Shown here: one piece after another, positions 1-64,000 of the stretch | How positions within the stretch are numbered: position 1 is the stretch's first letter | Layout of the letters: every line of letters begins with the position of its first letter | Origin: Hymenobacter tibetensis | GTDB taxonomy: Bacteria > Bacteroidota > Bacteroidia > Cytophagales > Hymenobacteraceae | Direction: 5' to 3' | Assembly (NCBI RefSeq): GCF_022827545.1 | Contig: NZ_CP094669.1 | Span: 1,392,001 to 1,456,000 of the forward strand | DNA: 64,000 bases | The notes under the pieces: generated by a model | Databases searched by the model: none | Told to the model about the DNA's origin: nothing | Seen by the model: the letters and a program-made list of their open reading frames with translations, nothing else | Position numbers and translations under genes: made by a program

Positions 1-744
1 GTGGAAGTGGAGATGGAAACCAAAACCCGTTTCCAGACCCAGGACCTAAAAAGCTACAATGTTATAGCTGAAATTCCGGGCACCGACAAAAAGCTGAAAA
101 GTGAAATCGTGATGCTGGGTGGCCACCTCGACTCCTGGCATGCTGCCACCGGCGCCACCGACAACGCCGCCGGGTGCGCCGTCATGATGGAGGCGGTTCG
201 CATCCTGAAAGCCAGTGGCTTGAAGCCGCGCCGTACCATTCGAATTGCCTTGTGGAGTGCCGAAGAGCAGGGCTTGTTCGGCTCGCGCAACTACGTGAAA
301 AACCACTTCGCCGACCCCGCTACCATGAAACTATTGCCCGAGCATGAGAAACTGGCGGCCTACTTCAACCTAGATAATGGTGGCGGCAAAATCCGCGGTA
401 TCTACCAGCAAAGCAACGAAGCCGTAGCGCCCATCTTCACCGCGTGGCTCCAGCCATTTGCCGACCTGGGTGCTACCACCGTCACGCCCCGCAACACCGG
501 TGGCACCGACCACTTATCATTCGACGCAGTGGGGCTGCCCGGCTTCCAGTTCATTCAGGACCCACTCGACTACGGCACCCGCACCCACCACACCAACCAA
601 GACACCTACGACCGGTTGCTGCCCGAAGACCTGAAACAGGCCTCCGTAGTAGTGGCTTCGTTTGTGTACCACGCTGCCACGCGCGACCAGAAACTGCCAC
701 GCAAGACCTTACCTACGGCTACCGCCGCAGCCAAGCCCCAGTAG
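1..744 (+). CDS. M28 family zinc metallopeptidase, 3' part (cut by window edge)
   Basis: This is the C-terminal 247 residues of an M28-type aminopeptidase, which removes N-terminal residues from peptides and is usually exported. The di-zinc site can be read directly: GGHLDS (His42, Asp44), GATDNAAG (Asp54), SAEEQG (Glu88 and Glu89), Asp125 in NLDNGGG, and the final histidine in [10 protein letters not shown] near residue 197. The reading frame is open from base 1 and the GTG there is not a convincing start, because family members normally carry about 200 more N-terminal residues including a signal peptide. The protein ends in a loose Ala/Lys/Pro tail. No terminator is evident before the next small gene. 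Confidence 0.9.
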
Positions 745-877
745 GTCATAGTGGTAGACTAAGAACATAGAGTTACCTTCGTGGTGCCCGACGACGTAAA
801 GAGCCTCTCGGACAATGTTCGTGCTGCGGCACCACTACAGCACGAACCCTTTTAATCGCTCTTCGCGTTGCTTCATT

Positions 878-1090
878 ATGTCGACACCCACAAAACGCCC
901 TCGTCCCCGCAAAGCCAGCGAAACCGCTGCGCCTCCTGTCTCTCATGCCGATCAGCTTCTTGCGCTACACTCGCGTGAGGAAGGCAAAACGGTCATGTAC
1001 AAGCAGGATGCTTGGGGCCATGTTGAAACGCGCTTCGTGCGCACCCAGAATGTAAAGGCCTGGGAAGCCAAGGGCTTTTTCGTACGCTAA
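878..1090 (+). CDS. Small basic protein of unknown function
   Basis: A 70-residue protein read from the ATG at 878. The frame is open further upstream to 815, but that extension looks like untranslated sequence. It begins with a Lys/Arg/Pro-rich stretch (TPKRPRPRK) and ends in a compact segment rich in Trp, Lys and Phe (KAWEAKGFFVR). It has no signal peptide or membrane segment. I do not recognise the family. A strong terminator follows 20 bases after the stop, which supports it being a real monocistronic or operon-final gene. Confidence 0.55.
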   Translation: MSTPTKRPRPRKASETAAPPVSHADQLLALHSREEGKTVMYKQDAWGHVETRFVRTQNVKAWEAKGFFVR

Positions 1091-1110
1091 ACCCGAAACT
1101 GCTTTACGTG

Positions 1111-1140
1111 AAAAGCCCCGACATCGTCGGGGCTTTTTTT
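1111..1140 (+). terminator. Rho-independent terminator
   Basis: The hairpin AAAAGCCCCGAC / GTCGGGGCTTTT with a three-base loop is followed by a T run. It lies 20 bases after the stop of the small gene at 878-1090. Confidence 0.9.
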
Positions 1141-1197
1141 ATGGGGTTCTGCTTGCTTTGTGTGCGCAAGCACTACGCTTGGCCTTCTCCTCACATT

Positions 1198-1431
1198 TCA
1201 GCGCCGCCGATACCGTTGCTCAGCGCGGGTGGCTTGTTTGGGCGTGGCCGCTGGCTCATCCGTTTTGCGCACGTGCAGCAAGGGCGCAGCGCTTTTCAAG
1301 CCGGCTTTGGCAGGTCGGCTCTGGTTGGTTTGGGTTAACGAAGCTTGCTGCCATTCCTGGAAAGCTTCTTCCACCATCCAGCGGATGTGCGGAAAGCAGA
1401 GGTGAAGGGAGGAGTAAGGCTGGTCGGACAT
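1198..1431 (-). CDS. Doubtful small ORF in a gene-poor stretch
   Basis: The stretch 1141-1621 holds overlapping short ORFs on both strands and no clear gene. This minus-strand ORF of 77 residues is the best candidate: its first half (FPHIRWMVEEAFQEWQQA) reads like protein, and the second half is low-complexity and basic. It could be a small unknown protein or a decayed fragment of a larger gene. I found no flanking inverted repeats that would mark an insertion sequence. The assignment is weak. Confidence 0.2.
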   Translation of the reverse strand: MSDQPYSSLHLCFPHIRWMVEEAFQEWQQASLTQTNQSRPAKAGLKSAAPLLHVRKTDEPAATPKQATRAEQRYRRR

Positions 1432-1621
1432 ACCGTGCGTTTTTACAGTAAAAACTGCCCTAGCTGCAAAGCCAGTAGCTTCCGTACTTGTACTCGCTTT
1501 TCCAGAGGGGGGTTGTAGCTCGACCTTAAAGCAAGGCCCAGAAGCACCTTACTAATTGGCTAGCTACACTTGCCTGTCTACTAAGAGGCTGCCTGCCTAA
1601 GCGTGCCATGCGGAGTAGGTG

Positions 1622-2230
1622 TTACCAGTCTTGTTCTGAGGCAGTGGCCAAGGCCGTCGTCAACGACTTCACTATTTCGCCCATTTGCTCCTGCACAGCG
1701 GCGGCATAGGGATTCAAAATAGGTGCAGGCTGCTTCTTGACAACAGAAGAAGTTCTCGAGGCTTTCGGAACGACTTTTTGAGGACGTGGCTGTACCGTTA
1801 CCACGGGTGCCTTCTGCACAACGTGCGTGGCTTGCACCAAGGTCAGCGTATCTTGCTGGTTGGGCAAGTCAGTGAGCCGGTACTGATACTGGCCATCTTG
1901 GGCTTCGAGCGTGAATACAAACCAAACGCGGTGGCTACGGCCTGGCGCCCCAGCATTCCACTTCACGCGGGTGGAGCCTTTGCCAACCAGCGAACCAGCC
2001 GCCGTATTGGTAAGCATCAGCGGATTTTCGGCGTCGATGAAGTGAGCGGCAAACCACGTTTTGGCGCGGTTTTGCAAGGCAGTGCGGGAAACACCAGGCA
2101 CTTGTACGACGCCTTGCTTGGTTACTTGCGGAAGAAGACTATCCGCCGCTGATGGTGCTTTGCTGGGGGCTAGCTGGGCCTGCGCCACGCTGCCGGCAAG
2201 CAGACAGAACGAGAGTAGGATGGTTTTCAT
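1622..2230 (-). CDS. Secreted protein of unknown function
   Basis: A 202-residue protein read from the ATG at 2230; the frame extends to a TTG at 2239 but the ATG gives a clean signal peptide (MKTILLSFCLLAGSVAQAQ, cut after about residue 19). The mature part contains a small folded-looking region at about 50-130 (KTWFAAHFIDAENPL, VKWNAGAPGRSHRVWF, LEAQDGQYQYRLTD), then a basic Pro/Lys linker and an amphipathic C-terminal helix. The middle part suggests a beta-rich periplasmic domain of the DUF4468 sort (domain of unknown function), but I am not certain. It lies in the same orientation as the small secreted gene at 2431-2751. Confidence 0.65.
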   Translation of the reverse strand: MKTILLSFCLLAGSVAQAQLAPSKAPSAADSLLPQVTKQGVVQVPGVSRTALQNRAKTWFAAHFIDAENPLMLTNTAAGSLVGKGSTRVKWNAGAPGRSHRVWFVFTLEAQDGQYQYRLTDLPNQQDTLTLVQATHVVQKAPVVTVQPRPQKVVPKASRTSSVVKKQPAPILNPYAAAVQEQMGEIVKSLTTALATASEQDW

Positions 2231-2430
2231 AGGGTCCAAACATACACACGCTAAGCGAAAAAGTATATTTCATCCCATTATTTTGCAACATCCAGCAGCT
2301 GTTATTCGTAGCGAAACCCAGAAATAGCAAGCGCCCTTTCACTATATAAGCTCCACGGTACAGCGCTGTCAAGACCTCTGTTTGAAGCTGACAAATAGCA
2401 CGTTATAGAGAGCTACAGTAGGTATAGATG

Positions 2431-2751
2431 CTATTCTGTCAAGCCCAGCTTTCGGGTGAGCCAATTTTTTGGCACTTCCACCGTCATTTCTACCACCGGC
2501 TTATCGGTTTTGTCTTTCAAGCGCTTGCTGAGTCGAGTCAGCTTGCCTTCCTCGCTGTTGCGAGAAAGCAGAATCTTACCGTAATCACGAACAACATTGA
2601 CCGCCTTGGGCAGCGTAACGCTTACGGTTACCTCTTTATACTCCGTTTCGGGAAGCGGCGGATCAGCTGCTCGGCGGCTCTGAGCCTGGCCACTCACGGC
2701 TGTGAATAGCAATAGGGCAAGTAAAAGCGTGAGCAGTTTGCGGATAGACAT
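2431..2751 (-). CDS. Small secreted protein of unknown function
   Basis: A 106-residue protein with a clear signal peptide (MSIRKLLTLLLALLLFTAVSGQAQ). The mature part of about 80 residues is charged and looks beta-structured (EYKEVTVSVTLPKAVNVVRDYGK, KPVVEMTVEVPKNWL). No cysteines, lipobox or repeats are present. I do not recognise the family. It sits downstream of the large unknown gene at 2916-4460 on the same strand, about 160 bases away. Confidence 0.6.
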   Translation of the reverse strand: MSIRKLLTLLLALLLFTAVSGQAQSRRAADPPLPETEYKEVTVSVTLPKAVNVVRDYGKILLSRNSEEGKLTRLSKRLKDKTDKPVVEMTVEVPKNWLTRKLGLTE

Positions 2752-2915
2752 TGGACCCTCTTAACACTATAAAGATGCTACTGCTGTAAATAGGGTTGTC
2801 TGAACGTGGTTGCAAAACTGCCACGGTTTTCCGTTGATGCAAGCCGTTTGTTCACTAGGGCGTTCGTCGGGAAGCTCAAACGGAGAGTGGCTACCCGCTT
2901 GGCTATCAATGGGCA

Positions 2916-4460
2916 TTACTTCATCTGCAGAAATTTGCGCCTCATCACTTCCTGCACCGGTGTGTTGTTGATCTTGCTATCCAGCCACGAAACGATGTCT
3001 AGGTACAGGAAGGGCCGGTTTTCGAATGGATTAGCCGCTATAACAATCAACTTCTCGCGGAGCGCAACAAACGCCTCACGCACTTGATGTGGCGCAATGT
3101 TGCCGACGTTGCGCAGAAACCGAAAAATTTCCACCTGCATAGGTTGTTGGTCGTTCATCATGCCCAAGAAGCGGTAAACAGACCGTACCTGATATTCCAA
3201 GCTGGCATCTTCGCCGGCTTCGTAGTGCGCAATCAGGTTAAGGATACGGGCGAAGCACTGCAAATCTTCGCGCAAACTCAGGTCTTTGTGCTGAATGATG
3301 AGGTTCAAATACTCAATGGCCTTCTGGTATTGGCCACTGCCAAAGTAGAGGCTGGCTATCTTATAATAGAACACCAATGTGCGGTGCATATCCAACTGCG
3401 ACTTGTAGTGTTCCAGGTTCTCCAACAACTCCGGAATGATTTCCAGGCCTTCGGTAAAGCGGCCTTCCAAGAAATAGGCGTTGATCTTGTTGGTATAGAT
3501 GTACTGAAACAGCAGAATCTCGGTGTTGGGGCTGCTGCGCCGGGTTTGGTTGGCAGCAAATTCTTCCAGCGTTTTCAGCACCTCCATGAACTTGCTGTAG
3601 TACAGCATATTGTAGAGCGTGGCCAGCAGGTTGTGTAGGCCCTTGATGTAAAGCATGGCCTGCAAATCTTTCATGTGCGGGGCCTGCTCAAACAAATCCA
3701 CCCACTTCTGCGCATAGCGGTAGCAAGCCCGGAAATCCTGGTTGAGCGTGTAGTACCACACGTGCGCTTGGTAGAAATACAGCTTCTCGAAAAAGCCGCC
3801 TTTGCTGTCCTCGAAGGGTGGCAGGTTTTCCCGGAAGAAAGCGGTAATCTGCTCATGGTCGGCGCGGTTGCGGGCGTGGCCGGCTTTCAGGTACAGCCCA
3901 TAGAGCCGCAGGGAGGCATTGGAAAGCGCGTGCATTTTGCCCAAATGCTCGACCGTGTCTACGGCCTCGGTTGCCAGGGTTTCGGCGCGGTCTTTTATGC
4001 TGCGCGTGATGTACTGGCTTTCGATGAGCTTCTCGAAATCTAGCGCCAGCAGCACGATGTGCGGCATTTCCACCTGCCGAGCGGCCACTTTCACCTTCTC
4101 CAGCATGCGTAGGCTTTGCTGGTAGAAGCCCTTGTTGTAGAGCACCCGCGCATAATCGAGCTGCTCGTGCAGTTGAATGTCGGGGTTCTGGCCGGCGTGG
4201 TAGACCCGCAGGCTGGAGAGGAGCTGCTTATAGAGGTTGGCTTTCAGGTTGGCGAGCTGCACCCGCTTGAGCGTCGGGACCTGCACGAGTATCTGCGTCT
4301 CATCATAGGATTCTAGCGCCTCCAAGGCGTCGAAAAGTTGAAGGAACTTCAGGTCTTCGGAGGAACCTTGCCGGTTGGTAAAAAGCCGGAAATGGCGCTT
4401 TTCGGAGCGGGTAAGAGACTTTATTAACTGAAAAATGGGCTCTGTACTTCGGTTGGGCAT
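2916..4460 (-). CDS. Conserved helical-repeat protein of unknown function
   Basis: A 514-residue cytoplasmic protein without signal peptide or membrane segment. It opens with a helical region (IFQLIKSLTRSEKRHFRLF, LQLFDALEAL) and continues with pairs of amphipathic helices that look like degenerate TPR units (for example YNKGFYQQSLRMLEKVKVAAR, SLYFGSGQYQKAIEYLNLIIQ). This layout is familiar from a protein family common in Bacteroidota that has no assigned function. It diverges from leuA across 177 bases. No catalytic motif can be named; a scaffold or interaction role is only a guess from the repeats. Confidence 0.75.
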   Translation of the reverse strand: MPNRSTEPIFQLIKSLTRSEKRHFRLFTNRQGSSEDLKFLQLFDALEALESYDETQILVQVPTLKRVQLANLKANLYKQLLSSLRVYHAGQNPDIQLHEQLDYARVLYNKGFYQQSLRMLEKVKVAARQVEMPHIVLLALDFEKLIESQYITRSIKDRAETLATEAVDTVEHLGKMHALSNASLRLYGLYLKAGHARNRADHEQITAFFRENLPPFEDSKGGFFEKLYFYQAHVWYYTLNQDFRACYRYAQKWVDLFEQAPHMKDLQAMLYIKGLHNLLATLYNMLYYSKFMEVLKTLEEFAANQTRRSSPNTEILLFQYIYTNKINAYFLEGRFTEGLEIIPELLENLEHYKSQLDMHRTLVFYYKIASLYFGSGQYQKAIEYLNLIIQHKDLSLREDLQCFARILNLIAHYEAGEDASLEYQVRSVYRFLGMMNDQQPMQVEIFRFLRNVGNIAPHQVREAFVALREKLIVIAANPFENRPFLYLDIVSWLDSKINNTPVQEVMRRKFLQMK

Positions 4461-4637
4461 CGTAAGAAGTTATTCATTAAGCTACTGATAAATAGATAGT
4501 TGAATTCGATAGAAGAGAAGTTGGAAATAGTAGAACTAGACAAAGAGCAGTTTACAAGGGGAGATAGAACACGGTACTTAGATCAATAATCAACACCTCG
4601 TTCCAGTTGACAAGGCTGTTTACAAGACTATTGTAGC

Positions 4638-5804
4638 ATGGCGCATCAGCAAATACAAATCTTTGATACTACGCTCCGCGACGGCGAACAAGTGCCGGGC
4701 TGCAAGCTAAACAGGGAAGAGAAACTTGTTATTGCTCGACAGCTAGAACTACTCGGCGTCGATGTAATTGAGGCCGGTTTTCCCGTTTCCAGCCCCGGCG
4801 ACTTTGCCGCCGTGCAAGCCATAGCCGCTCAAACCCGCGAGGCTACCGTATGCGGCCTGTCCCGCGCCGTTGAAAACGACATCCGGGTAGCTGCCGAGGC
4901 GCTGCAAAAGGCCCGTTACCCACGCATCCACACCGGCATCGGTACTTCCGACGTGCACATCCTGCACAAGCTCTGTACCACCCGCGAAGACGTACTAGAA
5001 CGTGCTGTTGCCGCGGTAAAGCTCGCTAAAAGCTTCGTGGAAGATGTGGAATTTTACGCCGAAGACGCTGGCCGTACCGACAACGAGTTTCTAGCCCGCG
5101 TGTGCGAGGCGGTTATTAAGGCCGGTGCTACCGTCCTCAACATCCCCGATACCACTGGTTACTGCTTGCCGCAGGAGTACGGTGCCAAAATCAAGTTCCT
5201 CCAGGAAAATGTGCGGGGCATTGAAAATGTGCGGCTCTCTACGCACTGCCACAATGATTTGGGGCTGGCCACGGCCAACTCTATTGCCGGCGTGATGAAC
5301 GGTGCCCGTCAGATTGAATGCACCATCAACGGGGTAGGGGAGCGGGCCGGTAATACGGCGCTGGAGGAAGTGGTGATGATCTTGCGTCAGCACCCATACC
5401 TCAACCTCGATACCCGCATTAACACCCGCCTGCTAGCCGAAACTTCCGCCATGGTGTCGCACCTGATGACTATGCCGGTACAGCCCAACAAGGCGATTGT
5501 GGGTTCCAATGCGTTTTCGCATTCCAGCGGCATCCACCAAGACGGCATCATCAAGCACCGCGAAACCTACGAAATCATCGACCCCAAAGAAGTGGGCGTC
5601 GCCGATTCTTCGATTGTGCTCACAGCGCGTTCGGGCCGTGCGGCGCTGGCCTATCGGCTCCAGAAAATCGGGTACGACTTCGAGAAAATCACGCTCAACA
5701 AAGCCTACGCCTGCTTCCTCCAACTAGCCGACCGCAAGCGGGAGGTGGTGGACGAGGATTTGCACGCCTTGGTAGAACAGGAAAAACTGGTAGCAGTCAA
5801 CTAA
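4638..5804 (+). CDS. leuA: 2-isopropylmalate synthase, short form without regulatory domain
   Basis: Condenses acetyl-CoA with 2-oxoisovalerate, the first committed step of leucine synthesis. The TIM-barrel signature is at the start ([12 protein letters not shown], Arg14-Asp15), the metal site HCHND is at 203-207 and GVGERAGN at 232-239. The protein ends at residue 388, shortly after the second signature helix region, whereas the classical enzyme is about 510-520 residues with a C-terminal domain that binds leucine. That allosteric domain is absent. The stop is followed after one base by leuC, so leuA-leuC-leuD-leuB form one operon. No Leu-rich leader ORF was found in 4461-4637. Confidence 0.93.
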
Positions 5805-5805
5805 C

Positions 5806-7200
5806 ATGGCCAAGTCCTTATTTGATAAAATTTGGGATGCGCACGTGGTAAAAACCGCGCCAGGCGGCTTGGATATCGTGTACATCGACCGGCACCTGAT
5901 TCATGAGGTAACCAGCCCGCAGGCCTTCGACGAACTCGAAGCCCGCAACCTGCCGCTCTACCGCCCCAACCGCATCTTGGCTACCGCCGACCACAACGTT
6001 CCGACGCGCAACCAGCACCTCCCCATCGAGGAGCCGCTGTCTCGCTCGCAGGTGGATAAGTTGACTGCGAACTGCGAAAAGTACGGCGTAGAGCTGTATG
6101 GCTTGGGCCACGCCCGCCAGGGCATCGTGCACGTAATCGGGCCGGAATTGGGTTTGACGTTGCCCGGCGCTACCATCGTGTGCGGCGACAGCCACACCTC
6201 TACGCACGGCGCATTTGGCGCAGTGGCGTTCGGTATCGGTACCAGCCAGGTGGCGCAGGTAATGGCTACCCAGTGCTTGCTGCTGAGCCGCCCGAAGCGC
6301 ATGCGCATCACTGTGGATGGCGAGTTGCGCCGCGGCGTGACGGCTAAAGACCTGATTCTCTATATTATCTCGCAGCTCGGTACCGGTGGTGCCACGGGCT
6401 ATTTTGTTGAATACGCGGGTAGTGCTGTGCGCGGCCTGAGCATGGAAGGCCGGATGACGGTCTGCAACATGAGCATCGAAATGGGGGCGCGCGGCGGCCT
6501 TATTGCCCCCGATGCTACTACGTTTGCCTATGTCGAAGGCCGCGCCTACGCCCCGAAGGGCATTGTGTGGGAGCAGGCAGTAGCCTACTGGAAAACCCTG
6601 TATTCCGACGACGATACGGTGTTCGACGCCGAACACCACTTCAGCGCCCGCGACATTGCCCCGATGATAACCTACGGTACCAACCCCGGGATGGGCATTG
6701 CCTTGAACGGCAACATCCCAAGCGAGGTAGCTGCCAGCGAGTCTGAGAGCTTCGATAAGTCACTGGCCTACATGGGATTCCAGCGCGGTGAGTCGTTGTT
6801 GGGTAAGGAAATCAACTACGTGTTCATCGGCAGCTGCACCAACTCGCGCATCGAGGATTTGCGGGCGGTGGCGGCCTATGTGCAAGGCAAGCAGAAAGCC
6901 AAGCACGTGGAGGCCATCATCGTACCCGGTTCCAAGCAAGTCGAGCAGCAAGCCATTTCCGAGGGCTTAGACAAGATTCTGGCCGAAGCTGGTTTCGAGC
7001 TACGCGAGCCTGGTTGCAGTGCTTGCCTGGCCATGAATGAGGACAAGATTCCGGCTGGCGCGTACTGCGTGGCCACGTCCAACCGCAACTTCGAAGGCCG
7101 CCAAGGGCCGGGCTCGCGCACGTTGCTGGCATCGCCGCTGGTAGCGGCCATCACGGCCGTGCAAGGCCGCATTGTCGACATCACGCAGTACTTAAACTAA
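5806..7200 (+). CDS. leuC: 3-isopropylmalate dehydratase large subunit
   Basis: With LeuD it isomerises 2-isopropylmalate to 3-isopropylmalate through a [4Fe-4S] cluster. The three cluster cysteines are visible: Cys344 in GSCTNSR and Cys404 and Cys407 in [10 protein letters not shown]. Other aconitase-family signatures include [13 protein letters not shown] at 126-138. The length of 464 residues is normal for the bacterial two-subunit enzyme. The gene starts one base after the leuA stop, so translation is probably coupled. leuD follows after 15 bases. Confidence 0.97.
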
Positions 7201-7215
7201 GCGCCGCCGACAGCC

Positions 7216-7812
7216 ATGGAAAAGTTTCAGACCCTACACTCCAGCGCGGTGCCGCTGCCACTCGAAAACATCGACACGGACCAGATTATTCCGGCCCGTT
7301 TCCTGAAAGCCACCACGAGGGAGGGCTTCGGCGAGAACCTGTTTCGTGACTGGCGCTGCAACGCCAACGGAACGCCGAAGCCCGACTTCGTGCTCAACGA
7401 CGCGCGCTACAGCGGCCAGATTCTGTTGGCCGGCAAAAACTTCGGTTGCGGTTCCAGTCGGGAGCACGCCGCGTGGGCCCTGTATGATGCCGGTTTCCGG
7501 TTGGTGATTTCCAGCTACTTCGCCGACATCTTCCGCGGCAACGCCTTGAATACCGGCCTGTTGCCGCTGCAAGTAACCGACGCCGAACTAAGCAACCTGT
7601 TTGCCCTAGTGGAGCAGAACGCCAACACCCAATTTGTGGTGAACCTGCCCGAGCAGACCTTGCACGTGCCGGCCACCAACCAAACAATTCACTTCGATAT
7701 CGACCCCTACAAGAAGGAATGCCTGATTAATGGGTACGACGACATCGATTTTCTAGTAAGTCAGAAACAGGCCATCGAAGCCTACGAACAAAGCAGAACA
7801 TGGGCATGGTAA
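7216..7812 (+). CDS. leuD: 3-isopropylmalate dehydratase small subunit
   Basis: The swivel-domain partner of LeuC. At 198 residues it has the usual length, and it carries the family signature NFGCGSSREHA at 75-85, which closes over the substrate, and the N-terminal NIDTDQIIPARFLK segment at 18-31. The 3' end overlaps the leuB start by 13 bases if leuB begins at 7800, or by 7 bases if it begins at 7806. The overlap indicates coupled translation within the leu operon. Confidence 0.97.
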   Translation: MEKFQTLHSSAVPLPLENIDTDQIIPARFLKATTREGFGENLFRDWRCNANGTPKPDFVLNDARYSGQILLAGKNFGCGSSREHAAWALYDAGFRLVISSYFADIFRGNALNTGLLPLQVTDAELSNLFALVEQNANTQFVVNLPEQTLHVPATNQTIHFDIDPYKKECLINGYDDIDFLVSQKQAIEAYEQSRTWAW

Positions 7813-8924
7813 GCAAGAAAATAGCGGTATTGCCCGGCGACGGTATCGGGCCGGAGGTGTGTAGACAGGCGGTGAAGGTGCTACAGGCCGTAGCCGAGCG
7901 TTTCGGCCATCGGTTCGAGATGCGCAACCATCTGATGGGCGCGTGCGCCATCGATGCCACCGGCGACCCGCTGCCCGAAGCCACCCTCACTGCCTGCCGC
8001 GAGGCCGACGCCGTTCTGCTAGGTGCCATCGGCGACCCGAAATACGACAACGACCCCTCCGCCAAGGTGCGCCCCGAACAGGGTTTGCTGCGCCTGCGCA
8101 AGTCGTTGGGCTTGTACGCTAACATTCGCCCCGTAACGGCTTACGACGTGCTGCTGAACCACTCGCCCCTGAAGCGGGAGCGGATTCAGGGCACCGACAT
8201 GGTCATCTTCCGCGAGCTAACCGGCGGCATCTACTTCGGGGAGAAAGGCCGCACCGCCGACGGTACCAGTGCCTACGACCACTGCACCTACAGCCGCGAC
8301 GAGATTCTGCGCATCGCACACCTCGCCTTCAAAGCCGCTGCGGGCCGCCGCCAAAAGCTGACGCTGGTTGACAAGGCCAACGTGCTGGAAACCTCCCGGC
8401 TCTGGCGCGAAGTGGTCCGCGAAATGGCCGCCCAATACCCCGAGGTGGAGGTGGATTACCTGTTCGTGGACAACGCCGCCATGCAGATTATCCTGAACCC
8501 CACGCAGTTCGACGTGATTCTGACCGAGAACATGTTCGGCGACATCATTTCCGACGAAGCCTCCGTCATTGCCGGTTCGATGGGCTTGTTGCCCTCGGCT
8601 TCGGTAGGCGCGGAAGTGGCCTTGTTCGAGCCCATTCACGGTTCGTATCCGCAGGCGAAGGGCAAAGGCATTGCCAACCCCATTGCCGCTATTCTATCGG
8701 CCGCTATGTTGCTGGAGCACTTGGATTTGAACACGGAAGCCGCCATGGTGCGCGAGGCCGTGGACGAAGCCCTGCACAACGGCATCCTGACCCAAGAACT
8801 CAGCCCCAATGCTCCGTACAGCACTGAAGAAGTAGGCAGCTACATCGCCTTCTGGATTGCTGATTCCAACGAGAAGCAGTGGAACAAAAACAACGTGGAA
8901 ATCGGCGCTAGCACGATTATCTAA
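7800..8924 (+). CDS. leuB: 3-isopropylmalate dehydrogenase
   Basis: Oxidatively decarboxylates 3-isopropylmalate to 2-oxoisocaproate with NAD. Active-site features of the family are present: [10 protein letters not shown] at 138-147, Lys192 in DKANVLE, Asp224 in VDNAAMQ, and Asp248/Asp252 in [12 protein letters not shown]. The length of 374 residues is typical. Two in-frame ATG codons compete for the start, at 7800 and 7806; both overlap leuD. No terminator follows leuB, so transcription may run directly into the ilv leader region 57 bases downstream. Confidence 0.96.
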
Positions 8925-8981
8925 CGCTTCAAAAGCCCGTCATGCTGCGCCTGCGCCCAACACGACGACCCCGCCGACCCC

Positions 8982-9041
8982 ATGCATAAGAACCTGCTAT
9001 TGGTGATTATAGTGATTATTCCTTGCCTCGCGGGCGCATAG
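8982..9041 (+). CDS. Leader peptide rich in Leu, Val and Ile (ilv attenuator)
   Basis: An ORF of 19 codons encodes MHKNLLLVIIVIIPCLAGA. Nine consecutive codons from 8994 to 9020 specify Leu, Leu, Leu, Val, Ile, Ile, Val, Ile, Ile, exactly the three products of the operon that follows. A terminator hairpin with a T-rich tail begins 23 bases after the stop codon, and ilvE starts 35 bases beyond the hairpin tract. Leader peptides of this sort make ribosomes stall when the cognate charged tRNAs are scarce. The ORF is too short for routine gene calling. Assignment rests on composition and position; translation is not shown. Confidence 0.82.
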   Translation: MHKNLLLVIIVIIPCLAGA

Positions 9042-9046
9042 GAACA

Positions 9047-9069
9047 GCTTTTTGTATCTCGACAAAAGC
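9047..9069 (+). promoter_or_regulatory. Candidate antiterminator hairpin of the ilv leader
   Basis: GCTTTTTGT at 9047-9055 can pair with ACAAAAGC at 9062-9069 (eight pairs with one bulged T), using bases 9064-9069 that also form the base of the terminator. The two folds exclude each other. A ribosome that has reached the leader stop at 9039-9041 would cover the 5' arm and favour the terminator. A ribosome stalled in the Leu/Val/Ile run would leave it free. The pairing is seen in the sequence; the mechanism is inferred from classical attenuators. Confidence 0.6.
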
Positions 9070-9105
9070 CTTTCTAAGCCCCGCGCTCAGGAAGGCTTTT
9101 CTTTT
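9064..9105 (+). terminator. Attenuator terminator before ilvE
   Basis: Bases 9064-9075 pair with 9089-9100 over twelve positions, including one G-U pair (9073 with 9091), and the stem is followed by TTTTCTTTT-type sequence. A small inner stem (9077-9079 with 9085-9087) caps it. It sits between the branched-chain leader peptide and ilvE, so it terminates the leader transcript rather than a gene. Confidence 0.85.
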
Positions 9106-9134
9106 GGCTTCTCTTCTTCTCAAGTTCCACACGC

Positions 9135-10040
9135 ATGTATTTCAATCCCGACACCCTCGCTTTTGTAGACGGCGAGTTCGTGAAAGCCGATCAAGCGCAG
9201 GTTAGCTCGTATGCGCAGTCGCTGCACTATGGCTATGCTGTTTTTGAAGGCATTCGGTCGTATGCTACACCGGCGGGCACGCAGATTTTCAAGGCCAAGG
9301 AGCACTACGAGCGGCTGCAATATTCCTGCAAGTCGGTGGGGTTGCCGCTGTCTTACTCCATCGAGGAGATGACGGAAATCACCTACCGGCTGCTCGAACT
9401 CAACAACCTGTCGGATGCCTACATCCGGCCGCTGGTGTACGCCGGCACGCCCAACATGACCCTCAAGCACGCCAGCACCAGCAACCTGATGATTGCCGTG
9501 TGGGATTGGGGCAAATACCTCGGCGACCAATGCCTGCGCCTCAGCATTTCGCCCTACCAGCGCCCCAACCCTAAGGCCGTGCCCATCGAGGCCAAAGTGT
9601 CGGGCCACTACGTCAACTCCATCATTGCCAGCTCGGAAGCCCGCGGCCGCGGCTTCGATGAAGCTTTGCTGCTGGACATGAACGGCTTCGTGGCCGAAGG
9701 ACCCGGCGCCAACTTCTTCTTCGAGAAAGACGGTGAACTGTTCACCGCACCTCCCGGCAGCATCCTGCGCGGCATCACCCGCAACACCATCATCGATTTG
9801 GCCCGCGAAGCCGGCATCAAAGTCACCGAAAAGTTCTTCACCCCCGACGAGCTGCAAGGCGCAACCGGCGCCTTCTTCACCGGCACTGCTGCGGAAGTAA
9901 TTGGCATCACTTCCATCGACGACTTGGTGTTCAGCACGCCTTACCAAGATACCCTCGGCCATGTGCTAGCCGAGCGCTACCACGCCCTAGTAACCGGCCA
10001 ATCGGTAGCCCACAGCCAAAACCTTGAAGTGAAAGCCTAG
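9135..10040 (+). CDS. ilvE: Branched-chain amino acid aminotransferase
   Basis: PLP enzyme that makes the last step to leucine, isoleucine and valine by transferring the amino group from glutamate. It is a fold-type IV aminotransferase of 301 residues: [13 protein letters not shown] at 29-41, the Schiff-base lysine Lys154 in IEAKVSGHY, Glu188 in [11 protein letters not shown], and the phosphate-binding [11 protein letters not shown] region. It is the first gene behind the attenuator and precedes ilvD by 64 bases. Confidence 0.95.
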
Positions 10041-10104
10041 CGCACCATTCCGACCACCGCACCGCTCTCCGTCCGCATTTCCATTCCTGATCTACGCTCT
10101 GAAA

Positions 10105-11823
10105 ATGATTCTCAATAAGTACAGCCGCATCTACACCCAAGACGACAGCCTGCCGGCTTCCCAAGCCATGCTGATTGGCTCCGGTTTGTCGGACGAAGAC
10201 TTGCGCAAGCCGTTCGTGGGCATCTGCTCCACCGGCTTCGAGGGCAACACCTGCAATATGCACCTCGACGGCCTGGCCGATGGGGTGAAGCTAGGCGTGC
10301 AGGCGCAGGGCTTGGTGGGGCTGCGGTTCAATACCATTGGGGTCAGCGACGGCATCACGAACGGTACGCCGGGCATGCGCTTCTCGCTGGTGTCGCGCGA
10401 AATCATTGCTGATTCCATTGAGGCCATGGCCGGCGCGCACAACTACGACGCCATTGCCACGGTGGTGGGCTGCGACAAGAACATGCCGGGTGCCCTGATT
10501 GCCATGGCGCGCCTGAACCGGCCTTCGCTGATGGTGTATGGCGGCACGATTAAGGGCGGCCACTTCAAGGGGCAGCAGCTCAACATCGTGTCGTGCTTCG
10601 AGGCGTACGGCAAGAAGCTGCAAGGGCAGATTTCTGATGAGGATTACAAAGGCATCATCCACAACGCCTGCCCTGGTCCGGGTGCTTGCGGGGGGATGTA
10701 CACGGCCAATACCATGGCGTCGGCCATCGAGGTGTTGGGCATGAGCGTGCCGTTCTCATCGTCGTCGCCGGCGGTGAGTACCGAGAAAAACCAGGAGTGC
10801 CTGGATACCGGGGTGTACCTGCGGCGCCTGCTGGAGCGCGACATCAAGCCCCGCGACATTCTGGTGCGCGAGGCCTTCGAGAATGCGTTGGTGATGATTA
10901 CGGTGCTCGGCGGCTCGACCAACGCAGTGCTGCACCTGATTGCCATTGCCCACGCGGCCGGCGTGCACCTCACCATGGAAGACTTCCAGGAAGTCAGCAA
11001 CCGGGTGCCGGTGCTGGCCGACCTCAAGCCGAGCGGCAAGTACCTCATGGAAGACCTAGCGGCGCTAGGCGGCGTGCCCGCCGTGATGCGCACCCTGCTC
11101 GATGCCGGCCTGCTCCAAGGCGACCTGCTGACCGTAACCGGCCAAACGCTAGCCGAAAACCTAGCGGATGTGAAGCCGCTCGGTGCCGAGCAAGACCTGC
11201 TCCGTCCGCTCAGTAACCCCATCAAAGCCGACGGCCACATCCAGATTCTCTACGGCAACCTGGCCCCGAAAGGCGCCGTGGCCAAAATCACCGGCAAAGA
11301 AGGCTTGCGGTTTGAAGGGCCGGCTGTCGTGTTCAACTCCGAAGAAGAACTCAACGAGGGCATCGTGCAAGGCAAAATCAAGGCCGGCAACGTGGTGGTG
11401 ATTCGCTACGTGGGGCCGAAAGGCGGACCCGGCATGCCGGAAATGCTGAAACCAACTTCCGCCATCATCGGCGCCGGCCTCGGCGACAAAGTGGCCTTGA
11501 TTACCGACGGGCGGTTTTCGGGTGGCACGCACGGCTTCGTTATCGGCCACGTCTGCCCCGAGGCCTACGACGGTGGCCCGATTGCCCTGGTGGAAGATGG
11601 CGATTGGGTGGTGCTCGACGCCAGCACCAACACCATGGACGTGCAGCTAGAGCCCGCGCTGCTGGACTTGCGCCGCAGCCAGTGGCAACGTCCGCGCCCC
11701 AACGCCACGCAAGGAGTACTCCTCAAATATATCCGCACGGTCAGCGACGCCAGTCACGGCTGTATCACCGACTTAGACGAAAGCTATGTTAACGAACGAG
11801 CAATCAGCGCAAACCCTGCCTGA
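10105..11823 (+). CDS. ilvD: Dihydroxy-acid dehydratase
   Basis: Dehydrates the dihydroxy acids to the 2-oxo acids of valine and isoleucine synthesis using an iron-sulfur cluster. The three ligand cysteines are in their family contexts: Cys50 (GNTCNMH), Cys123 (VGCDKNMPG) and Cys195 ([15 protein letters not shown]). The length of 572 residues is normal. Its 3' end overlaps the ilvB frame by 38 bases if ilvB starts at 11786. Confidence 0.96.
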
Positions 11824-13543
11824 GTTTACCGCCACGGCGGTACAGCCGGAAACGGAAACCATGACCGGCGCGGTGGCCACCTTACAGGCCCTGCTGGCGG
11901 AAGGCGTGGATACCATCTTCGGGTATCCGGGCGGGGCCATCATCCCGATTTACGATGCCCTCTACGACTTCAAAGAGCAGCTAAACCACGTGCTGGTGCG
12001 CCACGAGCAAGGCGGCATCCATGCGGCGCAAGGCTACGCGCGCTCTTCCGGCAAGGTAGGAGTGGTGTTTGCTACCTCCGGGCCGGGTGCTACCAACCTG
12101 GTAACAGGGTTGGCTGATGCGCTGATTGACAGCACGCCGCTGGTGTGCATCACGGGGCAGGTGTTCGCGCACTTGTTGGGCACCGATGCTTTCCAGGAAA
12201 CCGACATCATCAACATCACTACCCCCATCACCAAGTGGAATTACCAGGTAACCAACGCCGAGGAAATCCCCGAGGCGCTGGCCAAGGCGTTCTACATTGC
12301 CCGCAGCGGCCGGCCCGGCCCGGTGCTGATTGACATCACCAAGAACGCACAGCAGCAGAAGCACGATTTCGCGCCGTACGTGCCCTGCACGCACATCCGT
12401 AGCTACCGCCCCGTGCCCATCGTGCGACCCGAATATATCCGCGAGGCCGCGGCGATTATCAACCAAGCCAAGCGCCCATTTGTGCTGTGGGGCCAGGGCG
12501 TGATATTGGGCAAGGCCGAGCAAGAGTTCAAAGCCTTTATCGAGAAAAGCGGCATTCCGGCCGCCTGGACCATCCTCGGGGCCGGTGCCTTGCCCACCGA
12601 CCACCCCCTAAACGTGGGGATGCTCGGGATGCACGGCAACTATGGCCCCAACGTCCTCACCAACGAGTGCGACGTGCTGATTGCCATTGGTATGCGTTTC
12701 GACGACCGAGTAACCGGCCGCCTCGACAAGTACGCCAAGCAAGCCAAGGTCATCCACCTCGACATCGACCCCACCGAAATCGACAAGAACGTGGCTACCA
12801 CGGTGCCCGTGTGGGGCGACTGCAAAGAGACGCTGCCGCTCCTCACCGCGCTGGTTGACGCCAAACTGCACCCCGAGTGGCACGAGCGGTTCCGGGTGCA
12901 CATGGAGCAGGAAGTGGACGCCGTCATCCGTGAGGAACTGTTCCCGACCAGCGAGGAAATGACCATGGGCGAAGTCATCCAGCAACTCAACGAGCTGACG
13001 GAAGGCGAGGCCGTGATTGTAACCGATGTAGGCCAGCACCAGATGGTGGCCTGCCGCTACGCCAAGCTCAACAAAACCCGCAGCAACATCACCAGCGGCG
13101 GCCTCGGCACCATGGGTTTCGCGCTGCCGGCGGCCATCGGGGCCAAGTTCGGTACGCCGCACCGCCCGGTGGTGGCCATCATCGGCGACGGAGGCGTGCA
13201 GATGACCATTCAGGAACTCGGTACCATCATGCAAACCGGCGTCGACGTGAAAATCATCATCCTCAACAACCGCTTCCTCGGCATGGTGCGGCAGTGGCAG
13301 GAACTCTTCAACGACCGGCGCTACTCCTTCGTGGATATTGCCAGCCCCGACTACGTGACCGTAGCCAGTGGCTATGGCATCAGCGGCAAGCGGGTAGAAG
13401 CCCGCGCCGAACTGAAGCAGTCGCTGCAACAGATGCTGGAGCACCCCGGCTCTTTCCTGCTGGAAGTCATGGTATCGAAAGAGAACAACATCTTCCCCAT
13501 GGTGCCCCAAGGGTGCAGCGTAGCCGAAATCCGGCTGCGGTAA
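11786..13543 (+). CDS. ilvB: Acetolactate synthase, large (catalytic) subunit
   Basis: ThDP enzyme that condenses pyruvate with pyruvate or 2-oxobutyrate. [15 protein letters not shown] and the catalytic glutamate Glu74 ([15 protein letters not shown]) lie near the start, and the cofactor-binding [14 protein letters not shown] region is near residue 470. The ATG at 11786 gives 585 residues with about 25 extra N-terminal residues and overlaps ilvD. The ATG at 11861 ([12 protein letters not shown]) matches the usual family start and would leave a 37-base gap. I keep the longer form because both are possible. Confidence 0.95.
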
Positions 13544-13549
13544 CTCGAA

Positions 13550-13645
13550 GGTGAAATTGTGAAGGGTGAAGTTGTGAATGACAACGTTTCATCTACGCAA
13601 CTGCTACACCATCAGGGCTTCACAATTTCACCTTTCACAATTTCA
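13550..13645. repeat. Short-unit repeats forming an inverted repeat between ilvB and ilvN
   Basis: GGTGAAATTGTGAAG at 13550-13564 is the exact reverse complement of 13618-13632. Beside each arm lies a second, slightly diverged unit in the same orientation (GGTGAAGTTGTGAAT and TTTCACAATTTCAT). The spacer between ilvB and ilvN therefore consists of two forward and two reversed copies of a unit of about 15 bases around a loop of roughly 40 bases. A transcript would fold here without a T tract, so a processing or spacing element is more likely than a terminator. Confidence 0.7.
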
Positions 13646-13649
13646 TATC

Positions 13650-14258
13650 ATGAGTCAGCAAGCATCCATCGACCGGCAGGAATACAACATCACGGCGTAC
13701 ACGGAAAACCAGGTGGGGCTGCTGAACCGCATTGCCATCATTTTCTCGCGCCGCAAAATCAACATCGAGAGCCTCAACGTGTCGCCTTCTGAAATCGAGG
13801 GCATTCACCGCTTCAACATCGTCATCAACGAAACCGAGGAGGTAGTCGGCAAGTTGGCCCGCCAAATCGAGAAGCAGATTGAAGTGTTGAAAGTGTATTA
13901 CAACACCAACGCCGACGTGATTTGGCAGGAAATGGCGCTCTATAAAGTGCCTACCGATGTCATTGCCGAGAAGGCCATTGTGGAGCGGTTGCTTCGCGAA
14001 AACGGCGCCCGCGCCGTGGTGATCCGCAAGGATTACACCGTGTTTGAAACCACCGGCCACCGAGAGGAAACCGACAACCTCATCCGCGTGCTGCAACCCT
14101 ACGGCCTCATCGAGTTTGTGCGCAGCGCCCGCATCGCCATCATCAAAGCCAGCGACGGATTCAACAGCAAGCTCCGCGAGTTCGAGCGCCGCGAGCCAAG
14201 CACCGAGCCCGCCGAAAACGAATACCTCAACAGCCGCGACAAGGTGTTCACGATGTAG
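13650..14258 (+). CDS. ilvN: Acetolactate synthase, small (regulatory) subunit
   Basis: Regulatory partner of IlvB that confers valine feedback in this family. From the ATG at 13650 it has 202 residues: an N-terminal ACT domain at about 10-85 (YNITAYTENQVGLLNRIAII and INIESLNVSPSE are typical) and the C-terminal small-subunit domain. An upstream in-frame ATG at 13578 lies within the repeat region and is unlikely to be used. The tail from about residue 180 is rich in Glu, Ser and Arg and appears specific to this lineage. ilvC follows after 70 bases. Confidence 0.94.
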   Translation: MSQQASIDRQEYNITAYTENQVGLLNRIAIIFSRRKINIESLNVSPSEIEGIHRFNIVINETEEVVGKLARQIEKQIEVLKVYYNTNADVIWQEMALYKVPTDVIAEKAIVERLLRENGARAVVIRKDYTVFETTGHREETDNLIRVLQPYGLIEFVRSARIAIIKASDGFNSKLREFERREPSTEPAENEYLNSRDKVFTM

Positions 14259-14328
14259 ATCAGCCCGCATCGAAACGGCTAATTCAACAAAGAAAACAAC
14301 ACATTCACCCTTAATAGCCCACAGCAAA

Positions 14329-15396
14329 ATGGCACAAATCAATTTTGGCGGAGTAGACGAAACTGTAGTTACCCGCGAGGAATTTCCTTTGGAAAAGGCG
14401 CTGGACGTTCTCAAAAACGAAACTATTGCCGTAATCGGGTACGGGGTGCAGGGTCCCGGCCAGGCGCTCAACATGCGCGACAACGGGTTCAACGTCATTG
14501 TTGGCCAGCGCGAAGATTCTCCGTCGTGGGAGCGGGCGCTGAAAGATGGTTGGGTGGAAGGCGAAACGCTGTTCTCGATTGAGGAAGCGGCGGAGCGCGG
14601 CACCATCATCTGCAACCTGCTCTCCGATGCCGGCCAAATTGCGCTGTGGCCCACGCTGAAAGCCAAGCTGACACCCGGCAAAACGCTGTACTTCTCGCAC
14701 GGCTTCGGCATCACCTTCAACGACCAAACCAACATCATCCCACCCGCCGATGTAGACGTGATTCTGGTAGCGCCCAAGGGCAGCGGCACCAGCCTGCGCC
14801 GCTTGTTCGTGGCCGGTGGTGGCCTCAACTCATCGTTTGCGGTGTACCAAGATGCTACGGGTAAAGCCTATGAAAAAGTAGTGGCGATGGGCATTGGTGT
14901 AGGTTCGGGTTACCTGTTTGAAACCGACTTCAAGAAGGAAGTATACTCCGACCTCACCGGTGAGCGGGGCGTGTTGATGGGCGCTTTGGCGGGTATCATT
15001 GAAGCGCAGTACCAAGTGTTGCGCCAGCGCGGCCACTCGCCTTCCGAAGCCTTCAACGAAACCGTGGAAGAACTCACCCAAAGCCTCGTGCCGCTGGTAG
15101 GTGAGAACGGCATGGACTGGATGTTCAGCAACTGCTCGGTAACCGCGCAGCGCGGCGCCCTCGACTGGAAAGGCCGCTTCCGCGAAGCCACCCTACCCGT
15201 CCTCAACGAGCTATACGACAGCGTAGCTTCTGGCAAAGAAGCCGAGCGCACCATTCAGCGCGGTTCTACCCCCAACTACCGCTCGGAGCTGGAAACTGAA
15301 CTCAAAGAAGTGCGCGACTCCGAGTTGTGGCAGACCGGCGCCACCGTACGTCAGCTCCGCTCGAAAGCCGCGGAAAAAGTGGAAGAGTTAAGCTAG
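14329..15396 (+). CDS. ilvC: Ketol-acid reductoisomerase
   Basis: Isomerises and reduces acetolactate and acetohydroxybutyrate. The start is the ATG at 14329 (MAQINFGGVDETVV); the frame is open much further upstream through ilvN but that is a shadow. The nucleotide-binding loop GYGVQGPGQ is at 37-45, and NGMDWMFSNCSVTAQRGALDW marks the knotted catalytic domain. The length of 355 residues is close to that of class I enzymes. It is the last gene of the contiguous ilvEDBNC run; a palindromic repeat separates it from ilvA. Confidence 0.95.
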   Translation: MAQINFGGVDETVVTREEFPLEKALDVLKNETIAVIGYGVQGPGQALNMRDNGFNVIVGQREDSPSWERALKDGWVEGETLFSIEEAAERGTIICNLLSDAGQIALWPTLKAKLTPGKTLYFSHGFGITFNDQTNIIPPADVDVILVAPKGSGTSLRRLFVAGGGLNSSFAVYQDATGKAYEKVVAMGIGVGSGYLFETDFKKEVYSDLTGERGVLMGALAGIIEAQYQVLRQRGHSPSEAFNETVEELTQSLVPLVGENGMDWMFSNCSVTAQRGALDWKGRFREATLPVLNELYDSVASGKEAERTIQRGSTPNYRSELETELKEVRDSELWQTGATVRQLRSKAAEKVEELS

Positions 15397-15435
15397 TAGC
15401 GTACTGGCTGAATAAGATCAGGCCAAGAAAAGAAC

Positions 15436-15528
15436 GTCATGCTGAGCTTGTCGAAGCATCTCGCGTGCTGATATATGATTACTATTCCTGCATCAGCACG
15501 CGAGATGCTTCGGCAAGCTCAGCATGAC
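15436..15528. repeat. Long imperfect palindrome, MITE- or REP-like
   Basis: A 37-base arm at 15436-15472 (begins GTCATGCTGAGCTTG) is the reverse complement of 15492-15528 except for one position that still forms a G-U pair in RNA (15451 with 15513). The loop is 19 bases. There is no T tract. It lies between ilvC and ilvA. Perfect long arms like these are typical of dispersed non-autonomous repeats; in a transcript they would make a very stable hairpin that could also protect or separate the ilvC and ilvA messages. Confidence 0.85.
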
Positions 15529-15569
15529 TTGTTCTAGTCTCACGTGGAGACACACCAATTACGAAGGAT

Positions 15570-16838
15570 ATGGAAAAGGAAGTAGCCGCGCCGCTGGCCG
15601 TGACGCTGGAAAATGTGGAGCAGGCCGCGCGCAACCTGAAAGGCGTCATCTATAAAACCCCGCTGCTGCAAAACCACGGCCTCTCGCGCACCTACAACGC
15701 GACGGTGCTGCTGAAGCGGGAAGATTTGCAAGTGGTGCGCTCCTACAAGATTCGGGGCGCCTACCATAAGATGCTCACGCTGCCGCCCATTAGCGGGGAG
15801 CGGGAAATAGTGTGCGCCAGCGCCGGCAACCATGCGCAAGGCGTGGCTTATGCCTGCCAGATGCTCGGTTTGAAAGGCTACATTTTCATGCCCGCTGCCA
15901 CGCCCGCCCAAAAGGTGGACAAAGTGCGGCTCTTCGGTAAAGAATACGTGGAAGTGGTGCTCACCGGCGCCAGCTTCGACGATTCGTTCCGCTCCGCCCG
16001 CGAGTTCTGCGACGAGCGGGGCAGCACCTTCATTCATCCCTTCGACGACCTTGCTATTGTTGAAGGCCAAGCCACCGTCGGCCTGGAAATCCTGAAAGCC
16101 GCCACCGTCCCTATCGACTACTGCTTCATGCCCATCGGCGGCGGCGGACTAGCCTCAGGTGTGGCCAGCGTGTTCCGGCAGCTCAGCCCCTCTACCAAGC
16201 TCATCGGCGTGCAGCCCTTGGGGGCACCTTCCATGTACTCGGCCATCCGCGGCAACCAGCACGCCGCCTTAGCCAGCATTGACAGTTTCGTGGACGGCGC
16301 GGCCGTGAAGTGCCCCGGCCAGCTGACCTACGAAATCTGCCGCGAGCTGCTCGATGAGGTGGTGCTGGTGCCGGAAGGCCAAATCTGCCAGGACTTGCTG
16401 AAGATGTACAACGAGGAAGGCATCGTGCTCGAACCGGCCGGTACGCTCACTATTTCGGCGCTGCACCAGTTTCGGGAGCAAATCAAAGGCAAAACGGTGG
16501 TGTGCGTCGTCAGCGGCTCCAACAACGACATCACCCGCATGGAGGATATCAAGGAGCGCGCCATGCAGCACCAGGGCCTCAAGCACTACTTCATGGTGAC
16601 CTTCAACCAGGCCCCCGGCGCCCTCCGCCGCTTTGTCAACAACGTGCTGCACGAAGGCGACGACATCATCCAGTTTCAGTACATCAAGAAGAACAACAAG
16701 GAAAAAGGCCCCGTCTTCATCGGCGTCGAAGTCAAACAGCCCCACGACGTAGAAGGCATCAAGGCCCGCATGGCAGAAGAAGGCTTTGCCTTCGAATACC
16801 TAAACGGCAAGCAGGATTTCCTGGCGCTATTGGTGTAA
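15570..16838 (+). CDS. ilvA: Threonine dehydratase (threonine ammonia-lyase)
   Basis: PLP enzyme that turns threonine into 2-oxobutyrate, the entry to isoleucine. Lys60 in SYKIRGAY is the Schiff-base residue, SAGNHAQGVAY at 84-94 binds the substrate carboxylate and GGGGL at 190-194 binds the PLP phosphate. The length of 422 residues, with one ACT-like segment from about 335, matches the shorter form rather than the 510-residue E. coli type with two regulatory units. Its place at the end of the leu-ilv cluster supports a biosynthetic rather than catabolic role. Confidence 0.93.
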   Translation: MEKEVAAPLAVTLENVEQAARNLKGVIYKTPLLQNHGLSRTYNATVLLKREDLQVVRSYKIRGAYHKMLTLPPISGEREIVCASAGNHAQGVAYACQMLGLKGYIFMPAATPAQKVDKVRLFGKEYVEVVLTGASFDDSFRSAREFCDERGSTFIHPFDDLAIVEGQATVGLEILKAATVPIDYCFMPIGGGGLASGVASVFRQLSPSTKLIGVQPLGAPSMYSAIRGNQHAALASIDSFVDGAAVKCPGQLTYEICRELLDEVVLVPEGQICQDLLKMYNEEGIVLEPAGTLTISALHQFREQIKGKTVVCVVSGSNNDITRMEDIKERAMQHQGLKHYFMVTFNQAPGALRRFVNNVLHEGDDIIQFQYIKKNNKEKGPVFIGVEVKQPHDVEGIKARMAEEGFAFEYLNGKQDFLALLV

Positions 16839-16863
16839 GTGAAAGTATTTCATGCTCCGACTT

Positions 16864-16908
16864 AAACGAACTAGCCCGTAGTGCTCAGCACTACGGGCTA
16901 GTTCGTTT
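16864..16908. terminator. Bidirectional terminator between ilvA and dienelactone hydrolase gene
   Basis: A perfect 22-base inverted repeat (16864-16885 with 16887-16908, core CTAGCCCGTAGTGC) has A and T runs at its outer ends, so it can stop transcription in both directions. It lies between two convergent genes. Confidence 0.9.
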
Positions 16909-16947
16909 TAAGAGGATTATCGTTCTGATTTTGCAGTCTGCTGATTC

Positions 16948-17808
16948 CTATGCTAGCTTCTCTTTGAATAACTTCAGCGTCCGGTCCCATGCGAGTTTAG
17001 CAGCTTCGGCGTTGTAACGTGCAGGGGAGGAATCGTTGTTGAAAGCGTGGTTGACGCCTTCGTACACGTACTGCTCGTACTTGATGTTGTTGGCTTTGAG
17101 GGCAGCTTCGTAGGCGTCTTTGCCAGCGTTTACCCGCTCATCGAGGCCAGCGTAGTGGAGTAGGAGAGTGGCTTTGATTTTGGGCACGTCTTCAGCTTTG
17201 GGCTGGGTACCGTAGTAAGCCACGGCGGCGTTGAGCTTGGGCTCAGCTACGGCTAGGCTGTTGGCCATGGCCCCGCCCCAACAGAAGCCGACGCACCCGG
17301 TTTTGCCGTTCGAGTCTTTACGGCCGCGCAGGTAGGTGAGGGCTGCTAAGTAGTTGTTCAAGTTCTGCTGCTTATCCAGCTTGCCGATCATGGTGCGGCC
17401 TTCATCCTCGTTGGCAGGCGTGCCGCCAAATACCGACAGCGCATCAACGCCCAAGGCTAGGTACCCCGCCTGCGCCACGCGGCGCGTTACGTCCTTGATG
17501 TGAGGCGTGAGGCCGCGGTTTTCGTGAATCACTACTACAGCGCCTAGTTTTTTCTTACCCTTCGGGTGCACCAAGTAGCCTTTCATGGTCACGCCGGCGT
17601 CGCCGGGCCACGTTGCTTCTTCAGTCACGAGGTCATCGGTTTGCTCGGGTACTGTGGCGGCTTGGGCATAGCCGGGCTCCAGCACGGCCAGCGCTGCTGC
17701 AGCCATAGCCGCGCCGCCGGTTAGCTTGTGTAGGCGGTCTAGGAAGTCGCGGCGGCTGAGAGGGGCGTGGGTGTACTCGTCGAACAGGTTGATAATGCGC
17801 TGGTCCAT
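16948..17808 (-). CDS. Tat-exported dienelactone hydrolase family protein
   Basis: An alpha/beta hydrolase of 286 residues. The catalytic triad is in the dienelactone hydrolase arrangement: Cys176 in GFCWGG, Asp223 in AGLDERV and His254 in GVNHAF. The N terminus carries a twin-arginine motif (LSRRDFLDRL, Arg19-Arg20) followed by a hydrophobic Ala-rich segment ending near AQAA, so the protein is probably exported folded. It is convergent with ilvA and shares its terminator. The true substrate is not evident from the context. Confidence 0.88.
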   Translation of the reverse strand: MDQRIINLFDEYTHAPLSRRDFLDRLHKLTGGAAMAAAALAVLEPGYAQAATVPEQTDDLVTEEATWPGDAGVTMKGYLVHPKGKKKLGAVVVIHENRGLTPHIKDVTRRVAQAGYLALGVDALSVFGGTPANEDEGRTMIGKLDKQQNLNNYLAALTYLRGRKDSNGKTGCVGFCWGGAMANSLAVAEPKLNAAVAYYGTQPKAEDVPKIKATLLLHYAGLDERVNAGKDAYEAALKANNIKYEQYVYEGVNHAFNNDSSPARYNAEAAKLAWDRTLKLFKEKLA

Positions 17809-18024
17809 GAGGGGCTGAGGAGGAAAAGCTTGAGGAAAACAGAAGTTTTAAATAGGGGGCCTTTGGCCCTTCCGCTACTAGGCACGGAGGCAAGTTGGTG
17901 GCAGCAGCGCAGCCTTATTTGTAAAAGACAAAAGCGCCCTCGCAAATGGTTGCTTGCAGCAACTCATCTCTAGTTGCTAAGCTACCTGGAACGCAGCCAG
18001 GAAAACAAGGCGAGTTGTGTCCAG

Positions 18025-18054
18025 CCGGAAAATTATTGGACAATATAATTCCGG
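18025..18054. promoter_or_regulatory. Candidate operator upstream of the xylose operon
   Basis: The 491 bases between the hydrolase gene and xylB (17809-18300) contain no gene. CCGGAAAATTATTG and CAATATAATTCCGG form an interrupted inverted repeat at 18025-18054 (one arm has a two-base insertion). Further down, AACGGTTTCGG and AAACGTTATCG near 18077-18150 recall LacI-type half sites. The position suits a sugar-responsive regulator of xylBA, but none is encoded in this window. Confidence 0.35.
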
Positions 18055-18300
18055 TTGCGCCATTCTCTGGAATCGTTCCCGGCAACGGTTTCGGTATATT
18101 TATTTAGCTAGTTGGCCCGCATAATCGGTTTTGCAAACGTTATCGTTGGTGGAGTTGCGGTATATTTCGTCCGAGAAGCTGCTAAACCCTCCGCTTGTAC
18201 CGGGCCATGTAGGCACGGCATATAGGGTCCTTCAACGCTTCACTTCTTCGTCCTTCTTGTTGGCTTTTGCCGTCATACTTTTTGTTTTGCTTTTCTCTCT

Positions 18301-19815
18301 ATGAAATACCTGCTGGGATACGACATTGGCAGTTCCTCCATCAAAGTAGCGTTACTCAGCGTCGACACCGGGAAGTGTTTGGCTAGCGCCACATCGCCGA
18401 AACAGGAGATGGAAATCGTGGCGAAGGCTGCGGGTTGGGCTGAGCAGGAGCCGGAGCGGTGGTGGCAGGAAGCCGTGAATGCCACCAAGCAGTTGAAAGA
18501 CAAGTTCAGCTTCGACCCGGCCTTGGTAGCCGGCATCGGCATCACCTACCAAATGCACGGGCTGATTCTACTTGACAAAGCCGGCAAGGTGCTACGCCCA
18601 GCCATTATCTGGTGCGACAGCCGGGCTGTCGACTACGGCAACCAAGCTTTCACCGACCTGGGTGAAGAGTACTGCCTGCATTACCTGCTCAACTCACCGG
18701 GCAACTTCACCGCTTCCAAACTGAAGTGGGTGAAAGAAAACGAGCCGGCTATCTACGAGCAAATCCATAAGGTGCAACTGCCCGGCGACTATATTGCTTT
18801 CCAAATGACGGGGCAACTGCAAACTACCGTTTCTGGTTTGTCGGAAGGGGTGTTCTGGAACTTCCGGGAGCACAGCGTCGCCCAGGGCTTACTCGACTAC
18901 TATGGCCTTGACCGGGACTTGCTGCCCGAAGTAGTGGACACCTTCGCCGAGCATGGCCGCCTGACGGCCGAGGCTGCGCAGGAACTGGGGTTGCACGCTG
19001 GTACGCCCATCAGCTACCGGGCCGGCGACCAGCCCAACAATGCTTTCTCGTTGAACGTGTTGGAGCCCGGTGAAATAGCGGCTACTGCTGGGACCAGCGG
19101 TGTGGTATATGGCATCAGTGAAACGCCCGTTTCCGATCCTCGCTCCCGCGTTAACACCTTCGTGCACGTGAACAGTACGGAAGCCCAGCCCCGCAATGGC
19201 GTGCTGATGTGCGTGAACGGCACGGGTATCCTAAATAGCTGGCTCCGCAAAGTGGTGGGCGAACTACCCTACGACGAAATGAACCAACTGGCCGCACAAG
19301 CCCCAGTGGGAGCGGAGGGGCTGTTGTTTCTCCCCTTCGGCAACGGCGCCGAGCGTATTTTGGAAAACCGCCCCACCGAAGCCGAACTGCACGGGCTCAG
19401 CTTCAATAGGCACTCCCGCGCACACGTGCTGCGGGCCGCCCAAGAAGGCATTGTATTCGCCTTCAACTATGGCCTCGACATTATGCGGGGCATGGGCGTG
19501 CAGGTGCAGAAAGTGCGTGCCGGCAGTGCCAATATGTTTTTGAGCCCACTGTTCCGGGAGGCTTTCGTAAACAGCAGCAACGTAACACTAGAGTTATATA
19601 ACACAGACGCTGCGCAAGGTGCAGCTCGGGGTGCCGGCATCGGGGTAGGCGTATACGCTAGTCCTGCCGAGGCATTTGGCAGTTTAGAGCGTTTGCTTAC
19701 GCTGGAGCCCACCCCCGACTTGCAGGAGCAGTACCAGGGCGCCTATGCTCGCTGGCACCGCACCCTGACGCAACAGATCCTTTCATCCACAACCCAACCA
19801 TCCCATGTCGAGTAA
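18301..19815 (+). CDS. xylB: Xylulokinase
   Basis: FGGY-family kinase of 504 residues that phosphorylates D-xylulose. The N-terminal phosphate-binding motif [14 protein letters not shown] is at 6-19, the substrate segment [10 protein letters not shown] is at about 83-92, IIWCDSRA follows, and the second ATP domain has [15 protein letters not shown]. The 3' end overlaps xylA by 11 bases, so the two are one operon in the order kinase-isomerase. The neighbour xylA makes xylulose the most likely substrate among the FGGY kinases. Confidence 0.92.
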
Positions 19816-21136
19816 CACGCTGACGAAGACCGAGTTTTTCACGGGCATCGCGCCCATCCAGTACGAAGGCCGCGAGTCGGACAACCCGCTGGCCTTTAAG
19901 TGGTACGACCCGACCCGCGTGGTGGCCGGCAAAACCATGCAAGAGCACCTGCGCTTCGCCGTCTCCTACTGGCACACCTTCACCGGCACCGGCGGCGACC
20001 CCTTCGGCCCCGGCACCAAGCAGTTTGCCTGGGATGCGCACCACGACATCCTGGGCCGGGCCCAGGCTAAGGCCGATGCCGCCTTCGAGTTCTTCACCAA
20101 GCTCGGCACGCCCTACTACTGCTTCCATGACATTGACCTGGTGGACGAGGGCAGCTCGCTGAGCGAGTACGAGCGCAACCTGAGCGCCATCGTGGACTAC
20201 CTCAAGCAGCACCAGCAGGCGAGCGGCGTGCAACTGCTCTGGGGCACGGCCAACGTGTTTTCCAACCCGCGCTACATGAACGGGGCCAGCACCAACCCCG
20301 ACTTCTCGGTGGTCGCCTACGCGGGCACGCAAGTGAAAAACTCCATCGACGCCACCATTGCCCTGGGCGGGCAGGGCTACACCTTCTGGGGGGGCCGCGA
20401 GGGCTACATGACCTTGCTCAACACCAACATGAAGCGCGAGCTGGCGCACTTGGGCCAGTTCCTGACCATAGCCCGCGACTATGCCCGCAAGCAGGGCTTC
20501 ACGGGCAAGTTCTTCATCGAGCCCAAGCCGGCCGAGCCCACCAAGCACCAGTACGACTTCGACGCGGCGACCGTGCTCGGCTTTTTGCGGGAGCACGGGC
20601 TGCAGGACGACTTCATGCTGAACCTGGAAGTGAACCACGCCACGCTGGCGGGCCACACGTTCCAGCACGAGCTGCAAGTAGCGGCCGACGCCAACCTGCT
20701 GGGCAGCATCGACGCCAACCGGGGCGACTACCAGAACGGCTGGGACACGGACCAGTTCCCCAACAACCTGAACGAGCTGACCGAGTCGATGCTCATCATT
20801 TTGGAGCACGGCGGCATCCAGCCGGGGGGCATCAACTTCGACGCCAAGACGCGGCGCAACTCCACCGACTTGGAGGACATCTTCATTGCCCACATTGCCG
20901 GCATGGACACGTTTGCGCGGGCGCTGGTGGTGGCCAACGATATTTTAGAGAAGTCGCCCTACAAGCAGTTCCGCACCGAGCGCTACGCCTCGTTTGATGC
21001 CGGCGAGGGTGCCGCTTTCGAGAAAGGCCAGCTGACGCTGGAAGACCTGCGCACGATTGCCCACAACGCGGGCGAGCCGCCGCTGAAGAGCGGCAAGCAG
21101 GAGTGGCTCGAAGCCATCATCAACCAGTATATCTAA
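19805..21136 (+). CDS. xylA: Xylose isomerase
   Basis: Converts D-xylose to D-xylulose; 443 residues, as in the class II enzymes. His108 and Asp111 in [10 protein letters not shown] form the catalytic pair; the metal-site segments [15 protein letters not shown] and the later [10 protein letters not shown] and GSIDANRGD regions are intact. It is translated from within the end of xylB and followed by a strong terminator. No xylose transporter or regulator lies in the window. Confidence 0.96.
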
Positions 21137-21151
21137 GCGCAAGCTATAACC

Positions 21152-21195
21152 AACAAAAAAGAGGACCTACCGCAAGGTGGGTCCTCTTTTTTGTT
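21152..21195 (+). terminator. Rho-independent terminator of the xylBA operon
   Basis: AACAAAAAAGAGGACC pairs with GGTCCTCTTTTTTGTT over 16 bases, extended by a G-U pair and an inner ACC/GGT stem capped by a GCAA tetraloop. It begins 16 bases after the xylA stop. Confidence 0.92.
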
Positions 21196-21304
21196 GCGCT
21201 CTGTGGTATTGCTACAGCTGGGTTGCTGCTGGTATGTATGCTTCCAACACAGAGGAGTGAAGCTGCCTCGGCTTGTAGTCAAGGCCCATTGCGTAATTTG
21301 GCGT

Positions 21305-22177
21305 ATGAATTCGCTGATCTACTTGGCCTACGGGTTGCCTGACCTGATTAATGAGGGCATTTATAGCATCCTCTCGTATCAGCGACTTGCGCGGCGCGAC
21401 TTGGCGCAGATACTTATCTACACCGACCAGCCCACGGAGTTCCAACAGGTACTTGGGACACCGGCCAACATACAGTACCCGCCCATTAGTGCGGGGCAAT
21501 GGCAAGCTTGGCGCGGCAGCCGGGTGTATTTGCTGAAAATAGAGGTGCTAAAGCACGCAGCTGAACACTATCCCGGCAACCTGTTATTCGTGGATACGGA
21601 TACTATCTGGCAACAAGATCCGGAACCCATCTTCCATGCCCTTGGTGGTGGGCAGCGCTACATGCATGTCTGTGAGGGGGTGATGGCGGAAGGAGATTAT
21701 TTAAGCCAGAAAATCTACCGCCGTCTACGGGGGCACCAGTGGCAAATCAATGGCCGCACGTTCACTTTGGATGCCACCACACGGCTCTACAATTCTGGAG
21801 TGCTTGGCTTCCCAAGCCACGACGCCAGCTTGTTGGATGGCATACGGGAGCTGGCTGAGCAGCTGTATGCCACCTACAACAAGCATATTATGGAGCAGCT
21901 AGCCTTTAGTATGCAGTTCCAAACGGATAGGACGCTGGCAGAGGCTGCGCCGTATGTGCTGCATTACTGGAACCTCAAAGAAATCCGTCCGGTGCTGACG
22001 CAACTAGTGCACCGCTACGCACCGCAAGGGCTCGATGTGCTTTACGCCCAACTCAGCCGGGTGAACATCTCCGAACTGCACGCACAAGAGCTGGCGTATC
22101 GAGGACTGGCTGGCTGGCAGCGCACGTTGCTGAAGCTTCAGGGCCGGCGGTGGCGTCTGCCGCACATCGACGTGTAG
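21305..22177 (+). CDS. Putative glycosyltransferase with DXD motif
   Basis: A protein of 290 residues from the ATG at 21305 (MNSLIYLAYGLPDLINEG); the frame is open back into the xylA terminator but that part is not coding. LLFVDTDTIWQQDP at 93-106 contains an Asp-Thr-Asp motif after a hydrophobic strand, as in GT-A fold transferases that bind nucleotide sugars through a metal. TTRLYNSGVLGF further on resembles the acceptor-side loop of the same fold. It has no membrane segment. The donor and acceptor cannot be named; it may be a surface-polysaccharide enzyme. Confidence 0.6.
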   Translation: MNSLIYLAYGLPDLINEGIYSILSYQRLARRDLAQILIYTDQPTEFQQVLGTPANIQYPPISAGQWQAWRGSRVYLLKIEVLKHAAEHYPGNLLFVDTDTIWQQDPEPIFHALGGGQRYMHVCEGVMAEGDYLSQKIYRRLRGHQWQINGRTFTLDATTRLYNSGVLGFPSHDASLLDGIRELAEQLYATYNKHIMEQLAFSMQFQTDRTLAEAAPYVLHYWNLKEIRPVLTQLVHRYAPQGLDVLYAQLSRVNISELHAQELAYRGLAGWQRTLLKLQGRRWRLPHIDV

Positions 22178-22206
22178 CCAGTCCGCTTAGGTGCGCCGCC
22201 ACTAGC

Positions 22207-22578
22207 TTATCCTTCCTCCCGATGCACAGTGGCGGGGTTGAAGGCCGGCACGCACACCGACCAGTACTCGCATTCCGCATCGAACGGGTTGGAATAGCGC
22301 ACTCGTGCCCCCGCCTTGATCAGCAACGACTCGCCAGCAGTTAGCTCCACTACGTCGCCGTCGATTTCAAACCGCTTGTGGCCTCGTACCACAATCGTTA
22401 CTTCATCGAACTCCGGGGTCTGGTGGGGCTCGCTCCACTGGGGCGGGGCTACCATATGGGCCACGCTGTACTGGGCGGTTTGGGTGCTAGCTAAGCCAAT
22501 ATGCTCTTCAATGAGCTTCCCATCGGTGGTGGGCACAACAAACGGGTTCTGCTGGCGGAAATAGCGCTTCTCAGGCAT
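22207..22578 (-). CDS. Cupin-domain protein
   Basis: A 123-residue single-domain cupin from the ATG at 22578. The first cupin motif is reduced (EPHQTPEFDEVTIVVRGHKRFEIDG) and the second reads GESLLIKAGARVRYSNPFDAECEYW. The longer upstream frame is arginine- and proline-rich shadow of the Kazal gene. Such small cupins bind metals or small ligands; the exact role is unknown. It lies 22 bases downstream of the Kazal lipoprotein gene on the same strand, so they may be co-transcribed. Confidence 0.75.
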   Translation of the reverse strand: MPEKRYFRQQNPFVVPTTDGKLIEEHIGLASTQTAQYSVAHMVAPPQWSEPHQTPEFDEVTIVVRGHKRFEIDGDVVELTAGESLLIKAGARVRYSNPFDAECEYWSVCVPAFNPATVHREEG

Positions 22579-22600
22579 AGTACGCAATGATAGGGGAGGG

Positions 22601-22843
22601 TTAGGGCTTTTGCGAACCGGGGCAGGCACCGGGCTTGAAGCTGGTGAGGCCCGCATTGGTGGCCGTACAGGCGTTGCCGTACGTTTTGCCGTCGCAGCCG
22701 CATACGGGGTCATACTGCATGGTGCACATGGCATCCGTACGAATTTTGGCTGGGTCGATGCAGGGTTTGGCGGCAGTGGGAGGGGTCTGTTTCTGGCAGG
22801 CTCCCGATAGCAGCAAGACTAGCAGAGGCAACAAGATTCTCAT
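22601..22843 (-). CDS. Kazal-type protease inhibitor-like lipoprotein
   Basis: An 80-residue lipoprotein. The signal peptide ends in a lipobox (LLSGAC, Cys16 acylated). The mature part has six cysteines at 28, 40, 48, 50, 59 and 74, and the segment [15 protein letters not shown] at 45-59 is the Kazal signature, with the reactive loop expected around residues 40-47 (CTMQYDPV). Kazal domains inhibit serine proteases. A membrane-anchored copy would act at the periplasmic or outer surface. Target and function are not known. Confidence 0.85.
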
Positions 22844-23218
22844 GAGCGTACGCGAAGAGTGGAGTGCGAAAGTAGAACTTCGGCGTCATATACGGCTACA
22901 CGGCCCGGCTAGGGGAGGAGCGGGTTTAGGGTGGCGGTGGTCCATCTAAGCTATCCGCTTTAGGCAGCGCAAAGGGTGCAACGGCCATTGTACGGCGGAG
23001 CTATATTCCGTTGGCGGCATGCCGAGCAAGTAGGAAACCGCTATATTGTGAAACCCTACTTTTTTAGGGCTCAATGAAAACCTGTGCAGCTTGGCGCCGT
23101 ATTAGGCTCAGAATGGCAGAAACTTGATACGCTGGTGACAGCCTATTTAGCGCGGCGGCCACCACTCGGCCACCGAGAGTCATTGATCTGAAATTCATCA
23201 CCTTTCTCTCTCCACACT
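22844..23218. other. Intergenic region without recognisable gene
   Basis: Between the divergent Kazal lipoprotein and YtxH-CsbD genes there are 375 bases without a credible ORF. It must hold both promoters; I see no clear TTG-N20-TAnnTTTG match and no strong hairpin. Confidence 0.5.
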
Positions 23219-23653
23219 ATGTCGTATTACGAAGAAGACAACTCGGGTAAGATTCTCCTCGCTGCTTTGGCTGGTGCCGGTGCCGGTATCATTGCTGGTT
23301 TGTTGATGGCTCCCGATAAAGGCAAAGCCACCCGCGAGAAAATCGGCAGCGCTGCTACCAAGTACAGCGGCCAGTTTGGCGAGCAGTTCTCTAAATACAC
23401 TGAAGACCTGGACGCTAAATTCAAAGGCTACGTTGAGAAACTAGAAGACCTAGGCATCGGTGGTGCTGGCAGCAGCTTGAAGCTGAAAGGCACCTGGGAC
23501 GACGCCAAAGGCAAGCTGAAGCAGCAGTACGCGCAGCTGACCGACGAAGACCTAGAGTATGCCGAAGGCAAAAGCGACGAGCTAGTAGGCCGTTTGCAGC
23601 AGAAACTCGGCAAAGCTAAAAGCGAAGTCGTGAAAATGCTGAATGATTTGTAG
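23219..23653 (+). CDS. YtxH-CsbD fusion stress protein
   Basis: A 144-residue protein made of two stress-related modules. Residues 10-75 are YtxH-like: a glycine-rich hydrophobic helix (ILLAALAGAGAGIIAGLLMAP) followed by an amphipathic helix. Residues 88-137 match the CsbD pattern (LKLKGTWDDAKGKLKQQY, LTDEDLEYAEGKSDELVGRLQQKLG). In most bacteria these are separate small proteins induced by general stress. The N-terminal helix may anchor it to a membrane. Its own terminator follows and a second YtxH gene starts about 190 bases later. Confidence 0.85.
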   Translation: MSYYEEDNSGKILLAALAGAGAGIIAGLLMAPDKGKATREKIGSAATKYSGQFGEQFSKYTEDLDAKFKGYVEKLEDLGIGGAGSSLKLKGTWDDAKGKLKQQYAQLTDEDLEYAEGKSDELVGRLQQKLGKAKSEVVKMLNDL

Positions 23654-23671
23654 GCTACACCAGCCTTCTAC

Positions 23672-23710
23672 AAAAGCCTCTGTTTTCGCAAGAAAGCAGA
23701 GGCTTTTTTT
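23672..23710 (+). terminator. Rho-independent terminator
   Basis: AAAAGCCTCTG pairs with CAGAGGCTTTT over 11 bases, followed by a T run, 19 bases after the YtxH-CsbD stop. Confidence 0.92.
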
Positions 23711-23846
23711 GTTAACCTAAACCTAATCAGGACCGTTAGCACACTCAAGAAAGTTGCTTGCTGGAAGCTGCCCAGCGAAACGGCCAGCCACCTTCTTGTT
23801 TCTCGGCGTTCTTCTCTTTTCTCACTTTATAACTGCTGCGTTTGTT

Positions 23847-24224
23847 ATGCAAGACACCAAAGGCAAAGTGATTTTTTCTCTGCTTGCTGCAGCCACTGCG
23901 GGCATTGTAACGGGCTTGCTATTGGCTCCCGAAACCGGCGAAGAAACTCGGGCAGGCCTCAAAAAGTCGGCTGGTAAGTTCAGCGACGACCTCAATAAAC
24001 TGTTCAAAGACGGTTTGTCGCGCCTAAGCTCCCTAAAAGAGCAAGCTCCTGCTTCCGCAGAGCAGCAGTCTGACCGCTCAGCGGCCGATAGCCTGCTCGG
24101 TTCCATCAATACGCCCGGTGGTTTCACAGAGCCAGCCCTTGGTAGCGCCGACGACTTCGATTCTGACTACGATGGTAGTGGCGGTGATGCCCGTCATTCG
24201 GCTGGCTACGGCAAAGGGCTTTAA
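23847..24224 (+). CDS. YtxH-domain protein
   Basis: A 125-residue protein from the ATG at 23847 (MQDTKGKVIFSLL). The N-terminal hydrophobic, glycine-containing helix VIFSLLAAATAGIVTGLLLAP and the following ETGEETRAGLKKSAGKFSDDLN are the YtxH pattern shared with the preceding gene. The remainder is acidic and rich in Ser, Asp and Gly, probably disordered. There is no terminator directly after the stop: the first downstream hairpin with a T tail is the 3' end of structured RNA copy 1, so that RNA may be part of this gene's 3' untranslated region. Confidence 0.8.
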   Translation: MQDTKGKVIFSLLAAATAGIVTGLLLAPETGEETRAGLKKSAGKFSDDLNKLFKDGLSRLSSLKEQAPASAEQQSDRSAADSLLGSINTPGGFTEPALGSADDFDSDYDGSGGDARHSAGYGKGL

Positions 24225-24240
24225 AAAAAGTACTCTATTT

Positions 24241-24484
24241 CGTAACCTGATTTCAATCGCGCCGTTAAAGAATATACAACCGACTTGAAAGAAGATCGGA
24301 GATTTCATTGTCGTAAAATTGCCGGCTGCTGAGCTTCTGGCGGGATTGGTTAAATATCCCACCAGTAAAATCTAGCGTTGCCCATCGCAAGCTTCTGCAA
24401 TAGAACCCGGTTGGAAGGGTAAGTTTGTTGTATCAAAAAGGAAAGCCTCCCGCTATTCAATGCGCGGGAGGCTTTCTGATTTTT
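24241..24484 (+). ncRNA. Structured RNA, tandem copy 1 (unrecognised family)
   Basis: This copy of about 240 bases shares sequence blocks in the same order with copy 2 at 24535-24772. Hairpins: CCGACTT/AAGaTCGG around loop GAAAG (24280-24299); CTGGCGGGAT/ATCCCACCAG around loop TGGTTAAAT (24337-24365); TTGC/GCAA around loop CCATC (24378-24390); ACCC/GGGT (24405-24420); and a 13-base terminator stem (24441-24453 with 24464-24476) followed by TGATTTTT. Shared single-stranded blocks are CGTAACCT, GCCGTTAAAGA, GTAAAATTGCCGGC, CAGTAAAATC, GCAAGCTTCT and GGTAAGTT. No credible ORF spans it. I do not recognise a known family. Confidence 0.78.
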
Positions 24485-24534
24485 AGGCTTGTATGGTTAA
24501 CGCGAATCTATTTTTTAAATAAAATGCGTTTGCT

Positions 24535-24772
24535 CGTAACCTCTCGCAACACGCCGCCGTTAAAGAGAATGTAACTAGCTTGAAAGAAGCTGAGTAGCAC
24601 ACTTGAAGTAAAATTGCCGGCAGTAGAGCTTCTGTTTGGTCTTGGTTAACTAGATCAAACAGTAAAATCGTACTTGTCCATCGCAAGCTTCTTTAAGTAA
24701 GTCTTTCAGCTGAAAGGTAAGTTAGAAACAAAAGAAAGCCTCCCGCACAGTGATATGCGGGAGGCTTTCTGC
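24535..24772 (+). ncRNA. Structured RNA, tandem copy 2 (unrecognised family)
   Basis: Same architecture as copy 1 with different stem sequences: ACTAGCTT/AAGCTgAGT around loop GAAAG (24574-24595); CTGTTTGGTCT/AGATCAAACAG around loop TGGTTAACT (24632-24662); CTTGT/GCAAG around loop CCATC (24673-24687); CTTTC/GAAAG (24703-24716); and a 15-base terminator stem (24733-24747 with 24756-24770). Wobble pairs in the second and third hairpins work only in plus-strand RNA, which sets the orientation. The 50 bases after the copy 1 terminator could hold a separate promoter. The T tail is weaker than in copy 1. Confidence 0.78.
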
Positions 24773-24839
24773 TTTATATAGGTAAACCGAGCCGGCAGTA
24801 GTCTGAATAGTTCTTTTAAGTTATTGTGCCCCGGCAGCC

Positions 24840-24877
24840 AATAAAAAGAGCTTGCCACAAGGCAAGCTCTTTTTATT
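24840..24877. terminator. Terminator downstream of lysS
   Basis: A perfect 17-base stem (AATAAAAAGAGCTTGCC with its reverse complement) around an ACAA loop. It has A and T runs on both sides and can act on both strands; it lies 50 bases past the lysS stop. Confidence 0.92.
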
Positions 24878-24927
24878 GTGTCCATTATCATGCAGCGCTC
24901 AGGCTTTTCTGAGCAGCAAGACAATTA

Positions 24928-26481
24928 TTACTCAGGCTTTGGTGCGTTTTCCGACTTGGTGTTCTCCGGCTTCATCTGTGGGAAGAACAACACATCTTGG
25001 ATAGAATTGGAGTTGGTCATGATCATGCTGAGGCGGTCTATACCGATACCCAAGCCCGCTGTAGGCGGCATGCCATACTCTAGGGCACGCAGGAAGTCCT
25101 CGTCAAGCACCATGGCTTCGGTGTCGCCGCGCTTACCTAGCTCCAATTGCTCCTCGAAGCGGGCCCGCTGGTCGATGGGGTCATTCAACTCCGAGAAGGC
25201 GTTGCAGATTTCCTTGCCGTTGCAGATAGCCTCGAACCGCTCCACTAGCCCCGGCTTGCTCCGGTGCTTCTTGGCCAGCGGCGACATTTCCACCGGGTAG
25301 TCGGTGATGAAGGTAGGCTGGATCAGTTTCGGCTCTACATGCTCGCCAAAAATTTCATCGATGATCTTAGCTTTGCCCATGCTTGGGTCGAGGGCCACTT
25401 TCAACTCTTTGGCCGCAGTACGTAGCTCATCTTCCGACTTGCCGTCGATGTTGAAGCCCGTGAAGTGCTCGATGGATTCGGCCATGGTGTAGCGTTTCCA
25501 AGGCCGCTGGAAGTTGATGAGGTTGTCGCCGACCTGCACCTCAGTCTGGCCGTGCAGGGTCAGGGCTACGCGCTCCACCATTTCTTCTACCAAGTCCATC
25601 ATCCAGTAGTAGTCTTTATAGGCTACATACAGTTCCATCTGCGTGAACTCCGGGTTGTGGAAGCGCGACATGCCTTCGTTGCGGAAGTCTTTGCTGAATT
25701 CATATACCCCATCAAAGCCACCCACAATCAGGCGCTTTAGGTACAGCTCGTTGGCAATGCGCAGATACAGCGTCATGTCCAGCGTGTTGTGGTGGGTTTT
25801 GAAGGGGCGAGCGGCCGCACCGCCATACAAGGGCTGTAGGATAGGGGTTTCCACCTCCAAATAACCTTTGTCGTTCAAGTAGTTGCGCATGGCCTGCACC
25901 AACTGCGTACGCTTCACAAAAGCGTCGCGCACCTGCGGGTTCACCACCAAGTCCACGTAGCGCTGGCGGTAGCGCTGTTCGGGGTCGGTGAAGGCGTCGT
26001 ACGTTTTCTTTTCACCAGTGGCTTCGTCAACTGCTTCCCGAACAACGGGCAGCGGACGCAGACTTTTGCTCAGGAATTTGAACTCCGTTACGTGGATGGA
26101 TATTTCACCTACCATCGTAGTAAACACGCGGCCCTTCACGCCCACAAAGTCGCCAAGGTCGACTAGCTTCTTGAAGACGTTGTTGTACAGAGACTTGTCT
26201 TCGCCAGGGCAGATTTCGTCGCGGTTTACGTACAGCTGGATACGGCCCGAGGCATCCATCAGCTCGGCAAACGAGGCTTTACCCATCACCCGTACCGACA
26301 TAACCCGGCCGGCTAAGCTTACTTCTTGGAAGTTGTTTAGCTCGGGGTGGTAGTTGTCAAGAATTTCCTGAGCGTAGAAACTGACGTCGAACAACTCGGA
26401 AGGATACGGCTCGATACCAAGCTTCTGGAGTTCCTCTAGCTTGTTGCGACGAATTATTTCCTGTTCGCTAAGATGATGCAT
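24928..26481 (-). CDS. lysS: Lysyl-tRNA synthetase, class II
   Basis: Charges tRNA-Lys. From the ATG at 26481 ([22 protein letters not shown]) it has 517 residues, normal for LysRS-II; the open frame upstream is not coding. It has the N-terminal OB-fold anticodon domain ([23 protein letters not shown]) and the class II catalytic domain with [20 protein letters not shown] (motif 2) and [11 protein letters not shown] (motif 3). The C terminus adds a short lineage-specific tail. The gene appears to be alone in its transcript. Confidence 0.97.
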
Positions 26482-26690
26482 GGGGCAGGGAGTAAAAAGA
26501 AGGCCCGTTGAGGGCCAAAAGTCGAGCCGCAAAAATAGCGCAGCCCACTCGCCTAACCTAATAGGCTTGGTACTGCGCAAGCGTCATACGTACTCAACCG
26601 CTTTCCACTTGCTAAGGTTAACTTGAAACGAGCGCAACTACTGTTCTTCGCTTCACAAAGCAATGTGCACGCGTACATGGCCCACAAGCA

Positions 26691-26720
26691 AAAAGCGCCA
26701 CCCTAAAAGGATGGCGCTTT
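26691..26720 (-). terminator. Terminator of the gene at 26762-27805
   Basis: AAAGCGCCA pairs with TGGCGCTTT with an inner CC/GG; on the minus strand the stem is followed by TTTTTGC. It lies about 40 bases beyond the stop of the upstream minus-strand gene. Confidence 0.85.
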
Positions 26721-26761
26721 GGTGTATATGGAGTAAGACCTAATATAATACAGAGCGGTAC

Positions 26762-27805
26762 TTAAGCGGCAATACCCATTTGCGGAGCGGGAGTTTCGCC
26801 CGTGATGGTAGGCTGCACCCGAGTGCGGAGGCGTTCCTCTACAAAGCTGTGGTGCAAGTGCTTCGGCAACTCGTCGATTAGCTGCTGGTAGCGCTCCAGG
26901 CCAATAGCCTTGGCTACATAGGTTTCGTGAATGCCATTGAGGTAGCTCACGATGTTGAGCAGCGACTGGTGGAAGAGTTTGAAGTCAATCTCGGCCTCTA
27001 TGTAGCGCTCAATCTCACGGCTGGTCTGCGTAATGCGCAGGCGGCCCAGCAGGTCGAAGATGGTAGTGTAGCCTAAGCGCCACGTAATCTGCTGCCAGTG
27101 TGAAGCAGTCCATTTGTCGAGCACCTTGCCCGTCTTCTGGCTACGCAGCGCCGTGTTGGGGTTAGCTTGGATTTGCTGGCGAGTCCATTGAGCTTTCATC
27201 TTGCGCGTGGTGCGCAAGAACTGGCCAATCTGAGCCTGTGCGTCAATCTCCTTGCTGGCAATGTTAAGCCCGGCTTTGTAGCCCGCCAACGGCAAGCGGT
27301 GAATGCTAAAGTCGCCGTAAGAGCCAGCCGCATAGAACGACACTGGCCGCGGGTACGCGTTGCGAACTACTAACCGGCCAACCTCACGGCGCACCAAAGA
27401 AGGATTGTTGCCACGTACGCCTGCTGTGTATAGGAAAGCCTGCAAGCCAGCCATAATGGTATGATAAGCCTGCGGGAACGTCCAGTGCAAGGCGTTACGC
27501 AAGTAGTCCTCGTCGCCTAGCTCGGCCGTGGAACGCAATGCGTATTCCGTGCTCCAGCAAGCGTGCAACAGCTTAGTTATAGCTGTCAGGTCGGTATCGG
27601 TTAGCTCTGCTTGATGCGCGCGGAAAAAGGGCAGGTGTTGCAAGCCACCGGTGGCGTCATCAGCCTCCTGGATATGGTAGTTGATAGCGAAGAAATAGTT
27701 GAGGAAAACCTGCGCCGGGATAGACTTGCGCCAGGTCTCGTCAGCTAGCTTCTGCTGCTCGTCCGTCACGAGCGGAATGATAGGTGTTTCCATGTTCGTT
27801 GTCAT
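26762..27805 (-). CDS. Protein of unknown function
   Basis: A 347-residue soluble protein with no signal peptide or membrane segment. It is rich in aromatic residues and predicted helices (VFLNYFFAINYHIQEADDA, HWTFPQAYHTIMAGLQAFLY, HQSLLNIVSYLNGIHETYVAKAIGLERYQQLI). The layout slightly resembles HEPN-type all-helical proteins, but no catalytic RxxxxH-type motif can be assigned with confidence. It starts at the ATG at 27805, with an alternative at 27793. An AT-rich upstream region and its own terminator suggest a monocistronic gene. Confidence 0.65.
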   Translation of the reverse strand: MTTNMETPIIPLVTDEQQKLADETWRKSIPAQVFLNYFFAINYHIQEADDATGGLQHLPFFRAHQAELTDTDLTAITKLLHACWSTEYALRSTAELGDEDYLRNALHWTFPQAYHTIMAGLQAFLYTAGVRGNNPSLVRREVGRLVVRNAYPRPVSFYAAGSYGDFSIHRLPLAGYKAGLNIASKEIDAQAQIGQFLRTTRKMKAQWTRQQIQANPNTALRSQKTGKVLDKWTASHWQQITWRLGYTTIFDLLGRLRITQTSREIERYIEAEIDFKLFHQSLLNIVSYLNGIHETYVAKAIGLERYQQLIDELPKHLHHSFVEERLRTRVQPTITGETPAPQMGIAA

Positions 27806-27992
27806 GCTAGTTTAACATGAAGGTATAGGTTATAGTTCTTATTTGCTAAAAATATTGGGCGAAATTATTGTTATTTTTAGTATTGACTATCAATGGATTA
27901 CGTAGGAATTAGTTTGGTGTTTGGCCTGCATTATTTAGGGTCGATTTACTAACATATTTAACTGCTGTATTGTGCCACTGTAAGTAGCAATA

Positions 27993-28028
27993 AAAAGGCC
28001 TCCCTAGCTCAAGCTAGGGAGGCCTTTT
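27993..28028 (-). terminator. Terminator of the tail-specific protease gene
   Basis: A perfect 17-base stem (AAAAGGCCTCCCTAGCT with its reverse complement) followed on the minus strand by a T-rich tract; it lies 54 bases beyond the protease stop. Confidence 0.92.
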
Positions 28029-28081
28029 AGGAATGTATAACAGCTTATAAAAACTCTATAGGTCTTTATGAGCCTACCACT

Positions 28082-30232
28082 TTACATCTGATCTTTCACC
28101 ACCGACACTGCTTCACGCAACGTGATGTCTTTGTACAAGTTCTTCGTGAAACGCGAAGCACGATTCACTTCCACTGTATCGGAGCCAAGAGCACGCAGGT
28201 CAGTAGAAAGAGGAGCAATAGCCAGTGGCTGTGCTGCTTTCTGGGCCTGATCGTACTTGTCGGACTCTGCTTTGTTGGTCAACTGCTCAGCACGATAAGC
28301 AGTGAGCTTCAACGATACTTTCGTTTCGTCTTTGCGCTTGCGCATCCGCTGGGCTAGCTCGTTTATGAGGCGGAAGCTTGGGTTAGAAGCTACGCGTGCC
28401 TGACTAGCCGTCCGCAACTTCTCAGTGGCCGGAGCCTGCGACCAAGCGCGGTAGCGTGCTGGGCTGATTTCGTCCCACTTCAACGGATAATCCGATTCTT
28501 TCTCACCCTGGTCGAGGTAGCTATACGCATCGGGCAGAATGATATCTGGTACTACGCCTTTAAATTGGGTGGAACCACCATTGATGCGGTAGAACTTCTG
28601 CGTAGTAAGCTTCAACGAGCCAAATGGCTTGATGCTGTTGAATTCAGCTGGAAGGGCATCGTCCAAATCGAAGATACGCTGTACGGTGCCTTTGCCATAC
28701 GTGCTAGCAGCACCCATTACTACGCCCCGCTTGTAGTCCTGGATAGCCGCAGCCAGAATCTCAGAAGCCGAAGCGCTATACTTGTTCACGAGTACCACTA
28801 GTGGGCCACTGTACTGCACACGTGGGTCACGGTCGTTCAAAACGCTCGGAGCACCCTGTGGACCTTTCACCTGTACTACTGGTCCGCTATCGATGAAGAG
28901 GCCAGCCATTTCCACGGCGTCCTGCAAAGAACCACCGCCGTTGAAACGCAAGTCAAGTACCACACCGGCCACATTCTCCTGCTTCAATTTCTCTAGTTCT
29001 TTCTTCACGTCTTCGGCAGAACTGCGTCCACCGTTGTCGTTGAAGTCAGCGTAGAAGGTTGGTAGTTTGATATAACCAATCTTTTTGCCGGCCTCGTTGA
29101 TGGTAGCCGACTGCGCGAAAGTTTCCTTGATGGTTACTACGTCGCGGATAATCGAGATAATCTTGGTGCTGTTGTCAGGCTTCTTTACGGTCAACCGTAC
29201 TTGCGTACCCTTTTTGCCTTTGATCATCGACACCGCCTTATCCAAGCGCATACCTTCCACCGATACAGGCTCCGCATCAGCCTGCGCAACGCGGGAGATA
29301 ATGTCACCTGCTTTCAACTCGCCTTGAATGTACGAGGCGCTCCCAGGGATAATATCAGTCACCTTGATTTGACCGTCTTTTTCCTGGAGCGAAGCACCGA
29401 TGCCTTCGAAGCGGCCAGTCATAGCCTGGTCAAAGCTCTCTTTATCGCGGGGAGCGAAGTACTCGGTGTGCGGGTCGTAGGTGTTGGCAATAACGTTGGC
29501 GTACAAAGCCAACCGGTCATTGGCGTCGTTCTGCAACAGGTCGTTGAACTGGTCGTCGAAATACTTTAGCACACGCTTACGGGCCTCAACCTCCATTTCG
29601 GCGGGCGTACGCATGGGCTCAGACGTAGTAGACGGCGAAGGAGTAGCGCTGGTGGAAGCCAATGGTTTGTCTTTCTTTTTAGCCTGCGCATCCATCATTT
29701 CTGAAATGCGCACCATCGTCTGGTACTTCAAAAACTTGCGCCACTCATCACGCTGAGCATTTTTGTCAGCCGCAAAGTTTGCCTTATCGGAATCTGTTTC
29801 GAAGTTCTCTTCGGTCGTAAAATCGAACGGTTTGGTTAGGATGTCGCGGTACAGGCCCTGCACCTCTTTCACCCGCTGATCAAGAAGCACGTTAGCTTGG
29901 TCCATGAACTCATGGGTGCCGCGCTTCACTTCGTCATCAATGTCGTTCTGATACTTGGTGCGCAGCTGCGCTACATCAGAAGCCAGCAGAAATTTCTTGT
30001 TGGAATCTATCCGTTTCAAATACAGGTCGAAGACCCGCTTGGAAAAGGTGTCGTCAATTTTCTCGGGCTGATAGTGCATCTGGGTAAGGCCGTTAAGCAT
30101 TACCTGCACCAGCACGGCGTCTTTTTGTGGGGTACGTGCGTCGCCACGGCGATAGAGCTTATAGGAAGCTAGCACAAAAACTGCCAGCACCACCGCGGCA
30201 TACAAGCCTATCTTGATTCGGGGAAAAGACAT
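28082..30232 (-). CDS. prc: Carboxy-terminal processing (tail-specific) protease
   Basis: Periplasmic S41 protease of 716 residues from the ATG at 30232. An N-terminal anchor helix (IGLYAAVVLAVFVLASYKLY) is followed by a long helical region, a PDZ domain at about 275-370 (GRFEGIGASLQEKDGQ, GDIISRVAQ), and the catalytic core. LVNKYSASASEILAAAIQDY carries the nucleophile near residue 490 and TYGKGTVQ carries the general-base lysine near 514, the Ser-Lys dyad of Tsp/Prc. The C-terminal 150 residues form the extra domain typical of the long, Tsp-like members. In this family the enzyme trims and removes envelope proteins with exposed nonpolar tails. Confidence 0.93.
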   Translation of the reverse strand: MSFPRIKIGLYAAVVLAVFVLASYKLYRRGDARTPQKDAVLVQVMLNGLTQMHYQPEKIDDTFSKRVFDLYLKRIDSNKKFLLASDVAQLRTKYQNDIDDEVKRGTHEFMDQANVLLDQRVKEVQGLYRDILTKPFDFTTEENFETDSDKANFAADKNAQRDEWRKFLKYQTMVRISEMMDAQAKKKDKPLASTSATPSPSTTSEPMRTPAEMEVEARKRVLKYFDDQFNDLLQNDANDRLALYANVIANTYDPHTEYFAPRDKESFDQAMTGRFEGIGASLQEKDGQIKVTDIIPGSASYIQGELKAGDIISRVAQADAEPVSVEGMRLDKAVSMIKGKKGTQVRLTVKKPDNSTKIISIIRDVVTIKETFAQSATINEAGKKIGYIKLPTFYADFNDNGGRSSAEDVKKELEKLKQENVAGVVLDLRFNGGGSLQDAVEMAGLFIDSGPVVQVKGPQGAPSVLNDRDPRVQYSGPLVVLVNKYSASASEILAAAIQDYKRGVVMGAASTYGKGTVQRIFDLDDALPAEFNSIKPFGSLKLTTQKFYRINGGSTQFKGVVPDIILPDAYSYLDQGEKESDYPLKWDEISPARYRAWSQAPATEKLRTASQARVASNPSFRLINELAQRMRKRKDETKVSLKLTAYRAEQLTNKAESDKYDQAQKAAQPLAIAPLSTDLRALGSDTVEVNRASRFTKNLYKDITLREAVSVVKDQM

Positions 30233-30493
30233 GGAAAAGCGAGTGAAATGGAGGAAAATCAAATTAAACAGGAACCATAATAGTGCTTACGGCACGGTAG
30301 CAACCTCAGTTAGGCTAAAACGCCAGAGCCTGTGGAATAAGTGCCCTTGTAGTTCGTCTATTCGAACAATAAAGGCAAATGAAATGAAGAAAAGTTGCAA
30401 GCAATACGGTTGAGCATAGCCACTAAAAGCGAGCCAAAAGCAGTGAATATGCTATTTCGGCAGAAGCAGTAATATACTTATTTCGGGTGCACA

Positions 30494-30530
30494 AAAAAAG
30501 GCCCCTCCAAGAGTAGGAGGGGCCTTTTTT
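30494..30530 (-). terminator. Terminator of the stress-protein gene
   Basis: AAAAAAGGCCCCTCC pairs with GGAGGGGCCTTTTTT, 19 bases past the stop of the gene at 30550. The remaining spacer 30233-30493, upstream of the protease gene, holds no visible gene. Confidence 0.92.
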
Positions 30531-30549
30531 AATTAATGCGGTTCGTCGA

Positions 30550-31410
30550 CTAGTAGCGACGCACCTTGTCGCCGTTACTGCGACGGAATTCTTCTTCGAA
30601 ATAACGAGCATCTTCGTCGTTACGGGGATTTACGCCCATTACGATGCCGCCATTTTTGATATCGGATTCGTACTCTTTAGCATGCTCTTCTGGGATGCCC
30701 GAGCCTACCAAGGCTCCTACTAGACCACCCGTCAGACCACCGGCGCCAGCACCAGCCAAGGCTGCTGCGATAGGACCAGCAATTACCAAGCCCAGGCCTG
30801 GTAGTGCTACCGACGTGCCAATAGCAGCAATAGCACCAATGATAGCACCTGCAGTACCACCGATGGCCGAACCTACGCCAGCGCCTTCCATGGCTTTGTC
30901 GCCAAGCTCGGTGTCAGGAGTGTTGCTGCCGAAGTGCGTATTGCGGGTTTCGTCCGACATCAACACGTTCACGTCGTCTTTGGAATAACCACGCGAAGAA
31001 AGTGACTGATAGGCACGCTCAGCGCTGTCACGGTCACGGAACATGCCCGTCATCATGCCACCGCTGGTTGAAGAACCATAAGATGAATCGTTACCAGTTA
31101 CAGCGCGGCCAGCATCGCTAGCAGCATTTTGTACGGCGTCAATACCAGCTCCTACGGTAGCACCTACTGAACCTGCTACGGCTGCACCTTTCTGGGTGGC
31201 ACTGTAGTCATGGTTCGGGTTGCTGTCAGCACCAGGGATGCTAGAGTCGCCGCTGTTAGAGTTGCCTAGGTTGCCACCCGACGTAGCGTTGCTGCTAGAA
31301 CCAGTAGAGAGCGAGCCGCTGCCAAAGCCAGTGCCAGCGTTGCCGGTACCATAGTTAGAGCCTGAGCCTGTACCAGTATTCATCGGGTTATTCGATTCGT
31401 TGGTGTTCAT
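30550..31410 (-). CDS. General-stress-type protein with glycine-zipper domain
   Basis: A 286-residue protein from the ATG at 31410 (MNTNESNNPMNTG). The first 90 residues are a disordered Gly/Ser/Asn tract. Residues 118-150 (GMFRDRDSAERAYQSLSSRGYSKDDVNVLMS) match the YflT-type stress-protein domain. A long stretch of Gly/Ala zippers (GAGVGSAIGGTAGAIIGAIAAIG and following) could insert in or lie on a membrane. The C terminus again has the stress-protein pattern (GGIVMGVNPRNDEDARYFEEEF), where the domain resumes after the zipper insert. The role is probably osmotic or general stress, inferred from the domain only. Confidence 0.75.
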   Translation of the reverse strand: MNTNESNNPMNTGTGSGSNYGTGNAGTGFGSGSLSTGSSSNATSGGNLGNSNSGDSSIPGADSNPNHDYSATQKGAAVAGSVGATVGAGIDAVQNAASDAGRAVTGNDSSYGSSTSGGMMTGMFRDRDSAERAYQSLSSRGYSKDDVNVLMSDETRNTHFGSNTPDTELGDKAMEGAGVGSAIGGTAGAIIGAIAAIGTSVALPGLGLVIAGPIAAALAGAGAGGLTGGLVGALVGSGIPEEHAKEYESDIKNGGIVMGVNPRNDEDARYFEEEFRRSNGDKVRRY

Positions 31411-31577
31411 GTGGAGAGAATGTATAGGTGGAAATGGAAGAACCCAGTGCAGTAATCGAGAGTGGAACACTGCATCCAGATATATGTCACTAAACGCGAC
31501 CGTTCTGGTCGGGGTTACATATATAATTAGGGCCTTTCATTTTTTCGGGGCTATACTACTGCTCGCACAGTCGAGCT

Positions 31578-31946
31578 TTATCCCCAACGGTCGTAGTTGG
31601 CTTCATCTTGCCAAAATGCCCGGCATTCCTGGCGCATATTTTTCAGCAAATCTTCTTGTTGCTTTAGGGTACGCCATTCTCCAAGGCCTAGCCGTTCACA
31701 AAGTTTGTAGAAGTTGTCGCCTTGGCCTTTGGAGCCTTCTACCTTCACCAAGCAGCTTAGAATAGGCCGGCCAGCTTTGAGTTCCTGTTCCGAAATTTCG
31801 GCTAGTAGCTCGTTCAGGCGGCTTTTCTCGTGCGATATATCCAAGTTGAGTCCTAACTCAGCTTCCTGCACAAGATTCAGGTAGCTAATGGTGCCTACCT
31901 GATGACGGGCAAAGCGAATCAAATGGCTGCGAATTCGGCCGAACAT
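31578..31946 (-). CDS. Small protein of unknown function
   Basis: A 122-residue soluble protein from the ATG at 31946 (MFGRIRSHLIRFARHQVG). It is mixed helical with a hydrophobic strand (RPILSCLVKVEGSKGQGDNFYKLCERLGLG) and a Trp-containing C terminus. No known motif was recognised. It is followed on the minus strand by a 167-base spacer before the stress-protein gene; proline dehydrogenase and its terminator lie upstream, so it has its own promoter. Confidence 0.6.
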   Translation of the reverse strand: MFGRIRSHLIRFARHQVGTISYLNLVQEAELGLNLDISHEKSRLNELLAEISEQELKAGRPILSCLVKVEGSKGQGDNFYKLCERLGLGEWRTLKQQEDLLKNMRQECRAFWQDEANYDRWG

Positions 31947-31980
31947 GGGCAAAGGAAATGGGTTAGGGGGCGGAAAGTAC

Positions 31981-32024
31981 AAAAAAAGCCCGCTGTTCCA
32001 GTATCATTATCTGGAACAACGGGC
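31981..32024 (-). terminator. Terminator of the proline dehydrogenase gene
   Basis: GCCCG and TGTTCCAG pair with CTGGAACA and CGGGC, with one internal mismatch, followed on the minus strand by seven T. It lies 40 bases past the proline dehydrogenase stop. Confidence 0.9.
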
Positions 32025-32063
32025 GGCGGCTACCCAAAACCGTGCCGAGTAGGCAAACTACCA

Positions 32064-33254
32064 CTAACGGCCTTGCCGGCGTCTTATTTCTTTTTGAATC
32101 AAAAGAAATTCGCGGCTGCTCTGGCCGGCAATGGCGGTATTCTCATCGGCGCGGCGCAATAAGTACGGCATAACAGCGTCTACAGGACCGTAAGGCACAT
32201 ATTTGGCGGTGTTGTAACCGGCATGCGCTAGGTTGTAGCTGAGGTTGTCGCTCATACCATAGAGCTGCGCAAACCAAATGCGCTGGTCGCCGGGCTGGAC
32301 GTCATATTCCTGCATCAAAGCAGTGAGTAACTTAGAACTGGCTTCATTGTGGGTGCCAGCGCATATGCTAATCCGGTCGACGTGCTGCACGCAGTAGCGC
32401 AACGACTCATCGTATAGAGCGTCGGTTTCCTGCTTCGTTGGGTTGATGGGATTTTTGTAGCCACGCTGGCTAGCTATCCGCGCCTCCTTCTCCATGTAAG
32501 CACCCCGCACCAGCTTACCACCCAAGAAGTAGTTGCCTTGCTTGGCTTGGTCGTGCGCTTCTTTGATGGCGTCGAGCCGGTCGTGGCGGTACAGCTGGTA
32601 GGTGTTCCATACGATGGCCGACTCGCGGTTGTATTTGCGCATCATGTCGTACGCCATGTTGTCGATGGTCTGCTGAAACCAGCTCTCCTCGGCATCAACG
32701 AACACCCGCACGCCATATTGGTGGGCCCGCTGACAAATGGCATCTACCCGGGCGTATGCCCGGTCGTAGCTGGCTTGCTCCGCAGGGGTAAAGGCTTTGC
32801 CTGCCTGCACTTTCTCCAACAACGCGCTATCGGCCAGGCCTGTCACCTTGAACACCGAAAAAGGAATGTGCGTGGAGCGGTGTGCTAAGTCAATAGTGGC
32901 TAGGATTTCGTCGCGAGTTTGGTCGAAGCTTTTGTCGCTGCCTTCCCCTTCCACCGAGTAGTCGAGGATAGTGCCAATGCCGTAGCGGCCCAACTCCGCA
33001 ATCACCGGCACACACTCTTTGATAGTTTCGCCGCCGCAGAACTGGCGGAAAATCGAGTGTTTGATTAAAAACTTAGTGCCGGGTATGCTCCACTTCAGTG
33101 CAGCTTTCATCATGCCCCCACCGGTTTTCACCAGGGTGTTGTTGTTCATGGACGCAAACAGGGCGTACATCTTGCGCAACTCTGCATCCGATTTCGAGGC
33201 GAAGGCGACGGCAGTGTCATCAAAGGAAATGGGCGGAGCTTGGGTTAGAGGCAT
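32064..33254 (-). CDS. Proline dehydrogenase
   Basis: FAD-dependent oxidation of proline to pyrroline-5-carboxylate at the membrane face. It is a 396-residue stand-alone enzyme, without the aldehyde dehydrogenase half of bifunctional PutA. Family features include VFVDAEESWFQQTIDN, YLGGKLVRGAYMEKE with the FAD/substrate-binding RGAYM, ICAGTHNEAS, and IWFAQLYGMSDNLSYNLAHAG. The C-terminal YLLRRADENTA is the substrate carboxylate-binding arginine pair of the family. The partner pyrroline-5-carboxylate dehydrogenase is not in this window. Confidence 0.93.
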   Translation of the reverse strand: MPLTQAPPISFDDTAVAFASKSDAELRKMYALFASMNNNTLVKTGGGMMKAALKWSIPGTKFLIKHSIFRQFCGGETIKECVPVIAELGRYGIGTILDYSVEGEGSDKSFDQTRDEILATIDLAHRSTHIPFSVFKVTGLADSALLEKVQAGKAFTPAEQASYDRAYARVDAICQRAHQYGVRVFVDAEESWFQQTIDNMAYDMMRKYNRESAIVWNTYQLYRHDRLDAIKEAHDQAKQGNYFLGGKLVRGAYMEKEARIASQRGYKNPINPTKQETDALYDESLRYCVQHVDRISICAGTHNEASSKLLTALMQEYDVQPGDQRIWFAQLYGMSDNLSYNLAHAGYNTAKYVPYGPVDAVMPYLLRRADENTAIAGQSSREFLLIQKEIRRRQGR

Positions 33255-33418
33255 TGGGTGTAGCTTTGGGGCAGATGAATGTGGGTAGGCAAAGGTAGCC
33301 TTTAAACAAGATTTCTCAGGGCCAGGTTATCGGCCTCGGTATCTTGCACTGAACACAGTTGTTCCCGCTTTCATTCAGTGAATGTGCAAGCGTAACTCTT
33401 CTCTTTTTGCTTTGCTGT

Positions 33419-34516
33419 ATGCCAACTACTTCCGTTTCTGACACTCTTTTCACTCGTTTGCTTTCCGCCAAAGGCAGTCCTCTACTTATTGCAGGTCCTT
33501 GTTCGGCCGAAACCGAAGAGCAGGTACTGGCCACGGCCCACGGCTTGAAAGCACTGGGCAAAGTTGATTTGTTTCGGGCGGGTATCTGGAAACCGCGGAC
33601 CAAGCCGGGTGGGTTCGAAGGAATGGGCTCAGTGGCCTTGCCGTGGCTGCAACGCGTGAAAGAGGAAACTGGCATCCCAACTACCGTGGAAGTAGCCACT
33701 CCGCGCCACGTAGAGGAAGCACTAGCACACGGTATTGATGTGCTCTGGATTGGGGCTCGAACCACCGTTAATCCTTTCGCCATTCAAGAACTGGCTGATG
33801 CGCTGGCCGGCACTGGTGTGCCCGTGATGGTGAAAAACCCAGTGAACCCCGATGTAGCGCTATGGGCTGGTGCGCTGGAACGGTTGGAGCGAGCTGGCAT
33901 CACCGATTTGGCGGCTATTCACCGTGGGTTTAGCACGTTTGCGCCCTCCCGCTACCGCAACGCGCCCACTTGGATTTTGCCTATTGAGTTGAAGAGCCGG
34001 TTTCCGCAACTACCTCTCATCTGCGACCCAAGCCATATTGGGGGGCGCCGCGACCTACTATTGCCCATTGCTCAAAAAGCCCTCGACCTTGATTACGATG
34101 GGCTGATGATTGAAACGCACCCCGACCCTGACCATGCCCTCAGCGACGCCGCACAGCAAGTGACACCTGTGCGCCTAGGCGAAATCCTAAATGAGCTACA
34201 CTTCCGCTACCGCTCTTCCAACAACGCCGAGTACTTGAACAAGGCCGAAGAGCTACGCCAGAAGATGGATGAAGCCGATCGAGAAATTATGGAGGGCTTG
34301 GCCAGGCGGATGGCTCTGGTAGGAGAGCTAGCGGAGTACAAGAAGGAAAACGACGTGAAAATCCTGCAAATGGACCGCTGGAACGAAATCTTCGAGTCGA
34401 GGCAGGCGTGGGCACGAAAACTAGGAGTGAACGAGAAGTTTATAGCTGAACTCTACAAACTGGTTCACCTGGAAAGCATCCGGCGACAAACCGAAATCAT
34501 GCAGCGGCCAGAATAA
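33419..34516 (+). CDS. Bifunctional DAHP synthase / chorismate mutase
   Basis: From the ATG at 33419 (MPTTSVSDTLFTRLL) it has 365 residues in two domains. Residues 1-260 form a type I-beta DAHP synthase barrel (LIAGPCSAETEEQ, FRAGIWKPRTKPGGFEGMG, VMVKNPVNPD, ICDPSHIGG), which starts the shikimate pathway. Residues 275-360 form an AroQ-type chorismate mutase (LRQKMDEADREIMEGLARRMALVGELAEYK). The fusion in this order is known in Bacteroidota, and the mutase half often mediates feedback control by prephenate-pathway products. aroB and aroA follow nearby on the same strand. Confidence 0.93.
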   Translation: MPTTSVSDTLFTRLLSAKGSPLLIAGPCSAETEEQVLATAHGLKALGKVDLFRAGIWKPRTKPGGFEGMGSVALPWLQRVKEETGIPTTVEVATPRHVEEALAHGIDVLWIGARTTVNPFAIQELADALAGTGVPVMVKNPVNPDVALWAGALERLERAGITDLAAIHRGFSTFAPSRYRNAPTWILPIELKSRFPQLPLICDPSHIGGRRDLLLPIAQKALDLDYDGLMIETHPDPDHALSDAAQQVTPVRLGEILNELHFRYRSSNNAEYLNKAEELRQKMDEADREIMEGLARRMALVGELAEYKKENDVKILQMDRWNEIFESRQAWARKLGVNEKFIAELYKLVHLESIRRQTEIMQRPE

Positions 34517-34530
34517 CTGTTGAACAAGCA

Positions 34531-34563
34531 TTGCCGTGCGAGGAATTTTCTTCCGTACGGCAA
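34531..34563 (+). terminator. Weak terminator candidate after DAHP synthase-mutase
   Basis: TTGCCGT pairs with ACGGCAA and an inner GGAA with TTCC. A T run (TGTTTT) follows after several bases. The stem is interrupted, so confidence is limited. Confidence 0.4.
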
Positions 34564-34661
34564 TGCCTGTTTTAGCGCGTACCCTCGGCACGCGCTATGT
34601 TCACAACAGAGGAATTTTCAGACAAGAATACCAAGGAGCTGTAAACTCCTAGCGCCTTGTG

Positions 34662-35078
34662 TTACTGGCGTACGCGAATGTAGTTGTGCTCCATAGGGTC
34701 GCCGTTTGCTTCAATTAGTTGGAGGGTGTTGCCAGACACCGAGTAAATCTGCATACCCCGGTAACCCCGGTACATCAAAACTTGCCGAGGTGGTTTACCG
34801 ATGCCCTGCCGTTCGTTGCGAACCGAGAAAACAGTGGCACTAACGAAGGCATCATCCTCGTAAAAACGAGCCCGGCCACGCCGGTCAAACTCAACTACCA
34901 CACGGTGTCCGGTGCTGGCTGGAGTAAGTTCTGGTGAGTTGGGAGAGGCTGTCCGCTGCCATTCCCAACGACCTACTAGTTGCTCCTCTGGTTTTGGCAT
35001 TGATTCTCGTTGGCATGCTCCCCATAGCGGAATGGTGAGGAGCAAGGCGGCAGATAAGCCGCGGGTAGAGGAGGTCAT
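34662..35078 (-). CDS. Lipoprotein of unknown function
   Basis: A 138-residue protein with a lipoprotein signal (LLLTIPLWGAC, Cys22). The mature part resembles small lipocalin-like beta domains: LVGRWEWQRTA at the start (a G-x-W motif), then alternating strands (HRVVVEFDRRGRARFYEDD, NTLQLIEANGDPMEHNYIRV). This resembles the lipocalin-like lipoproteins of Bacteroidota, but the ligand is unknown. It sits in opposite orientation between two shikimate genes. Confidence 0.7.
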   Translation of the reverse strand: MTSSTRGLSAALLLTIPLWGACQRESMPKPEEQLVGRWEWQRTASPNSPELTPASTGHRVVVEFDRRGRARFYEDDAFVSATVFSVRNERQGIGKPPRQVLMYRGYRGMQIYSVSGNTLQLIEANGDPMEHNYIRVRQ

Positions 35079-35230
35079 AATTAATATAGAATGTAAGTTG
35101 CGGTGACATGAGCAAGATACGGTTCAGATGGTTGCATCGGATCGTGTTATTTTTGCTTCATATCATGATGGAATTGCCTTCCGCAAATGCCATACCTGAA
35201 CTGTTCTATTTCTTCTGAAACAAGTGAAAA

Positions 35231-36271
35231 TTGAATAATATATTGTCCATTGGTCCGGAGGCATTGCCTATCCTTGCCGACCTGTTGCGTCAGCCGGCTG
35301 TAAGTCAGGTGTTTGTGTTAGTGGATGCCAATACCAGCCGGTTATGCTATCCGCTGCTTAAACCGCACCTGCCCGAAGCCCATTCTCTGATTGAGATACC
35401 CGCCGGGGAAGAAGCCAAGACGCTGGACTCTTGCGAAGCCGTGTGGAACAACCTAACGGAGCAGCAAGCCGACCGATTTGCGGTGCTAGTGAACCTAGGA
35501 GGGGGCGTGATAACCGACTTGGGCGGGTTTTGCGCGGCACTCTACAAGCGCGGCATCCGGTTTGTGCAGGTGCCTACCACCTTACTGGCGCAGGTAGATG
35601 CCAGTGTAGGAGGCAAAACTGGAATTGACTTTCAGGGATTCAAAAACCATTTGGGCGTTTTTCAGGAGCCCGCCGGCGTTTTTATTGACCCTGCATTTCT
35701 GGCCACTCTCGATCCTCGCCAACTGAAGTCGGGCTATGCGGAAGTGGTGAAGCATGGCTTGATTGCGGACGCTGCCGCTTTCCAGGAGCAGCGGGTCAAC
35801 AGCCTGTTCATTGACGACTGGACCGATACCATCCGGCATTCAGTGGCCTTGAAACAGGAAATTGTGGCGCAGGACCCCTTGGAAGCAGGCCCACGCAAAC
35901 TGCTCAACTTTGGCCACACCGTGGGCCATGCGTTGGAGAGCTTTCTGCTTTCCCAACCCGGTCGCGAGATATTGCACGGCGAGGCGGTAGCGGCTGGTAT
36001 GGTATGTGAGGCTTGGCTGAGTGTGCAACACGGCTTGCTCAGTGATACTGAACTCGACCAGATCGAGACATTCCTGTTTTCGGTTTTCGAGAAAGTGCAG
36101 TTTGTAACTCTAGAAACCGAAGCTATTGCCGAGTACGCTCGCCAGGACAAGAAAAACGCGGGTACCACCATCAACTGTACCTTGCTTGAAACAATTGGCC
36201 GCGGTGTCTACAATCAGCCTGTTACCGTGGCAGAAATAGCGGAGTCATTGCGGTATTACCATCGGCTGTAG
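35231..36271 (+). CDS. aroB: 3-dehydroquinate synthase (TTG start)
   Basis: Second enzyme of the shikimate pathway, using NAD and a metal. NAD-binding segments IPAGEEAKTLDSCE and VLVNLGGGVITDLGGFCAALYKRGI, VPTTLLAQVDASVGGKTGID and metal-ligand regions YAEVVKHGLI, NFGHTVGHALE and LHGEAVAAGM are all present. The length of 346 residues is normal. No ATG or GTG lies in frame near the start: a stop codon at 35225-35227 precedes the TTG at 35231, so the gene must use TTG (35231, or another TTG at 35243) or a rarer codon. Confidence 0.93.
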   Translation: MNNILSIGPEALPILADLLRQPAVSQVFVLVDANTSRLCYPLLKPHLPEAHSLIEIPAGEEAKTLDSCEAVWNNLTEQQADRFAVLVNLGGGVITDLGGFCAALYKRGIRFVQVPTTLLAQVDASVGGKTGIDFQGFKNHLGVFQEPAGVFIDPAFLATLDPRQLKSGYAEVVKHGLIADAAAFQEQRVNSLFIDDWTDTIRHSVALKQEIVAQDPLEAGPRKLLNFGHTVGHALESFLLSQPGREILHGEAVAAGMVCEAWLSVQHGLLSDTELDQIETFLFSVFEKVQFVTLETEAIAEYARQDKKNAGTTINCTLLETIGRGVYNQPVTVAEIAESLRYYHRL

Positions 36272-36291
36272 CATGGTGGCCCAGCCGTGGA

Positions 36292-37644
36292 TTGGGTAGC
36301 GCATCACGTACCATCCAACCGCTTATACTTTGTCTTGAACTCTTCTTTCACTCATTCACTAGCTCCGGCTGGTGGTTCATCTGTACTGCTATCAGCTCTT
36401 CTGTCAATCTTACATGGCCTAATGGCCCCCTGCGTGGAACGGCTCAGTTGCCGGCTTCGAAAAGTGAAAGCAACCGCGCTCTTATCTTACAGGCTCTGGC
36501 AGGTGGCGGGCAATTGGATAATCTTTCCGATGCCAACGACACGCAGCTCATGCAACGTTTGCTGGCCGACCCAACCACTCTCGAACTCGATGCCGAAGAC
36601 GCGGGTACCGTTATGCGTTTCCTGACGGCCTATCTGGCCGTAACCGACCGCCACGCCTTGCTTACCGGCACTGCTCGTATGCGAGAGCGGCCCATAGCTG
36701 TATTGGTGGAAGCATTGCGCCAGCTCGGGGCCGATATTTCCTACGAAGAAGCAGAAGGGTACCCGCCGTTGCGCCTACGTGGCTGGAAAGTGGTGGCGCC
36801 AGAACAGGAGACAGAAAATGAACCCACCGAGCTGAAAGTGCGCGGCGACATCAGCAGCCAGTACATTTCGGCGTTGTTGATGGTAGGACCTATGCTGCCC
36901 AACGGGCTGCGAATTTGGCTAACGGGCAAAGTTGGCTCGCGCCCCTACATCCGGATGACGATGGCCCTAATGCAGCACTTCGGAGGCGAATGCCGCGACT
37001 TAGGCACGGCGTTGGAGGCCCGCGCCGGCCGCTACCAACCCGCTGACTATACCATCGAATCGGATTGGTCGGCGGCAAGTTACTGGTATGCTATGGTAGC
37101 CTTGGCGCCTGCGGGTTCGCACATCACGCTGCCTGGTTTGCGCCGTTATTCCTGGCAAGGCGACCAAGCCATTGTTGACATCATGGCGCAGCTAGGAGTA
37201 ACCACGGAATTCCTAACCGATGGCGTCCGGCTGGTACAAACCACTCCTTCCGCTGGCTTCACCCAAGATTTCACCGACTGCCCCGACCTAGCGCAGACGG
37301 TTGCCGTGGTAGCCGCTGCTTTGAATGTGCCTGTACTCATGACTGGCCTAGAAAGCCTACGCATCAAGGAAACCGACCGAATTTTCGCGTTGCAAACGGA
37401 GTTGGCCAACTTTGGCGCTTTCCTCACCGAGGAAACAGAAGGGTTCTTCCGGGTGTCCACGGAGAACTTCCACGTAGCCGGCCAAACTGTAGCCACCTAC
37501 CATGACCACCGCATGGCTATGGCTTTCGCGCCGTTGGCGTTGCGTGGTGCTATCACCATCGAGGCTCCAAAAGTAGTACGCAAGTCGTATCCACAGTTCT
37601 GGTCGGAGCTGGAAAAAGCTGGGTTCACTACTGAAGTTCAGTAG
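36292..37644 (+). CDS. aroA: EPSP synthase (3-phosphoshikimate 1-carboxyvinyltransferase), start unclear
   Basis: Sixth step of the shikimate pathway. RGTAQLPASKSESNRALILQALAGG (residues 48-72 of the open frame) is the phosphoshikimate-binding start of the enzyme; DAGTVMRFLTAYLA, RERPIAVLVEALRQLGA, SAASYWYAMVALA, RIKETDRI and YHDHRMAMAFA follow. The frame opens at a TTG at 36292, which adds about 35 residues rich in Phe, Leu and Trp that other family members lack. Between this TTG and the conserved region there is no ATG, GTG or TTG in frame. The true start may be an unusual codon such as ATC near 36379 or 36391. Confidence 0.88.
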   Translation: MGSASRTIQPLILCLELFFHSFTSSGWWFICTAISSSVNLTWPNGPLRGTAQLPASKSESNRALILQALAGGGQLDNLSDANDTQLMQRLLADPTTLELDAEDAGTVMRFLTAYLAVTDRHALLTGTARMRERPIAVLVEALRQLGADISYEEAEGYPPLRLRGWKVVAPEQETENEPTELKVRGDISSQYISALLMVGPMLPNGLRIWLTGKVGSRPYIRMTMALMQHFGGECRDLGTALEARAGRYQPADYTIESDWSAASYWYAMVALAPAGSHITLPGLRRYSWQGDQAIVDIMAQLGVTTEFLTDGVRLVQTTPSAGFTQDFTDCPDLAQTVAVVAAALNVPVLMTGLESLRIKETDRIFALQTELANFGAFLTEETEGFFRVSTENFHVAGQTVATYHDHRMAMAFAPLALRGAITIEAPKVVRKSYPQFWSELEKAGFTTEVQ

Positions 37645-37702
37645 TGACGCGCCGGCTTGCGCTGATGCGTCATGGTGATACAACCTTAGCCGCTGGCTGT
37701 TG

Positions 37703-38518
37703 CTAAGACGCGAAATTGGCAGTAGTCAATGACTTAAAATAGCCGGCAGAGTATCTCAGCCGGCTACCATGCCAGCTGAATAGCTCGCCATCTACAATGC
37801 GAATCTGAGCTTGCGGGCACATAGTTTGAAACTCAGCTATATGCTTTTCACTGAACGGATACGGCTCCGACGAAAGCAGAATCTGCTGTGGAGCTGCTGC
37901 AGCTACCAGTTCGGGCGTAACCTCTGGGTATCGGCCAAGGTGGCTGAACACATTGCTGTACCCAGCTCGGCGCAGCATGTCATCGATGAATGTGCCGGAA
38001 GCCGCTACCATGTACGGCTTGCGCCAAATGAAATAAGCGGCTGGAATAGGGGTGGAAACGACTGGCAACGCTTCGAACGACTGCGCTATTTCAGCAAGCA
38101 ACGGTTCTGCTATGTGTTTGCGGCCAGTAAGGAGCGCCACCCGGCTTATCATATCGAGGGCGTTTGGTAGCGTGTAGATGTCACTAAGCCACACAGGGTA
38201 TTGCAAAGCCAGCAGTTGTATGCCCTCCTGATAATTTTCCTCTTTGTTGCCGATGATCAGGTCTGGCTTACAAGAAGCAATTTTGGCGAAGTCGAAGTTT
38301 TTTGTTCCGCCGATAACCATAGCTTGTTGACGAGCAACCGGTGGGTGAATGCAAAACTTTGTGACGCCTACAACCCGGTTTCCGATACCCAAGTCGTACA
38401 GCAACTCCGTTTGCGACGGCACCAGCGACACAATGCGTTGCGGCGGAAACGGCACCACTACGCGCTGACCCATCTGATCGGTGACAGTAAGCGGCACCTT
38501 ACATATATCAAAATTCAT
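37703..38518 (-). CDS. Helical-backbone metal-receptor-like protein without signal peptide
   Basis: A 271-residue protein of the BtuF/FepB-like periplasmic-binding fold: VVVPFPPQRIVSLVPSQTELLYDLGIGNRVVGVTKFC near the start, KPDLIIGNKEENY, a backbone helix region (LTGRKHIAEPLLAEIAQSFEAL) and ELVAAAAPQQILLSSEPYPF near the end. Members normally deliver vitamin B12 or iron chelates to an ABC transporter. Here no signal peptide or lipobox is found from the ATG at 38518 or from the upstream ATG codons at 38527 and 38563, and no transporter genes are adjacent. The protein may be cytoplasmic and do something else. Confidence 0.75.
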   Translation of the reverse strand: MNFDICKVPLTVTDQMGQRVVVPFPPQRIVSLVPSQTELLYDLGIGNRVVGVTKFCIHPPVARQQAMVIGGTKNFDFAKIASCKPDLIIGNKEENYQEGIQLLALQYPVWLSDIYTLPNALDMISRVALLTGRKHIAEPLLAEIAQSFEALPVVSTPIPAAYFIWRKPYMVAASGTFIDDMLRRAGYSNVFSHLGRYPEVTPELVAAAAPQQILLSSEPYPFSEKHIAEFQTMCPQAQIRIVDGELFSWHGSRLRYSAGYFKSLTTANFAS

Positions 38519-38608
38519 TGGCAGCATAGGGGAGTTGGTGGAGCAATGTGGCAAAGAAAGCAAAGAGTGTTAGCAGCATAAGGGCCGCCTAGATGCACTC
38601 AGTAAAGC

Positions 38609-38639
38609 AAACGGCCGCTCACAATATGAGCGGCCGTTT
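38609..38639 (-). terminator. Terminator of the M42-GNAT-carboxylase gene run
   Basis: AAACGGCCGCTCA pairs exactly with TGAGCGGCCGTTT around a five-base loop; T-rich sequence follows on both strands. It lies 46 bases beyond the M42 stop. Confidence 0.9.
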
Positions 38640-38684
38640 CTGTTCTTGATACTTGGTACGATCTAGCTGAGCTGAATGCTACGA

Positions 38685-39755
38685 TTAGCTGAAGTATCGG
38701 AAATCATGGTTGTCCTCAATGCGCAGCAGCGTTTCATAGATGAGCTTGGTCACAGCCTCCACATCATCTTTGTGCACTGTTTCAACGGTTGTGTGCATGT
38801 ACTTGAGTGGCAACGAAATCAGAGCAGAAGCTACTCCTGCTCCTGAGTAAGCAAATGCATCTGTATCGGTGCCGGTGGCGCGGGTAGCGGCGGCGCGCTG
38901 GAACGGAATTTCCGCTTCCTGAGCGGTCCGGATGATTAGGTCGCGCAGGTTGTTTTGCACGGCCGGACCATAGGTTATCACTGGTCCTTTCCCGCAGAAC
39001 AAGTCGCCAGCTGTCTTCTTTTCATACATCGGCGACTGGGTGTCGTGAGTCACGTCCGTGATGATGGCTACGTCGGGTTGAATGCGGTGCGCTACCATTT
39101 CAGCGCCTCGCAGGCCAATTTCCTCTTGTACTGCATTCACAATGTAGAGGCCGAAGGGCAGCGTGTTACCGTTTTCCTTTAGCATCCGAGCCACCTCGGC
39201 TATCATAAATCCACCGACGCGGTTGTCCAGTGCCCGGCCCACGTAGTACTTGTCGTTGAGCACCATGAACTCGTCTTCGAACGTAACGACGGAGCCCACG
39301 TGGATGCCCATTTGCTCGACTTCCTCTTTGCTGGAGGCGCCGCAGTCCAAAAATACCGTTTCAATGGTAGGAGCCTTGTCTTGCTCTACTTTCCGCACGT
39401 GAATAGCGGGCCAACCGAACACCGCTTTCACAATGCCCTTGGCTGTATGGATGTTTACCCGCTTGCTAGGAGCTACCAATGGGTCGGAACCACCGTTGCG
39501 GCGCAGATACAAGAATCCAGACTCCGTAATGAAGTTGACGAAATAGCTGATTTCGTCGGCATGAGCCTCGATAACCACTTTGTATTTCGCCTCTGGATTG
39601 ATAACCCCCACGACTGTGCCGTACGTGTCCACGAAATACTCGTCGATATACGGCTTGATGTAGTCAAGCCATATTTTCTGACCTTCTTTCTCGAAACCGG
39701 TGGGAGAGGGGTTATTGAGGTACTTCTGTAAAAAATCGAAGCTTTCCTGTCGCAT
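38685..39755 (-). CDS. M42 family metallopeptidase (glutamyl/tetrahedral aminopeptidase type)
   Basis: Cytoplasmic aminopeptidase of 356 residues from the ATG at 39755 (MRQESFDFLQKYLNNPSPTGFE). Metal and catalytic residues are in family context: His65 and Asp67 in IEAHADEISY, Asp in GRALDNRVGGF near 176, the glutamate pair in NAVQEEIGLRGAEM near 208, Asp in IITDVTHD, and the final histidine in KYMHTTVETVH. These enzymes form large dodecamers that finish peptide breakdown. It follows the GNAT gene by 35 bases and shares its transcript. Confidence 0.92.
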   Translation of the reverse strand: MRQESFDFLQKYLNNPSPTGFEKEGQKIWLDYIKPYIDEYFVDTYGTVVGVINPEAKYKVVIEAHADEISYFVNFITESGFLYLRRNGGSDPLVAPSKRVNIHTAKGIVKAVFGWPAIHVRKVEQDKAPTIETVFLDCGASSKEEVEQMGIHVGSVVTFEDEFMVLNDKYYVGRALDNRVGGFMIAEVARMLKENGNTLPFGLYIVNAVQEEIGLRGAEMVAHRIQPDVAIITDVTHDTQSPMYEKKTAGDLFCGKGPVITYGPAVQNNLRDLIIRTAQEAEIPFQRAAATRATGTDTDAFAYSGAGVASALISLPLKYMHTTVETVHKDDVEAVTKLIYETLLRIEDNHDFRYFS

Positions 39756-39790
39756 GAAATAGAAACTCGATGGTAAAAAAATAAAATGAG

Positions 39791-40321
39791 CTACAGAACC
39801 CTTGAAGTTTCTGTGGGCGGAGGAGCATGCCAAGCCATGGGAATATCAGCTTCAATTCCATGTACGCCTGCTACACGCCCCTCAAAACGACCTTCCCGCA
39901 CAAACCCGAGTTGTTCATACAACTGAATGGCGCGGGTGTTTGTCTCCCGTACCAGCAGTTCCACCCGCTGTACGTGTGGAAAGCGGTGCTGTACGTGCAC
40001 AAGGAGCGTGTTGAACAAACGACGGCCTATTCCCTGGCCTTGTACGCTGGTATCCACGGCTATGGTGATGTCGCCTAACACGTGAGAGAAAATTTTTAAG
40101 CCAGAGGAATACGTATGGATTTCGGCAACTAGTTGGCCGTGTTGCTTTGCTACCAAGCCTACCCCGTGGTGTATGCTACGACTCAGAAAGTGCTGCACAT
40201 ACTCGTCGGTAATTTCCTCGGGCTGCCGGGCAAGCCCGCCACTTTCCCTTGACACCCGTTGATACAGGCTGCGGATAGCGGATGCATCCTGAGCAACGGA
40301 CGAGCGAATCTGGATGGACAT
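39791..40321 (-). CDS. GNAT family N-acetyltransferase
   Basis: A 176-residue acetyltransferase. The acetyl-CoA loop VDTSVQGQGIGRRLFNTLL is the R/Q-x-x-G-x-G/A motif of the fold; TNTRAIQLYEQLGFVREGRFEGRV is the C-terminal motif B and matches the protein N-acetyltransferase-like branch. The substrate is unknown. It starts 12 bases after the carboxylase stop, so it is in the same operon. Confidence 0.88.
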   Translation of the reverse strand: MSIQIRSSVAQDASAIRSLYQRVSRESGGLARQPEEITDEYVQHFLSRSIHHGVGLVAKQHGQLVAEIHTYSSGLKIFSHVLGDITIAVDTSVQGQGIGRRLFNTLLVHVQHRFPHVQRVELLVRETNTRAIQLYEQLGFVREGRFEGRVAGVHGIEADIPMAWHAPPPTETSRVL

Positions 40322-40333
40322 GGCAAGCGGAAA

Positions 40334-41899
40334 CTACAGCGGAATGTTGCCGTGCTTCTTACGTGGCAGCGTATCCACTTTGTTTTCCAGCATCTTAAAG
40401 GCACGAATTAGTTTCTGCCTAGTCTGCGAAGGCAAAATAACTTCATCGACAAAGCCCCGATGCGCCGCCCGATAGGGTGTCGCGAACTTTTGCTGGTACT
40501 CGTCTACTTTTTCCTGAAGCTTGGCCTCCGGATCAGCGGCAGCGGCTATTTCGCGCTTGAAGATGATTTCGGCAGCTCCTTTAGCGCCCATCACCGCAAT
40601 TTCGGCCGTGGGCCACGCATAGTTCATGTCGGCCCCGATGTGCTTGCTGTTCATCACATCGTATGCCCCGCCGTACGCCTTGCGGGTTATAACGGTGATG
40701 CGCGGTACCGTTGCCTCGCAGAACGCATACAGTAATTTGGCGCCGTTGGTGATAATACCACGCCACTCTTGGTCGGTGCCGGGCAAGAAGCCGGGTACGT
40801 CTTCCAGTACTAGCAGCGGAATATTGAACGAGTCGCAGAACCGCACGAACCGGGCCGCCTTGGTGCTGGCATTGATGTCGAGTACGCCGGCTAATACAGC
40901 GGGCTGGTTGCCGACTATCCCAATGCTACGGCCCCCTAGCCGGGCAAATCCTACCACAATGTTTTCCGCGAAATTCTGGTGAACCTCCAGAAACGTACCT
41001 CCATCAATAATGCCCTCAATCACCTCCCGCATATCGTAGGGCTGGTTGGGGTTTTCGGGAATGATGCTGTCTAGTACCGGACGAACTTCGTTGCTGGTTT
41101 CGTAAGGCAGCATCGGAGCCGTTTCCTCACAGTTTTGCGGCATATAGCTCAACAGCTGCTTGAGGTGGTTGATGCAAACCACTTCGTTGGCACACGAAAA
41201 ATGCGTGACTCCGCTCTTGGCAGAGTGCGTACTCGCACCACCAAGCTCTTCGCTGGTTACGTTTTCGTGGGTAACGGTCTTCACTACGTTTGGACCAGTC
41301 ACGAACATGTAGCTCGTGTCTTCCACCATCAGAATGAAGTCGGTGATGGCTGGCGAGTACACTGCGCCGCCCGCGCACGGTCCCATAATAGCCGACAGCT
41401 GCGGCACAACCCCCGAAGCCAAGGTGTTCTTATAGAAGATATCGGCGTAACCGCCTAGGCTCACTACGCCTTCCTGAATCCGGGCGCCGCCCGAGTCGTT
41501 GAGGCCGATAACGGGTGCGCCGTTCTTCATGGCCAGGTCCATGATCTTCACAATCTTCTCGGCGTGCGTTTCGCTCAGTGAGCCACCGAAAACCGTGAAG
41601 TCCTGCGAAAAGACGTAGACCAGTCGTCCGTTCACGGTGCCGTAGCCCGTAATTACTCCGTCGCCGAGGTAATACTCCTTGTCCAGACCGAAGTCCTTGG
41701 AGCGGTGCATGACGAACTTGCCGATTTCCTCGAACGAGCCTTCATCAAGCAGCAAGTCCACCCGCTCGCGGGCCGTGAGCTTGCCTTTTTTATGCTGTGC
41801 ATCAATCCGGGCTTGGCCACCGCCAAGTAGAGCCTCCTGATTTTTGCGTTCAAGAATTTCGAGTTTGCTCAAGTGGGCTTCCGCCTGCGGATCGGACAT
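40334..41899 (-). CDS. Acyl-CoA carboxylase beta subunit (propionyl-CoA carboxylase type)
   Basis: A carboxyltransferase of 521 residues from the ATG at 41899 ([19 protein letters not shown]). It transfers carboxylate from biotin to propionyl-CoA or a related acyl-CoA. The family pattern is clear: [90 protein letters not shown] and the C-terminal [37 protein letters not shown]. The biotin carboxylase/carrier subunit is not in this window, so the substrate cannot be fixed; decarboxylase-type relatives are possible. Confidence 0.93.
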
Positions 41900-41972
41900 G
41901 GAGTGGGAGTTCGGGGTTGGAATAACAAGTACTAGGTAACTAATCCAAAGGTAGTGTACCAACATAGAAAAG

Positions 41973-41994
41973 CCGCACCAGAATTCTGGTGCGG
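41973..41994. repeat. Perfect 22-base palindrome
   Basis: CCGCACCAGAA is immediately followed by its reverse complement TTCTGGTGCGG. It lies 74 bases upstream of the carboxylase start and downstream of clpC. Without a loop it is more likely a protein-binding site, or the remains of a terminator, than a folded RNA. Confidence 0.6.
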
Positions 41995-42086
41995 TTGATT
42001 GCTAAATGTGCGTCAACTACATATAAGGCGGTAACTATTCTTAAGCGGATTCGCTATCGGGCTCAACCTACTAATGCTGTAAACAA

Positions 42087-42120
42087 AAACAGCCGGCTCC
42101 TATACAGGAACCGGCCGTTT
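42087..42120 (-). terminator. Terminator of clpC
   Basis: AAAC, GCCGG and TCCT pair with AGGA, CCGGC and GTTT with two single mismatches; on the minus strand GTTTTTGTTT follows. It lies about 20 bases beyond the clpC stop. Confidence 0.8.
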
Positions 42121-42138
42121 CTATTTTACACTACTCGC

Positions 42139-44745
42139 TTACTTCTTGGCATCAGCGTCGTCGCTTGGCTCAGGCTTTTCAGCTGGCCGCTCGTCGCTGG
42201 CAAGGTTCTGCGGCTCGTTGCTCTTGCTTACTTTGAAGATAAGCTCATCAGCACCTTCCGTGAAGTCAGCAGTGATAACGTCGCCTTGAGCAATTTCCGC
42301 TTTCAAGATTTCCTCAGCAATCGGATCTTCGATGTACTTCTGGATAGCCCGGTTCAGCGGACGAGCACCAAACTTCGGATCGTAGCCTTTCTCCGCTACA
42401 AAGTCCTTGGCAGCTTCCGTCAACTCCACACGGTAGCCGAGCAACTGAATGCGGCTCAACAGCTTCGACAGCGAGATGTCGATGATGCGGTGGATGTCCT
42501 TCTTCTCCAGTGAGTTGAAGACAATCACGTCATCCAAACGGTTGAGGAACTCGGGGGAGAACGTCTTACGCAGCGCATTGGTGATGGTGCTCTTTGTCAG
42601 CTCATCCAAGTTATCCTGCCGGGCCTTCGTACCGAAGCCGATGCCTGCACCGAAGTCCTGCAAGTCGCGGGCCCCGATGTTGGAGGTCATGATGATGATG
42701 GTGTTGCGGAAGTCCACCTTGCGGCCCAGGCCGTCAGTCAGAATACCGTCGTCAAGCACTTGCAGCAGCAAGTTGTACACGTCGGGGTGCGCCTTCTCAA
42801 TCTCGTCGAGTAGGATAACCGAGTACGGCTTGCGGCGGATTTTCTCCGTCAACTGACCACCCTCTTCGTAACCTACATAGCCGGGAGGTGCGCCCACCAG
42901 GCGCGAGATGCTGAATTTCTCCATGTACTCCGACATGTCAATCCGCACCAGCGAATCTTCTTTGTCGAAGAGGTAGGTGGCTAGCACCTTGGCGAGCTCG
43001 GTTTTACCAACACCGGTTGGGCCGAGGAACACAAACGAACCGATAGGCTTCTTAGGGTCTTTCAAGCCTACGCGGGTGCGCTGGATGGCTTTCACCAACT
43101 GCTTGATAGCCTTGTCCTGGCCGATAACCTTGCCTTGTAGCTCTTCGCCCATGTTCAAAAGCTTGGCGCTTTCGTTCTGCGCGACACGGCTAACCGGAAT
43201 ACCGGTCATCATGGCAATAACCTCAGCTACGTTTTCTTCCTTAACGGTGTAACGCTTCTTCTTGGTCTCCTCTTCCCAGTCCTTCTTGGCTTGGTCGAGT
43301 TGCTCCAATAGCTTCTTCTCATTGTCGCGGAGCTTAGCAGCTTCCTCGTACTTCTGAGACTTCACCACGCGGTTCTTCTCGGTCTTGATGTTCTCGATGC
43401 TTTCTTCAAGCTTCAAGATGTCTTCCGGAACCACGATGTTGTTGATGTGCACACGGGCACCGGCTTCGTCCAGGATGTCGATGGCTTTGTCTGGCAGGAA
43501 ACGGTCAGACATATACCGGTCCGACAGCTTCACACATGACTCGATAGCCTTGTCGGTGTACACCACATGGTGGTGATCCTGATACTTATCTTTGATGTTG
43601 TGCAGGATTTCGATGGTTTCCTCAGGCGTAGTAGGATCTACCATTACCATCTGGAAACGACGGGCCAAGGCACCATCCTTCTCGATGTACTGACGGTACT
43701 CGTCGAGGGTAGTAGCACCGATGCATTGAATTTCGCCGCGGGCCAAAGCCGGCTTGAACATGTTGGAAGCATCGAGCGAGCCTGAAGCTCCGCCAGCGCC
43801 TACAATCGTGTGCAACTCGTCAATGAACAGAATCACGTCGGGCGACTTTTCCAGCTCGTTCATCACGGCCTTCATGCGCTCCTCGAACTGACCACGATAC
43901 TTGGTACCAGCTACCAGCGAAGCCAAATCCAGCGTCACTACCCGCTTGCCGAACAGCACACGCGATACTTTCTTCTGGATGATGCGCAGGGCCAGACCTT
44001 CGGCAATGGCCGTTTTACCAACGCCCGGCTCACCAATCAGGATCGGATTGTTCTTTTTGCGGCGGCTCAGAATCTGGGCTACACGCTCGATCTCTTTCTC
44101 ACGGCCAACAATCGGGTCGAGCTTGTCGTCCTCAGCTAGCTTGGTGAGGTCACGGCCGAAGTTATCGAGTACTGGAGTACGCGACTTCTCGGTCCCTTTC
44201 TTAGGAGTAGCGCCAGCACCGGCACCGCCGCGGCCTGCACCACCACCAAAGAGGCGGTCGTTGTCGTCGTCATCGGCCTCGGGGCCGTTGGTAGGGTTGT
44301 TCGCCGTGTTACCGTGGTAGTCCAGCGAATCGCGCACAGATTCGTAGTTCACGTTGAATTTGCTGAGGATTTGAGACGAGATATTGTCTTCATCGCGCAG
44401 AATCGACAGCAACAGATGCTCTGTGCCGATGATTTCGCTCTTGAAGATCTTGGCTTCGAGATAGGTAATCTTAAGGACTTTCTCGGTCTGTTTCGTCAGG
44501 GGGATAGAGCCGGTGATGCTCGTGCCCTGCGTGGCCGTATTGCGAGTGGCTTGCTCGAGGGCATATTTCAGCTCGTCTACGGATACACCCAATTTCTTGA
44601 GCAAACCAATAGCCGTGCCTTCCCCTTCGCGAATCATGCCCAACAATAAGTGTTCGGTACCGATATAATCGTGCCCGAGCCGGATGGCCTCTTCCCGGCT
44701 CAGAGAGATGACCTCTTTGACTCGATTTGAGAATTTAGCTTCCAT
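42139..44745 (-). CDS. clpC: ATP-dependent Clp protease ATP-binding subunit ClpC
   Basis: AAA+ unfoldase of 868 residues from the ATG at 44745 ([20 protein letters not shown]). Domain order: double Clp-N repeat at 1-150; first AAA+ module with [13 protein letters not shown]; a middle region with a UVR-like coiled coil ([26 protein letters not shown]), which distinguishes ClpC from ClpA and ClpB; and a second AAA+ module with [13 protein letters not shown] and the ClpP-binding region after it. It works with ClpP, which is not encoded here. The last residues are acidic and charged. Confidence 0.96.
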
Positions 44746-44866
44746 GCAGATAAGGTAGTGAAGAAAAACGGAACCCCGCAAGCGCTAATTAGGCGTTATC
44801 CGGCGGGTTGGGCCGTTGTAATCTGAAAACAGATAGAAACGGGCGATGGTTCGGGCGGCAAGGACA

Positions 44867-45526
44867 CTACACGAGAAAATTGCCGGCAGCCGGACCTTGC
44901 ATGAAGAGCAGGTCTAGGATGCTAAGCCCTGGTACAAAATCTTTACCAAAGGTCTGGGCATAGGGTCTTACCGACTTCCTGTCAGGTTCTAATGCCACGG
45001 AAACCTTTGGTGTCAGTGAATCACGACAGTCCACCACGGTGTTGGAAAGCTGATCAACAGTGTGGGGAGCGGATGTCGTTGTGGGGTACGTGGGAAAGTA
45101 GTCGGTGGTAAGCTCCACAGGAGTCCGCAACCGAAGGCAGCGTAGGTAGAAACGCAAGAAAGCAAGATTTAGATCAAAAAGATACGTGTGCTTTTGTACG
45201 TAGATATCGTGCAAATAGTCGGCGTAGTATTCGAAATACGGTGTACCGCCGTACGCAGTTTGAATAGTCCGCCAGTGTTGATGCACCCAGTTCTGTCGAT
45301 AATCGATTTCTATATCCTTGGTCTTTACCTTCTCACTACGATTTCCATCTACCACGGGCACCGTTAGAGGCTTCACTCCCTGAGCCGTTAGAAGTAGGCA
45401 GCGGTTGCGGTAGGTTTGCTTACGATAATGCTCTTGCGCTTCCAGTCGGAGAGCTTCAGCCCCTATAATTCCAGTGAAAAACGTGGTTGGAGGGTGATAT
45501 TGAGACTCAAAGAGAAGAATGGACAT
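44867..45526 (-). CDS. WbqC family protein
   Basis: A 219-residue soluble protein of the WbqC-like family. The pattern LFESQYHPPTTFFTGI at the start, YRKQTYRNRCLLLTAQGVKPLTVPV, and YRQNWVHQHWRTIQTAYGGTPYFEYYADYL are characteristic. Members are often found beside glycan or LPS genes, but the reaction is not settled. It lies divergent from the secreted gene at 45764 and downstream of nothing obvious. Confidence 0.85.
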   Translation of the reverse strand: MSILLFESQYHPPTTFFTGIIGAEALRLEAQEHYRKQTYRNRCLLLTAQGVKPLTVPVVDGNRSEKVKTKDIEIDYRQNWVHQHWRTIQTAYGGTPYFEYYADYLHDIYVQKHTYLFDLNLAFLRFYLRCLRLRTPVELTTDYFPTYPTTTSAPHTVDQLSNTVVDCRDSLTPKVSVALEPDRKSVRPYAQTFGKDFVPGLSILDLLFMQGPAAGNFLV

Positions 45527-45763
45527 CGAGCGGAAGCTAGGAAAAAGGAATGCCGTACCTGCACGGTAGTTGACTATATCGGCTTGCTAGCAGCGTACGT
45601 TACCAGCAGAAACACGAAAGTATTGCGGTTAGTTGGAAGCAGTGAGGTAGCCGAAGTAGGCCGGAAATTAAAGTGATTTAACCATGTGAATAAAATTATG
45701 GCAACGGCCAATAAATCACATTCTCACCAAAGTCACCCTACCTTTGTCGGCCAAACTGACACG

Positions 45764-46642
45764 ATGCGCCTATTTCATTTTTTGTCTTTTCTTTTGCTAC
45801 TCGCCCCGGTAAGTCCGGTGGTAGCTGCCCAGCCTCATTTACAGCTTGACGTAGCGCGTTTCCGCAACACGGATACCAGCATAAAGGGTAGCACAGTGGA
45901 AATTTACGCTACTACTCCTGGGCAGTGGCTAACGTACATGCGCCGCGCCCCCAAGATGTACCAAGCTGCTGCTGTATTAACGTTGGAAGTCTTTGGGGCC
46001 AATGGACAAGCAGTGTATCAGGAAAACATAACGCTAAAGCCACCAGTGCTCAGTGACACCACGGCCGCCATCAAAAACCCGCTCAGCTTTCAGAAACGGC
46101 TGGTACTGCCCGACGGCTCTTATACCATTCGGGGGCTTGTACGTGACCAGTACCGCACTGGGCAGCAAGTGGTGCTGGAAAAACCTTTAGTGTTAACTAC
46201 CACTGATGGCAAGCCGGCGCTCAGCGACGTAGTGCTGTTAGCCAAACCAGCCGCCCGAGGCGCCGAGGCTAGTAATTTCAGCCGGGGTGGCTTCAGCTTG
46301 ACGCGGGCACCCGGTGGTGTATATGCGCGTGGGTCCGACAAGCTTTGGTTGTACACTGAGCTTTACAACGCGGCTCCGGACCAGGATTTGCAGCTCCGTT
46401 ACCGCCTGCGCCGCACCGATGGCAAAACCGATGCCCTCATGCAGCCGGCTACCACCCGTGGGGTAGCGGGGCGGCCAACGCCCATTATTGCAGAAATAGA
46501 CGTACGTAAACTCCCACCTGGCGACTATAGCTTGGTAGTGGAAGTTCGCACTGCCAAGCAACTCCTTACCACCCAGACCGCCACGTTGCGCCGATTCACA
46601 ACTGATTATGCCCCGGCCGGCGCTGCAACTCCCGCCCGATGA
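45764..46642 (+). CDS. Secreted protein of unknown function
   Basis: A 292-residue exported protein from the ATG at 45764 with a signal peptide (MRLFHFLSFLLLLAPVSPVVAA). The mature part is beta-rich (LDVARFRNTDTSIKGSTVEIYATT, LTLEVFGANGQAVYQENITL, RLVLPDGSYTIRGLVRDQY), resembling the immunoglobulin-like N-terminal part of GWxTD-type secreted proteins, but no GWxTD domain follows. The stop overlaps the acyltransferase start in ATGA, so the two are translationally coupled and may act together at the envelope. Confidence 0.7.
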   Translation: MRLFHFLSFLLLLAPVSPVVAAQPHLQLDVARFRNTDTSIKGSTVEIYATTPGQWLTYMRRAPKMYQAAAVLTLEVFGANGQAVYQENITLKPPVLSDTTAAIKNPLSFQKRLVLPDGSYTIRGLVRDQYRTGQQVVLEKPLVLTTTDGKPALSDVVLLAKPAARGAEASNFSRGGFSLTRAPGGVYARGSDKLWLYTELYNAAPDQDLQLRYRLRRTDGKTDALMQPATTRGVAGRPTPIIAEIDVRKLPPGDYSLVVEVRTAKQLLTTQTATLRRFTTDYAPAGAATPAR

Positions 46643-47544
46643 GCAACCCCACTTCAAAGGCGTATGCCTGGTATTACCACGTGCTTGACTGGTTGCTGCG
46701 GGCCTTAGCTCGTTTGCCCTTACGTGCGCTGTACGTGTTGGCCGATTTTCTATATGTGGTGCTAGCCTACGTGGTGCGCTACCGTAAACAAGTGGTGCTC
46801 ACCAATCTGCGGAACTCGTTTCCGGAAAAACCAGAAGGGGAAATACAGCGGATTCAACGCTTGTTCTACCGCAACTTTGCCCAAGTGCTGGTAGAAACCC
46901 TCAAACTGGCCGACATGCCGGATGCAGAATTGAAACAGCGGGTGCATTTCGGAAATCCGGAAGTACTGGAAAACCATTTTGCGCGCGGGCGCACCGTATT
47001 AGGACTTTCGTCGCATGCTGGCAACTGGGAGTGGGTGCTGACTTCGGGCGCCTTGTGGTTGTCGGCACACGCCGATGGAGTGTATAAGCCGCTTATGAAC
47101 CCGTTTTTCGAGAAGTTCATGCGGCAGTTACGCACGCGCACCGGCGCCGGACTGATACCGATGCGTGATACGCTGCGCGATTTGGTGCAGCGCAAAGGTG
47201 AGGTGCGAGTGGTTAGCATGCTCTCTGACCAAGCGGCTGGCCCTGAGGATCGGCCTTACTGGACCACCTTCATGAATCAGGAAGCCGGCTTCTACACCAG
47301 TGCCGATCGGTTGGCGAGTCGCTTTCATTGTCCGGTTGTGTACGTGAGCATCCGTCGTCTGCGCCGGGGGTACTACGAAATCGTGCTCACCGACCTCTAC
47401 GATGGCGACGCGCCATTGCCTACCGACAGCTTCCCGATAACAGAAGCGTTTGTGCGGCAACTGGAAACAGATATTCGTCTGTTCCCTGCCGATTATCTAT
47501 GGACGCACCGCAGATGGAAACACAAGAGAGAAGTGAAGAACTGA
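46639..47544 (+). CDS. LpxL/HtrB-like lipid A acyltransferase
   Basis: A membrane-associated acyltransferase of 301 residues. An N-terminal hydrophobic helix (LYVLADFLYVVLAYVVRY) is followed by the catalytic SSHAGNWEW with His126 and Glu131 (the H-x4-D/E motif). VSMLSDQAAGPEDRPYWTTFMNQEAGF and YLWTHRRWKHKRE are also typical of LpxL-type enzymes, which add a secondary acyl chain to lipid A. The start overlaps the stop of the upstream gene. A hairpin terminator overlaps its own stop codon. Confidence 0.9.
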   Translation: MSNPTSKAYAWYYHVLDWLLRALARLPLRALYVLADFLYVVLAYVVRYRKQVVLTNLRNSFPEKPEGEIQRIQRLFYRNFAQVLVETLKLADMPDAELKQRVHFGNPEVLENHFARGRTVLGLSSHAGNWEWVLTSGALWLSAHADGVYKPLMNPFFEKFMRQLRTRTGAGLIPMRDTLRDLVQRKGEVRVVSMLSDQAAGPEDRPYWTTFMNQEAGFYTSADRLASRFHCPVVYVSIRRLRRGYYEIVLTDLYDGDAPLPTDSFPITEAFVRQLETDIRLFPADYLWTHRRWKHKREVKN

Positions 47545-47600
47545 AAGTAGAGAAGCCAGAACTAGAAGGATTTCTTCCGGTTCTGGCTTCTCTACTTTCA
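47542..47600. terminator. Long terminator overlapping the stop codon of the acyltransferase gene
   Basis: A perfect 21-base stem (47542-47562 with 47580-47600) continues as GAAGG/CTTCC, so about 26 bases pair. The 5' arm begins with the TGA stop codon at 47542-47544. The convergent Sua5/YciO gene ends 10 bases beyond. Confidence 0.8.
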
Positions 47601-47609
47601 ATGCTTGTC

Positions 47610-48242
47610 TTACAAGTATTGCTCAATGTCGCCGGCACCCTGACGAATCAACTCGAAGTCGTCGTTGGTGCAGTCAATGATGGTGCTAGGGATGTTGCCA
47701 CCGAACCCACCGTCGATTACTAGGTCCACGAGCAAGCGGTACTTCTCGTAAATCAGGTCGGGGTCGGTAACGTATTCTTCGAGCGTGTTTTCGTCTTCAC
47801 GCACCGACGTACTGATGATGGGGTTGCCTAGTTCCTTCACCAATTGAATGATGATGGTATTGTCGGGCACCCGAATACCAACGGTTTTGCGCTTGTTACC
47901 ACCTTGGCGCGGCGCTTTCGCGCTGGCCTCAAAAATAAAGGTGAACGGGCCCGGCAAAGCCTTCTTGATAACCTTGTAGGTAGGAGTGGTGATGCCGTGT
48001 GCGTAATCGGCAATGTGCGAAAGGTCGGAGCAGATAAAGCTAAGGTTCGCCTTATCGGGGTTCAGGCCCTTGATGCGGCAGAGACGTTCAACGGCTTTGG
48101 CGTTGTGGATGTCGCAGCCTATGCCGTAGACGGTATCCGTAGGGTAGATAATGATACCCCCCTTGCGCAGAACGTCGACTACTTGTTGGATGCGGGCTTG
48201 AGGTGGATTATCGGGGTGGATGCGGAGCAGCGTAGCGGGCAT
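47610..48242 (-). CDS. Sua5/YciO/YrdC family protein (threonylcarbamoyl-AMP synthase type)
   Basis: A 210-residue protein of the fold that makes threonylcarbamoyl-AMP for the t6A modification of tRNA. GGIIIYPTDTVYGIGCDIHNAKAVERLCRIKG is the ATP/threonine-binding start, with KANLSFICSDLSHIADY and PGPFTFIFEAS following; ISTSVREDENT corresponds to the SAN motif region. The C terminus IIDCTNDDFELIRQGAG is canonical. Length and details are closer to YciO than to the short TsaC, so the exact activity is less certain. Confidence 0.88.
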   Translation of the reverse strand: MPATLLRIHPDNPPQARIQQVVDVLRKGGIIIYPTDTVYGIGCDIHNAKAVERLCRIKGLNPDKANLSFICSDLSHIADYAHGITTPTYKVIKKALPGPFTFIFEASAKAPRQGGNKRKTVGIRVPDNTIIIQLVKELGNPIISTSVREDENTLEEYVTDPDLIYEKYRLLVDLVIDGGFGGNIPSTIIDCTNDDFELIRQGAGDIEQYL

Positions 48243-48380
48243 GGTGAAACAGGAGAGGGGCTAAATGAAACAGAACGGCCCGGCGGCCGGAGCGGTCCAA
48301 GGTAGCCGATGTGTTAGACTTCTGCTTACAGTTATCGTGTAAAATTCCTCTTAGGTTGCCAATCTGTAAGGTATGTGCAC

Positions 48381-48411
48381 AAAAAAAGCCCCCACCCAAA
48401 GGCGGAGGCTT
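48381..48411 (-). terminator. Terminator of the type IX cargo gene
   Basis: AAGCC, CC and CC pair with GG, GG and GGCTT with two mismatches; on the minus strand a run of seven T follows. It ends about 18 bases past the stop. Confidence 0.75.
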
Positions 48412-48429
48412 CTGCTGTTAAATAGCCGG

Positions 48430-49281
48430 CTACTGCTTTACTATCTTGTAAGAAGAGCTAGCAGCACCATCTTTCACGAGTACTATATAACTGCCAGCAG
48501 GTAAACTGCGAAGGTCGAAAGTGCCGTCGGCGTTAGCCGTACCGCTCAGTACGGTACGGCCGGTCAAGTCGGTAACCGTAACGGGTACTTTTGTGCCTTT
48601 GCCATTCAAGCGGATGCTCACCATGTCGTTGGCAGGGTTAGGGAACACGCTAATGGTGCTGTTCGCAACGCCGTTGCGCGTACCAAGTGTGGCAGTTCGT
48701 ATCAGCCCATAGGTACGAACGTTATCAATACGCCAAGAACCGGTTGCTGCCTCTGCATTGTAGCCATAAATGCGGAATGTAACTGGAGTTGTGAGGGCCG
48801 AAAAAGCTGCTGGTAAGGTCACCCGTCTGTTGGCACGTATCATGTCGTCGTCGGGTACGGTTACCGTTACAATATTTGCAGTATAGTTGTCGAGGCTGGA
48901 ACGCACAGCCCAGTCACGAATACCAGTGCCTGAGCGACGCTCGTCTAACACCAAACTATCTAGGCGCAACTGAAAGCCAGCATTTGGCTGGATTGTAAAG
49001 GTGAAGTAGTCGGTAGCATCAAGACCCATAGTGGCCCAACCAGTTGCCACAAAGGCGTTGGCACCAGAAGACGCAGTTACACCAGTTCCACGTGACATAG
49101 CGCTGAACGATGCATTACTAGGTTGCGCATCCGCAGGGAATGTAGCTTCTGAGCCAGTTGCACCTGTGAAGGTATACGTTGCTAGTTGGGTGGCCGCTTG
49201 CGCATACGTTTTAGTGCTAAGAAGGCCAAGGCTAGCTACCAAGGCTAGCTTTCCTAAACTTAATGTGTATAGTTTTTTCAT
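48430..49281 (-). CDS. Secreted protein with type IX secretion C-terminal sorting domain
   Basis: A 283-residue exported protein from the ATG at 49281 with a signal peptide (MKKLYTLSLGKLALVASLGLLSTKTYAQ). Residues 30-190 form a beta-sandwich-like domain (YTFTGATGSEATFPAD, FRIYGYNAEAATGSWRIDNVRTYG). The C-terminal 75 residues are a type IX sorting domain: VFPNPANDMVSIRLNG, VPVTVTDLTGRTVLSG, FDLRSLPAGSYIVLVKDG and the final KIVKQ. The protein is therefore probably secreted across the outer membrane and attached to the surface. Its ligand is unknown. Confidence 0.88.
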   Translation of the reverse strand: MKKLYTLSLGKLALVASLGLLSTKTYAQAATQLATYTFTGATGSEATFPADAQPSNASFSAMSRGTGVTASSGANAFVATGWATMGLDATDYFTFTIQPNAGFQLRLDSLVLDERRSGTGIRDWAVRSSLDNYTANIVTVTVPDDDMIRANRRVTLPAAFSALTTPVTFRIYGYNAEAATGSWRIDNVRTYGLIRTATLGTRNGVANSTISVFPNPANDMVSIRLNGKGTKVPVTVTDLTGRTVLSGTANADGTFDLRSLPAGSYIVLVKDGAASSSYKIVKQ

Positions 49282-49551
49282 AATGTGAGAGAAGAAAATG
49301 GATGGAGAAAAAAGGGCGAGTGTATCAGACAAAGGACACAAACTGTCTTAAAATGAATGGGCAGCCGGACCTTAAAATAATGCGTGTTCGCAAATGTATC
49401 ATCATGAAACCGAAGCGTGTATAAAATCTGAAGATTAGCCGCTGTTAGATTCCAACTACTTTTGGGTTTTAAAGCTGTCCCAACCTACGTACCCATTTAC
49501 CTGTCAACTGGAATTCTACTTCCTGGTTTTCTTGAATTTTTTGCTCTCAAC

Positions 49552-50628
49552 ATGACCAAACCTCGCATCGACTATAAAGCCAAGGCTACTCGTCGCCGCA
49601 ACCGTTTTTCCTATACAGTCGGTATTATCGGCCTACTGCTCATTACGTTCTCCTACTACTTCTACCAGGTATTCTTCACGCCCAACATCGAAACCAAAGG
49701 CAAGCCCACCTACGTCGTTGTGCGGAAAGGGCAGTCGGCTAAGGCTGTGCTCGACTCTATCGATGCCACAGGCGTAGTGGTCGATAAACTGTCGTTGCAC
49801 TTTGTGGCTCGCCTCATGAAGTATGAGCAGCTCGTACGGCCTGGCCGCTATGAGTTGAAAGACGGCTACACCAACCGCCAGCTTATCAACGACCTCCGTA
49901 CCGGGCGCAACCGGTTGCCAGTTATCCTGACGTTTCAGAACATTCGGCTGCGTGAAGACCTGGCCCGTAAGCTAGCAACGACGATTGACGCTCGCCCCGG
50001 CCAATTCGACAGCTTGCTTAACAGCCCTGCCTACACCAAGAGCCTGGGCTTCGATACCACGAGCATCCTCACCATGTTCATCCCAAACACCTACGAACTG
50101 CCCTGGAACGCGTCGGCCAACAATGTCATGCAGCGCATGAAGAAAGAGTACGAGCGGTTCTGGACGCCGGAGCGTGATGCTAAGCGCGCAAAGATGAACC
50201 TTACCCGCGCCCAGGTTAGCACGTTGGCTAGCATTGTGGAAGCCGAGCAGCAGCAACACGCCGATGAGCGTCCCCGCGTAGCGGGCGTCTACCTCAACCG
50301 CCTCAAGCGCGACATGAAACTTCAGGCCGACCCTACTGTGGTCTATGCCAACAACGACTTCACCATCAAACGGGTGCTTAATGTGCACCTCGCCAAAGAT
50401 TCTCCTTACAACACTTATAAGTATGGAGGCCTGCCGCCCGGCCCCATCAACCTGCCCAGCATTGCCAGCATTGATGCCGTGCTGAATCCCGAAAGCCACG
50501 ACTACCTCTACTTCTGCGCCAAAGAAGATTTTAGCGGTTACCACGCCTTTGCCCGCAACGAGCAAGAGCACCTCGTAAACGCCCGCCGCTACCAAGCCGC
50601 CCTGAGCCGCGCCGGAATTATGAAGTAG
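49552..50628 (+). CDS. mltG: Endolytic peptidoglycan transglycosylase MltG
   Basis: Cleaves nascent glycan strands in the inner membrane. From the ATG at 49552 it has 358 residues: a basic N terminus, one transmembrane helix (TVGIIGLLLITFSYYFYQVFF), a LysM-like segment (TYVVVRKGQSAKAVLDSI) and the YceG domain with Glu230 in STLASIVEAEQQQ, the catalytic acid region, then VAGVYLNRLKRDMKLQADPTVVYA and YNTYKYGGLPPGPINLPS. It heads a run of three same-strand genes. Confidence 0.94.
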   Translation: MTKPRIDYKAKATRRRNRFSYTVGIIGLLLITFSYYFYQVFFTPNIETKGKPTYVVVRKGQSAKAVLDSIDATGVVVDKLSLHFVARLMKYEQLVRPGRYELKDGYTNRQLINDLRTGRNRLPVILTFQNIRLREDLARKLATTIDARPGQFDSLLNSPAYTKSLGFDTTSILTMFIPNTYELPWNASANNVMQRMKKEYERFWTPERDAKRAKMNLTRAQVSTLASIVEAEQQQHADERPRVAGVYLNRLKRDMKLQADPTVVYANNDFTIKRVLNVHLAKDSPYNTYKYGGLPPGPINLPSIASIDAVLNPESHDYLYFCAKEDFSGYHAFARNEQEHLVNARRYQAALSRAGIMK

Positions 50629-50736
50629 TTGGTTGCTGCTTATTCGTTGTTGAGCAGTGAAGCGTAAGTAATTCGCTAAGCACATTCACTCCCTCAACTA
50701 TCAACAAGCAGCAATCAGTAATCACCAATTAGCACG

Positions 50737-51222
50737 ATGTACCAATCCGACACTAACATCCGAGTCCGCTACGCAGAAACAGACCAAATGGGCTACGTGT
50801 ACCATGGCAACTACGCGGCCTACTTTGAAGTATGCCGCACTGAGGCGTTCCGTCAACTGGGTATCAGCTACAAAGACCTAGAAGCAGAAGGAGTAGGGAT
50901 GCCGGTGGGCGAAATCAGAACCCGCTTCCGCCGTCCCGCTCGCTACGACGACCTCTTGACTGTGCGCCTGTTGCTAAAGCAGCCTGCTGAAGGCTCCCGG
51001 GTGCTGTTCGAGTATGAAATCTACAACGAGGCGCAGGAACTGCTAACCGAGGGCCACACGTTGATGGTGTTTGTGAGTATGGCTACTGGGCGCCCCGTCC
51101 CGATTCCAGCCCACATCCAAGCCAAACTCGCCCCGTACTTCACCGACGACGAAACAGCCGGTCCGCTTACTCCGCCCAAAGCTCCGGCGGATGCTCCAGC
51201 CCCGGCGGCTTTCCTGAAATAG
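50737..51222 (+). CDS. Acyl-CoA thioesterase, 4HBT/YbgC family
   Basis: A hotdog-fold thioesterase of 161 residues. VRYAETDQMGYVYHGNYAAYFEVCRTEAFRQLG contains the active-site aspartate (Asp16 in AETDQMG) and the typical HGNY segment. The last 30 residues are a Pro/Ala tail outside the fold. It lies 108 bases after mltG and 58 before yihY. The physiological acyl-CoA is unknown; related enzymes associate with the Tol-Pal system or with lipid metabolism. Confidence 0.9.
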   Translation: MYQSDTNIRVRYAETDQMGYVYHGNYAAYFEVCRTEAFRQLGISYKDLEAEGVGMPVGEIRTRFRRPARYDDLLTVRLLLKQPAEGSRVLFEYEIYNEAQELLTEGHTLMVFVSMATGRPVPIPAHIQAKLAPYFTDDETAGPLTPPKAPADAPAPAAFLK

Positions 51223-51280
51223 GGGAGGGGAGCCAGAATATAAGTTGTTCTCACCTCCTGACTTCTAGCTCTCACCTGCC

Positions 51281-52288
51281 ATGCACCTGCCAACCCGACG
51301 TTACCACTTGCCTGACTTGCGCCGCCGGCGTAGTTACCGGCGGTTTATCATTTGGTTGAAACGACTACGCTTTTCCGGTGGGAAAGCGTCGGTGTATGAC
51401 GTGGTTGACCGCATGATTCAGGAACTCAAGCTTGATAGTGTAGAGAAGCGCGCCGGCTACATGGCGTTCAACTTCACGGTGGCCCTGTTTCCAACTATCA
51501 TCTTCCTTTTTACCCTTATCCCGTACCTGCCAATTCCGAACCTGAGCGTCGATATTCTCCAGTTTTTGGCCGATTTGATTCCCGCGGAAATGTATCGGGC
51601 TGTTTCGGGTACCATCGAAGACATTGTTAATATCCCGCACGGCGGGTTGCTCTCGTTCGGTTTTGCCACTGCTCTGGTGTTAAGCAGCAACGGCATCATG
51701 GCGCTGCTGGATGCGTTCGAGAAGAAGTACCCTTCCTTTAAGAAGCGGACGTATGTGCGCAAACGGGTCATTGCCACGTTGCTTACCGTTGTTTTGTCGT
51801 CGGTACTACTGGTATCAGTAGCGGGCATATTCTTCGGTACTTACATTATCGACGCGCTGGTATTTCAGGAAATAGTGCCGGAGAAATACACTGGGGAGAT
51901 AATTGCGGTTATCAAGTACGGCTCAGTAGTGGGGCTATTTCTTCTCACTACCTGCCTCGTATATTATTATGTGCCTCCCGTGCATGATAAATGGCCGTTT
52001 CTCTCGGCCGGAGCCGTGGTAGCTACACTGCTCATCTTCTTGGTGTCGTTTCTGTTCATCCTCTACGTCAAGATATTCGACTCCTACAACACCTTCTATG
52101 GCTCTATCGGGGCGCTGGTAGGCTTTATGGTCTGGTTGGACTTTGTATGCATGACCATTATTCTAGGATTTGAAGTCAACGTGAGCATTGATGCCGTAAC
52201 CGGACGGCTTCGTACGGAGCCTGCCAGTATGCGGCTACTAGAACGGCTGCGCGGGAAAGAAAAATCACCCAAACAAGTTAACGCCTGA
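51281..52288 (+). CDS. YihY/BrkB family inner membrane protein
   Basis: A 335-residue membrane protein with five to six predicted transmembrane helices (for example FNFTVALFPTIIFLFTLIPYL, VIATLLTVVLSSVLLVSVAGIFF, GSVVGLFLLTTCLVYYYV, VVATLLIFLVSFLFILYVKIF, IGALVGFMVWLDFVCMTIILGFEVNV). RAGYMAFNFTVALFP and FYGSIGALVGFMVWLD are family signatures. The ends are cytoplasmic and basic. Function is not established beyond being an integral membrane component. Confidence 0.9.
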   Translation: MHLPTRRYHLPDLRRRRSYRRFIIWLKRLRFSGGKASVYDVVDRMIQELKLDSVEKRAGYMAFNFTVALFPTIIFLFTLIPYLPIPNLSVDILQFLADLIPAEMYRAVSGTIEDIVNIPHGGLLSFGFATALVLSSNGIMALLDAFEKKYPSFKKRTYVRKRVIATLLTVVLSSVLLVSVAGIFFGTYIIDALVFQEIVPEKYTGEIIAVIKYGSVVGLFLLTTCLVYYYVPPVHDKWPFLSAGAVVATLLIFLVSFLFILYVKIFDSYNTFYGSIGALVGFMVWLDFVCMTIILGFEVNVSIDAVTGRLRTEPASMRLLERLRGKEKSPKQVNA

Positions 52289-52356
52289 TAATCAGTCAGC
52301 AACATGCGTTGGTGCTGCTCGATGTGTTGAAAAGTGGAAAAATATGTCGGCAAAAG

Positions 52357-52387
52357 TTGTGATAGGGGCAGGGCGCTGCTACTTTTG
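52357..52387 (+). promoter_or_regulatory. Bacteroidota-type promoter of the tRNA-Ser genes
   Basis: TTG at 52357-52359 and TACTTTTG at 52380-52387 are separated by 20 bases, matching the TTG-N19-21-TAnnTTTG consensus of the primary sigma factor in Bacteroidota. Transcription would start a few bases later, about 20 bases before the first tRNA. Confidence 0.75.
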
Positions 52388-52415
52388 TCGTCCCAAATCG
52401 ACTGAATTACCTTAT

Positions 52416-52502
52416 AGAGAGGTGGCAGAGTGGTCGAATGCGACGGATTCGAAATCCGTTATACCTGCAAGGGTATCGGGGGTTCGAATCCCCCCCTCTC
52501 TA
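52416..52502 (+). tRNA. tRNA-Ser (anticodon CGA)
   Basis: An 87-base class II tRNA. The acceptor stem AGAGAGG pairs with CCTCTCT (52495-52501). The anticodon arm ACGGA-TTCGAAA-TCCGT gives anticodon CGA for serine UCG codons. A long variable arm (ACCTGCAAGGGT) and the T arm GGGGG-TTCGAAT-CCCCC follow. CCA is not encoded. The base after the acceptor stem reads A, whereas serine tRNAs of many bacteria have G there. Confidence 0.95.
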
Positions 52503-52560
52503 CGCTTGCATGCATGGATTCGACCGGATTCCTTGTATCTTGCCACCAGAAGAAGCACTT

Positions 52561-52645
52561 AGAGAGCTGGCAGAGTGGTCGATTGCGGCGGTCTTGAAAA
52601 CCGTTGAGGGTTAAACCTCCGGGGGTTCGAATCCCTCGCTCTCTA
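52561..52645 (+). tRNA. tRNA-Ser (anticodon TGA)
   Basis: A second class II serine tRNA, 58 bases after the first. The acceptor stem AGAGAGC pairs with GCTCTCT (52638-52644). The anticodon arm GCGGT-CTTGAAA-ACCGT gives TGA for UCA and wobble codons. The variable arm GAGGGTTAAACCTC is long. CCA is not encoded, and the base after the stem is again A. No separate promoter is obvious, so both are probably on one transcript. Confidence 0.95.
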
Positions 52646-52647
52646 CG

Positions 52648-52682
52648 AAAAACCCCGTTTCCATATCGGAAACGGGGTTTTT
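52648..52682 (+). terminator. Terminator of the tRNA-Ser pair
   Basis: AAAAACCCCGTTTCC pairs with GGAAACGGGGTTTTT over 15 bases, followed by more T. It starts immediately after the second tRNA. Confidence 0.93.
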
Positions 52683-52740
52683 TATTTCTGGGGGTACAGC
52701 CAAGGGTACAGAATATGCTGATTGCAACTAACCTCTATCT

Positions 52741-53352
52741 ATGAAGAAGATCTATAGGTTTGTTCACAGGAACTATGATTACCTACTTCTTATAAGTACC
52801 CTAATCGTTCTGATAGAGGCAGCCACTTATACTTTTCTTGTCTCAGACCTGATTAAAGACAATGGCAAAGCTCTTACAGTAACTCTATCAACAATAGGTA
52901 TCCTGCTAGCTGTTTTCCAGTTTGCCTTCACCCAGATCAGCAATCGAAAGAAGAAGTACTTCGACCTGCGGTACGGCTTCTATAAGGATACAGTGAAGCA
53001 GATCCAGCTCATAACCGATGTTGTTCAAGAAGGTATGCTGCGTGACGTGATTGCAGGTGATACTATGCACAAGCTAATGTCTGCGTCAAACGAACTTACT
53101 GGTTCCATGAAAGCTAATCTTGACTTACTATTTCCTGGAATTGAACTGCCCAATATGGATTATAAGTTGGGCAAGACCATCGACGATTTGGTAAGTCGGA
53201 CCAATAAGTACTACGTCTCTGTTAAGAACAATGCCACAGAGGCTCACACAATTATCGAGACAATGAATTGGCACAATGAGGTAAGGCCAATGTTGGAACA
53301 GCTATCAAAGGATAAGCACATTTTCTTTGCTGCCATGCGCTCTTATATGTAG
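52741..53352 (+). CDS. Membrane protein of unknown function, AT-rich
   Basis: A 203-residue protein with two predicted transmembrane helices (YLLLISTLIVLIEAATYTFLV at 14-34 and LTVTLSTIGILLAVFQFAF at 45-63) and a long helical cytoplasmic domain of about 135 residues. I do not recognise the family. Codon use is visibly more AT-rich than in the genes up to yihY, and it starts 58 bases after the tRNA terminator. This location and composition suggest acquisition at a tRNA site. Confidence 0.65.
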   Translation: MKKIYRFVHRNYDYLLLISTLIVLIEAATYTFLVSDLIKDNGKALTVTLSTIGILLAVFQFAFTQISNRKKKYFDLRYGFYKDTVKQIQLITDVVQEGMLRDVIAGDTMHKLMSASNELTGSMKANLDLLFPGIELPNMDYKLGKTIDDLVSRTNKYYVSVKNNATEAHTIIETMNWHNEVRPMLEQLSKDKHIFFAAMRSYM

Positions 53353-53411
53353 TTTGATTTATACATTCGACTTACCAACCTGGAATAGTTGCCAGCTTGC
53401 CTCGGTAGGGT

Positions 53412-53448
53412 AAAAGCCCACTCTTGTCATTGATGAGAGTGGGCTTTT
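53412..53448 (+). terminator. Terminator of the membrane-protein gene
   Basis: AAAAGCCCACTCT pairs with AGAGTGGGCTTTT, with T residues following, about 60 bases past the stop. Confidence 0.9.
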
Positions 53449-53875
53449 TACATCGATACTGCCTATTCACTCAGACTAGTTGGCGTAAGCTCTTCCTGTG
53501 AGATACGCGTACAGTTTTATCGTTTGCGCCTTTTCTACTTAAGCTCTTCTCTGCAAGCTAAAGTAGGAGCCATTAACTACCAGTGCCATGTTCGGCACTT
53601 CTTGCACATGCTGGTAAAAAAAGAATTGTTTTTACGGGTGCATTAGCTACACTACTACACTAGGAAAGTGCCCTACCGCGCTGAAATGCATTTCGTCCCT
53701 GTGTAGTTTGAAAAGCAAAGTGCACTACACAGCACGAAAAAGCCCCGTTGTGCAGGTCAACGAGGCTTTCTTTTACTGCGGTTGTCTACTATCAAAATGC
53801 GCTCATCTGGTAACGAACTCAGAAGGAGCCCTTGGTATACCGCATTTCCTCACACCCAAGTCATAAGTGGGCGCC
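53449..53875. other. Gene-free stretch with repeats and a bidirectional terminator
   Basis: No credible ORF lies here. CTACAC or its complement occurs four times between 53647 and 53730, and CTGTGTAGT at 53699-53707 forms an inverted repeat with ACTACACAG at 53724-53732. A hairpin at 53739-53769 (AAAGCC and CGTTG with CAACG and GGCTTT) has T-rich tails on both strands and may end the repressor transcript coming from the other side. Confidence 0.5.
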
Positions 53876-54343
53876 TTACTTGCGTAACAGCGTGAGCATT
53901 TCATCTTTAACGGCAATGAGCTGGTCCTTCATTGCTAATTGGTCCCGAAGCAAGCCCACCTCTTTCGTTAGACTGTCTCGCTCCGCTTTGTAGATGTCGC
54001 GTTCTTTTTCACAGTCGCTGATACTGTAGTTGCTGTGAGTGCCCTTGCCGCCAGTAGTGCTTACCGAGGGCTTTCTGCCAGTAATAGCTTCCAGAGTCTG
54101 CGGGTTACTACTGCCACTTATGAAAGGCTCGCCTTCGCCAGTAAGAAACCAAACTGGGTTGATGCTTTCAAAATGCTTCAATACTTTTTCCAAGTAGTCA
54201 GCCCCAGGCATTGAGTTGCGAGTGCCCACGTAATTCTGCGTGATAGTAGGCTTCTCGCCAATACTTTCGCTGAATGCACGAGCACTTAACTGGAAGGATT
54301 GCAACAGAAAACTTATCCGTTGATTGATAGGGTGCTGTTGCAC
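53876..54343 (-). CDS. Phage-type HTH repressor
   Basis: A 155-residue protein beginning at a GTG at 54343; an in-frame stop upstream leaves no other start. Residues 5-75 form an XRE-like helix-turn-helix domain (INQRISFLLQSFQLSARAFSESIG, PTITQNYVGTRNSMPGADYLEKVLKHFESINPVWFLTGEGE), a pattern common in Bacteroidota prophages and islands. The C-terminal 45 residues are a coiled coil (CEKERDIYKAERDSLTKEVGLLRDQL), probably for dimerisation. There is no LexA-type protease domain. Palindromes just upstream suggest autoregulation. Confidence 0.8.
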   Translation of the reverse strand: MQQHPINQRISFLLQSFQLSARAFSESIGEKPTITQNYVGTRNSMPGADYLEKVLKHFESINPVWFLTGEGEPFISGSSNPQTLEAITGRKPSVSTTGGKGTHSNYSISDCEKERDIYKAERDSLTKEVGLLRDQLAMKDQLIAVKDEMLTLLRK

Positions 54344-54367
54344 TTTGTAAGGTGGCTTAGCTTATAG

Positions 54368-54409
54368 CTTACAATTGTAAGGTTTCAATTGCAAGCATAC
54401 TGTGCTTGC
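54368..54409. promoter_or_regulatory. Candidate operators upstream of the repressor gene
   Basis: CTTACAATTGTAAG at 54368-54381 is a perfect 14-base palindrome, and GCAAGCA (54391-54397) with TGCTTGC (54403-54409) is a perfect inverted repeat with a five-base spacer. They lie 25-66 bases before the GTG start at 54343, where a repressor would control its own gene or a lost divergent gene. A CTTACAA-type half site also occurs near the start codon itself. Confidence 0.5.
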
Positions 54410-55026
54410 TTGTTCAGTGGTATGGTGCTGATTGTTTGCAAGTAAGCAATTGCCAGGTGAATAATGCTAAACAAGAATTTAACAAGCAGTAGAAATGTAT
54501 GTGGCTGCAGCCCTTTGTCAAAGCTCTGCTTATTCAACTGTTGCATTGATGCTACTGCGCTCGCCAGCAGGCATAGCAGTTGGGCAAAGTGTACAGCTTA
54601 CTTTAATTCTGCGACTACCTCTGAGTATATAAAGTTTACAAAGGCCACGTAGCTCCTCTTTTTGTTGGCTACTACTTGAGAAGCCTGGGAACAAGTGTTC
54701 AGGAGTAGGTGTAGTGCTTTTACCTACACACCTGTAGCAACTAATCGTTGTGCTAGCTGTTGATTTGGTGTAAGCATTGCCGAGAACCGTAGCTCCACTA
54801 CATTAGCTGTGAAAGTACTGTTTGGTATGGCGGTGTCTAGCCGAAAAGTATTCTTCTACGAGCTTAGCGTTTCACTTTGATTGGCTTGTTTGCGAGTGTA
54901 TTTCGTCTCAATAAGGTGCGCGAATAATTTGTAGTATGCGTGTAGCCTGCAAAGGCAAAGTATTACGAATCTCACGTAAAATTGTATATTGGTTGCAAGC
55001 CTTGTTCCCTCAGCCTTCTTCGTTCT
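54410..55026. other. Gene-poor AT-rich stretch upstream of the ECF sigma gene
   Basis: About 600 bases with only short doubtful ORFs (for example a 62-codon frame at 54464-54652 in the divergent orientation to the repressor). Nothing can be assigned; it may be remnants of a lost divergent gene and the sigma-factor promoter. Confidence 0.4.
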
Positions 55027-55623
55027 GTGAATTCTTCTCAATGGACATACGCCGCTTGGACGGACACCGAGTTGCTCGATGCACTGCGCGCAGACGAGGA
55101 AAAAGCCTTTGCTGAGATCTATAAGCGCTATTGCTACCGTCTGTTCACTGTCGCTTATCGGAAACTTAATAGCCGCCAAGTTGCCGAGGAGCTAGTACAA
55201 GATCTATTTGCGGACCTTTGGGGCCGGCGTGGCATCATCCAGATTCAGCAACTAGAGAGCTATCTGTTTTCGGCGATTCGCTATCGAATCATCAACTATA
55301 TCAAGTCGAAGAAAATCAAGTCGGGGTACGAGCTGTACTGTCGCTTGAGCGCAAGTGATGCCGATACGGATACGGAAAAACTCCTTGCGCATAACGATTT
55401 GAGTGAGGCGTTGCTGGACAGTATGCGCAAGTTGCCCGAAAAGTCTAGGGAGATATTCCAGTTGAGCAGATTAGAGCATTATACAGTGCCCGAAATTTCG
55501 GTGCGGGTCAAACTGTCGGAGAAAAGCGTTGAATACCACCTAACTAAGTCTCTGAAACTACTGCGAAGCTATCTGCGAGACTATCTGATGCTTGTACCGA
55601 TACTTTTTTTGTGGTTGCGATAG
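55027..55623 (+). CDS. ECF RNA polymerase sigma factor of a Sus-type locus
   Basis: A FecI-like sigma factor of about 198 residues from the GTG at 55027; the frame opens at a TTG at 54982 but there is no ATG. Region 2 is at about 15-80 (DEEKAFAEIYKRYCYRLFTVAYRKL, ELVQDLFADLWGRRG) and region 4 at about 130-190 (LRKLPEKSREIFQLSRLEHYTVPEISVRVKLSEKSVEYHLTKSLKLL). The following FecR and STN-type SusC genes make it the sigma factor of a trans-envelope signalling system. Confidence 0.88.
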   Translation: MNSSQWTYAAWTDTELLDALRADEEKAFAEIYKRYCYRLFTVAYRKLNSRQVAEELVQDLFADLWGRRGIIQIQQLESYLFSAIRYRIINYIKSKKIKSGYELYCRLSASDADTDTEKLLAHNDLSEALLDSMRKLPEKSREIFQLSRLEHYTVPEISVRVKLSEKSVEYHLTKSLKLLRSYLRDYLMLVPILFLWLR

Positions 55624-55757
55624 CAAAACAACTGCTTGATACTTAGTGGGCTGGGTAGTTTGTTGGGAATATTTATAAAAAAAATAGGTTTTGGTTTAGG
55701 GGTGCAGGCAAGTTCGTTGACTTGGTAGATAAATCCCCCCTATACTCTTCACCAACC

Positions 55758-56804
55758 GTGACGGAAGCCGAATTCCATACGCTGCTCCAACGCTATCTGG
55801 ACAACCAGTGCACTGCAAAAGAGCGGTCAATGGTAGAGCGGTGGTACAACCGGTTGGAAGAGACGAATGTAAAGCCGCTGCAGAGTCAGAACCAGGAAGC
55901 CGTTGAGGATGCCATTTGGCAACGCCTTACAGACAGTAACTTGGTGCCGGCTCCGGAGGCGCGCATAATACAGCATCCTGCTTCTTTCTGGCAGGCGTCT
56001 CCGCTCAAGTGGATTGCAGCTATCTTGGTATTAGGAGTGGCTTTCCAACTGCTGTATCAAACCAAGCAGCTTCAACGCCTGTTTCGGTCGAGCAGCGCAG
56101 CAGTGGCCAGCAGTTGGACGTTGCGTGAGAACAACACCCGGCAAACACAAAAATTCGTGTTGCCTGATGGAAGCCGGATCGTTTTACATCCTGGCAGCAG
56201 CCTACAATACGCTACAGCTTTTGCTGGTGCCAAGCGCCGAGTCTTTTTGGAAGGTGAAGCGTTTTTTGACGTGCATAAAAACCCAAAGCGCCCTTTCCTT
56301 GTGTTTACCAAGCAAGTTGTAACAACAGTCTTAGGTACCAGCTTCCGAGTGAAAGCATATGCTAGCAGCAATGAAGCATCGGTGGCCGTGCGCGAAGGTA
56401 AAGTGGCCGTTCAAGCGCGGAAAGGAGCCAAGTTGGATGCTACTCCTGCACGGCCCGCTGCTACTGGTGTGCTTCTGCTGCCCAACGAGCAGGTAGTGTA
56501 TTCCACCACTAGCACTCAACTAAAGAAGCGACTGGTTGCTAAGCCAGTCTTGTTACAGCCGCAGCCTTTTGCATTCGAGGAGCGCCCCGTGACTGAGGTG
56601 CTGTCTGCCCTTGAGCAGGCTTACGGGGTAGATATTGTATATGACAAAGTAAAGCTGGCTGGCTGCACAGTAAGTATCTCTTTCGACAATGAGTCCTTGT
56701 TCGAGAAACTTGGCTTGCTGTGCAAATCCATGGGTACTTCATATACTCTGGCCAGCACGCAAGTCGTTTTTCATAGTGTGGGGTGTGGTTTGAACCATAA
56801 GTAG
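55758..56804 (+). CDS. FecR-type anti-sigma factor
   Basis: A membrane regulator of about 349 residues from the GTG at 55758; the frame opens at a TTG at 55722 and no ATG is available near the start. The cytoplasmic N terminus (AEFHTLLQRYLDNQCTAKERSMVERWYNRLEE) is the sigma-binding domain, one transmembrane helix follows (WIAAILVLGVAFQLLYQ), then the periplasmic FecR domain (KFVLPDGSRIVLHPGSSLQYATAF, FLEGEAFFDVHKNPKRPFLVFTKQ). The C-terminal DUF4974-like part (FEERPVTEVLSALEQAYGVDIVY) resembles an STN fold. It lies between its sigma factor and the SusC receptor. Confidence 0.9.
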   Translation: MTEAEFHTLLQRYLDNQCTAKERSMVERWYNRLEETNVKPLQSQNQEAVEDAIWQRLTDSNLVPAPEARIIQHPASFWQASPLKWIAAILVLGVAFQLLYQTKQLQRLFRSSSAAVASSWTLRENNTRQTQKFVLPDGSRIVLHPGSSLQYATAFAGAKRRVFLEGEAFFDVHKNPKRPFLVFTKQVVTTVLGTSFRVKAYASSNEASVAVREGKVAVQARKGAKLDATPARPAATGVLLLPNEQVVYSTTSTQLKKRLVAKPVLLQPQPFAFEERPVTEVLSALEQAYGVDIVYDKVKLAGCTVSISFDNESLFEKLGLLCKSMGTSYTLASTQVVFHSVGCGLNHK

Positions 56805-56894
56805 CTAGATAGTTTCCCACCTGCTAGCTACTCGTCGCCTCGGGCCTCTAGGGTCCTGTTTTTTTGAGAATTCCCATTTATCCTTAATTCCCAT

Positions 56895-59800
56895 ATGAAA
56901 CATCCAGTACATTTTCCCCTTGCCAATTGGCCAGCGCTAAAAAACGTGTGGCTGCAAACTCTGCTGACTGGTCTTCCTATAGGCCTCATGGTGGGAGCAC
57001 AGCCAGTGCAAGCCGCCCAACCTATTGCTGTGCCAACTTCCGTTAGCGCCCAAACTGTATTAGAGCGCAAGATCACGCTCGCAGTGGAAGGGCAGTCAAT
57101 CAAGGAAACGCTAACCAAAATAGCTCGGCAAGCAAACATTCGGTTTGTGTACAGCCAGCAACTCATTGGTGCAGAGCGTAAAGTGAGCGTGCACGTTAAG
57201 GATGAAAACCTAGCGTCGGTACTAGATGAGATACTAGCTCCCCTAAAGATTGAGTATGAAGTTACAAATGGGCGGGTAGTATTACGTGTTCCCAGCTATG
57301 CAAACGTTTCCAGTGCAAACGTTTCCCAAGATATAAGCGTCTCGGGAAAAGTAGTTGATGCAAAAGGTGCCGGTTTGCCAGGGGTTACGGTGGTAGTAAA
57401 AGGCACCACCACTGGCACCAGTACGGGCCCAGATGGCAGTTTCACGTTGCAGGTTCCCGAGAATAGCGTCTTGGTTGTGAGCTTTGTCGGCTTTACACGG
57501 CAGGAAGTACCTGTCACTGGTGCCACAACTGGTTTGAATGTAACGCTCTTAGAAGACACGCAGGCACTGAACGAAGTAGTGGTAATCGGTTACGGTACTG
57601 CTCGTAAGAGCGACCTAACAGGTGCAGTGTCCTCTGTAAGTGGAGCCCAGCTCACGCAGGTAGCCACCTCTGATCCAGTGCAGTCTTTGCAAGGACGGGT
57701 AGCCGGTGTGGAAGTAACTGCTAATAGTGGGCAGCCAGGCTCAGGCACTCGGATTCGGGTACGGGGCGTGGGCACCATCAACAACAGTGACCCACTCTAC
57801 GTTGTGGATGGTATTCAGACCGGCGACATCGGCTTTTTGTTGCCCGCTGATATCGAATCAACCGAGATTCTGAAGGATGCTTCGGCCACGGCCATCTACG
57901 GCTCGCGCGGTGCAAACGGGGTAGTACTCATTACCACCAAACACGGTAAGGCTGGCCAGACGCAGTTCAACGTAACGGGTTACACGGGCTTCCAGCAGAT
58001 TCGGCGGACCTTGCCCCTAACCACCGCCGCCGAATACTCGACGCTCGTAACGGAGGCCTTCACCAACAGTGGGAAACAAGTGCCGGATAGTTATAATGCG
58101 CTGCTGCAAGATGCTATTGCTACCAACGCAAAGGGCATTGATTATCAGGATTTGGTAACGCAGAAGGGCTTGATTACCAACTACAGCTTGTCGGCTTCAG
58201 GCGGTACCGAGCAAAACCGCTACCTAGTGAGCGGGAGCTACTTTCAGCAAAACGGCATTATCAAGAATTCGGGCTTCAAGAAGTACGTGATTCGGGTGAA
58301 CGACGACGTGGTGCTCACCAAGCGCATCAAGGCGGGCGTGGCAGCCACATTTACGAACAGCAACCAAACAGGCTCCGGCGACGGTCAGGGTGGCTCGCCG
58401 CCCTACTTGGTCCTGCAATATGCCGTGCAATCGAACCCTGTCTTCAACCCGTTCGGCCCCAACGGAACCTACAACGAAGACATCATCACGCGCAACGTGC
58501 TGAACGTACCGCGCTACCTTGACGAGCAGAAGTCCAACAAGACGCAGAACAACAACTTGTTCAGCAGCAGCTACCTTGACATTTCGTTGTTCGAAGGCTT
58601 GTCGTTCCGCTCTACGTTTGGCGTGAATTACAACAACAACCACCCCAAAACATACCAGCCGCAGTACTACATCGGTCCGGTAGACAACCGGGCCCAGAGC
58701 GCGCTCATTGAAACGCGTAGCGAAAACGTTTCGTGGGTGTGGTCGAACTATGCCAACTACAACAAAACCTTCTCCGACAACAGCTCCTTCTCGGCTACCT
58801 TAGGTCAGGAGGCCCAGCGCGGTTTCGGCAACGGCATTTCCATTACGGCCTACAACGTGCCGGCCGATGCCACCTTGCAATACGCCTCGGCCTCGCGCAG
58901 CACCGGCAACGTGGTGCGCAGCTCGCAGTACGACGGAGGCTTGATATCGTACTTCGGCCGGGCCAACTACAACTTCCGCGACAAGTATCTGGTTACTGGT
59001 ACACTGCGCTTCGACCAGACCTCGAAGTTTCTCGGGCCAGTGCGTACGGGCACGTTCCCATCGGTAGGTGCTGCCTGGAATATCTCCAATGAGAATTTCC
59101 TTAAGGACATCAGTCAATTGTCGGTGTTGAAACTGCGCGCCAGCTACGGCCAGGTGGGCAACCAAAACGCCGCCCCTAACTATGGCTACGCATCCGTGGC
59201 GAGCAACAACCAGATCTATATATTCAACGGAGCGCCAGCTCCCGGTTTGGCCATCACTCGGGTCAACAATCCGGATCTGAAGTGGGAAACAGCCGTTACC
59301 ACCGACGTGGGCATCGATGCCGAGTTGTTCAACAGCCAGCTGACCTTCACGGCTGACTACTACGAGCGGCGCACCCAAGACATGATTGCGCTGTCTCCGG
59401 TACCCGACTACTTGGGTCAGGCTCCCGCTAGCGCCAACGTGGGCTCCCTACGTAACCGAGGCCTGGAACTGGCCCTGAATTACCGCAATGAGGTGGGCAA
59501 ACTGCAATACAACGTGGGTCTTAACTTCACCAAGATCAACAATGAAGTAACCAGCCTAGGTGGTGGCAATCCCATTGTGGCCGGCACTGTGCTCACGCAA
59601 ATCGGCAATACTACCCTCACGAGCGTAGGCCGCGAAATAGCCTATTACTACGGCTTGCAAGCCCAGGGCGTGTTTCACACGCAGGAAGAAATTAACTCGT
59701 ATACCTTCACAGGCGCCGATGGGGTAACGAAGCTGGTGCAGCCAGGTGCTGTACCCGGCGACATGCGCTACCAGGATACCAATGGCGACGGCGTAATTAC

Positions 59801-60353
59801 GGGTGCAGATAACATTTACTTAGGCAGCGGCACCCCTGACTTTAGCTACGGCGCTTCGCTGAACCTGAACTACTCGGGCTTCGATTTCAAAATCTTGCTG
59901 TATGGCGTGCAGGGCGCCGAAATCGTGAACGGTGCGGGTTTTCACCTGAACAAATCTGCCGACTTTGTGGGTGTGTGGAGCAACTTCTATGCAAGCCGCA
60001 TGGACCGGTGGACGCCGAGCAACCCCAACAGCAATGAGCCCCGCATCACGTCGAACGATACCAACGGCAACGACCGCCTAAGCAGCCGCCATATAGAAGA
60101 CGGCAGCTACTTGCGCGCCCGCAACATGGAGCTAGGCTACACGCTACCCCAAGCCTTTTTGGGCAAGGTGAAGGTGAAAGGTGCCCGGGTGTTTGCCTCG
60201 GTTGACAACGTGTTTACTATCACGGACTACACCGGCTACGACCCCGAAATTTCCACGTCGTCTTCTTACAATGACCCCCTTGCATACGGCGTCGACTACG
60301 GCAACTATCCGCAGGCCCGTACTTACCGCTTGGGCTTTAATGTGCAGTTTTAA
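56895..60353 (+). CDS. SusC/RagA TonB-dependent outer-membrane transporter with STN signalling domain
   Basis: A 1152-residue receptor. After the signal peptide the STN domain (ITLAVEGQSIKETLTKIARQANIRFVYSQQLIG, about 60-105) signals to FecR. A carboxypeptidase-like regulatory domain follows (VSGKVVDAKGAGLPGVTVVVKGTTTGTSTGPDGSF), then the plug with the SusC signature (DPLYVVDGI and DIESTEILKDASATAIYGSRGANGVVLITTK), and a long beta barrel ending in a typical aromatic residue (LGFNVQF). The substrate class cannot be read from the sequence. Confidence 0.95.
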   Translation: MKHPVHFPLANWPALKNVWLQTLLTGLPIGLMVGAQPVQAAQPIAVPTSVSAQTVLERKITLAVEGQSIKETLTKIARQANIRFVYSQQLIGAERKVSVHVKDENLASVLDEILAPLKIEYEVTNGRVVLRVPSYANVSSANVSQDISVSGKVVDAKGAGLPGVTVVVKGTTTGTSTGPDGSFTLQVPENSVLVVSFVGFTRQEVPVTGATTGLNVTLLEDTQALNEVVVIGYGTARKSDLTGAVSSVSGAQLTQVATSDPVQSLQGRVAGVEVTANSGQPGSGTRIRVRGVGTINNSDPLYVVDGIQTGDIGFLLPADIESTEILKDASATAIYGSRGANGVVLITTKHGKAGQTQFNVTGYTGFQQIRRTLPLTTAAEYSTLVTEAFTNSGKQVPDSYNALLQDAIATNAKGIDYQDLVTQKGLITNYSLSASGGTEQNRYLVSGSYFQQNGIIKNSGFKKYVIRVNDDVVLTKRIKAGVAATFTNSNQTGSGDGQGGSPPYLVLQYAVQSNPVFNPFGPNGTYNEDIITRNVLNVPRYLDEQKSNKTQNNNLFSSSYLDISLFEGLSFRSTFGVNYNNNHPKTYQPQYYIGPVDNRAQSALIETRSENVSWVWSNYANYNKTFSDNSSFSATLGQEAQRGFGNGISITAYNVPADATLQYASASRSTGNVVRSSQYDGGLISYFGRANYNFRDKYLVTGTLRFDQTSKFLGPVRTGTFPSVGAAWNISNENFLKDISQLSVLKLRASYGQVGNQNAAPNYGYASVASNNQIYIFNGAPAPGLAITRVNNPDLKWETAVTTDVGIDAELFNSQLTFTADYYERRTQDMIALSPVPDYLGQAPASANVGSLRNRGLELALNYRNEVGKLQYNVGLNFTKINNEVTSLGGGNPIVAGTVLTQIGNTTLTSVGREIAYYYGLQAQGVFHTQEEINSYTFTGADGVTKLVQPGAVPGDMRYQDTNGDGVITGADNIYLGSGTPDFSYGASLNLNYSGFDFKILLYGVQGAEIVNGAGFHLNKSADFVGVWSNFYASRMDRWTPSNPNSNEPRITSNDTNGNDRLSSRHIEDGSYLRARNMELGYTLPQAFLGKVKVKGARVFASVDNVFTITDYTGYDPEISTSSSYNDPLAYGVDYGNYPQARTYRLGFNVQF

Positions 60354-60377
60354 TTAGTCAATTCCCACCTAACCAAT

Positions 60378-61988
60378 ATGAAACCCACACGCGCCGCTTT
60401 GCTCGGCCTACTACTGACTACGGTCCTGTCTCCGGGCTGCCAAAGCTTTCTAGACAAAGAGCCCCTCGGCACCACCACCCAGGACAATCTTTTCAAAGAC
60501 GCCACCAATGCCGTGCAGGCCATCAACGCCGTGTACGACGTAGCCGCCTGGGACCAGGGCCCCAAATGGGGCGACCCCAACGGCCAGTACGTGGCCCAGA
60601 ACTTCGAATGGATGTTTGGCGACTTGATGAGCGATGATTCCGATAAAGGGGGTAGTTCGCCCAGCGACTTTCCGTCCCTTATCGAGCTCAAAACCTGGAA
60701 CACGCCGTCTAGCAGTCCCATCGTCAACTCGCTTTGGACCCACAGCTTCACGGGTATTGCACGAGCCAACACGGTTATTAACAGCATTGATGCGGGTACC
60801 ATCGACGAGGGGCTCAAGTCGCGCTTGAAGGGCGAAGCCCTGTTCTTGCGGGCGTATTTCTACTTCAACTTAGTGAAGCTTTACGGGGGCGTTCCGCTGT
60901 TCGAGAAAACGCTGACGCCGACGGAAGCGCCCAACGCAACCCGCGCCACCATCGCGCAGACCTACGCCTTTATCGAGAAGGACCTGAAGGATGCCGCGGC
61001 GCTGCTACCTGAAAAAAGTGCTTATGCTGCCCCCGACCTAGGCCGCGCTACCAAAGGTGCTGCCACCGGCTACCTGGCGCGCGTTATCATGTACCAACTG
61101 GGCACCGTGAACGGCAACAACCACACGTGGCAGGAAGTGTATGACATCACGAACACCGTTATTGCCTCTAATCAGTACAGCCTGCTGGCCAACTATGCGG
61201 CCATTCACCAAGAGGTTGGCGAGAACAGCAGCGAATCGTTGTTCGAGATTCAGTTTGGATCGGACAACAACGGCTACGGTCCCATTTCGGTGGGCACCAC
61301 CAGCAATATTTTTCAGAATAACCGCAACACGTTTGGCTACGGGTTCAATAACCCCACGCAGAGCTTGGTTGATGAGTTTGAACCCAATGACCCGCGCCGT
61401 GAAGTCACGATTATAAAGGACAATGACATTGTGCTGGGTATCCTCAACCGTATCGACCTCACCCAGAATGCCACTGGTTATTTCAACCGGAAGGCGGCCA
61501 TTATCAGACCCAATGCCCCGGAGTCGGGACCTCAAAACGTCCGTAAGCTGCGTTACGCCGACATCCTGCTGATGAAAGCCGAAGCCGCTGCCCAGACCGG
61601 CAAACCTGCCGAAGCCGTGGCCCTAGTCAATCAGGTACGGCGGCGGGCGCGCGTTTCCACCCGGCCGCCGGGCACCACGCTAGGCTCCCTCACCTACGAA
61701 CCTACCAACGCGCCAGCTGGCACGCTGCCAGACCTGAACATGGGCCTGTCAGGCCAAGCCTTACTAACGGCCATCTGGAAAGAGCGCCGGGTGGAGTTCG
61801 GAGAAGAGTCGCTGCGTCTTTGGGATCTGATTCGTACGGGACGCTACATGGCCATCCTAACACCAGAGGTGCGGGCTCGTGCGCTTTCGCACGTTGCTGC
61901 CGAGCCCTCCGTGAATCCGACGCCCTTGCTGCCCATTCCCCTGAATGACGCGCAAAGCTGGAAGGTGCCGCAAAACCCAGGGTATTAA
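60378..61988 (+). CDS. SusD/RagB nutrient-binding outer-membrane lipoprotein
   Basis: The cell-surface lid of the SusC transporter, 536 residues. Its signal peptide ends in a lipobox (LLLTTVLSPGC, Cys21). SusD features are QSFLDKEPLG, AVQAINAVYDV, SRLKGEALFLRAYFYFNLVKLYGGVPLFEK and RKLRYADILLMKAEAAAQTGKPAEAVALVNQVRRRA, plus the final ELWKERRVEF-like motif (IWKERRVEFGEESLRLWDL). It begins 24 bases after the SusC stop and ends the operon. Confidence 0.95.
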   Translation: MKPTRAALLGLLLTTVLSPGCQSFLDKEPLGTTTQDNLFKDATNAVQAINAVYDVAAWDQGPKWGDPNGQYVAQNFEWMFGDLMSDDSDKGGSSPSDFPSLIELKTWNTPSSSPIVNSLWTHSFTGIARANTVINSIDAGTIDEGLKSRLKGEALFLRAYFYFNLVKLYGGVPLFEKTLTPTEAPNATRATIAQTYAFIEKDLKDAAALLPEKSAYAAPDLGRATKGAATGYLARVIMYQLGTVNGNNHTWQEVYDITNTVIASNQYSLLANYAAIHQEVGENSSESLFEIQFGSDNNGYGPISVGTTSNIFQNNRNTFGYGFNNPTQSLVDEFEPNDPRREVTIIKDNDIVLGILNRIDLTQNATGYFNRKAAIIRPNAPESGPQNVRKLRYADILLMKAEAAAQTGKPAEAVALVNQVRRRARVSTRPPGTTLGSLTYEPTNAPAGTLPDLNMGLSGQALLTAIWKERRVEFGEESLRLWDLIRTGRYMAILTPEVRARALSHVAAEPSVNPTPLLPIPLNDAQSWKVPQNPGY

Positions 61989-62062
61989 TCGTTGGTACCA
62001 CGCGCCACTTACCCATCATGACGGGATTACTAGCTAAGCTGTAACATCTGTCTTTGTATTAG

Positions 62063-62100
62063 AAACGCCCTGTTTTACTTGCATGTAGGACAGGGCGTTT
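62063..62100 (+). terminator. Terminator of the SusCD operon
   Basis: AAACGCCCTGT pairs exactly with ACAGGGCGTTT, followed by T residues, about 75 bases after the SusD stop. Confidence 0.9.
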
Positions 62101-62185
62101 TTGCTGGCGCAAGCAAGAGGTAAGCCGATGTAGTGGCGCTATAAACATGCGTAGCTCTTGTGCGCCACCGCAGACAACGGTACAG

Positions 62186-62263
62186 GCTCCCAACAAAGCG
62201 GCCCCCGTCATTTCCCTGCCAGCGAAGGATCAGGGAAATGACGGGGGCCGCTTTGTTGGGAGC
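62186..62263. repeat. Perfect 33-base inverted repeat
   Basis: The arms at 62186-62218 and 62231-62263 are exact reverse complements over 33 bases (core CCCCCGTCATTTCCCTG), with a 12-base loop. No T tract adjoins either side, and a normal terminator already exists at 62063-62100. It ends 25 bases from the azoreductase stop, so it could still block transcription entering from either side. Confidence 0.88.
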
Positions 62264-62288
62264 TAGGTTTCCCTAGCAGTAGTAGGGC

Positions 62289-62906
62289 TTAGGCTTCGGT
62301 GGGCTGCAACAAGCTGCTTACGCTGTCCAAAGCTTTCTGCACGGCAGTATCCTGCACGCCGGGCAGTGCAAGGCCTTCGGCGCGTATTACCGTTACGTCG
62401 GTCATGCCTAGGAAGCCTAGTACGGCTTGCAGATACGGCGCAACGAAGTCATATGAAGCCGATGGGCCTTCCGAGTAGATGCCGCCACTTGACATGGCCA
62501 CATACACTTTCTTGCCTTTGATTAGGCCTTCAGGTCCTGACTCAGTATAGCGGAACGTGATGCCTGCCCGGGCAATATGGTCGATCCACGCTTTGAGCGT
62601 AGAAGGAATGCCGAAGTTGTAGAGCGGAGCTCCAATTACTATAACGTCGGCAGCTTGCACTTCCGCAATGGCCTCGTCGGAATGCCGGGCTGCTTCTTGC
62701 TGCTCGGGAGTACGGCTTTCCGCGGGGGTGAAGAAGGATTGCAGCTTGGCTTCCTCTAAGTGAGGGAAGGGGTTGCTCGCCAAATCACGCACCTGTACGG
62801 TGCTGCCTGGGTTGATGGCCTGCAGTTGCTCTAGAATGCCGTTGCCGAGTTGGATGCTTGCAGAGGCGCCTTTGCGCGGGCTAGAGATAATATGAAGAAT
62901 GTGCAT
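62289..62906 (-). CDS. azoR: FMN-dependent NADH azoreductase
   Basis: A 205-residue flavodoxin-like oxidoreductase that reduces azo dyes and quinones by two-electron steps. ILHIISSPRKGASASIQLGNGILEQL at the N terminus binds the FMN phosphate, PLYNFGIPSTLKAWIDHIARAGITFRYTESGPEGLIKGKKVYV is the family core, and SSGGIYSEGPSASYDFVAPYLQAVLGFLGMTDV follows. It is transcribed alone, with palindromic sites upstream that suggest redox- or quinone-responsive control. Confidence 0.93.
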   Translation of the reverse strand: MHILHIISSPRKGASASIQLGNGILEQLQAINPGSTVQVRDLASNPFPHLEEAKLQSFFTPAESRTPEQQEAARHSDEAIAEVQAADVIVIGAPLYNFGIPSTLKAWIDHIARAGITFRYTESGPEGLIKGKKVYVAMSSGGIYSEGPSASYDFVAPYLQAVLGFLGMTDVTVIRAEGLALPGVQDTAVQKALDSVSSLLQPTEA

Positions 62907-62950
62907 GGAGGTAAAAGAAAGTTTACAAGAAGGTCGAAATCAACAAGCCG

Positions 62951-63020
62951 TTCGCAGCTGAGCAAACAGTACAGCTGCGAAAGCGCATGCAATGTACATA
63001 CATTTTATGTATATACATTG
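62951..63020. promoter_or_regulatory. Candidate operators upstream of azoR
   Basis: Two inverted repeats lie 45-114 bases before the azoR start: TTCGCAGCTG (62951-62960) with CAGCTGCGAA (62972-62981), exact; and CAATGTACATACAT (62990-63003) with ATGTATATACATTG (63007-63020), one mismatch. The second resembles operators of MarR- or HxlR-type regulators that control azoreductases in other bacteria. No such regulator is in the window. The remaining spacer to 63315 shows nothing further. Confidence 0.5.
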
Positions 63021-63315
63021 TTTCATAAGAATGATCTTCTCAACTCTTTTTACCGGTTATTTAAAAATTAGCTTTTTCAACTAACAGGAGAGCCTTTTGT
63101 TTGCTTGTGCCCTTGATATGGTGCGCACCCAAGCTCGACTGTGCGTATCTTATGTGCACAAACCCAGCTAGCACCCCAAGGGGCTTAGTCAGTACTGTGC
63201 TTGGTATGGGGCCTTTGTGTATTAAGAGCACAACTCCTGTCGTGCTTGCGCGTACTGACAGTGCTTTTAAGGCCTCGGAATAACCCGTCAGTCTATTAAA
63301 AGGCCTAGTTACATC

Positions 63316-64000
63316 ATGCTGAAATGGTTGCTTCGAAGTATGGTGCTGTTGGTAGTGTTTATGCCGGCTTCGGCCTCGGGCTATTCAGTTCTTACTCATC
63401 AAGCCAACATCGACTCGTCATGGAGCCGCTGTTTGCTTCCCATGTTACAACGGCGCTACCCGGGTGCCACAGAAGAGCAACTCGTTGACGCTAAAGCTTA
63501 CGCCTACGGAGGGTCGATTCTGCAGGATATGGGCTACTATCCTATGGGGTCCAAGCTGTTCACCAACCTAACCCACTACGTCCGGAGCGGCGACTTTGTC
63601 CGGAATCTGCTCAACGAAGCCCAAGGTCGCAATGAGTACGCGTTTGCTCTTGGCGCCCTGGCCCATTATACCGCTGATATTATTGGGCACCCAGAAGGTA
63701 CCAACATGGCCATGCCTTTTGTGTACCCTGACTTGAAGCAGAAATACGGTAACCGCATCACGTATGAAGAAGCGCCCATTCAGCACACTCAGTTGGAGTT
63801 TGCTTTCGACGTGGTACAGCTGGCCTCCGGGCGCTACCGCACTGCCGAGTACCAACGGGCCATTGGGTTTAAGGTGGCTAAGCCAGTACTAGAGCGGGCT
63901 TTCTACAAAACCTATGACTTGGAGCTGGGGCAAGTGGTATTCAACGTAGATCTAGCAATTGGCTCGTTTCGGTTTGCCGTCCGTCAGCTGATTCCAATTG
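63316..64000 (+). CDS. Zinc-dependent phospholipase C-like protein, 5' part (cut by window edge)
   Basis: The first 228 residues of an exported protein from the ATG at 63316. The signal peptide (MLKWLLRSMVLLVVFMPASASG) is followed by metal-binding residues of the family: His28 in YSVLTHQANID, Asp71 in GGSILQDMGYYP, His87 in LTHYVRSG, and His117, Asp121 and His125 in GALAHYTADIIGHPEG. The C terminus lies beyond the window. The reaction (phospholipid or another phosphodiester) is not certain, since many members of this fold are uncharacterised. Confidence 0.82.
   Translation, partial: MLKWLLRSMVLLVVFMPASASGYSVLTHQANIDSSWSRCLLPMLQRRYPGATEEQLVDAKAYAYGGSILQDMGYYPMGSKLFTNLTHYVRSGDFVRNLLNEAQGRNEYAFALGALAHYTADIIGHPEGTNMAMPFVYPDLKQKYGNRITYEEAPIQHTQLEFAFDVVQLASGRYRTAEYQRAIGFKVAKPVLERAFYKTYDLELGQVVFNVDLAIGSFRFAVRQLIPI

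Follow-up and report, generated by a model that had tools for sequence, protein, structure and literature searches.

The window, a 64,000-nucleotide stretch of the Hymenobacter tibetensis chromosome to which all positions below refer, contains two related units arranged head to tail between ytxH2, which ends at 24224, and lysS, which lies on the reverse strand and ends at 24928. Alignment of copy 2 with copy 1 by blastn gave 71% identity (E 7.3e-17), confirming the initial annotation, which had described two head-to-tail units between a YtxH gene and lysS. The blocks common to both copies and the two terminator-like hairpins that it had reported were also found. It had further proposed copies of about 240 bases; their relatedness held, but the first ~33 nt of each (GTAACC...CGTTAAAGA) are now read as promoter and not as RNA, because their spacing is fixed and the filler between the elements is unconserved. 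From this promoter-defined start and from the long-range outer stems described below, the RNA cores were placed at 24274-24432 and 24569-24730, each followed by a terminator. The two units are paralogous predicted RNA genes. The features of the locus are as follows.

23077..23103, + strand: like promoter before ytxH1, AAAACC-N15-CGTATT
23219..23653, + strand: ytxH1, YtxH + CsbD domain protein (Pfam PF12732, PF05532)
23712..23739, + strand: like promoter before ytxH2, TTAACC-N16-CGTTAG
23847..24224, + strand: ytxH2, YtxH domain protein (Pfam PF12732)
24223..24229, + strand: A-tract (UP-like element) of promoter A, overlapping the ytxH2 stop codon
24242..24247, + strand: -35-like element GTAACC of RNA copy A (promoter alignment, strict promoter pattern)
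24263..24268, + strand: -10-like element CGTTAA of RNA copy A, spacer 15 (promoter alignment)
24274..24432, + strand: RNA copy A, predicted rod-shaped core with stems P0-P5 (covariance model R1, 155.6 bits; covariation)
24313..24319, + strand: copy A, module A 5' strand GUAAAAU (invariant except Y, 102/102)
24332..24337, + strand: copy A, module B 5' strand AGCUUC (AGCTTCT in 97/102)
24337..24365, + strand: copy A, apical hairpin P5 with UGGUUAAA loop (8/10 pairs changed on both sides)
24365..24371, + strand: copy A, module B 3' strand GUAAAAU (invariant except Y, 102/102)
24390..24395, + strand: copy A, module A 3' strand AGCUUC (AGCTTCT in 58/102)
24441..24484, + strand: terminator-like hairpin and U tract of copy A
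24510..24525, + strand: A/T tract of promoter B
24536..24541, + strand: -35-like element GTAACC of RNA copy B (promoter alignment)
24558..24563, + strand: -10-like element CGTTAA of RNA copy B, spacer 16 (promoter alignment)
24569..24730, + strand: RNA copy B, predicted rod-shaped core (R1, 134.1 bits)
24608..24614, + strand: copy B, module A 5' strand GUAAAAU
24627..24632, + strand: copy B, module B 5' strand AGCUUC
24662..24668, + strand: copy B, module B 3' strand GUAAAAU
24686..24691, + strand: copy B, module A 3' strand AGCUUC
24733..24776, + strand: terminator-like hairpin of copy B
31491..31518, - strand: like promoter before a YflT-like gene, GTAACC-N16-CGTTTA

Several other elements were observed in the window. 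The ytxH1 product is a small protein in which a YtxH domain is fused to a CsbD domain, and the gene also lies beside the RNA in the fetched loci of genus groups g1 and g5. A perfect 18-bp inverted repeat at 24839-24878 is probably the lysS terminator and perhaps also serves the RNA locus. Farther downstream, a gene at 26762-27805 (- strand) encodes a 347-aa protein without a Pfam match at E<=0.001, and an ECF-type sigma factor gene (54982-55623; Pfam Sigma70_r2, r4_2) is followed by two large reading frames.

Phylogenetic distribution and genomic context

A blastn search with copy 2 against 100 genomes of the family returned matches in 41. Forty-six copies from the matched loci were aligned (alignment A2) and used to build the covariance model R1, which has 158 positions and 47 base pairs. 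R1 detected the RNA in 43 of the 100 family genomes: in all 33 of g1, the window's own genus group, in all eight of g5 and in two of eight of g4, with no genome of g2, g3 or g6 carrying it in this sample. Two copies were present in 17 of the 43 positive genomes. With stricter filters, R1 recovered the RNA from 14 of 194 genomes of the order (13 from g1 and one from g4) and from four of 395 genomes of a phylum-wide sample, all of them g1. Sixteen lysS loci taken from g2, g3, g4, g6 and three other families, including two from the g4 genomes that carry the RNA elsewhere, contained no credible R1 match with the filters turned off (best E 0.39). A pattern scan of named genomes yielded at least 118 stretches, and R1 recognized 55 among those listed, all labelled Hymenobacter. 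The RNA family is kept throughout the sampled Hymenobacter (41/41 genomes, two genus groups) and is often duplicated.

The genomic position of the RNA was also conserved. In all 36 fetched g1 and g5 genomes, a count that leaves out five further positive g1 genomes, ytxH and lysS flank it. Such a fixed place would be expected of a cis element, that is, a leader, attenuator or 3' UTR structure belonging to ytxH2 or lysS. Against this, lysS is encoded on the opposite strand, each copy has promoter-like and terminator-like elements of its own, and in two g4 genomes the neighbors are unrelated; we therefore consider a cis-acting role very improbable. In those two genomes the RNA occupies different, non-syntenic places (L013 1480-1719 and L016 1482-1719) between unrelated genes and brings its own promoter and terminator.

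A midpoint-rooted tree of 102 copies, drawn without support values, separated the paralogues. Nineteen of the 20 downstream (B) copies from outside the g5-like group clustered together, apart from most A or single copies (the exception was L127), and the g5-like group had divergent upstream copies of its own. The two g4 copies nested beside the A copies of H. telluris, H. norwichensis and the window. As they sit among Hymenobacter A copies and have unrelated neighbors, their placement suggests horizontal transfer of a self-contained sRNA gene. The same nesting of non-syntenic copies could be taken as the mark of a mobile or selfish RNA element that spreads by transposition without a host function. 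We give this explanation hardly any credence, since the RNA keeps one fixed locus across the fetched g1 and g5 genomes, the paralogues stay apart in the tree, blastn and R1 found no further copies in the H. tibetensis genome besides the pair, and none of six viral contigs bearing the pattern matched R1. In H. elongatus, the second copy (L169 5557-5711) scored only 38 bits with R1 and is perhaps a decaying paralogue.

Conserved structure of the RNA

Both copies folded better than their dinucleotide shuffles (z -3.4 and -6.2). The R1 model describes a rod composed, from the base upward, of the outer stem P0, P1, P2, the module-A loop, P3, P4, the module-B loop and the apical hairpin P5. The median core length over 102 copies is 159 nt, and the internal loops of the predicted structure have median sizes of 7x8, 7x5, 5x4, 1x4 and 4x5 nt, the 7x8 loop adjoining the outer stem. 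In A2 (46 copies, aligned with MAFFT and not structure-fitted), 83.8% of cells pair, compared with 71.0% after shuffling. In A3 (55 copies, fitted to R1), the paired fraction is 86.2%, and 36 of 47 pairs have changed on both sides. In A4 (102 copies, fitted to R1), 86.2% of cells pair versus 70.2% in shuffles, both sides have changed in 37 of 47 base pairs, and the covariation score of 0.482, compared with 0.197 for shuffles, was reached by none of 500 shuffled alignments; slid-partner controls gave at most 0.096.

Because fitted alignments lean towards the model, the 102 copies were realigned by MAFFT alone, blind to structure, and all column pairs were compared with a tree-aware null consisting of 40 alignments in which substitutions were reassigned along a FastTree tree. 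Eight column pairs exceeded every pair of the 40 null alignments, and each of them belongs to the rod: P5 contributes three, P0 and P2 two each, and P4 one. Stems P1 and P3 are not among them; P3 hardly varies, and P1 rests on the counts from the fitted alignment. The three pairs in P5, a hairpin in which eight of ten pairs have changed on both sides in A4, verify the compensatory changes that the initial annotation had seen in its TGGTTAA hairpin. Its two other local structures, the GAAAG hairpin and the pre-terminator hairpin, fared less well. Between 49 and 90 of the 102 sequences pair per position in the former and between 32 and 67 in the latter, and the same bases take part in the long-range stems P0 and P1, with 84.6% and 87.8% of cells paired and double changes in 17 of 18 pairs (rod-fitted alignment). 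These local hairpins, being weaker than the long-range stems that share their bases, were rejected.

Searches for known families agreed with the proposal that the RNA belongs to an unrecognized one. At gathering scores, Rfam 15 matched only two tRNAs in the whole window; at loose thresholds, the RNA region gave only sub-threshold matches, several of them at the terminators; and 20 homologous loci searched at E<=0.5 gave no match over its gathering score. No paper on the RNA was among the matches listed from the open-licence PMC literature. The homologues with compensatory changes for which we had looked likewise uphold the earlier view of a selected RNA. The family and its predicted structure are well supported by the comparison of copies and, judged by its covariation, this is a genuine, strongly selected RNA family that Rfam does not list.

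Promoters, terminators and stress genes

In 53 of 55 copies, the promoter of the RNA reads as an A/T tract followed by GTAACC and, after 15 nt (42 copies) or 16 nt (11 copies), CGTTAA; the other two, L035 and L059, fell outside the fit of the promoter scan. CGTTAA starts 11-13 nt before the RNA core (53/55 copies), and an A/T-rich stretch lies at -18 to -11 from GTAACC in the 53 aligned promoters. By eye, GTAACC could pair with the GGTT apical loop, but this idea was dropped because GTAACC lies upstream of the RNA and at promoter spacing. Behind the core, all 101 copies with enough sequence have a strong hairpin, with a median of -29.5 kcal/mol within 60 nt, compared with -12.9 kcal/mol farther downstream. 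By this sequence evidence, each RNA has the promoter (53/55) and the terminator (101/101) of an independent sRNA gene, and both units of the window are probably transcribed. In two loci (L177 5515-5752 and L059 1501-1653), the core is kept and the hairpin that follows is of unrelated sequence, so that the terminator looks exchangeable.

In Bacillus, YtxH, CsbD and YflT belong to the general stress proteins. A promoter like that of the RNA precedes ytxH1 in 30 of 30 orthologous upstream stretches, with NNAACC-N15-CGTAT in nearly all (the count drops L024 and L082, both upstream of ytxH2, from 32 stretches), and ytxH2 in 33 of 35 distinct orthologous upstream stretches; in this loose scan, reversed controls also matched in 8/30 and 14/35 cases, respectively. 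In the window, TAACC-N15..17-CGTTA occurs three times, before ytxH2 and both RNAs, against 0.23 expected, and none of 100 shuffles reached three. Seven kilobases from the RNA pair, GTAACC-N16-CGTTTA lies upstream of the YflT-like gene, and GTAACC-N15/16-CGTT(A/T)A precedes this gene in five of six named Hymenobacter loci with usable upstream sequence (L158, L207, L148, L130 and L213, whose upstream sequence was short or mis-cut, are left out, as are L189 and L226). The YflT-like gene probably belongs to the same regulon as the RNA. Its product, encoded at 30550-31518 (- strand), is glycine-rich, and its YflT match lies below the Pfam cut-off. The stress link suggested by the initial annotation thus gained ground from like promoters before the YtxH-CsbD, YtxH and YflT-like genes, and the RNA seems to be induced along with stress genes.

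The pattern was not enriched genome-wide. TAACCN15-16CGTTA had eight matches in the H. tibetensis genome versus 20 for the reversed control, and GTAACCN15-16CGTTA had 19 in seven genomes, eight of them RNA copies, versus 21 for the control, which is no excess. One strict match falls inside a coding frame. Five other, looser matches were present in the H. tibetensis genome, some of which precede reading frames. At L275, L280 and L282 of this genome, TAACC-N15/16-CGTTA lies before or near frames (201-aa, 77-aa and, by eye, alcohol-dehydrogenase-like) that are possible regulon members.

An AAC in the -35 box, a CGT-type -10 box and a spacer of 15-16 nt together argue strongly for a promoter of the ECF-sigma class. 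The EcfG promoter of alphaproteobacteria is given as GGAAC-N16-CGTT, with an almost invariant AAC triplet, in PMC7083833; it resembles the Hymenobacter promoter in the AAC of its -35 element, in its CGTT -10 element, in its spacer (15-16) and in serving general-stress genes. In Hymenobacter, by contrast, the -35 element is GTAACC, and the cognate sigma factor there need not be EcfG. For B. thetaiotaomicron, PMC7366714 describes a second, non-canonical type of promoter, made up of -10 and -30 elements and associated with oxidative stress genes.

The twin internal loops and candidate functions

Twenty-five alignment columns are invariant in the 102 copies; 24 of these lie in or beside two modules, and the remaining one is a U of the apical loop. 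The module is an internal loop in which GYAAAAU faces AGCUUC, and it is present twice in opposite orientation. Loop A carries GYAAAAU on its 5' strand and AGCUUC on its 3' strand (AGCTTCT in 58/102, the other variants ending in UUCU or UUCC), and loop B carries AGCUUC on its 5' strand (AGCTTCT in 97/102) and GYAAAAU on its 3' strand. As the 3' strand of module A is less conserved, the two sites may not be equal. Both loops measure 5x4 nt in 102 of 102 copies, in all of which the 5' strand between them is 14-15 nt long, so that by our estimate roughly one helical turn would separate the modules. Of the 102 copies, 84 have the same base at the bulged Y of both modules (Fisher p 1e-8), but the pair falls short of the tree-based null. 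In ViennaRNA ensembles, the bases that stay mostly unpaired are the Y and the final two A of GYAAAAU together with the GC of AGCUUC, while the first two A of GYAAAAU and the UU of AGCUUC pair about 60% of the time.

The module sequence was also searched for outside the RNA. AGCTTC-N8..38-GYAAAAT had 125 matches in eight genomes, 16 of them RNA copies, versus 25 for the reversed control, an excess. The 30 loci fetched included 22 non-RNA matches, none of which had four or more nested pairs beside the halves; 18 of the 22 lie in open frames of at least 150 codons. The other 87 non-RNA matches are known from their listing alone.

Outside the modules, UGGUYAAAC in the apical loop, the CCAUC bulge and the GAAAGAAG loop are unpaired and conserved and could be antisense seeds. 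The RNA might then be a base-pairing sRNA in which one of these segments is the seed and the modules shape the RNA or bind a chaperone. GibS of Bacteroides thetaiotaomicron offers a precedent: according to PMC7366714, it is an intergenic, trans-encoded Bacteroidota sRNA with a non-canonical promoter (PM2), a terminator and a single-stranded seed at its 5' end. Compared by description only, it differs from the closed rod of the Hymenobacter RNA in being largely unfolded (same source). Moreover, invariance peaks in the modules and not in a seed, several paralogues have lost CCAUC, and the leaders of ytxH1 and ytxH2, the two mRNAs examined, showed no complementarity to the RNA (49 and 52 copy-leader pairs, mean z between -0.34 and 0.6). 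We regard a base-pairing function as unlikely, while still a serious contender.

6S RNA has a large single-stranded central bubble flanked by long stems. An RNA of the 6S or Ms1 type would mimic melted promoter DNA with its rod and damp RNA polymerase in stress or stationary phase. The Hymenobacter RNA shares with 6S and 6S-Flavo the rod, a similar size (core median 159 nt) and a plausible stress or stationary-phase role, in keeping with its stress-type promoter, and tandem 6S genes occur in the Bacillus cereus group (PMC7726162). The predicted rod, however, lacks a large central bubble of the 6S kind, its largest loop by medians (7 x 8 nt) adjoining the outer stem, and its conserved bases lie in two small repeated loops. 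Ms1 of Actinobacteria is a 6S-like RNA traced through its conserved gene neighborhood; unlike the Hymenobacter RNA, it is ~300 nt long, has a central bubble and extra end hairpins, and belongs to another phylum (PMC9130861). The partner of Ms1 is known and is the RNA polymerase core.

Searches with the Rfam models bear on both sides of this question. Neither the 6S nor the 6S-Flavo model matches the RNA over its cut-off. The 6S model (RF00013) found nothing over the cut-off in 19 genomes, the H. tibetensis genome (without a match at E<=10) and 18 relatives; weak matches in five of the 19 (E 0.25-3.6) were below the cut-off and are other loci than the RNA, R1 detecting no copy within them. In 14 control genomes, the same model matched in eight and exceeded the cut-off in four. 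The 6S-Flavo model (RF01685) matched in none of the 19 genomes at E<=1, a search without a positive control, as the 14 control genomes also gave nothing over the cut-off. With no match over the cut-off of the Rfam 6S models in the H. tibetensis genome and 12 other genomes of the Hymenobacter group, 6S RNA may be missing from this group, though Bacteroides (PMC7366714) and F. psychrophilum (PMC9723704) have one. Such a gap would suit a substitute for 6S; six genomes of other families of the order are without both 6S-Flavo and the RNA, which argues against simple replacement. Overall, we consider a 6S-type function unlikely, though with base pairing it is one of the two main rivals.

CsrB/RsmZ-type RNAs carry repeated GGA hairpin loops. 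They resemble the Hymenobacter RNA in having repeated protein-binding sites and acting as decoys, both of which are proposals in the latter case, and differ from it in the repeat, which in the Hymenobacter RNA is a GGA-free internal loop occurring once in each orientation; in the per-column consensus, no GGA occurs in the module loops or the apical loop.

The reading we put forward is that of an RNA, raised under stress, that acts in trans as a decoy or scaffold by holding a protein, which would probably be a dimer, at its twin sites; we judge it as apt to be right as wrong. Each RNA gene would have a terminator and an ECF-sigma-type promoter of its own, the latter of the kind that also precedes the stress-protein genes next to it and nearby, and stress would raise the RNA level. 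Since the same loop recurs in opposite orientation about one helical turn apart, the twin modules would offer a pseudo-two-fold site, and the RNA could hold a protein there, in the simplest case a homodimer that places one subunit on each module. The bound protein would be held in trans, as decoy or scaffold. Protein binding, the dimer and the decoy role are the most tentative steps of this proposal. Action in trans, which the initial annotation had already envisaged, is favored by the g4 copies, which carry their promoter at unrelated sites, and by the ytxH leaders without complementarity. A more specific version likens the RNA to a palindromic operator, its two inverted modules capturing a homodimer that is possibly a regulator of the same sigma regulon; we hold this to be a tentative idea, doubtful on balance and nonetheless worth stating.

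To our knowledge, stress regulons and sRNAs have been little studied in Bacteroidota. Here, a strongly covarying RNA that is absent from Rfam 15 is present in 41 of 41 sampled genomes of the genus. The kind of promoter that it shares with stress genes provides a sequence handle for tracing the sigma factor and the remaining regulon members, and its twin inverted modules predict one protein with two sites. If the comparison with a palindromic operator is true, the RNA would represent a new architecture among protein-sequestering bacterial RNAs.
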